IMG/VR virus record: IMGVR_UViG_3300030090_003988
Span: 1-22,875 of that record
Length of the DNA: 22,875 nt
Strand: one strand, 5' to 3'
Source of the DNA: a virus
Every line of letters starts with the position of its first letter. Positions within the stretch are counted from its first letter, which is position 1. Below the pieces are notes generated by a model, which saw nothing but the letters and a program-made list of their open reading frames with translations, was not told the DNA's origin and did no database searches. Below, one piece after another: positions 1-22,875 of the stretch. The position numbers and the translations under genes were made by a program.

Positions 1-414
1 CAGATCAACCCTGGGCGCTATCAGGAATGGATTGAGCCACTCCTGGATAACTGGCTGGTGCAAAACACCCAACCGATTGCTGTTGAATACCGCTTGTGCG
101 ATCCGCGCATTTCGCTCGGAGGGTCGTTTGACTTTCTAATTCAGTACAAGGGCAAAACCATTTTGGGTGATCTCAAAACTGTTAGTACGGCTGGTGCGGT
201 GGAATCACGCAAAGCCGCAACAGCTCAACTGGGTGGATATTTGAACATGATGAACTACCACCACCCAAAACTTTGGATCGATCGATGCGTCACCTTGGTG
301 TCAGGGCCGGGTGTGGCAAAAGTGATCAGCTCAGACCCAGGCGAATGCATCAATGCCTGGGAAGATGCTTGGGGCAGATACTCGGTGAACCTTGAGGTCA
401 AGGAGCCGTTCTGA
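1..414 (+). CDS. PD-(D/E)XK (RecB-like) nuclease, 5'-truncated
   Basis: The last 137 residues of a protein that begins before the window. The visible part has the core of the RecB/Cas4-type PD-(D/E)XK nuclease fold. A Glu stands in AVEYRL (fragment residue 29), then GGSFDFLI gives the first acidic residue (D44), ILGDLKT gives the D-x-K pair (D57, K59), and AQLGGY gives the Q-x3-Y motif (Q76, Y80) typical of this family. Phage members usually act as exonucleases that resect DNA ends for recombination or repair, which fits the ERF annealing protein and RusA resolvase downstream. The stop overlaps the next start as TGATG. The missing N-terminus could hold a helicase or other domain, so the full protein may not be a stand-alone nuclease. 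I am fairly sure of the fold and less sure of the exact role. Confidence 0.8.
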   Translation, partial: QINPGRYQEWIEPLLDNWLVQNTQPIAVEYRLCDPRISLGGSFDFLIQYKGKTILGDLKTVSTAGAVESRKAATAQLGGYLNMMNYHHPKLWIDRCVTLVSGPGVAKVISSDPGECINAWEDAWGRYSVNLEVKEPF

Positions 415-644
415 TGCTGCGGCAGAGATCTATTGACTATGTGATCGGGCTGATCAAGCAGCTACGAATCGATGATCCGGAGTACTGCGATAGGTGTCAG
501 CAAGAATTCAAGCAGCAGTTCGGTTGCTTCGCGTCACCCAGCTACAAGTGGACTGACGAATCGTGGTCTTTTTGGCTGCACAAATGCGGAACATGGCGGG
601 TCGAAAGCATGCGGATTGTCAAACGAGATAAGCCTCGCTGGTGA
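414..644 (+). CDS. hypothetical protein, 76 aa
   Basis: I do not recognise this 76-residue protein. It starts on the ATG that shares one base with the stop of the nuclease gene (TGATG), so the two are probably translated together. It contains three Cys in the first half and middle (DRCQQEF, FGCF, HKCG) and a Trp-rich stretch (KWTDESWSFW), with a basic C-terminus (RIVKRDKPRW). The Cys are not in a clear zinc-knuckle spacing. The tight coupling to the nuclease suggests an accessory role in DNA processing, but that is inference. The stop lies just one base before the first copy of the repeated regulatory element, so this gene ends a transcription or regulatory unit. Confidence 0.7.
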   Translation: MLRQRSIDYVIGLIKQLRIDDPEYCDRCQQEFKQQFGCFASPSYKWTDESWSFWLHKCGTWRVESMRIVKRDKPRW

Positions 645-645
645 G

Positions 646-695
646 TGGTATACAAGTCAGGGTTTTTGGTATACCATTTTTATGTCAACAACCCC
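646..695 (+). promoter_or_regulatory. Repeated early promoter/operator element, copy 1
   Basis: Left site TGGTATACA starts at 646 and the perfect palindrome TGGTATACCA is at 667-676, 21 bp apart start to start. A leader with TATGTCAACAACCCC follows to 695, and the ATG of the next gene is at 705. It starts directly after the stop codon of the 76-aa gene. Five copies of this arrangement lie in 646-3973, all upstream of a plus-strand gene. TGGTATACC resembles an extended -10 (TGN-TATANN), but operator or phage-polymerase promoter readings are also possible. Confidence 0.8.
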
Positions 696-704
696 AACCG
701 GTTC

Positions 705-944
705 ATGGCTTACGAGCACTTTTTCCCCCATCCCAACGCAGGCAACAGGTACTACTTGAATGAAGCTCAGCGCCAAGTGGTCATTGAAAATGCTCTCGAT
801 TTGTGCGAAGGCAACGGTTGGGAACCTGACGAAATTGCAAAAGAGCGCGAACTCTATGAAAGCTGGAACAACAAGGATCTGGTAGAAATGCTTTGTGGTC
901 ATGATTGGCTCGGGTTTGTGGGCCAGACCACGGAGATGAAATGA
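705..944 (+). CDS. hypothetical protein, 79 aa, behind element copy 1
   Basis: An unrecognised 79-residue acidic protein. I take the ATG at 705 rather than the in-frame alternative start further upstream because the upstream codons run through the repeated promoter/operator element. The protein starts MAYEHFFPHPNAGNRYYLN and has two probable helices (residues ~20-34, EAQRQVVIENALDLCEG, and ~42-62, DEIAKERELYESWNNKDLVEML). There is no Shine-Dalgarno sequence, and the ATG follows the G-poor leader of element copy 1 by nine bases. A terminator hairpin begins eight bases after the stop, so this is probably a single-gene transcript. No function can be assigned. Confidence 0.75.
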   Translation: MAYEHFFPHPNAGNRYYLNEAQRQVVIENALDLCEGNGWEPDEIAKERELYESWNNKDLVEMLCGHDWLGFVGQTTEMK

Positions 945-951
945 GCAACAC

Positions 952-978
952 GGAGGCCTCAAAAGGCCTCCACTTTTG
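952..978 (+). terminator. Rho-independent terminator
   Basis: A perfect 8-bp G+C-rich inverted repeat, GGAGGCCT (952-959) and AGGCCTCC (964-971), with a four-base loop CAAA, is followed by ACTTTTGAT. It lies between the stop of the 79-aa gene (944) and element copy 2 (980). The T tract is short, so termination may be partial. The order terminator then element supports the element being a promoter. Confidence 0.75.
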
Positions 979-979
979 A

Positions 980-1030
980 TGGTATACAGATCCAGTATTT
1001 TGGTATACCATAGTTGTATCAACCAACCCC
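980..1030 (+). promoter_or_regulatory. Repeated early promoter/operator element, copy 2
   Basis: TGGTATACA starts at 980 and TGGTATACCA is at 1001-1010, again 21 bp apart. The leader TAGTTGTATCAACCAACCCC is at 1011-1030 and the ATG of the 58-aa gene is at 1043. The element begins directly after a terminator hairpin, so the gene behind it needs its own promoter, and this element is the only candidate in the 98-base gap. Confidence 0.85.
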
Positions 1031-1042
1031 AAGGCATTTCAA

Positions 1043-1219
1043 ATGACCATCGACCAACAGATCACTGACCTCAAGGTTCTTCTTAATCAACTCGAAACCG
1101 AGTACGCACACACCATTGCATCTGGCGATTGGGTGGCCTGCTCAGCCGCCAAAGGCAAAGTTGCCAAGGTCCGCAACCGCATCGGCAAGCTCATCAAGGT
1201 CCGCATGGGCATGGCCTGA
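1043..1219 (+). CDS. hypothetical basic protein, 58 aa
   Basis: A short gene of 58 residues starting MTIDQQITDLKVLLNQLETE and ending IKVRMGMA. The N-terminal half is an amphipathic, coiled-coil-like helix (residues 5-22). The C-terminal half is strongly basic (KGKVAKVRNRIGKLIKVR), which could bind nucleic acid. It has no Shine-Dalgarno sequence. The ATG comes 32 bases after the palindrome of element copy 2, the same layout as four other genes here, which is the main reason to accept so short a gene. No homologous family is recognised. Confidence 0.7.
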   Translation: MTIDQQITDLKVLLNQLETEYAHTIASGDWVACSAAKGKVAKVRNRIGKLIKVRMGMA

Positions 1220-1229
1220 TTTTTTCAGG

Positions 1230-1280
1230 TGGTATACAGCTACGGCATTTTGGTATACCATAGTTCTATCAACCAACCCC
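1230..1280 (+). promoter_or_regulatory. Repeated early promoter/operator element, copy 3
   Basis: TGGTATACA starts at 1230 and TGGTATACCA is at 1251-1260, 21 bp apart. The leader TAGTTCTATCAACCAACCCC (1261-1280) precedes the ATG at 1291. Just upstream, CCTGA-TTTTT-TCAGG (1215-1229) forms a small 5-bp hairpin that overlaps the end of the preceding gene. It may be a weak terminator, although its T run is in the loop rather than after the stem. Confidence 0.85.
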
Positions 1281-1290
1281 GGTTCAACTC

Positions 1291-1518
1291 ATGATTCCCG
1301 ACAAGCTGCCCAAGGTCCGCACCATCAAGTACATCAAGCAGGTTTTGGCTAATTACGAAGGCCGCTATCTCAAGCTGAAAGAGAATGACGGCTCCACCTA
1401 TCACTTCGTAAGTGTCGACTTTGATGAGTGGTACTTCGACACCACCGAAGAGCTATTGGCCTGGGCCACCTTCTACTTCTGGAACCGCGACATGCAACCC
1501 GCTGGAGGTGCCAAGTGA
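1291..1518 (+). CDS. hypothetical protein, 75 aa, behind element copy 3
   Basis: An unrecognised 75-residue protein. The N-terminal third is basic (MIPDKLPKVRTIKYIKQVL). The rest looks like a small alpha/beta domain with many aromatics (YHFVSVDFDEWYFDTTEELL, then WATFYFWNRD). The ATG follows the leader of element copy 3 by ten bases and has no Shine-Dalgarno sequence. Its stop overlaps the GTG start of the next gene as GTGA, so the following genes up to RusA probably form one operon driven from copy 3. No function can be given. Confidence 0.75.
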   Translation: MIPDKLPKVRTIKYIKQVLANYEGRYLKLKENDGSTYHFVSVDFDEWYFDTTEELLAWATFYFWNRDMQPAGGAK

Positions 1519-1688
1519 ATACACACGATCTTTTATCTCAAGTTCTTCGAACCTCATACGAGGACAACCATTATTGGAGCGACGACGATCAACCACTTGA
1601 CTACGAAGCCATGACTGCCTTCGTTTCCCAACACGTAAAAGATCTAGAAGAGTTGGTTGTGGATTTTATTGGCAATCGTTTGGCATGA
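1515..1688 (+). CDS. hypothetical acidic protein, 57 aa, GTG start
   Basis: A 57-residue protein that starts at GTG 1515, sharing GTGA with the end of the previous gene. A longer in-frame reading exists upstream but would overlap that gene by about 90 bases, so I prefer the coupled start. The sequence is acidic (DNHYWSDDDQPLDYEAM) with a C-terminal helix (HVKDLEELVVDFIGNRLA). Its stop shares ATGA with the next start. Being in a chain of overlapping genes makes it likely to be real, but I recognise no family. Confidence 0.65.
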   Translation: MNTHDLLSQVLRTSYEDNHYWSDDDQPLDYEAMTAFVSQHVKDLEELVVDFIGNRLA

Positions 1689-2188
1689 ACATCTTCTATA
1701 CCGACGAAAGCCCTTGGGTCTCAGCTCGCACCCTATGCGACAAGCACATCGTGAAAATGCCAGTCGAAACGGTGCAGATGCTGGTCTCAGCTCTAAACCG
1801 ACATGGCATTCAACATCAGGTGCTTACCAAGGCCGGTGCATTGCACAAAGGTGGCTACAGACATCATCCCTGTACTGTTTGGGCAGGTGATTCACGTTCA
1901 AACGCCACTTGGCTTTTGCGGCACGGGTACAGCCTGTGTCATGAATACTTCCGACGCTACGGGCGTGTACACATTGCTTACAAGCAGCTTGGAGAGTTTC
2001 ACCGTGAGCTGTTTTGGTTGCCTGAAGCTGGCTTTACAGAGCCATACCAGGCAATGCCAGATGAACTAAAAATCCCAGGTGATCCAGTCGCTGCCTACAG
2101 GCAATACATGCAGTTCAAAGTCAACAGCAAACCATTCGTCTTTACATGGCGCAACGCGCCACATCGCAAACCCACTTGGATCCACTGA
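1685..2188 (+). CDS. conserved phage protein of unknown function (LCDKHIVKM family)
   Basis: A 167-residue protein of a type I remember from many marine phages without an agreed function. Distinct motifs are the N-terminal MNIFYTDESP, then LCDKHIVKMPVETVQML (about residues 18-34), HHPCTVWAGDSRSN (about 60-73), WLLRHGYSLCHEYFRRYG and, near the end, AYRQYM. The run of conserved His, Cys, Asp, Glu and Arg looks like an enzyme active site or metal site and not a structural protein. It starts on ATGA overlapping the previous stop, and its own stop overlaps the next ATG as TGATG. In this DNA-processing neighbourhood a nucleic-acid enzyme is plausible, but that is a guess from context. Confidence 0.75.
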   Translation: MNIFYTDESPWVSARTLCDKHIVKMPVETVQMLVSALNRHGIQHQVLTKAGALHKGGYRHHPCTVWAGDSRSNATWLLRHGYSLCHEYFRRYGRVHIAYKQLGEFHRELFWLPEAGFTEPYQAMPDELKIPGDPVAAYRQYMQFKVNSKPFVFTWRNAPHRKPTWIH

Positions 2189-2514
2189 TGCAAACAGCTC
2201 AAGATTTGGCCGAAGAAATCATGGCCCTAAAGCTACAAATGCGAGCTTTGCAGGCGCAGCTTGACGAGAAAGTTAACCACTTTTATCATCATGTGTCTAA
2301 CGGCTTAGTTGACGACTACAAAACAGAAGACAGTGCTTTTCAGATTGGAACCATTCGCGTAAAACCAGTGCAAACCCGCAGATGGTCGTACAACAAGCAC
2401 ACGAAGTACCAAATTAAAAAATTGCAAGAGGAAGCACAGCTTTTAGGCTTTGCCAAACTGACCACAACTACATCCTTCAGGTTCACGGATACAGCCGATG
2501 CAAGTGAAATTTGA
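2188..2514 (+). CDS. hypothetical coiled-coil protein, 108 aa
   Basis: An unrecognised 108-residue protein. I take the ATG at 2188 because it forms a TGATG junction with the previous stop; an in-frame ATG 42 bases upstream lies inside that gene. Residues ~4-32 (AQDLAEEIMALKLQMRALQAQL) form a convincing coiled coil, and the C-terminal half is basic and mixed alpha/beta (VKPVQTRRWSYNKHTKYQ). This build, a helical N-terminus with a Lys/Arg-rich domain, often occurs in small phage DNA-associated proteins, but no motif fixes a role. It overlaps the start of the RusA gene by 17 bases, so the two are translationally linked. Confidence 0.7.
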   Translation: MQTAQDLAEEIMALKLQMRALQAQLDEKVNHFYHHVSNGLVDDYKTEDSAFQIGTIRVKPVQTRRWSYNKHTKYQIKKLQEEAQLLGFAKLTTTTSFRFTDTADASEI

Positions 2515-2902
2515 GGTGATCGGACGTCCAGCCCCGCAGGGCAGTAAAAACCAGTTTGGTGCTGAATCCAGCCAGTTTGTAAAGCCCTGGCGAGTTGATG
2601 TAAGGTACGCTGCTGTTGAGGCTCTACCCGACGATTGGGCAACAGATCGTGCTGTAGCTGTAGACATCACGTTTAACTTTGTACAGCCCAAAAGTCACTT
2701 CACGTCTAAGGGCAAGCCCAGCAGTAGCTGGACACAGTACCCGATCGGCCGAAACAAAGGCGACATTGACAAACTTTGCCGCAGCACCCTTGACGCTTTG
2801 ACTGGGGTGTTGTTTGACGATGATGCCCAAGTGGTCTACCTCAACGCAAAGCGCCAATGGTCCAGCACTGCTGGAGCTTTAATTTCTGTTTTCAACCTTT
2901 AA
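2498..2902 (+). CDS. rusA: RusA-family Holliday junction resolvase
   Basis: A 134-residue RusA-like endonuclease, close to the usual family length of 120-140. It shows the N-terminal signature GRPAPQGSKN (residues 9-18), the RPKSHY-like stretch QPKSHF (63-68), and the catalytic region KGDIDKLCRSTLDALTGVLFDDDAQV (88-112) split here as KGDIDKL, LDALTGV and FDDDAQV. The acidic residues expected to bind Mg2+ are D89, D91 and one of D107-D109, matching the two-Asp and one-Asp pattern of E. coli RusA. RusA cuts four-way DNA junctions as a dimer; in phages it resolves recombination or branched replication intermediates. It overlaps the upstream gene by 17 bases and works naturally with the ERF protein encoded 1.8 kb downstream. 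Confidence 0.93.
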   Translation: MQVKFEVIGRPAPQGSKNQFGAESSQFVKPWRVDVRYAAVEALPDDWATDRAVAVDITFNFVQPKSHFTSKGKPSSSWTQYPIGRNKGDIDKLCRSTLDALTGVLFDDDAQVVYLNAKRQWSSTAGALISVFNL

Positions 2903-2905
2903 TCC

Positions 2906-3349
2906 ATGACCGAGTTCAACGAATTTCTCAAAACCGATTCAAACTATCAGCTGATATTGACTCGACATCAAAAGGTACATGCAGAAGCCAGAGGCCTTGG
3001 TTTCGAAATCATGCGTGAAGCTCGCAAGGTAAACGGTCTTTTGTTGGCAACTGATCTTTTGCTTGAGAAACTCATGGAGCATGAATGTGTTGAAGAGGGT
3101 GACAGCCGTGACAAAGAGCTTCAACTTCTCACCGGATGCAGTTCTGATAGCTGGTTTGGCACAATCAGCATGACCCTTGATTATGTTCGTGATCAGATTG
3201 TCGAACAATGTCAAGCGGTGGTATTGGCACAACACAATTACGTTAAGGCCCAAGAAAGTGCATCGCAGCATTGTTCAAGCTTGACCGCTGCCAGAGAAGA
3301 GGCAGAAAAGCGTTTCAAGAAACAGCAAGCTGATAAAGCTAAGAAGTAG
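2906..3349 (+). CDS. hypothetical helical protein, 147 aa
   Basis: An unrecognised, almost wholly helical 147-residue protein (MTEFNEFLKTDSNYQLILTR at the start). The C-terminus is a long charged helix ending in a Lys-rich tail (FKKQQADKAKK). A central stretch with Cys, Asp and Ser (HECVEEGDSRDKELQLLTGC) shows no known motif. It begins three bases after the RusA stop, with no clear Shine-Dalgarno sequence, and is the last gene of the unit that starts at element copy 3. Its TAG stop overlaps the degenerate left site of element copy 4. Confidence 0.7.
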   Translation: MTEFNEFLKTDSNYQLILTRHQKVHAEARGLGFEIMREARKVNGLLLATDLLLEKLMEHECVEEGDSRDKELQLLTGCSSDSWFGTISMTLDYVRDQIVEQCQAVVLAQHNYVKAQESASQHCSSLTAAREEAEKRFKKQQADKAKK

Positions 3350-3398
3350 GTTTACAGGTGCGGGCATTTGGTATACCATAGTTATGTCAACAACCCCC
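3348..3398 (+). promoter_or_regulatory. Repeated early promoter/operator element, copy 4 (degenerate left site)
   Basis: The right palindrome TGGTATACCA is intact at 3369-3378. Exactly 21 bp upstream, at 3348, the left site reads AGGTTTACA, two changes from TGGTATACA, where it overlaps the TAG stop of the previous gene. The leader TAGTTATGTCAACAACCCCC follows, and the ATG is at 3408. Keeping the 21-bp spacing in a decayed copy suggests that the left site matters but tolerates change. Confidence 0.8.
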
Positions 3399-3407
3399 AC
3401 CTGATTC

Positions 3408-3587
3408 ATGACTCAACCGCTCGGTCGGGCTCGCTCTTTGGCGCTTCAGCTCGACGCCTTTGAACTTCTTGGCAGAACCACCATTAACGAGGCTGAGGCA
3501 ATTATTGCTGACGTCATTTGGTGCGTTGGCGAAGACACATCAGATGACCGTATCTGTGCTCGGGCACGTCACTACTTTAAGGCTTGA
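3408..3587 (+). CDS. hypothetical protein, 59 aa, behind element copy 4
   Basis: A short helical protein of 59 residues, starting MTQPLGRARSLALQLDAFEL and ending ARARHYFKA. It has two likely helices (residues 8-21 and 27-40) and an acidic turn (GEDTSDD). It begins 29 bases after the palindrome of element copy 4, without a Shine-Dalgarno sequence, and is followed three bases later by the next gene. The position behind the element and the absence of other candidate frames support it. No family is recognised. Confidence 0.7.
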   Translation: MTQPLGRARSLALQLDAFELLGRTTINEAEAIIADVIWCVGEDTSDDRICARARHYFKA

Positions 3588-3590
3588 TTC

Positions 3591-3815
3591 ATGACCGAAT
3601 TTCACGTGAATCTTCGCAACGCAGATCAGCCTTGGGAGCGATCAATTCTTGCTCGTTTTTCTGGCAGCACTGCCGAACAAGACTCCTATCGATTTGCCGT
3701 TGAGTTTTGTGGTGGGCCAGCAGACTGTTCAATCACTGAGGCGGTCAAGTTTCTGGCAAAAGCCAAACCGTTTGTTAACGCAACTGTCGATGTCACTTGC
3801 AGCCAAACTTTTTAA
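3591..3815 (+). CDS. hypothetical protein, 74 aa
   Basis: An unrecognised 74-residue protein that starts MTEFHVNLRNADQPWERSIL and ends VDVTCSQTF. It looks like a small alpha/beta domain, with strands near residues 2-9, 28-34 and 62-69 and a helix near 46-56 (SITEAVKFLAKA). It lies three bases after the previous stop and two bases before the next small gene, so all three belong to the transcription unit of element copy 4. The start shares the context GATTCATG with the gene before it. Confidence 0.7.
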   Translation: MTEFHVNLRNADQPWERSILARFSGSTAEQDSYRFAVEFCGGPADCSITEAVKFLAKAKPFVNATVDVTCSQTF

Positions 3816-3817
3816 TC

Positions 3818-3922
3818 ATGATCAGCATCATTCGTAAACAGCGTCCCGTTCTGCCAGGAGAATCACTGCCTCCTGCCCCACCTGTCTGGAACAAACCGCA
3901 GCCGCAACTGCCCAAAATCTGA
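3818..3922 (+). CDS. hypothetical proline-rich miniprotein, 34 aa
   Basis: A possible 34-residue protein, MISIIRKQRPVLPGESLPPA followed by a Pro- and Gln-rich tail ending QLPKI. Its ATG is two bases after the preceding stop, and its TGA is immediately followed by the left site of element copy 5, so the frame exactly fills the space between gene and promoter. That fit is the main support, since the protein is too short and biased to judge by composition. It could be a peptide that binds a host protein, but nothing in the sequence shows this. Confidence 0.5.
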   Translation: MISIIRKQRPVLPGESLPPAPPVWNKPQPQLPKI

Positions 3923-3973
3923 GGGTATACAAATCGGCTGATCTGGTATACCATAGTTCTATCGACAAACCCC
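3923..3973 (+). promoter_or_regulatory. Repeated early promoter/operator element, copy 5
   Basis: The left site GGGTATACA starts at 3923 and the palindrome TGGTATACCA is at 3944-3953, 21 bp apart. The leader TAGTTCTATCGACAAACCCC ends at 3973 and the ATG is at 3977, the shortest gap of the five (23 bases from the palindrome). This is the last copy in the window; I found no match in the remaining 18.9 kb. Confidence 0.83.
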
Positions 3974-3976
3974 ACC

Positions 3977-4219
3977 ATGGATTTCAACTCACAATCACTT
4001 GCTCTTCACGAATGGCTTGAATGGACTGAGGACTACATCCGCAAGCCCGAACCGGTCAAAGCTCACTTCTGTGAGGCAAAAGATCCCAAGACCAACGAGG
4101 TTATTTGGGATGACCTTCTTTACTCCGAAGAGGACAAGATCAAACGACTCGAAGAAGCCTACAACTCCGGCCTGACTCTAGTCATCAACCCTGAAGCCGA
4201 AACCATCTACGAAGCATGA
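3977..4219 (+). CDS. hypothetical acidic protein, 80 aa, behind element copy 5
   Basis: An unrecognised acidic 80-residue protein, starting MDFNSQSLALHEWLEWTEDY. The middle (CEAKDPKTNEVIWDDLLYSE) and the end (VINPEAETIYEA) are rich in Asp and Glu. Small acidic phage proteins can act as inhibitors or DNA mimics, but no such relation can be shown here. The ATG follows the leader of element copy 5 directly (CCCCACCATG). Its stop shares ATGA with the next start, so both form one unit. Confidence 0.75.
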   Translation: MDFNSQSLALHEWLEWTEDYIRKPEPVKAHFCEAKDPKTNEVIWDDLLYSEEDKIKRLEEAYNSGLTLVINPEAETIYEA

Positions 4220-4596
4220 ACACCACTACCTCTCTTCAGTCCATCCAAGAACTCAAAGAGTTCACACCAGGCCAAATTCTGATTTGTTCTTGGGGTTACT
4301 CCATGACTCTTAATAACTGGTACGTCGTCACCCGCGTGAGCAAAGCCAGCGTTTGGGTTCAGGAGATCGCCGGAGCTGTCTCAAACGATCACGGGATGGG
4401 CGAAGGCCGCTCCATGCCATCGATGGATCGCACGCCAGCTCTGGTCTTTAACAAAGACGGCAAGAAAGTCCCTGCCCCCGTTCGTCGCTTCAAGATCCAT
4501 ACCCAGCGAGCGTCTCAATCGATCTGGGACAGCAAGAACCAACGCAGTATTCGCATCTGGGATATGAAACCCCAGTACCACAACACCTGGGATTGA
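4216..4596 (+). CDS. hypothetical protein, 126 aa, beta-rich
   Basis: A 126-residue protein of unknown function. After a short helical lead (LQSIQELKEFTPGQI) it looks beta-rich and SH3-like: ILICSWGYSM, NNWYVVTRVSKASVWVQEI, then a loop and RRFKIHTQ. The C-terminus is polar and aromatic (KPQYHNTWD). It starts on ATGA overlapping the previous stop. After its stop comes the 136-base untranslated region that holds a possible structured RNA before the ERF gene. I have a vague memory of similar proteins in phages and cyanobacteria, but no name or role. Confidence 0.75.
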   Translation: MNTTTSLQSIQELKEFTPGQILICSWGYSMTLNNWYVVTRVSKASVWVQEIAGAVSNDHGMGEGRSMPSMDRTPALVFNKDGKKVPAPVRRFKIHTQRASQSIWDSKNQRSIRIWDMKPQYHNTWD

Positions 4597-4601
4597 TTCT
4601 C

Positions 4602-4705
4602 GTCGGGAGCCCTGATGCCTGCGCCAACAGGCTGAAAGCTATACAACACCCACTGGGCTTAGGGGGGAAAGCAAGGGCGGAAGGGGTTCCGCGATAACTC
4701 CCGAC
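4602..4705 (+). ncRNA. candidate structured RNA in the ERF leader
   Basis: The 136-base gap 4597-4732 holds a nested foldable segment. GTCGGGAG (4602-4609) pairs perfectly with CTCCCGAC (4698-4705). Inside are two perfect hairpins: GCCTG-CGCCAA-CAGGC (about 4617-4632) and GCGGAA-GGGG-TTCCGC (about 4677-4692), plus a weaker CCC-ACT-GGG. This is a multibranch layout like a riboswitch, attenuator or small ribozyme. No T tract follows, so it is not a simple terminator. I do not recognise the class. The ERF start is 27 bases downstream. Confidence 0.5.
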
Positions 4706-4732
4706 AACCATTTATTCATTCGCTTTCGATTC

Positions 4733-5392
4733 ATGGCAAACGAGTTGGTAAAAGCACTCTGCGGGTTTTACGCAGACGTCGGCGTCATTCAACAAGCTGC
4801 AAAGAGCAACTACGGTCAGTTCGCTGATCTGCCAACTGTTCTCTCCACCGTCTTGCCTGCATTGGCAAAACAAGACCTGATCCAGTCGCAAACCTTTGAG
4901 CCTGCCCCGGACGGTACGATCATTCTCGTAACAACCCTGATGCACGTCAGCGGTGAATCGATCGTGTCTCGACTGCCGTTGATCCTGGGTCGAAACAGCA
5001 ATGCGATGTTTGCTCTTGGCGGATCGATCACTTACTTCCGCCGCTACGCACTGCTGTCAATTCTTGGGTTATCTGCGGATGTAGAGGCAGATCCTGAGGA
5101 TTACGTTGAGCCCGCAACCCCTGCTCCTGTAGCTGCTAAACCTGTTAAGGCAACGACAGGGCACAAGTCGCTAATCAACCCACCGCTGGACACTGAAAAA
5201 GGACCAGACGGAAAGTCAGAGCGTGACAAGGTCATCGACAGCATTAAAAAGCTGCCGGAGAAAAAAGCCGCACAAGTGCTCGAAGATTTCCGCACGGAGT
5301 TCAAAGTCACTGGCCCTACCGTTGCCAATCACATCACGTCTCAAGCTCATGCACAATTCATCGCGGACACCATCAAATCTCTCGCCAAGTGA
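4733..5392 (+). CDS. erf: ERF-family single-strand DNA annealing protein
   Basis: A 219-residue recombinase of the ERF superfamily, named after P22 Erf. The ERF domain spans about residues 5-122, with YGQFADLPTVLSTVLPAL (27-44), the beta segment GTIILVTTLMHVSG and the family hallmark GSITYFRRYALLSILGL (97-113) followed by an acidic stretch (SADVEADPEDY). An Ala/Pro linker (126-140) leads to a charged helical C-terminal domain (~160-219). ERF proteins form rings on single-stranded DNA and anneal complementary strands, working with an exonuclease and an SSB. Candidates for both lie nearby (the RecB-like fragment at the left edge and the gene at 5895). The start is ATG 4733, after the structured leader. 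The stop shares GTGA with a frame that stops after seven codons. Confidence 0.93.
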   Translation: MANELVKALCGFYADVGVIQQAAKSNYGQFADLPTVLSTVLPALAKQDLIQSQTFEPAPDGTIILVTTLMHVSGESIVSRLPLILGRNSNAMFALGGSITYFRRYALLSILGLSADVEADPEDYVEPATPAPVAAKPVKATTGHKSLINPPLDTEKGPDGKSERDKVIDSIKKLPEKKAAQVLEDFRTEFKVTGPTVANHITSQAHAQFIADTIKSLAK

Positions 5393-5393
5393 A

Positions 5394-5639
5394 AACATCA
5401 GATGCGCTATAGAGCACCTCCGCGAGGTTGCCGACAAAGATTATTCACGTTTGTACTTTGACTCACGATACGCACGCTGGAAAGAGCAAACCCTTATGGC
5501 GCACACAGTTAAGATCGCTTTACAGATCCTCAGCTGTCACCCGCAAACGGCTCGTTGTTTACAACCCGTACAAGCAGAAGTACCTGATGTCATCGGTAAT
5601 CGAGATCTCAAAAAAGAATTTCGACATCTGGACGCATGA
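5394..5639 (+). other. coding-like segment without a start codon (possible frameshifted gene)
   Basis: In the third frame, after the ERF stop, an open stretch reads IRCAIEHLREVADKDYSRLY then FDSRYARWKEQTLMAHTVKI, which looks like a genuine helical protein. No ATG, GTG or TTG opens it near its 5' end. The natural coupled start, GTG 5389 (GTGA with the ERF stop), is in the first frame and stops at 5410-5412; one base of slippage around 5404-5409 would join the two. The convincing part runs to about 5545, where the first frame takes over. It may be a degraded gene, a sequencing indel or programmed frameshifting. Confidence 0.45.
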
Positions 5640-5745
5640 CATACAATGCGCGCAGGTTTTCTTTACCGAAGAAGAAGCCAAAAATGCCGCTGCGATTCTC
5701 TCGCGGATGGTTGGATTTGACGTTTACTTAAAGCACATTGACTGA
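5428..5745 (+). CDS. hypothetical protein, start uncertain
   Basis: The first frame is open from 5413 to 5745. The part after about 5540 (RKRLVVYNPYKQKYLMSSVI, then FFTEEEAKNAAAILSRM and FDVYLKHID) looks like a true phage protein of the kind that records a measured value or position on a beta-rich scaffold. I do not recognise the family. No ATG opens it: the given start is TTG 5428, TTG 5458 is another, and the first 35 residues are an odd Ser/Thr/His/Arg mixture better explained by the overlapping third frame. A real start near 5535 may have been lost. Its end overlaps the ribbon-helix-helix gene by eight bases. Confidence 0.5.
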   Translation: MPTKIIHVCTLTHDTHAGKSKPLWRTQLRSLYRSSAVTRKRLVVYNPYKQKYLMSSVIEISKKNFDIWTHDIQCAQVFFTEEEAKNAAAILSRMVGFDVYLKHID

Positions 5746-5893
5746 CTCAAGCACTGATCGAAACCGAGCTGTTTTTACGGCACGTTTGCCTGACGAACTT
5801 GCTGACAAGTTGCGTCATTACATGGCTGATCGAAAGGTCACAGCCTCCAAAGCGATCAACACTATTCTGACCAAATTTTTCTACAACACCTGA
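5738..5893 (+). CDS. ribbon-helix-helix (Arc/CopG-like) DNA-binding protein, TTG start
   Basis: A 51-residue protein with the build of an Arc/MetJ/CopG ribbon-helix-helix repressor. Residues 10-17 (RAVFTARL) form the DNA-contacting strand, PDELADKLRHYMADRK (18-33) the first helix, and TASKAINTILTKFFYN (35-50) the second, with the polar-hydrophobic alternation typical of the fold. Such proteins dimerise and bind short palindromic or tandem sites. The start is TTG 5738, because an in-frame TAA lies at 5729-5731 and the only ATG is halfway through the fold. It overlaps the previous gene by eight bases and ends one base before the next ATG. It is the only clear DNA-binding regulator in the window and so a candidate partner of the repeated early element. 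Confidence 0.75.
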   Translation: MTDSSTDRNRAVFTARLPDELADKLRHYMADRKVTASKAINTILTKFFYNT

Positions 5894-5894
5894 A

Positions 5895-6260
5895 ATGCCC
5901 AGTCCATTATTCAAAGCAAAGTTCCGCATCGTCGAAAACACCAAAGCTAAGGAGGACAACGATCCGACTCACAAGATGCCAATGGAGTTCACCCCCAACG
6001 ATGCCCGTGCTGCCGCCCAGTATCTGATTGATATGGCAAACAAGGCAGAAGACGAAGGAACCACCATTCGCAAGTACACCGGCCGAAACGAGTTTTCTGA
6101 GGTAACAGGCTTCACCTGTTGGCTGAGCATGTGGGATCAGAGCGGAAGCTGGGCACCGATGCCACCGATGGCCGACAGCACCAAGAAAGAAAACACGCAA
6201 AGGCGCAAGGCATTTGCCACGGTCAACGACTTAGACGACAACGAAAACATTCCTTTCTAA
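5895..6260 (+). CDS. putative single-stranded DNA-binding protein with SSB-type C-terminal tip
   Basis: A 121-residue protein starting MPSPLFKAKFRIVENTKAKE and ending in an acidic tail, NDLDDNENIPF. Bacterial SSB proteins carry the tip DDDIPF, which recruits other DNA enzymes; an acidic run closed by I-P-F is a close match. The body (strand FKAKFRIVE, a helix with DARAAAQYLIDMANKA, then GFTCWLSMWDQSGSW rich in aromatics) could be an OB-like or other ssDNA-binding domain, but I do not recognise a standard SSB fold. The neighbours fit: ERF annealing proteins work on SSB-coated DNA and SSB genes often sit beside them. The start is ATG 5895, one base after the previous stop. Confidence 0.6.
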   Translation: MPSPLFKAKFRIVENTKAKEDNDPTHKMPMEFTPNDARAAAQYLIDMANKAEDEGTTIRKYTGRNEFSEVTGFTCWLSMWDQSGSWAPMPPMADSTKKENTQRRKAFATVNDLDDNENIPF

Positions 6261-6381
6261 GGTCTAGGGCATCAGCTCTGTTCTCTCCTGCAGGATTAGC
6301 TCTCCTTAGCCTTCCACCGCTAGGTGCTCCGTTAAGGCCAGTTCATGCTGCAGGCCAGGCAACCTGTGTAAGTCCCCAACC
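6261..6381. other. 121-base gap with possible hairpins, no gene seen
   Basis: No convincing reading frame fills this gap between the SSB-like gene and the Cys-rich gene. It contains a nested fold: CCTTA (about 6304-6308) pairs with TAAGG, enclosing the small hairpin CACC-GCTA-GGTG. There is also a palindromic CCTGCAGG near 6287 whose core CTGCAGG recurs near 6346. It could be a leader RNA of the gene at 6382, but the stems are short. No copy of the repeated promoter element is present. Confidence 0.35.
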
Positions 6382-6552
6382 ATGACTGATCCCAAAATCA
6401 AAGTCGTCGGCGACCAATACTGCGTCACATACCTAGGTATGCGGCGCTGTTTTTCTGAGGACTGGAAAGCGCAGTGGTTTTATTGCTACTGCCTACGACT
6501 GAAAAATTGCGGGTTAGACCCGGCTCACGCGCCTGACGATCCTTGCTCCTGA
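6382..6552 (+). CDS. hypothetical Cys-rich protein, 56 aa
   Basis: A 56-residue protein with six cysteines, starting MTDPKIKVVGDQYCVTYLGM and ending AHAPDDPCS. The Cys positions (14, 23, 35, 37, 43, 55) and the compact aromatic middle (WKAQWFYCYCLRLKNCG) could bind a metal ion, although no standard zinc-ribbon spacing is present. It is the last plus-strand gene of the early region, and a convergent minus-strand gene ends 51 bases downstream. The ATG follows AGTCCCCAACC, which recalls the C-rich leaders of the repeated element, but the palindromes are missing. Function unknown. Confidence 0.6.
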   Translation: MTDPKIKVVGDQYCVTYLGMRRCFSEDWKAQWFYCYCLRLKNCGLDPAHAPDDPCS

Positions 6553-6557
6553 CCCGC

Positions 6558-6590
6558 GGCAAGAGACTTGCCCTTTGCCATCTGACAAAG
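6558..6590. terminator. possible bidirectional terminator between convergent genes
   Basis: GGCAAG-AGA-CTTGCC (6558-6572) is a perfect 6-bp hairpin and CTTTG...CAAAG (about 6573-6590) a second small one. They lie in the 51-base gap between the plus-strand gene ending at 6552 and the minus-strand gene ending at 6604. The T tracts are short, so the call rests mainly on position. Confidence 0.45.
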
Positions 6591-6603
6591 TTGCGTCATA
6601 AGT

Positions 6604-6822
6604 CTAGTAGTCAGCACAGGCAATTTTCGCGTCAAGCTCACCGATTCGGCCTACCGCTTGGCTCAGAAGTCGGGCTTGGTGGTAATTCTGTCGGACCAAC
6701 GAAACGCAAAGTAGCTTCAATGTTTCTTCGTCTTGGCAGTTATGTACTTCTCTTACGCTGCGTTCAACTTCAAAAAGCTCTTCCGTAGAGGGGTTAAAGA
6801 TCATCCAGTCGGCCCAGCCCAT
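6604..6822 (-). CDS. hypothetical protein, 72 aa
   Basis: A 72-residue protein starting MGWADWMIFNPSTEELFEVE, with a long helix in the second half (LKLLCVSLVRQNYHQARLLS, then AVGRIGELDAKIA). It is the last gene of a four-gene minus-strand cluster (7928 down to 6604) and overlaps the preceding gene by 29 bases. The short beta start (IFNPSTEELFEVE) followed by a helix recalls small proteins I have seen in cyanophages, without a known role. Its stop faces the end of the early plus-strand region. Confidence 0.65.
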   Translation of the reverse strand: MGWADWMIFNPSTEELFEVERSVREVHNCQDEETLKLLCVSLVRQNYHQARLLSQAVGRIGELDAKIACADY

Positions 6823-7015
6823 CGGATTGATTCAAAACCTTATGTTCTGAATGGTAAGCCCCGTTTTTGTGCATGTCCATCACATCTCGCGCCCATGGCA
6901 CTAGCCAATCATTGACCCGTGAGCACTGATCCCAGTTTACTGGCTTGGCGCACTGCACCACAACAGTCGTCCAAAACGCACTAATAAACGCCCAGATCCA
7001 ATAAAACTCACTCAT
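6794..7015 (-). CDS. hypothetical membrane or exported protein, 73 aa
   Basis: A 73-residue protein with an N-terminal hydrophobic segment (EFYWIWAFISAFWTTVVVQC, residues 3-22) and a polar, His- and Asp-rich remainder. The start is ATG 7015, which overlaps the end of the peptidase gene by eight bases; a TTG two codons upstream is less likely. A single N-terminal membrane segment, an outside tail and position directly after a cysteine peptidase would suit a holin, antiholin or spanin partner. The Cys at residue 22 is not in a good lipobox, because Gln precedes it. The lysis role is inference from position. Confidence 0.6.
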   Translation of the reverse strand: MSEFYWIWAFISAFWTTVVVQCAKPVNWDQCSRVNDWLVPWARDVMDMHKNGAYHSEHKVLNQSDGLGRLDDL

Positions 7016-7751
7016 TAACAAGGATGATCCAACCAGTCCCAGGGCCTTCGTGCTGCCAACGTTGATAAAACGCAGCCTGCCTTACGCGCACGTTGCGACC
7101 TAAGTGCGGATTGCTATGACCGCCCTTCTCCATTTCTGGAAAACCGCGAGGATCCTGCATGATCCATTCTGGATCGTTGCTGTTCTTTCCTGCGTAGCCA
7201 CTGATTACGCTCCAGTGGCCGCAGCCTAATCCGCTGCACATTGGCGGCTCGCCACGCAGCATATTGCCGTGATGCAACCAACCGACAAGAACAGGTCGGC
7301 CGTTCTCAACCTCAAGCTCAACCATGTTTGCATCACCGTCCTTGCGAAACTCAGCTTTTAGCCCAAGCGTTCCTAGTGCCAAAAGATGCGCGTCAATAGA
7401 CGTTGTATCGCCAAACTGAGAGCGTATTTCGTTGTACTCATCATCCGTTTTAACTTTCTTGTAAAACGCTGCCACCATTGCCGTTGCTGAGCTGAAACAC
7501 TCCCTGTGGCCAGTTCCGGACTTATTGTCGAGTTGCCTGAAGTAGGGCATGTGGATCTGTTGGTCATACCCGTTCTCCTTCCAAGCCTGAAACCAGTCTG
7601 CGTTTTCATCCAGTAGCTCTTCTGACACTGACTCCTCAAGTTGTTTAATTGCAGCCAGCTGATGGGGCGTACCACGAAAGAAACGAAAAAATGGAAGCAA
7701 GGCCAGGCCCATCACTGTTAAAAGCAGGGTCAGGCGAATTTTGCCGGACAC
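7008..7751 (-). CDS. membrane-anchored C39-like (papain-fold) cysteine peptidase
   Basis: A 247-residue protein with an N-terminal hydrophobic anchor (residues 6-25, RLTLLLTVMGLALLPFFRFF) and a C39-like peptidase domain (~60-245). The catalytic set is visible: oxyanion Gln in YFRQLDN (Q72), nucleophile Cys in GHRECFSSATAM (C85), His in GCGHWSVISGY (H179) and Asp in IMQDPRGF (D200). C39-like domains occur in phage endolysins, and the anchor suggests action at the inner membrane or periplasm, so peptidoglycan cleavage at lysis is the leading idea; cleavage of a host or virion protein is possible. The start is GTG 7751, four bases after the upstream stop. An Arg-rich turn follows the anchor. Confidence 0.8.
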   Translation of the reverse strand: MSGKIRLTLLLTVMGLALLPFFRFFRGTPHQLAAIKQLEESVSEELLDENADWFQAWKENGYDQQIHMPYFRQLDNKSGTGHRECFSSATAMVAAFYKKVKTDDEYNEIRSQFGDTTSIDAHLLALGTLGLKAEFRKDGDANMVELEVENGRPVLVGWLHHGNMLRGEPPMCSGLGCGHWSVISGYAGKNSNDPEWIMQDPRGFPEMEKGGHSNPHLGRNVRVRQAAFYQRWQHEGPGTGWIILVNE

Positions 7752-7754
7752 TTG

Positions 7755-7928
7755 CTACTTATCAACTCTTGTATCAGGCAACAGTAACTCCTTCAGATGC
7801 TTGACTGCCAGATCATCTAAATCGTTGTCGGTGCTCGTAACGAGCTTTTCAAGCATTGCCACAATCAACTCCTTAAACGCCCTGGAGCGCCACATCGACA
7901 TGACCAAGGGCTTAACGATGAAAAGCAT
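7755..7928 (-). CDS. hypothetical protein, 57 aa, first gene of the minus-strand cluster
   Basis: A 57-residue protein, MLFIVKPLVMSMWRSRAFKE at the start, then a helix (LIVAMLEKLVTSTDND) and a Leu-rich end. I take ATG 7928, preceded by CAGG, rather than a TTG eight codons upstream. The sequence suggests a peripheral or shallow membrane helix followed by an acidic DNDLDD turn. I recall similar short proteins in marine phages, with no function. It is divergent from the plus-strand membrane protein at 7971, with only 42 bases between them, which must hold any promoters for both directions. Confidence 0.65.
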   Translation of the reverse strand: MLFIVKPLVMSMWRSRAFKELIVAMLEKLVTSTDNDLDDLAVKHLKELLLPDTRVDK

Positions 7929-7970
7929 TTGCCTGGAATCGTTACCCTGCAAGAGTAGCTCCGCTGTGTC

Positions 7971-8237
7971 ATGGCTTCAAACCCAGAAGACAATCACGAA
8001 AAAGAAGGCATCTGCGTTGCTGATGTCGTCAAGTGCGCTGTCCTGTTCTGGAGCGCCACGCTGCTCACCGTTTCATACCTAGGGCTTTTCCCACAAATGA
8101 AGATGGACAACACCTTTGTCGCATCACTGCTGACAGGGGCGATGGCGTCCTTTGGCATCGAGCGCAAGAGCAATGGCAATGGCAACAAGAAGCCGACTAT
8201 CGTGGACAACAAAGATTCCAACGCTGGCATCAAATGA
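7971..8237 (+). CDS. small two-helix membrane protein, holin-like
   Basis: An 88-residue protein with a charged N-terminus (MASNPEDNHEKEGI), a membrane segment at about residues 17-40 (VVKCAVLFWSATLLTVSYLG), a short loop, a second moderately hydrophobic segment at about 47-62 (FVASLLTGAMASFGI) and a polar Lys/Asn-rich tail. Size and topology suit a class II holin, and a C39-like peptidase is encoded close by on the other strand. However, it leads a row of secreted-protein genes, so a role in anchoring those is also possible. The start is ATG 7971; its end shares ATGA with the next gene. Confidence 0.7.
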   Translation: MASNPEDNHEKEGICVADVVKCAVLFWSATLLTVSYLGLFPQMKMDNTFVASLLTGAMASFGIERKSNGNGNKKPTIVDNKDSNAGIK

Positions 8238-8722
8238 AGCGCACACTTCTGGCACTGGGTGTGACACTCTTGGGATTGCCTGCCCAAGCTGACATCACCC
8301 ATAAAATCCAATCAAGCATTCAGCTGAGTGTCGATGGAGCGGGATCTGTCGCAGCCAAAATTCCCTCTACATACTCTGTATCTGGTTCAAACATCACTTT
8401 GGACACTGCTGGTGGTCTTGGCACCCTTACTGCCGGTACCGCTGTTGGTTACACTCCTGCCGATTACAGCGTTACAACTGCTGGCGACGCTTTTAGCTAT
8501 ACAGAATCGTTTATCGAAGGAGACGACACACCGTCAGCCACCACCGTGACTTCAGGCGTGGTTGGCTCGTTGCCAATGCTTGGTTCCACCACCACAACTT
8601 CCGGTGGTGTCGCAGGTGATCTCGATGGAACTATTGATTCTGGTGGTGCTCTTTCAATCACTGCTGGTGGTGCTGGCACGACCGCGATCGGACAAGTCAT
8701 CCAAGAATTGACCATCAAGTGA
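8234..8722 (+). CDS. secreted Thr/Gly-rich protein, 162 aa
   Basis: A 162-residue protein with a clear Sec signal peptide, MKRTLLALGVTLLGLPAQA, probably cleaved after residue 19 (A-Q-A). The mature part is very rich in Thr, Gly and Ser and predicted to be all beta (STYSVSGSNITLDTAGGLGT, later TTTTSGGVAGDLDG). Such composition is typical of extracellular or surface-exposed repeats. It starts on ATGA and ends on TGATG, so it is coupled to both neighbours. I recall this kind of gene next to the 'VSSTAAP' family in marine cyanophages. Its function is unknown; display at the host envelope or incorporation into virions are both possible. Confidence 0.75.
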   Translation: MKRTLLALGVTLLGLPAQADITHKIQSSIQLSVDGAGSVAAKIPSTYSVSGSNITLDTAGGLGTLTAGTAVGYTPADYSVTTAGDAFSYTESFIEGDDTPSATTVTSGVVGSLPMLGSTTTTSGGVAGDLDGTIDSGGALSITAGGAGTTAIGQVIQELTIK

Positions 8723-9171
8723 TGTGGACTGGCATTTGGATCACTTGGGGCGTGCTTTGCGCTATTGCTCTTGCCGCTCCAGAAGCAAAGTCCTTGCCAG
8801 TTGTACCCAACTTTCAACAGGGCACGCTCTCTAGCACTACAAAAACAACGCAAAAAATCACTGAGGTGATTAACTCGTATCAGTATCGGACTGGCTACGA
8901 GCTAACCGTTAGCGGTACAAATGTTGCTCCAGTTGGCGGAACTGTTGCCACAGATAAGCTGATCAGCACAACCAATAATTTGAACGGTGTGACGAGCCAA
9001 TGGAAAGGACTTGATCCAGCCAAAAAACCAGATTGGCAAATCGTGGAAGCTGGCGCATCATTTCAGTTCATCGAAACCTACAGCGGCCCAGGGCTGACAC
9101 AACACACAGTCATTGAGCGCACAACTGACATCGAATCTCTTACGGAAACGCTCAGCACCTTTAGCCAATGA
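8722..9171 (+). CDS. secreted protein, 149 aa
   Basis: A 149-residue protein starting MWTGIWITWGVLCAIALAAP, an N-terminal signal sequence probably cut near residue 20-24. The mature domain is mixed beta with a Thr/Ser-rich start and a YELTVSGTNVAP strand, then VEAGASFQFIETYSGPG. I use ATG 8722, which overlaps the previous stop as TGATG; a GTG one codon earlier is possible. It lies between two other exported proteins in one operon, and all three may form a complex outside the inner membrane. No known family is recognised with confidence. Confidence 0.7.
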   Translation: MWTGIWITWGVLCAIALAAPEAKSLPVVPNFQQGTLSSTTKTTQKITEVINSYQYRTGYELTVSGTNVAPVGGTVATDKLISTTNNLNGVTSQWKGLDPAKKPDWQIVEAGASFQFIETYSGPGLTQHTVIERTTDIESLTETLSTFSQ

Positions 9172-9899
9172 AGCGAGTTCTAGCAACGCTTTTGCTGTTT
9201 TCCGCTCCAGTGCAGGCGCAGGTTTCCAGCACTGCAGCGCCTGTTGCAAATAGCTCTGGGTCAGTGACCAACCAAGCAGTCCAGGTTGTGCCTGGTAAAA
9301 ATTTTGTCTATCAATATGGAAACTTCAGCTGTCAGGGAACAAGCCTCACGATCAGCCCTTTTGTAAGCACCACGGTTGGTTGGGCACATCCCTACGAGTC
9401 CTACTACAGCGAGCCCATCTATGACACTCTCGATTTGGTTGGCGCGTTTGATGAGGAAGGTAATGCCATCCCCGATGGCGTCCCCGATAATCCGGGCAAT
9501 GTCCTTTATTATCGTCCGATTCGGACTGGTCAAAAAACAAACTACTCGATTAACAGCGGAATCACTGCCACGATTTCGATACCGTTGGATCGCGCTCATA
9601 TCAAGAGCTGCCATCGAGCGGCAGAAAAGCAAGTGGCACTTCTAGAGCAGCAACTCGCGGATAAAAGGCTTAACCACGAAATCGCCAGACTAAAAAATTG
9701 TGGTGAGTTACTTAAGTCCGGAATTAGCTTTCACCCCAAAAGTCCCTATCGCGGAATCTGTGCTGATGTGGTCTTAAGCAACCCGCCAGGCAACCTGACG
9801 CCCCACACACATTCAATTCCTACTTCCGCAAAGACCGCTGAAACTTCTGGCGCTGGAACACAGACTCAACAGCAACTTTCTTCCCCAGCTTCTCCTTGA
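9168..9899 (+). CDS. conserved secreted cyanophage-type protein (VSSTAAP family)
   Basis: A 243-residue protein with signal peptide MKRVLATLLLFSAPVQAQ, then VSSTAAPVANSSGSVTNQAV, a sequence I remember as common in marine cyanophage proteins of unknown role. A beta-rich core (residues 45-135) contains FSCQGTSLTISPF and a Gly/Asp/Pro-rich loop (IPDGVPDNPG). A helix follows at ~148-178 (VALLEQQLADKRLNHEIARL), with Cys residues in SCHRA, KNCGE and GICAD that could form disulfides in the periplasm. The last 27 codons are antisense to the gene ending at 9820. It starts on ATGA with the preceding secreted protein. The recollection of the family is from memory only. Confidence 0.75.
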   Translation: MKRVLATLLLFSAPVQAQVSSTAAPVANSSGSVTNQAVQVVPGKNFVYQYGNFSCQGTSLTISPFVSTTVGWAHPYESYYSEPIYDTLDLVGAFDEEGNAIPDGVPDNPGNVLYYRPIRTGQKTNYSINSGITATISIPLDRAHIKSCHRAAEKQVALLEQQLADKRLNHEIARLKNCGELLKSGISFHPKSPYRGICADVVLSNPPGNLTPHTHSIPTSAKTAETSGAGTQTQQQLSSPASP

Positions 9900-10497
9900 T
9901 TTTTTTGATCGTTTTTTTAACGATAGGTTTTACCGCTTTGAGCAGAATGTTGCCTAAAGGTCTCGCGAGAATAGCCGCCGTAGTCGCCACCGCAGCAACA
10001 GTCGCAGTCGTAGTAACAAGGCTCGGAGCAGGAAGATAGTTGCCGATGATCGACGGTAAGTCCAACGGTTTGACCTGCTGCTCACACTTTCCCTCCACCA
10101 CCTCGTAGCCAATGATGACAGCAGTTTGCGATTTGTTTTTCGCACCTAAAGGAATTGCGTCAGGGGGAGGACATGGTAGTTCTTCCTCTACATTGGGCTT
10201 ATCAGCTGTTGTTGGCGCAGCTGGTAGGGGTGCAGAAACCGGCTGTCTTGAGCTGCCAGTCGGTTTTTCCTCAGCGTTAGGTCTTGGGACTGGTGCTGTT
10301 TGGTGCGTGTGTTCACCCGGTGTAAAGTCCAGCGGTTCATAATGCGGGATCTCCCCGCCCGGTATATCTGCCACTGGAAAACCCAGCATTAACGTGACAG
10401 GTGGCTCTGTTGGCATCGTTGGCGGCGGCAAAATCTGCCTTGCTCCAACACTGGGCACGCCTACCGTTCCAACACCAATCTCCTGAATCTCTGGCAT
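9820..10497 (-). CDS. Pro-rich protein with C-terminal membrane segment and basic tail, 225 aa
   Basis: A 225-residue protein with three parts: a Pro-rich, low-complexity N-terminal half (residues 1-115), a short conserved-looking core (QTAVIIGYEVVEGKCEQQVK, ~124-143), and a C-terminal hydrophobic segment (VTTTATVAAVATTAAILARP, ~161-180) followed by a Lys-rich tail (KPIVKKTIKKIKEKLGKK). It looks like a tail-anchored membrane protein or a virion protein that meets a membrane. I recall similar proteins beside the VSSTAAP family in cyanophages. Its start codon overlaps by two or three bases that of the plus-strand gene at 10496, and its 3' end overlaps the secreted gene by 80 bases. Confidence 0.75.
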   Translation of the reverse strand: MPEIQEIGVGTVGVPSVGARQILPPPTMPTEPPVTLMLGFPVADIPGGEIPHYEPLDFTPGEHTHQTAPVPRPNAEEKPTGSSRQPVSAPLPAAPTTADKPNVEEELPCPPPDAIPLGAKNKSQTAVIIGYEVVEGKCEQQVKPLDLPSIIGNYLPAPSLVTTTATVAAVATTAAILARPLGNILLKAVKPIVKKTIKKIKEKLGKKVAVESVFQRQKFQRSLRK

Positions 10498-10801
10498 GAA
10501 ATCAGATCGGTTTACAGCAGGTCAGCTCTTCATAGAACGTACCAAGCATCGTGAAGGACCGCCGATTGTTTATACGGTGTCAAACGGTTTAACATCTCGG
10601 CTCTTTACCGATAACAAACGGATGCTGGCGTTCATCCGATGGCCCAAAGGAACACCAACAGGAACAGCCATCAGAGAGTGGCTAGCTTCATTTGACGAAA
10701 AACCACACGCGCCCGCACCAGAAGCTGATAAAGATGCCCTGATCAACGTGTTGTTTGAAAAAGAACCTGATCCAACCGCCAACACTAAAATGGTGACTTG
10801 A
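10496..10801 (+). CDS. hypothetical protein, 101 aa
   Basis: A 101-residue protein starting MKSDRFTAGQLFIERTKHRE, with a beta-rich N-terminal half (PPIVYTVSNGLTSRLFTDNK) and a helix (TAIREWLASF, ~59-68). Its tail is acidic and Pro/Ala-rich. It reads like a real globular domain, and I recall relatives in marine phages. It stands alone on the plus strand between two minus-strand genes. Its ATG shares CATG with the divergent start at 10497, and its last 17 bases overlap the gene ending at 10785, so its promoter must be inside the antisense gene or far upstream. Confidence 0.7.
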   Translation: MKSDRFTAGQLFIERTKHREGPPIVYTVSNGLTSRLFTDNKRMLAFIRWPKGTPTGTAIREWLASFDEKPHAPAPEADKDALINVLFEKEPDPTANTKMVT

Positions 10802-11015
10802 TTGCAGGGCCTGTCTCCGTTGGCAGCGTTGGCATCTCAGGCATTTCTGGGACGGGGACTTGATCAAGGATCGTCTTTGTCAGCTCCAGCTTCAGCTCGC
10901 TGATGTATTTCTTGGTTAACGACGGGATGCGCGTGTAAAACAGCACGCCACCCACAGCCATCGTTCCAGACATCACAAATGCCAAAACGGCCAGCAGGTT
11001 GTAGATCTTTTGCAT
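10785..11015 (-). CDS. small membrane protein, 76 aa
   Basis: A 76-residue protein with one N-terminal membrane helix (residues 4-27, IYNLLAVLAFVMSGTMAVGG) and a short periplasmic or cytoplasmic tail. The tail has an amphipathic Lys/Glu stretch (TKKYISELKLELTKTIL) and a Pro/Met-rich end (VPEMPEMPTLP). The start is ATG 11015; a TTG four codons upstream is less likely because it runs into the terminator. I recall similar proteins in marine cyanophages, in the same neighbourhood. It overlaps the plus-strand gene by 17 bases at its 3' end. A possible role is as a spanin-like or holin-like partner, but this is inference. Confidence 0.7.
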   Translation of the reverse strand: MQKIYNLLAVLAFVMSGTMAVGGVLFYTRIPSLTKKYISELKLELTKTILDQVPVPEMPEMPTLPTETGPAIKSPF

Positions 11016-11025
11016 GGTGATGACC

Positions 11026-11063
11026 AAAAAAAGACCCCCTCCTGCTGTGTGACCAGGAAGGGG
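11026..11063 (-). terminator. strong Rho-independent terminator of the late tail operon
   Basis: On the minus strand, CCCCTTCCTG (11063-11054) pairs with CAGGAGGGGG (11044-11035) in a 10-bp stem with one G-T pair and a nine-base loop, followed by T-C-T7 down to 11026. It sits 29 bases after the stop of the outer-membrane protein gene and ends the long minus-strand operon. The membrane-protein gene starting at 11015 lies just beyond it. Confidence 0.9.
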
Positions 11064-11091
11064 CTCTGTATCCGTGCGGCTTTAGGCTAGC

Positions 11092-11451
11092 TCAGAACTT
11101 GTACTTTGCCCCGGCCTTTACGCCATAGCCAGCATCCATGCCGTCGTACTTGGCGTAAGACACCTCACCGTACAGGTCAAGGTTTTCAACCACAGGCGCA
11201 GAAACGCCAGCTTTGGCAGAGAAACCAGTGTCAACGTCGCCTCCGTCAGGCATCAGCACAGAAGGGCCGCCTTGGATGTAGAACGCACCAGCTTCATAAC
11301 CAACGTGACCGTCGAGAACGCCACCGCCAAAATCTGAACCGCTGAAAGCACCGTTGTACTCAGGATTGACGTAGAAACCGTCGGCTTGTGCAGGAGATGC
11401 CAGCGCAACTGCCGAAACGGCGACACCACTCGCAAGAAGAATTTTGAGCAT
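11092..11451 (-). CDS. outer-membrane beta-barrel (porin-like) protein, 119 aa
   Basis: A 119-residue exported protein. The signal peptide MLKILLASGVAVSAVALASP ends with AQA at residues 21-23. The mature part alternates polar and hydrophobic residues in short strands separated by Gly/Asp turns (FYVNPEYNGAF, HVGYEAGAFYIQGG, GFSAKAGVSAP, LDLYGEVSYAKYD, GYGVKAGAKYKF). It ends in Phe, the usual C-terminal signal of outer-membrane barrels. At about 96 mature residues it could form a small barrel of six to eight strands. It is the last gene of the tail operon, the place where lambda carries lom. It may alter the host surface, for instance to block superinfection; that is inference. Confidence 0.8.
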   Translation of the reverse strand: MLKILLASGVAVSAVALASPAQADGFYVNPEYNGAFSGSDFGGGVLDGHVGYEAGAFYIQGGPSVLMPDGGDVDTGFSAKAGVSAPVVENLDLYGEVSYAKYDGMDAGYGVKAGAKYKF

Positions 11452-11462
11452 GGGTGGAAGAA

Positions 11463-11588
11463 TTAGCGTTTTCCTTGCCCACGATACTTCTTACGACCAT
11501 GGGACGGTTTTGAATGTGATCCATCACCTTGACGTGTCTTTTTTGGCTTGCTAGGGACAAAGTTTTGCCCGTTTAATGACTTAGCCAT
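11463..11588 (-). CDS. conserved small basic protein, 41 aa
   Basis: A 41-residue, highly basic protein, MAKSLNGQNFVPSKPKKTRQ then a Ser/His/Gly linker and HGRKKYRGQGKR. It contains no hydrophobic core, so it is probably disordered until it binds nucleic acid or a partner. I remember almost identical sequences in many marine cyanophages, close to structural genes. The ATG at 11588 forms TGATG with the stop of the upstream gene, and the outer-membrane protein starts 11 bases downstream. A role in DNA or RNA binding, or packaging, would fit the charge, but no experiment known to me shows it. Confidence 0.75.
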   Translation of the reverse strand: MAKSLNGQNFVPSKPKKTRQGDGSHSKPSHGRKKYRGQGKR

Positions 11589-11767
11589 CAGCCACGAAAC
11601 TGCTGGTACTTCTTAGCAAGTCCAGTGAAAAGACCACGCATCGGGTGATCAGGATTATCCCGACGATCGAACACATAAAGCTCATTCAGCCAAGCTTGAC
11701 GATTTGACATCGCCTCAACATCCTCCGCACCAGGCTTGCACGGGATCATCGGATCAGGTCGTTCCAT
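11588..11767 (-). CDS. hypothetical protein, 59 aa
   Basis: A 59-residue protein starting MERPDPMIPCKPGAEDVEAM, with a helix (SNRQAWLNELYVFDRRDNPD) and a basic end (FTGLAKKYQQFRG). TGATG junctions link it to the fibre-like gene upstream and the small basic gene downstream, so all three are translated in order. I recall similar short proteins after tail-fibre genes of marine cyanophages. The function is unknown; a small virion or assembly factor is possible. Confidence 0.75.
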   Translation of the reverse strand: MERPDPMIPCKPGAEDVEAMSNRQAWLNELYVFDRRDNPDHPMRGLFTGLAKKYQQFRG

Positions 11768-12936
11768 CAGCTAGAGGCCATCAGGCCGTGAGCACTTGCA
11801 AAGGCTAGAAGAGAATTCACCTTTGCCTCAAGCTCGCGACAATACTCAAGTAACTCTGCGTTTGTCGGTGACGCTGCATCTGCAATCGTCATCGTACCGT
11901 TAGCAGTTGGCAGCGTTCCGGAGCTTGCCGTTGCGGCAAGATCAGCGACATGCGTTGACTGCACAGCAGCAGTAGCGCCGAAGAAACCAAGCGTGTTTGC
12001 GTTGACCTCAAACTGCGTCGTTAGCGTGCCCGCAGTCTGGACCTGAAACAGTAGCTTCCCGTCTTCAGTTGAATCGCTGGCATCAGCAATAACGCTTTTA
12101 ATAGCTGCATAGTCAATCTCTCGCTGAGTAGCGTCAGAGTTGTCGTTATTGCCTCTGAAAAAGACTGTGCTCAGCGTGTCATTGTCTTGACCAACCGCCG
12201 TTGCGCGGTGGCGATACATTCTGATGTCCGCGCCAGAAGCAGCGTCATTATTCGGACACTCTAAGCGCAGAATTTGTGTGTCCGTGTTGTTTACATGGAT
12301 AGGTGCTTCAGGTGCAGCCTCGTTGATGCCAACCCTACCCTCTTGCAGCCTGACACTATTAAATGGGCTGCCTGCAACAGTGGTCGTAAAATCAATGCGC
12401 CCGTCTTCACTGGTGTTGCTTGCGTCAACGATCGCACCAGTAATTTCTGCATAAGACTGAGCATTCCCCGCGTCATCCTCGCCGCGAAACTCAAGCGTTC
12501 CAAGGACATCGTTGTCAGCAGGGGATGCAGAGTTGCGGTACAGAACGAAGTTCGGCCCTTCACTTGCTCCGGCCTCACTGTTCTCGATGATTACGTCATC
12601 ACCGGATGTCGTCTTGAATGTGTGGAACAAAGCTGTTGCCGTTCCATCGCCAACCTGAAAGCCGGTTGTAGTGAACTTGGAGTTCAGCGTGTCGTTAGTG
12701 CTGATGGCAATTTCATCTTCAGCACTGCGGAAAAAACCGCTGTCCCCGGTGTCAGAGGCAAAACCTAGAGAGGGTGCGGCAACGCTTCCATCAGGAATGT
12801 GATCGCAAAGCGTTCCAAACTGAACTCGCTTGTTTTTATTTGCATCAGCCGACTCTGATGCGTCGAGCACCAAGAACTCATCGCCTGTTGCAGGTGTTGT
12901 CAGCTCTGTGAGTGCAGAGAGTTTACGATCAGCCAT
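11767..12936 (-). CDS. tail fibre-like structural protein with internal repeats
   Basis: A 389-residue protein with the composition of phage fibres: rich in Thr, Ser, Asn, Ala and Gly with regular beta segments. The N-terminus MADRKLSALTELTTPATGDE is a common opening of marine phage fibres. Two related units lie at about residues 129-198 and 238-312. Each has a VLYRNS/IRMYRH strand, then D-N-D-x-L-(G/S)-T-x-x-F-R-G, later (V/A)DAS-(N/D)-(T/S)-(S/T)-EDG and a closing strand with TxAG. The C-terminus ends in a helix (NAELLEYCRELEAKVNSLLA, ~359-378) that can trimerise. Unlike its upstream neighbour it lacks the S74 chaperone, so it may need that protein or none. Receptor binding or decoration of the tail is likely. 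Confidence 0.8.
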   Translation of the reverse strand: MADRKLSALTELTTPATGDEFLVLDASESADANKNKRVQFGTLCDHIPDGSVAAPSLGFASDTGDSGFFRSAEDEIAISTNDTLNSKFTTTGFQVGDGTATALFHTFKTTSGDDVIIENSEAGASEGPNFVLYRNSASPADNDVLGTLEFRGEDDAGNAQSYAEITGAIVDASNTSEDGRIDFTTTVAGSPFNSVRLQEGRVGINEAAPEAPIHVNNTDTQILRLECPNNDAASGADIRMYRHRATAVGQDNDTLSTVFFRGNNDNSDATQREIDYAAIKSVIADASDSTEDGKLLFQVQTAGTLTTQFEVNANTLGFFGATAAVQSTHVADLAATASSGTLPTANGTMTIADAASPTNAELLEYCRELEAKVNSLLAFASAHGLMASS

Positions 12937-14186
12937 CAGTTAGCAGCCTCCAGTGCAGCGACCTTGGCCTCAAGGGTTTCAATGCGCGTCATAGCCTCTT
13001 GCAAGGCTTTGACCGCTTTCATGTAAAGGACAGAGTAGTGAACGGTCTTGGTTACTGTGCCAAGATCATTACCATCCCCGTCTTCATCAATGTTGTCCTT
13101 AACAAGACCGGGGCAAACTGTTTCCAGCTCCTGAGCAATAACGCCGATCTGTGTATGTGTTGGGTAAGGCGTGTCTGCCTTGTAGTTGTAGTTACGAACC
13201 TGAATCGCCTTGATGTCATCCCATTGGGAATTGGCATCGACAATGTTTTCTTTAAGCTTGCTGTCTGAAGTGCCCCCATAGTTGTTGTTGGTGTTTTGCG
13301 CGTCACCGTCTCCTTTAATTTGAAACTTGCCGGTTTGACCAAAAACTTGAAAAATACTTGAGGCAGAACCGGCATTTCTGCCAAGTTTGTGAATTCCAGC
13401 GCTTGGAAGGTCATAGCCGTTTGAGCCTTCACTTATAGAACTGTTACTAAAAAAGCGGGCATGGCCTTGAATAGTGTCGCTTGAGGTAAGCGTTAACAAC
13501 GTAGTGGCGTTGTTGACAAATATCGTGTTAGGGGCAAAGTTCCCTGTATTTGTTGTTGAAGTGCATTTGATTTTAAATGCATTAGCAAAATCTGAACCGT
13601 GACGGCCTCTAATGCGAATTTCGCCTAATTGATCACCTGCGGTAATTTGGCTTGGACCGCCTGTTCCGCCACGAGATTTTTGAATTGTGATATTTGTATC
13701 GTTACCGCTGTCTGCTTGATTTTCAAAAGTATTTGTTGTTTGAGCAGTCTCACTTATACACCTAAAATTACCATTAACTTGTAACTTGCTAGCAGGACTG
13801 GTCGTGCCTATTCCAACTTTGCTATCTGACAAAATAGTGAGAGCCTGCGTGCCCGCTGTGACTAGCGAGATTTGATCCGCCGCATCTCTCTTGAGTCCCG
13901 TATTGATGTCAGCGGCAAATGCGATGCCAGGCTTTGCATTCGTTCCATCAGCAACTAGAAGCTGACCATCAACTTCGCCTAGAGTGATCCAAGCATCGTT
14001 TGCAGCATTGCGTTGCTTGATCAGCGCAGGCGTTGCGCTGGTATCGACCCAGTATTGATAGCTGTACTTTGTGGCAGGTTCTGTCGAGTTGCTGTTCTGA
14101 CTGACGATGGCAGACAGTGCGTTATTAAGGTCAGAACGGAACGAGCTGCCGCTCTGGTTGGCAAGAACGTAATCGTGGGTTGCCAT
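12936..14186 (-). CDS. tail fibre/spike with C-terminal S74 self-cleaving chaperone
   Basis: A 416-residue fibre protein. The N-terminal part (MATHDYVLANQSGSSFRSDL) and a repeat-like beta region (KVGIGTTSPASKLQVNGNF, ~123-141; LGEIRIRGRHGSDFANAF) resemble marine phage fibres. The end is a Peptidase_S74 intramolecular chaperone starting at about residue 307: SDSKLKENI with the Ser expected at the cut and Lys312, then IGVIAQELETVCPGLV and a final coiled coil (MTRIETLEAKVAALEAAN). S74 domains trimerise fibres and then cut themselves off, so the mature protein is probably about 306 residues. It overlaps the next gene by one base. Confidence 0.87.
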   Translation of the reverse strand: MATHDYVLANQSGSSFRSDLNNALSAIVSQNSNSTEPATKYSYQYWVDTSATPALIKQRNAANDAWITLGEVDGQLLVADGTNAKPGIAFAADINTGLKRDAADQISLVTAGTQALTILSDSKVGIGTTSPASKLQVNGNFRCISETAQTTNTFENQADSGNDTNITIQKSRGGTGGPSQITAGDQLGEIRIRGRHGSDFANAFKIKCTSTTNTGNFAPNTIFVNNATTLLTLTSSDTIQGHARFFSNSSISEGSNGYDLPSAGIHKLGRNAGSASSIFQVFGQTGKFQIKGDGDAQNTNNNYGGTSDSKLKENIVDANSQWDDIKAIQVRNYNYKADTPYPTHTQIGVIAQELETVCPGLVKDNIDEDGDGNDLGTVTKTVHYSVLYMKAVKALQEAMTRIETLEAKVAALEAAN

Positions 14187-14188
14187 TT

Positions 14189-15046
14189 TTAGGTCTGTTC
14201 AGAGCCAAAGCCCGTGGCGGCGTACTGAAAGTTGCGATCCACTGAAGAATTGCTCGAATTCTTGAAGTGAACCGTGAAGCCAGTTCGCGTGACGGATGTC
14301 ACTTCATAATAGTCCCCGCTGGCAAGGTTAAAAGCCGTGATCCCCACCGTAGGGGCTTGATAGAAGGCATTTGTGAACGTCACGGCCTTTGCGCCAGCTC
14401 CAGACGCAATCGTCGAGCTGCTCTCTGTTCGTGAAGGGATTGAGGCTTTGAAGCCAAGCTCCTCGACTAATGGCGTTTGATCAGGGTGCTCAGTCTCTAG
14501 CTCAGCCTTGAATTGAAACGTGCGGCTTACGAACCTTGTTTTTTCCAGAATCGTCCACTCGCCAAAAACAAGCGATGATTCCTGTAACAGCTTGCTGCCG
14601 TCTTCAAACAAAAAGAAGTCAGACGTGACCTCTAGCAGAATGTCGTCTGCTGTGAAGGCTTCATCACTCGCGCGAAAGTAAACCGCTGCGGACGTATCCT
14701 CTGCGGCTGTACCGTCCCAGTCAGACCAACTGTCAATCAGCTCAGAACGATCATCGATCAAATCACTTGGATATAAACCGCGAGACTCAATGATGCGCTC
14801 AAAAATAACCTCGAACTTGCCCCCTAAATCCAAAAGGCTCGGAAAGTCGTATTCACCGGTTTCGAGACGATCACCGATGAAATCAATCTCAGACAAATCA
14901 TCAATCAGCAAGGCGTCGTCAATCGTGCTGTCACCGTCAAGCACTAGGGCGTCGTATTCATCGCTGTAAAACGCACCCCTAGTAGCGCCTTGGAAAGGAG
15001 GAGAGTCTGTGTCCTCACGCCTTGTTTGAATTAAGAGGCTTGTCAT
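14189..15046 (-). CDS. tail tip-associated protein, 285 aa (J-region C-terminal module)
   Basis: A 285-residue protein between the FN3-type gene and the fibres. The N-terminal third is very acidic (DGDSTIDDALLIDDLSEIDF). The middle (about 85-200) is beta-rich and seems related to segments found in J-like proteins (FRASDEAFTADD, then FGEWTILEKTRFVSRTFQFK). The C-terminal ~75 residues (AKAVTFTNAFYQAPTVGITA, then GDYYEVTSVTRTGFTVHFKN) resemble an H-type-lectin-like beta domain that some phage tail proteins carry, a possible sugar-binding module. It starts at ATG 15046, one base overlapping the FN3 gene. It is likely part of the central tail fibre; carbohydrate binding is inference. Confidence 0.7.
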   Translation of the reverse strand: MTSLLIQTRREDTDSPPFQGATRGAFYSDEYDALVLDGDSTIDDALLIDDLSEIDFIGDRLETGEYDFPSLLDLGGKFEVIFERIIESRGLYPSDLIDDRSELIDSWSDWDGTAAEDTSAAVYFRASDEAFTADDILLEVTSDFFLFEDGSKLLQESSLVFGEWTILEKTRFVSRTFQFKAELETEHPDQTPLVEELGFKASIPSRTESSSTIASGAGAKAVTFTNAFYQAPTVGITAFNLASGDYYEVTSVTRTGFTVHFKNSSNSSVDRNFQYAATGFGSEQT

Positions 15047-15639
15047 TAGTTAGGAAGCTTAAGGATCACACTGACTGCAGCACTTCTTTGTTTCGTAGTG
15101 TCATCTCTTAATTTTATGATGTATTCGCCGTTAAGATTCGGCAGCGTCACAGAGTCTTGTGAGCCCGGCACCCTTGCCATGTTCACGGAATTAGCAAACG
15201 TGCCGGACCCATTGGTTCTGCCCGAATGCCTGATAAGTGTGGTGAGGTTGCTTAACACCACGTTGGCCGGTGGTTTCCACTTTAGGACAACCTCTGTATC
15301 GCTAATGGGAGAAACCGTAAGATTTTCGATCGCCGGCACGGCTTTGTCTGTGCTTGCAATACTAGGCGCGACACCTTTGCGTTTAACAAAAGCAGATTTC
15401 TTAACAGGAAAACCTATCCCTACAGCGCGGACCTGTACCTCAAGTGTTCTTCCAGGCTGAATCCCATCGATCAATATCGAAGTGTTTGTTGTGCTAAGCC
15501 TTTCAAAACTGCCTTTTTCTCCGATACGGTATTTAACGTCAAAGGACGCTGTGAAGCCGCCATCGCCTCTCGTCCAAGAAGCAACAGCACGATTAGTCTT
15601 GCTGCCGTTAAGGGTGATTGTCTCGAATTGAATTGGCAT
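15046..15639 (-). CDS. tail protein with two fibronectin type III-like domains
   Basis: A 197-residue protein built from two FN3-like domains, about residues 5-90 and 100-195. The first shows AVASWTRGDGGFTASFDVKY and LEVQVRAVGIG, the second SDTEVVLKWKPPANVVLSNL and GEYIIKLRDD. FN3 domains are common in the C-terminal half of lambda J and related tail tip proteins. Here they are in a separate gene that starts with the last base of the J-like stop, so the J protein appears to be divided into separate chains that still assemble at the same place. Its own stop overlaps the next start by one base. Confidence 0.75.
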   Translation of the reverse strand: MPIQFETITLNGSKTNRAVASWTRGDGGFTASFDVKYRIGEKGSFERLSTTNTSILIDGIQPGRTLEVQVRAVGIGFPVKKSAFVKRKGVAPSIASTDKAVPAIENLTVSPISDTEVVLKWKPPANVVLSNLTTLIRHSGRTNGSGTFANSVNMARVPGSQDSVTLPNLNGEYIIKLRDDTTKQRSAAVSVILKLPN

Positions 15640-17741
15640 CAGATCTCAGGTTTAGGCGGTTTTTCATCTGTAACGGTGACGTCGATAAAATCAACGTCAT
15701 CATCCTGCTCAACCGCAGAGTAGATGCTGTCGTTAAACTCGACAGCAGTAATAGAAAAAGTTCCATCAGTATTATCACTTACTGACACACATCTAAACTT
15801 TTGCTCTTTAACATTGTTGGTGCTGATCGAATAAATTCCGCCTTCTAAGGGATCGCTTGAAAACGCATTATTGACGGTGACTGTTGTGCCTGAAGTATTG
15901 TCCGTGTCAATCCGTTTGGTTTCAACAGTTCCATTCCTAAGAAGACAAGTCAGCTTGGGGTTGTCGCCACTTGGCAACGTGATTGACTGATCAGCAACGA
16001 TGCTGGTTGAGGTTGAACTAGCGATGCGGCCAGACAGTCTCGTACCAGCACGCAACTCATCTTGAATAGCGAACACTTGACCAGGAAAGACTAAGGCTCC
16101 ATTCAGGCCAACAGCAAAGGAAACAGTGCTGCCATCTAGCTCCTCTGATTTAAGAATCCACCGCCCCATCCGCCTCGCTTGTTTTTTAGACGCGCAGCCG
16201 AACGCAAGAATCTCTTTGACTTGATAGCCATACTTTGAGATCAGGTCTGCATCTTCAAGGCAAATCACGTTTGGTTTGTATAGGTTTTTAGGGTCGCTGT
16301 ATCGGACCCTGACGCTTGTGCTACGGGTTTTCAGTGATGTGCCGCTGTAGTTAAAAGCCCCGTTAACAACATTAGAATTCGAAAAAATATGGACAGGATC
16401 AATGTCTGAACCGTCAAGGTTGCCGTGATCCGCTGTGACTTGAATCGTATTTGATTGCCAATACATCATTCCCCTGAATACCGATGCAAAATCTTGCAAG
16501 ACAGTATATGCTTGCGCTTGCGCTGACACTGCCACATTGCACGAAAAACGTGCCTCACCATGCACCTTTTCGTTTGCATATTTTGCTAATGGGTACAAGT
16601 CAACCCAGCTTAAATTGCTTTTGTCGATGAAGTGACCCGCGCCGAATCGTTCATTAGTCAGCAAATCGTAAAAGATGCAGACCGGACAAGTCGTCCATCT
16701 TGGCCCCTTCAACTTGTTGTTAAAACTGCCTTGAAATTCTAACCTCCCGTTTTCGTCTATTTCTGACACATTGTGTGGAATCATTACCTTTTTGCCTTTC
16801 ACTAAATACGACCTAGTGGGTAACGTCGCGAATTCTTCCGTCGAAATGCTTAGCCCTACAGATGCTGTAAACGGGTAGGCCGACCTGATTTCTTGCTTTT
16901 CAATTATCGACGACCATACCAATGTATTTGCGCGCCCGTCTGCCAGGGGCAACTTTTGCGGTGTATCCTCGAACTCAGCCCAGCTAGCTCTAAAAATATC
17001 TTGATCGATTTGTTTGGCTCTTTTTCGCTGCTTAGAACTTTTTTTGCCGTGTGGAATCTTGCCGGTATAGGATTCTTTGTTCGCAGGGGGATACTTTCTC
17101 ACCCTTATGTTCCAAGGGCCTTTGCCTGGAAGCTCAATCCCAGAAACCTTGTACTGATAATTTGTCGTACTAATACCCTCGACAAAGAAGTTAAAATTGT
17201 TCGCATTAACCTTAAAATCCTCGCTAACACTCTGAACTGCGGAACGCTTTACCTGCTTGAATTTGCCGCCGCTCCCGACTGCCTGAATTGAAATGTCAAA
17301 CCAAATCACTGCATCAAACAACTGCCCTGCAACCAGACCTTCTTGTGCTGTAGAAAACAGCCGTGGAATAGTAAAGATCAAGTCGATTTCATCAGTCTCC
17401 AAATCGGTTATTTGAACGATTTCACTTCCTGCACCATAGTCGCGCAGTTTTACTTGTGTTCCCCCTTGATTCGTTGTCTCTGTATAACTGGTGCCAACTT
17501 CTGTGCCAACGTTAATTACGTTGCTTGTCTTCGCTTTTGCTTGAGGCAAATAGCCCTGCCCGCGTGTTCCTAAGTTAAAATCAAAAGAGACGTTGTCCTT
17601 GTCAACTAAAAAGTTGCCTGTTTCTGACCTGATGGGCGTTTCATCTAGATAAACCCCTTTTGCGTTACCGTCGATCCCCTGAATAGGACCTTCGCAGATT
17701 AGATCAATAATCTTGATAACTGAATTAGAATTTAGTGCCAT
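15639..17741 (-). CDS. lambda J-like tail tip (host-specificity) protein
   Basis: A 700-residue protein matching the N-terminal two thirds of lambda gpJ. Signs are the opening IKIIDLICEGPIQGIDGNAK with YLDETPI (the J start is ISEGPIEG...VLLNSTPV), GPWNIRVRKYPPANKESYTG, the stretch WSSIIEKQEIRSAYPFTASV, and YGYQVKEILAFGCASKKQAR with RMGRWILKSEE. J forms the central fibre that closes the tail tube and contacts the host receptor. Lambda J is over 1100 residues; this chain stops after the core and the remaining parts (FN3, distal) are in the next two genes. The variable stretch at ~220-250 (GKKSSKQRKRAKQID) is unusually basic. It starts two bases after the I-like gene. Confidence 0.87.
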   Translation of the reverse strand: MALNSNSVIKIIDLICEGPIQGIDGNAKGVYLDETPIRSETGNFLVDKDNVSFDFNLGTRGQGYLPQAKAKTSNVINVGTEVGTSYTETTNQGGTQVKLRDYGAGSEIVQITDLETDEIDLIFTIPRLFSTAQEGLVAGQLFDAVIWFDISIQAVGSGGKFKQVKRSAVQSVSEDFKVNANNFNFFVEGISTTNYQYKVSGIELPGKGPWNIRVRKYPPANKESYTGKIPHGKKSSKQRKRAKQIDQDIFRASWAEFEDTPQKLPLADGRANTLVWSSIIEKQEIRSAYPFTASVGLSISTEEFATLPTRSYLVKGKKVMIPHNVSEIDENGRLEFQGSFNNKLKGPRWTTCPVCIFYDLLTNERFGAGHFIDKSNLSWVDLYPLAKYANEKVHGEARFSCNVAVSAQAQAYTVLQDFASVFRGMMYWQSNTIQVTADHGNLDGSDIDPVHIFSNSNVVNGAFNYSGTSLKTRSTSVRVRYSDPKNLYKPNVICLEDADLISKYGYQVKEILAFGCASKKQARRMGRWILKSEELDGSTVSFAVGLNGALVFPGQVFAIQDELRAGTRLSGRIASSTSTSIVADQSITLPSGDNPKLTCLLRNGTVETKRIDTDNTSGTTVTVNNAFSSDPLEGGIYSISTNNVKEQKFRCVSVSDNTDGTFSITAVEFNDSIYSAVEQDDDVDFIDVTVTDEKPPKPEI

Positions 17742-17743
17742 GA

Positions 17744-19045
17744 TTAAGCCTCCGAAACGAGATCTTCTGTTTCGTTTTCATCGTCATCGCGAAAGTGTTT
17801 ATAACCTAAGCTTCTGATAATGAGTCGCCCATCTTTGTTGTCTGCGTCGGTATCGAGGACACGGACTCTTACCACCACCTCTGTCTCATCATCCTCAACA
17901 CCTGACAGCCCATAAGTAACTGCATGGCAAAACTTATATGAATCTGTTTTCCTAAGTAATCCTTGTATCGTGCCACGAACATTTGTGAATATAGGCGACT
18001 CCCCTGGGTATTTGTCTTTTTTGACAGTGATCTCATATGTTAAAAAAGCAGGGACAGTTTGGTTGCCTACGATCCTGCTAAGTCCTTTGTCTATTTCAAA
18101 AAAGACTTGAAGGTTCTCTCTTCTAGTACCAGTGTAGTGACGCATATCATCATTCTTCTCGTCCTCTCTGCTTGTAAACTTAATGATGTCGGCTGACTTT
18201 TTCCTCACATACTCGCCGCTTTCTTCAACGTCCCCGAGCTTGATATGATGATTTTTCCAAAGCCTTGTTCTGAGCCCATTATGTGAGGCAAACAGATTGG
18301 TTGGCTTCTCCCCATTGATAGTGATTGAGTTTGGACCCGGCTCAATAAAAAACTCCCCTGTGGGTTTGCTATCGCTTGTAATTTGTACCTTTGATGAGAT
18401 CAAGTGACTACCAACTAACATTTTCCCGTAAACGAGCGGCACTGTCGCCCCTACGCCAACAGTGTTAGCCGGGCCAGAAAAAGCATAGGATTGCTGACCT
18501 GATGTGGCGCGGGAAACACCTTGCGGTCCAGTTGCATTGGTGTTTTGGCCTGGAGCTGTTCTGCCCCCCGTGTTGCTAATAGGATCAACCACAGGTTGTG
18601 GCGCAATCATTTCACTGATTCCGCCGAGCACCAAACTGGCACCGAATGCGGCGGTTGCTGTTGCAACAGTTCCGATGCCTGCAAGGCCGCCTAAAGCAAC
18701 ACCTGCCGACGCAATAGCGCCGATTCCAAATGACAGGCCAACTATCGCAACACCAATGAGAATCTTTGTAGTCGAGTCTCCGCCACTCCCTGCGACAACA
18801 GGAGTAACAACTAAATCATTCTTGCCTAACGGCAACTGCAATTCTTCATATCCTAAAAACTGATCAGCCTGCACAACCGTATAGCCAATGCCATGTTCAT
18901 GAGCCTCAGCTAGCTCCTTCAATAACTCAGGCTGATTGATGCACAGCAACTTGATTGCCTCTGCAGGAGAACGCAGGTCAAAAAATTCGTGCTCTGAGCC
19001 GTAACGCTTGCCTAGATCACCCAGCAACCTAACGGTCTGCTGCAT
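17744..19045 (-). CDS. lambda I-like tail assembly protein with about 200-residue C-terminal extension
   Basis: A 433-residue protein. Residues 1-60 (MQQTVRLLGDLGKRYGSEHE, then SPAEAIKLL) are the ubiquitin-like N-terminus of the tail assembly protein I family. Residues 95-150 are a Gly/Ala-rich hydrophobic stretch (IGVAIVGLSFGIGAIASAGV), and 150-220 carry the usual closing part (VGATVPLVYGKMLVGSHLIS). Lambda I is about 223 residues, so the extra ~210 residues (from KPTGEFFIEPG) form an added beta-rich domain I cannot name. I choose ATG 19045, giving a 17-base overlap with the NlpC/P60 gene. Upstream in-frame ATG and GTG codons are inside that gene and would add non-family sequence. Confidence 0.8.
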   Translation of the reverse strand: MQQTVRLLGDLGKRYGSEHEFFDLRSPAEAIKLLCINQPELLKELAEAHEHGIGYTVVQADQFLGYEELQLPLGKNDLVVTPVVAGSGGDSTTKILIGVAIVGLSFGIGAIASAGVALGGLAGIGTVATATAAFGASLVLGGISEMIAPQPVVDPISNTGGRTAPGQNTNATGPQGVSRATSGQQSYAFSGPANTVGVGATVPLVYGKMLVGSHLISSKVQITSDSKPTGEFFIEPGPNSITINGEKPTNLFASHNGLRTRLWKNHHIKLGDVEESGEYVRKKSADIIKFTSREDEKNDDMRHYTGTRRENLQVFFEIDKGLSRIVGNQTVPAFLTYEITVKKDKYPGESPIFTNVRGTIQGLLRKTDSYKFCHAVTYGLSGVEDDETEVVVRVRVLDTDADNKDGRLIIRSLGYKHFRDDDENETEDLVSEA

Positions 19046-19409
19046 ATCGAAAGACCGCCGCGACTCTTGAAACATAGTATCGCCCAAACGGTTCCACCGC
19101 ACTCAGTGAATCCTGACGTTGATGCAAGATGCGCTCGTCAGGCAATAGGATCGCAGCGTGCATTGGCGAAGCCGTTCCAAGGCGCATAATCAGCACATCA
19201 CCGGGCCGTCTTCTGGTGTAGTCAACCTGGTTAAACCCGATCGCCAGAGCCTGCTTTAGGAAGATGCTTTCGCAGGTCTCCAAGTCAGCAGGCCGCTCGA
19301 AATCAGGCAGCTCAACCCCTTGCAACCCAAACCAATCGCGGATCAACGTAAAGCAATCAAACTTGCCGTAATCCCACTGCCTGCCGATTAAGGTTTGATA
19401 GTTGACCAT
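19029..19409 (-). CDS. NlpC/P60-family peptidase (C-terminal half of lambda K)
   Basis: A 126-residue protein with the papain-like NlpC/P60 fold found in the C-terminal half of lambda gpK. Catalytic residues are visible: Cys in GKFDCFTLIRDWF (C19), His in SPMHAAILL (H84) and a second His in RILHQRQ (H96). The enzyme cuts peptide links in peptidoglycan or processes tail proteins during tail-tip assembly and entry. The start is ATG 19409, in a 22-base overlap with the JAB gene; an alternative TTG or ATG ten codons upstream would increase the overlap. It is encoded next to the JAB peptidase, so the two halves of K still work side by side. Confidence 0.85.
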   Translation of the reverse strand: MVNYQTLIGRQWDYGKFDCFTLIRDWFGLQGVELPDFERPADLETCESIFLKQALAIGFNQVDYTRRRPGDVLIMRLGTASPMHAAILLPDERILHQRQDSLSAVEPFGRYYVSRVAAVFRYAADR

Positions 19410-19696
19410 TGTTTGTCTGGCACGCTCCAAATATGCCACGGCAATCCTGTCGCAGTGCAGGCATGCTTATCTGCCTTGCTAGCGGGGCCGCCTTTTGGGT
19501 GTGAATGCACTATCGCTTCAATCGTTCCACGGAATGCTGCGGCCGCGTAGTCTCTTGGGTCAATGGCAAAGTCAGCACAAGGATCATCAGCGATATTCCG
19601 GCAAGGCCAGAAAATACCGTCAACCACAAGACCGCATGACTCAGCATCGCCAGACGAGCAGGCGTGCTTTTCTGCATCAGACCGAAAGCCTTGCAC
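19388..19696 (-). CDS. JAB/JAMM (Mov34) metallopeptidase (N-terminal half of lambda K)
   Basis: A 102-residue protein with the complete JAMM zinc-peptidase set: Glu in DAESCGLVV (E19), His-x-His-Pro in EAIVHSHPKGG (H64, H66) and the SxxD part in PASKADKH (S73, D76). In lambda this domain is the N-terminal half of gpK, fused to NlpC/P60; here it is a separate gene. The ATG near 19679 is in another frame, so I take GTG 19696, which gives a 20-base overlap with the L-like gene and puts the first helix (SDAEKHACSSGD) at the N-terminus as in the family. It probably trims or clips tail proteins or cell-wall peptides at the tail tip. Confidence 0.85.
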   Translation of the reverse strand: MQGFRSDAEKHACSSGDAESCGLVVDGIFWPCRNIADDPCADFAIDPRDYAAAAFRGTIEAIVHSHPKGGPASKADKHACTATGLPWHIWSVPDKQWSTIKP

Positions 19697-20429
19697 CTGG
19701 GAAGCCTCCAAACGGCAAGAGCTTATCTTTTGGGCCGATGCCTTTTCCTTTTGGAAACCGCAGCTCACACGCCCTTAGGTTTTTGGCACATTGATCCTCT
19801 GATGCGTTGCTGACCTGTTGGTTGTTGAGATTGAATTTTTTGCCTGGCTTGTACCCGCATTGTTTACCCTTGTAGACCCAAGGGCAGTGCTCAACAACCT
19901 GCCGTCCGGGCAAACGTAGATTAGTCAGATCAAGCTTGCCAACTAGTTCAAACTCAACAACCTCAGGGTTCTCCGTTGCCACACGGTCGATATACCAAGT
20001 TTCATGTCCACCGCCAAAAACTGCATCTGGATCAGCTGTTGAGTTTGTACCGCTTGTAAAGTTGACAGCATCTAAAAACTTCTTGCAGGTGCGGATTCGC
20101 CTTACCTCGGCCTGCAATGCGTTGTAAGAATTTAGAAGAGAAGTAATTGCACCATTAGCGTTTGCAACTCTCATAACGGGGCGAGGCAACGTCCCTTTTG
20201 TAGTTACCTCAAACCCAGTTACCTCAATCGGCACTGCCGAATAGGTTTTGCCGTTGAAGACGATATTCTGCGACAGCTCGTTCGTCCCAGCATGATAATA
20301 GTAAATCAAGTTGACGCCATTAACAGCTTGCGTAAGGTGCAGCTCAAACAGCTCAATAATTGCTGATGGCTCAAGGGAGTGCAGCTCCCTCTCAACCGTA
20401 TTCTTTGAAACAGGAATCGATGATGTCAT
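19677..20429 (-). CDS. lambda L-like tail tip protein with four-Cys iron-sulfur site
   Basis: A 250-residue homologue of the lambda tail tip protein L. The family features are the start (HSLEPSAIIELFELHLTQ), the central GGGHETWYIDRVATENPEVV (139-158, split into overlapping parts here), EFELVGKLDLTNLRLPGR, and the C-terminal cysteine domain. Its Cys are at 182, 191, 214 and 221. This spacing of 9, 23 and 7 residues is what I remember for the iron-sulfur cluster of lambda gpL (C173, C182, C205, C212), so a [4Fe-4S]-type site is likely. It starts on ATGA overlapping the stop of the M-like gene. Its 3' end overlaps the JAB gene. Confidence 0.9.
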   Translation of the reverse strand: MTSSIPVSKNTVERELHSLEPSAIIELFELHLTQAVNGVNLIYYYHAGTNELSQNIVFNGKTYSAVPIEVTGFEVTTKGTLPRPVMRVANANGAITSLLNSYNALQAEVRRIRTCKKFLDAVNFTSGTNSTADPDAVFGGGHETWYIDRVATENPEVVEFELVGKLDLTNLRLPGRQVVEHCPWVYKGKQCGYKPGKKFNLNNQQVSNASEDQCAKNLRACELRFPKGKGIGPKDKLLPFGGFPGARLSV

Positions 20430-20764
20430 GCCTCAAACACCTGCTCGAATGTTGCTTGGATTGTGGCACGGTTTTGATATGGAATCGACTTGGTCCAGCT
20501 TCGGCAGATGTACTTCCCGCTGCTCGCTTCACCAGGTGGCGTGAAATCGAAATGCTCTGCACCTCCGCGAGCGTCTAAGAACGTCTCAATCAAATTTGCG
20601 TCTGTTTCGGAGACCTGAAAAGTCAGACTGTAGACTTTTGGATCCTGATTGATGCCAAACGTGCTGCGCTGGCTATAGCCTGATCCGAACTGAGCGATCC
20701 TGACGTTAGGGGCGCTGTTCTTTTGAACACCGTAGGTCGGTGTGACTGAAGGAAATGTTGGCAT
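20426..20764 (-). CDS. lambda M-like minor tail protein
   Basis: A 112-residue member of the minor tail protein M family (lambda gpM is 109 residues). Typical traits are the N-terminal MPTFPSVTPTYGVQKNSAPN, the FGSGYSQRSTFGINQ stretch, DPKVYSLTFQVSETDANLIE, a conserved FDFTPPGEASSGKYICRSW and the closing WTKSIPYQNRATIQATFEQ. M takes part in building the tail tip initiator complex together with H, L, K, I and J. It starts with the last base of the tape measure stop (TAATG) and overlaps the L-like gene by four bases, so it is strictly coupled to both. Confidence 0.9.
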   Translation of the reverse strand: MPTFPSVTPTYGVQKNSAPNVRIAQFGSGYSQRSTFGINQDPKVYSLTFQVSETDANLIETFLDARGGAEHFDFTPPGEASSGKYICRSWTKSIPYQNRATIQATFEQVFEA

Positions 20765-22875
20765 TAGTTGAGGAGACCTCCCGGCATTTTTTGTTTGACG
20801 ATTTCAGCCTGAACGGCAGCGCCAATCGCTTGCCCAAGAGCTTTGCCTTGTTGATCATCACCTTGCACGCTAGATCCTTTGGCGTCAACATTCACTACGA
20901 TGTTTGACCCGCCTAATGCGTGATTAGGGGTAACAGTTCCTGAAACACCGGGGGTAAAAATTTCAGGGCCTTCCTCGCCGACGAGATATGACTTGCCCGC
21001 CATTGCCGGACCACCATTTGCGAGTGCTCCTTCAAACAAAGTTCCGAGAATACCGCCCCCGGCCTTAAGCCCTCCTCCAGGACTGCCAAACAGCAGTAAG
21101 TTGGTTGCAAGCTGAAGCATCTGATCAGCCAAGTTATTCAGCAGGTTTGTTGCAGCCTCGGCCAATGAAGTCGTACCCCGAACTGCGCCTTGCAGGGCCT
21201 CAGTAACGCCACTCGCAATAGTGTCGCCAATGCCTTGATAAACGCTCTTCAGTTCTTCGGCACGTTTCTTCTCTTCTTCTTGTGCTTGTTTCTTTTCCTC
21301 TGCCTGAATTCTATTTTGTTCAGTTATTGCTGCTGTCGCGTCTTGCTGTTCGTGCAATGCAATAGTGGCTGCAACTTCTGCATCCATCTGTTCTTGCGTT
21401 AGCCCTTTCTTGTTTTCAAGGATATTTGCAATCTGAATTTGACGCTCAAACTGTGTGCGCTCCTCTTCAGTAAGGGCTGATGCAAGTAATGTCTGTTGCT
21501 CCAGTGAACGTACCCTGTCGGCTGATGCTTCCGCGATGCGTTTCAAACGCTCTTCTTCTTGCTTTTGTTTATTAGCGGCATCTGAAGAGCCTGACAGTCC
21601 TGCGGTCGGAACAATTTGATTTGCTGGGGGCGGCTCAGAATTTGGCTTTGACGGCGCTGATGCAGCTTGCGACGCCTCAAATATCTCTTGCGCACGCGCT
21701 TCTATTGCAGCCGGATCAGCCTTTCTTGTACCGCGACCCATAACGCCGCCTAATTCTTCTCGCGCTTGTGTCCTCGCGCGATTCATTTGGAACATCTCAG
21801 TCAACTTTGCAACAGCCGCTGTCGCAGCGGTAAGGACTGAATTGATCAGATCCAACAAACCCTTAATTGCAGGCCCAAGAACTTGATCCAATCCCCTTAC
21901 AAGAGTTGTGATGTTGTTGACAATCTGACTTATCTGCGACGACACTGTTTGCCCCATGATGTCCGCAGCATCACCAGCAGCACCCGTTGCGTTCTTTTGG
22001 TTGTCTAGGTTCTTGTTAAAAGTGACTAGATCGTCATTGATCAAAGGCATCAACGCCTTCAAAGCATCGACAGAGCCAAACAACTTGGTGATCTCCACCT
22101 CACTGCCGCCCGTCTTCTGGATGACATCTTCCAGAAAACCCCCAAACCCCTTCGTCTTGATTGCAGCACTGCTGAAGTCCAGTCCTAATCGTTTCGCCGC
22201 TTTAGCCGCTTCGCTCGTCGGTTTTACGATCGAGGCGATTACCTGATTGATGCCTGCGAACGTACTTTCGACCGGTACACCCTGTGCCGTAACTGTTGAG
22301 ATCGCGGCGTTCAGCTCATCAATCCCAACGCCCGCAGCGGCTGCGATCGGAGCCACACGACCAATCTGGCTTGCGTACTGACCAACAACAATTTTGCCAT
22401 CGTTCTGTGTCTGAACAAATCCGTCAACAATTTTGCTTACGCTATCGGTCGTCAAACCAAAAGCATTCATCACGCTTGTCGCCGCGTCGGAAACTGTATT
22501 GATGTCGGTCATGCCACCGACCGCACCAAGCAGCGACGCTTCAAGAATCTTGGTGATGTCTGCGGCTTTACTGAAACCGGCAGAGGCTACGTCATAAGAA
22601 GCAGCGAGCAACTCGTTGCTGCTAGCGAGACCGCCTGTTCTGGCGACTACGCCGACGAGCTGACCTTCAAGCGTCTGTACATCGACGCCGAGAGTTTTTA
22701 CAGCAGCCCTCGACTTATCTGCTTCAACAAATCCCTTGAAGCCTGTAACAACAGCTCCTGCTGCCGTAGCAACAAGAGATAGAGGTCCAAGAATTCCTTT
22801 AACGGCAGCACCTAATGCTTTTGCGCTTACACCGGCAGCTCCAGCCCCTTGGCTGAAAGCTTTCATCCCAGTAGC
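20764..22875 (-). CDS. tail tape measure protein (TP901-type), 5'-truncated by the window
   Basis: At least 703 residues of a tape measure protein; the open frame runs past the right edge. ATG 22866 exists but is probably internal. The part visible has the TP901-like core (EADKSRAAVKTLGVDVQTLE, then VGQYASQIGRVAPIAAAAGV and GFGGFLEDVIQKTGG), a hydrophobic middle (~315-355), and a long charged coiled coil (KQEEERLKRIAEASADRVRS to KKQAQEEEKKRAEELKSVYQ). The Gly-rich end (SPGGGLKAGGGILGTLFEGA, then SYLVGEEGPEIFTPG) is a common tape measure C-terminus. It sets tail length and passes into the cell at infection. It is followed with a one-base overlap by the M-like gene, the lambda H-M order. Confidence 0.9.
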   Translation of the reverse strand, partial: ATGMKAFSQGAGAAGVSAKALGAAVKGILGPLSLVATAAGAVVTGFKGFVEADKSRAAVKTLGVDVQTLEGQLVGVVARTGGLASSNELLAASYDVASAGFSKAADITKILEASLLGAVGGMTDINTVSDAATSVMNAFGLTTDSVSKIVDGFVQTQNDGKIVVGQYASQIGRVAPIAAAAGVGIDELNAAISTVTAQGVPVESTFAGINQVIASIVKPTSEAAKAAKRLGLDFSSAAIKTKGFGGFLEDVIQKTGGSEVEITKLFGSVDALKALMPLINDDLVTFNKNLDNQKNATGAAGDAADIMGQTVSSQISQIVNNITTLVRGLDQVLGPAIKGLLDLINSVLTAATAAVAKLTEMFQMNRARTQAREELGGVMGRGTRKADPAAIEARAQEIFEASQAASAPSKPNSEPPPANQIVPTAGLSGSSDAANKQKQEEERLKRIAEASADRVRSLEQQTLLASALTEEERTQFERQIQIANILENKKGLTQEQMDAEVAATIALHEQQDATAAITEQNRIQAEEKKQAQEEEKKRAEELKSVYQGIGDTIASGVTEALQGAVRGTTSLAEAATNLLNNLADQMLQLATNLLLFGSPGGGLKAGGGILGTLFEGALANGGPAMAGKSYLVGEEGPEIFTPGVSGTVTPNHALGGSNIVVNVDAKGSSVQGDDQQGKALGQAIGAAVQAEIVKQKMPGGLLN

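Follow-up and report, generated by a model that had tools for sequence, protein, structure and literature searches.

Organization of the Element Copies

The window analyzed here is a stretch of 22,875 nucleotides (positions 1 to 22,875 of the IMG/VR virus record IMGVR_UViG_3300030090_003988). Five copies of an element were found in it, all on the + strand and all intergenic (Table 1). A scan of the full record of 32,858 bases gave no sixth copy anywhere, which confirms the count in the earlier note and extends it to the whole record. Each copy contains two sites. The second site, the palindrome TGGTATACCA, is perfect in all five copies, starts exactly 21 bp after the start of the first site and is followed by an ATG 23–32 bases further on, as described before. 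The first site had been regarded as common to all five copies; this holds for copies 1–3, which share TGGTATACA, and not for copy 4, where it is degenerate (AGGTTTACA), or copy 5 (GGGTATACA). The TAGTTNTATC reported to follow the palindrome is exact in copies 2, 3, and 5 only, and was found to be TTTTTATGTC in copy 1 and TAGTTATGTC in copy 4. A short leader, (A/G)TCAACAACCCC, also given as (A/G)UCAACAACCCC, lies between the element and the ATG.

The pattern TGGTATAC-N13-TGGTATACCA showed three matches in the sequence compared to none in 100 dinucleotide shuffles. All nine occurrences of GTATAC in the record fall inside elements. Since no more than 1.7 would be expected outside them under a dinucleotide model, there is no depletion, and avoidance of GTATAC outside the elements was rejected. 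A coding explanation of the 21-bp spacing as seven codons was also rejected, as the copies do not share one frame relative to the ATG and relatives show shifts of 1–2 bp. The GGTATAC element motif is new.

Table 1. Elements, predicted promoters and associated genes in the window.
Feature	Position	Strand	Details	Basis
Copy 1	646..707	+	Site 1 646-654 (TGGTATACA); site 2 667-676 (TGGTATACCA)	
Copy 1 predicted promoter		+	-35 649-654 TATACA; -10 672-677 TACCAT; +1 684	21-copy comparison
Copy 1 leader		+	GTCAACAACCCC, then ATG 708	
78-aa ORF, function not assigned	708..944	+	Cassette between copies 1 and 2	
Intrinsic-terminator-like hairpin	952..971	+	GGAGGCCT-CAAA-AGGCCTCC, then ACTTTT; just 5′ of copy 2	
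Copy 2	980..1042	+	Site 1 980-988; site 2 1001-1010	
Copy 2 predicted promoter		+	-35 983-988; -10 1006-1011; +1 1018	21-copy comparison
Copy 2 ORF		+	ATG 1043, 58 aa	
Copy 3	1230..1290	+	Site 1 1230-1238; site 2 1251-1260	
Copy 3 predicted promoter		+	-35 1233-1238; -10 1256-1261; +1 1268	21-copy comparison
Copy 3 genes		+	ATG 1291 (75-aa ORF), then 57-aa ORF, pyrimidine dimer glycosylase, RusA, others	
Copy 4	3348..3407	+	Degenerate site 1 3348-3356 (AGGTTTACA); site 2 3369-3378	
Copy 4 predicted promoter		+	Better -35, TTTACA 3351-3356; -10 3374-3379; +1 3386	
Copy 4 ORF		+	ATG 3408, 59 aa	
Copy 5	3923..3976	+	Site 1 3923-3931 (GGGTATACA); site 2 3944-3953	
Copy 5 predicted promoter		+	-35 3926-3931; -10 3949-3954; +1 3961	21-copy comparison
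Copy 5 ORF		+	ATG 3977, 80 aa	
Candidate RHH (Arc/CopG-like) protein	5738..5893	+	51 aa, TTG start	PHROG match, conservation, fold model

Distribution among Related Viruses and Bacterial Genomes

A search of related contigs for the paired sites, as proposed earlier, detected the same element in six further IMG/VR contigs (21 copies in seven contigs including that of the window), and this comparison supports the proposal of a phage-specific promoter/operator family heading early units. The 21-bp spacing is kept in 19 of the 21 copies; the exceptions, 22 and 23 bp, are both copies with a degenerate first site. None of the 21 departs from GGTATAC at site 2 or from the T closing the -10 hexamer, and the spacer between the sites shows weak conservation at most of its positions. 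The viruses carrying the element form an uncultured family infecting marine blue-green bacteria.

The element pair was absent from the cultured cyanosiphophages KBS-S-2A, S-H1, and MED4-184 and from the SAG phage AG-345-A17, and no close homologues of the element or of the RHH gene described below were found in these three cultured phages. In L055, a more distant relative, neither a GGTATAC pair nor a clear repeated dyad of another sequence was found. Further pattern scans gave only the same contigs and unrelated matches. In 257 Gb of bacterial genomes the site pair showed 24 matches compared to about 30 calculated (17 fixed bases, two strands), and among the matches listed the contexts were unlike that of the element. 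A host regulon is therefore unlikely, and the reading as a host motif was rejected.

Predicted Promoter and Proposed Paired Operator

From the aligned copies we read each element as a predicted sigma70-type promoter interleaved with the paired sites, with a -35 hexamer (TATACA, TTTACA, or TTGACT) inside site 1, a 17-bp spacer, and a -10 hexamer (TACCAT, TACAAT, or TACACT) overlapping site 2. The -10 frame TANNNT (positions 27, 28, and 32) is invariant in 21 of 21 copies, and is kept also in L044 and L061, where site 2 lacks the last palindromic bases and gives TACAAT or TACACT. The -35 lies at 17 bp in 19 aligned copies, with TATACA matching the consensus at 4/6 bases (as in most copies) and TTTACA and TTGACT at 5/6; by our reading of the alignment it lies at 18 bp in a degenerate copy of L008. 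TACCAT is indicated as the -10 by the invariant T after the palindrome, by the 17-bp spacer, and by the L061 copy at 8619, in which TTGACT replaces site 1, again 17 bp from TACCAT. The suggestion that TGGTATACC serves as an extended -10 was not borne out; the TG is missing at that position, and GTA forms the three bases before the -10 in every copy. At the predicted +1, which lies 8 bases beyond the palindrome, every copy has a purine; this is weak evidence when each set of orthologues is taken as one (8 classes, chance ~0.01). A consensus promoter scan recovered copy 4 only, and showed no promoter excess over shuffles. SigA-like promoters are used by early genes of the cyanophage Ma-LMM01 (PMC5780444).

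Being self-complementary, the two sites could fold into a stem of 8 bp with a loop of 15 nt, so that pairing in the transcript might act on mRNA stability or translation. Such an RNA hairpin is hardly credible: no covariation was detected, the observed score being reached by 280 of 500 shuffles and the departures being almost all uncompensated, and the L061 copy at 8619 has no stem. If the predicted +1 is right, the stem would moreover lie upstream of the transcript.

Conservation of GGTATAC at both sites goes beyond what the hexamers need. As promoter consensus accounts neither for GG before the -35 nor for GGTA before the -10, a second DNA reader would be needed, and the position of both sites over the RNA polymerase hexamers favors a repressor. 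The element is thus probably a repressible early promoter with GGTATAC operators over -35 and -10, for which a 51-aa putative ribbon-helix-helix (RHH) protein is the likeliest binder. The RNA polymerase of the host, carrying the primary sigma factor, would read the -35 (TATACA or TTTACA), 17 bp, and the -10 (TACCAT), and start at the purine to give a short leader followed by the ORF. A phage DNA-binding protein would read the GGTATAC core twice, once over each hexamer, at operator centers near -34 and -13 that would lie 21 bp apart on the same helix face, and would shut the promoters together once its own level suffices. The two sites may be bound cooperatively and the units switched jointly, as the earlier note proposed.

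Plain host-type promoters travelling with cassettes, in which the GGTATAC repeats reflect promoter sequence and recent copying with no phage regulator, are a rather unlikely alternative. The hexamers, spacing, and +1 are canonical, duplication and recombination link the copies to one another, and copy 4 and the L061 copy at 8619 have no good site 1, all of which would fit. However, GG and GGTA are kept across diverged lineages (DNA identity to L061 is about 70%, with spacers and genes diverged) although no promoter rule requires them, and the 21-bp spacing is largely kept as well.

Candidate Binding Protein

The 51-aa protein, which would be made from the same early strand as the elements, matched Arc-like repressors in PHROG (E = 2.3e-4). 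Its gene was found in five further contigs, with 78–92% identity, and none of the relatives with a contig covering that place lacks it. Residues F13 and R16 are invariant; in L055 the RHH strand is altered (HFQVR in place of VFTAR). The model of the protein showed two helices, the strand not being formed in the monomer, and a fold search with it returned Arc, CopG, VapB, and AmrZ (TM ~0.6 to Arc, CopG, and VapB in PDB, no E-value below 0.18), the best matches being RHH proteins. Sequence searches of Pfam and, with an RHH profile, of PDB yielded no significant or otherwise meaningful match to an RHH protein. The putative RHH assignment rests on co-occurrence and on the modelled fold, and we infer that this protein is the best candidate repressor at the GGTATAC sites. 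An element stands immediately before the Erf gene of L061, with the RHH gene further downstream; the repressor may therefore control its own synthesis. In tandem sites of Arc or MetJ the dimer spacing is roughly one turn; the 21 bp between dimer centers here is wider, which counts against an RHH binder.

The paired sites might instead be bound by another protein (a NikA-like RHH protein, a divergent 188–191-aa protein, a ParB-domain protein, or a host factor), or by an activator. Relatives do encode the first three beside the early region, and the second RHH-like gene (NikA-like; L010 6122–6406) and the ParB-domain gene are other possible binders. We regard this as unlikely, since sites on -35 and -10 are a poor place for an activator, and the bacterial matches, at chance level and, among those listed, in unlike contexts, make a host regulon unlikely.

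Elements as Cassette Boundaries

Compared with L008, L009, L010, and L043, 5 of 11 distinct gene-content breakpoints were located at elements, where 6% would be expected (P ~3e-4). At exactly the position that element-ORF78-element takes up in the window, L008 contains one element only, and the 78-aa ORF is restricted to the window's phage among its relatives. Judging from these alignments, gene-plus-element units are gained and lost between related viruses. Since the breaks lie at elements, the elements also bound promoter-ORF cassettes. The hairpin before copy 2 closes the ORF78 cassette; a strong terminator was found before this copy only, and copy 3 is preceded by a weak stem of 5 bp.

The same breakpoints, including the single element of L008, would be expected if the element were primarily a repeated boundary for cassette shuffling, with its promoter role secondary. 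This is very improbable, as any repeated sequence would yield such breakpoints and the conservation is arranged as promoter hexamers and operators.

The segment with the NikA-like RHH, 188–191-aa, and ParB-domain genes is missing from the window's record. Two features were overlooked by the earlier note: the elements are junctions of mobile cassettes, and a conserved protein resembling Arc has its gene close by.

Comparison with Known Systems

By analogy, the closest logic appears to be that of the SIRV2/Aca8 early regulon, the cluster K extended start-associated sequences (ESAS), and the T4 PeSLs. The parallel with mycobacteriophage start-associated elements, drawn earlier, is apt. The cluster K ESAS consist of 17-bp imperfect inverted repeats with a variable 4–13-bp spacer, beside a 13-bp SAS, GGGATAGGAGCCC, with AGGAG by the start codon; a hairpin was disfavored and a DNA-binding protein suspected (PMC3203893). 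Like these, the present elements recur in the non-structural half, each just 5′ of a start codon, as an inverted-repeat pair with a conserved ATG-side sequence. Unlike the SAS, the 13-bp GGGATAGGAGCCC was not found by the start codon, where the leader is (A/G)TCAACAACCCC, CAACCCC, without AGGAG; unlike the ESAS, the sites are 8–10 bp, with fixed 21-bp phasing and predicted promoter hexamers within them.

PeSLs combine an early promoter with a stem-loop or terminator at each cassette, and we know of no operator pair in them. As copies of an early promoter they mediate shuffling of small early genes in T4-type phages (Arbiol 2010 and Comeau 2014, as cited in PMC4503421). Cassette shuffling at elements is shared; the strong terminator beside copy 2 only is a difference. 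The intergenic repeats of halovirus HF2, conserved in the virus genus, proved to be promoters (PMC8707807) and likewise are repeated sequences conserved among relatives, but HF2 is archaeal, and the abstract of that account describes no paired operators. P22 Arc and CopG (PDB 1par, 1ea4) resemble the candidate as small RHH proteins with a proposed early switch-off from sites over the promoter, whereas operator sequence and dimer spacing differ and binding here is only predicted.

In SIRV2 a near-identical regulatory sequence surrounds the core of the promoters that precede numerous small early genes unrelated to one another, and Aca8, a virus DNA-binding wHTH protein of about 55 aa whose own gene carries the motif, is proposed to act in late shut-off (PMC11065993). 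The repeated regulatory sequence before small early genes and the small candidate viral repressor are common to both; the archaeal TATA/BRE and wHTH of SIRV2/Aca8 contrast with the predicted sigma70 promoter, two GGTATAC sites, and RHH candidate here. Tentatively, the element may be part of a bacterial-virus counterpart of that regulon, in which one small RHH protein would silence interchangeable host-takeover or anti-defence cassettes via double operators in -35 and -10. A newly acquired cassette would then already be wired into phage timing, a concrete case of cassettes bringing a ready-made regulated promoter. The reading as a repressible early promoter predicts the five exact transcript starts of Table 1 and names a candidate repressor and its operator. 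Little is known of cyanosiphophages, and for most of their early genes a function has not been assigned. Should the promoter reading hold, the element would be a sequence tag for early, interchangeable genes of uncultured marine phages, as in the approach by which anti-defence genes of archaeal viruses were found.

Genome setting and distribution of the element

The window (bases 1–22875 of an IMG/VR virus record of 32,858 bases) carries on the + strand, from 1 to ~6,500, genes termed early from their content, including many small ORFs of unassigned function. From ~7,000 to the end, the − strand carries the late genes (endolysin, tail, tape measure, head, portal, and terminase). Identity of the portal was 75% with that of Synechococcus siphophage KBS-S-2A, 71% with the S-H1 portal, and 68% with those of Prochlorococcus phages MED4-117 and MED4-184; the virus is therefore a marine cyanosiphophage with no close relative in culture. 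The pyrimidine dimer DNA glycosylase is likely a phage UV-repair enzyme, and DNA similar to its gene was found in marine Synechococcus phages S-CRES3, S-B68, and S-N03. With the elements masked, many 6-bp palindromes were missing from the whole 32,858-base record (CAATTG, 0 vs. 15.1 expected; GTGCAC, 0 vs. 12.9; GAGCTC, 0 vs. 10.1; ACATGT, 0 vs. 8.6), which resembles phages under restriction pressure.

Features of the window and of related phages
Feature	Genome	Position	Strand	Remark
Exonuclease	Window	1–414	+	Early region
Elements 1–5	Window	start at 646, 980, 1230, 3348, 3923	+	Intergenic
ORF78	Window	708–944	+	78 aa
Terminator	Window	952–971		Between ORF78 and element 2
Pyrimidine dimer DNA glycosylase	Window	1685–2188	+	Pfam Pyr_excise, E = 1.4e-11
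RusA	Window	2498–2902	+	Early region
Erf	Window	4733–5392	+	Early region
51-aa candidate regulator	Window	5738–5893		PHROG Arc-like repressor family match, E = 2.3e-4
AGGTCGTTTTTGACCT-type repeat arrays	L062; L068; L067; L063	6787–6867; 5356–5440; 8368–8448; 7506–7611		Distant relatives
CACCACCC-type leaders	S-H1 (L049)	upstream of genes ending 3486, 6193, 7032, 7966, 13357, 13923		Immediately before ATG

All five elements were found where the earlier note had placed them, but the first site, described as exact throughout, was exact in copies 1–3 only. The window was said to hold no further copy, and nothing similar was present in the remaining 10 kb of the record either. Pattern and protein scans detected the element in six other contigs, giving 21 copies including those of the window. 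Some of these contigs have more than one locus identifier (L008=L058; L009=L045=L052; L010=L047=L054=L059; L011=L043; L044=L075; L046=L053=L061=L072). The paired sites were not found in KBS-S-2A, S-H1, MED4-184, or AG-345-A17, one full element gave only chance matches against 50,697 phage records, and the other bare-pattern matches (24 in bacterial genomes) lay in unrelated contexts and were as numerous as chance predicts.

Promoter and operator organization

In a numbering of the 21 copies that begins at the T of site 1, positions 1–9 (site 1) have the consensus TGGTATACA; site 2 starts at position 22, with G23–C29 (GGTATAC) and T32 invariant. Bases 30–31 vary (CA, AA, or AC) and break the palindrome, with T27, A28, and T32 kept, a retention that corresponds to the frame of a putative TANNNT −10 box. 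Bases 4–9 read TATACA, TTTACA, or TTGACT, a −35 at exactly 17-bp spacing (19 aligned copies), and the copy at 8619 of L061 has near-consensus TTGACT where site 1 would be, which fixes the register of the predicted promoter. Base 39, the +1 predicted from a −10 at 27–32, is invariably A or G; since only 8 classes remain when orthologous copies are counted once (chance ~0.01), this purine is supportive only. It is followed by TC, AACAACCCC, and ATG, and four of the five leaders show little structure. The elements are very probably promoters.

In the copy at L044 4–45 an ATG lies at the predicted +1, and the transcript could be leaderless. S-H1 has leaders resembling the CAACCCC leader of the window (Table), and C/A-rich leaders close to the start codon may be common among cyanosiphophages. 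The more distant relative L055 has promoter-like stretches upstream of early genes (2640–2680 and 5365–5400), both with TTGCTT, 17 bp, and CATA(C/G)T, immediately preceded by GTATGCC.

GG preceding the −35 and GGTA preceding the −10 are also conserved. The extended −10 proposed in the note is present in none of the copies. Because a promoter alone would not keep the GG and the GGTA, a second reader, a protein, is proposed, and one reading GGTATAC at both sites would account for them. Such a protein would sit near −34 and −13, over both hexamers, and site centers falling there suit repression. The 21-bp spacing held in 19 of the 21 copies, in line with the suggested phasing, and both exceptions have a decayed site 1, as expected if site 1 and phasing matter together. 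RNA base pairing between the two sites was unsupported by the 21-copy comparison. The elements are probably operators. The family is real and conserved, and its most likely reading is one of repressible early promoters.

Preceding the exonuclease gene, the divergent region of L008 (9400–9445) and L010 (8245–8290) contains a conserved block, TTACCATGRTATTGTCATTYGGTAAAC, accompanied in L008 by TGGTAAACCA, which may represent a variant operator. In distant relatives, 3–4 tandem AGGTCGTTTTTGACCT-type inverted repeats, iteron- or operator-like, lie upstream of this gene.

Candidate regulator

The 51-aa protein has orthologues (78–92% identical) in L043, L044, L045, L046, and L047; the L008 contig stops short of the place of this gene. 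Its AlphaFold model (mean pLDDT 71.5) has both helices formed, and its structural neighbors are mostly ribbon-helix-helix (RHH) proteins (Arc, VapB, CopG, AmrZ, and MatP), at TM about 0.6 and none with E below 0.18. In L061 an element immediately precedes the Erf gene; the RHH gene follows farther along that strand. The RHH protein encoded in L055 shares ~50% identity, its strand differs (HFQVR), and the element was not found there. This co-occurrence makes the RHH protein a tentative candidate for binding the GGTATAC sites, with NikA-like RHH and ParB-domain genes in a neighboring segment of relatives as alternatives. Among the relatives, a radical SAM/SPASM protein adjoins a double ParB_N-domain protein (L010 3975–5967, −).

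Cassette exchange

A single element in L008, L009, and L010 occupies the place held in the window by element 1, ORF78, the terminator, and element 2. The alignments on its two sides in L008 overlap by precisely this element (10313–10363), the left part of which resembles copy 1 and the right part copy 2. Elements 3 and 4 also mark edges of gene-content differences. Elements make up 6% of the region and hold 5 of 11 distinct breakpoints (P about 3e-4); of these five, one reflects sequence divergence without gene change, which gives an estimated P of ~0.003. Since breakpoints between relatives concentrate at elements, the element–ORF unit behaves as a promoter-bearing cassette.

Comparison with known systems

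A description of the GGTATAC motif was not found in the literature, the coverage of which was partial, making absence weak evidence. The SIRV2 early regulon with Aca8 (PMC11065993) is nearest in logic, cluster K SAS/ESAS (PMC3203893) in look, and T4 PeSLs, as far as PMC4503421 cites them, in mobility. Because the element lacks defining features of both SAS/ESAS and PeSLs, it is classed within a general kind, the repeated phage early promoter-operator, as a variant. The family offers a clean, testable system, novel in sequence and layout and of a kind already known.
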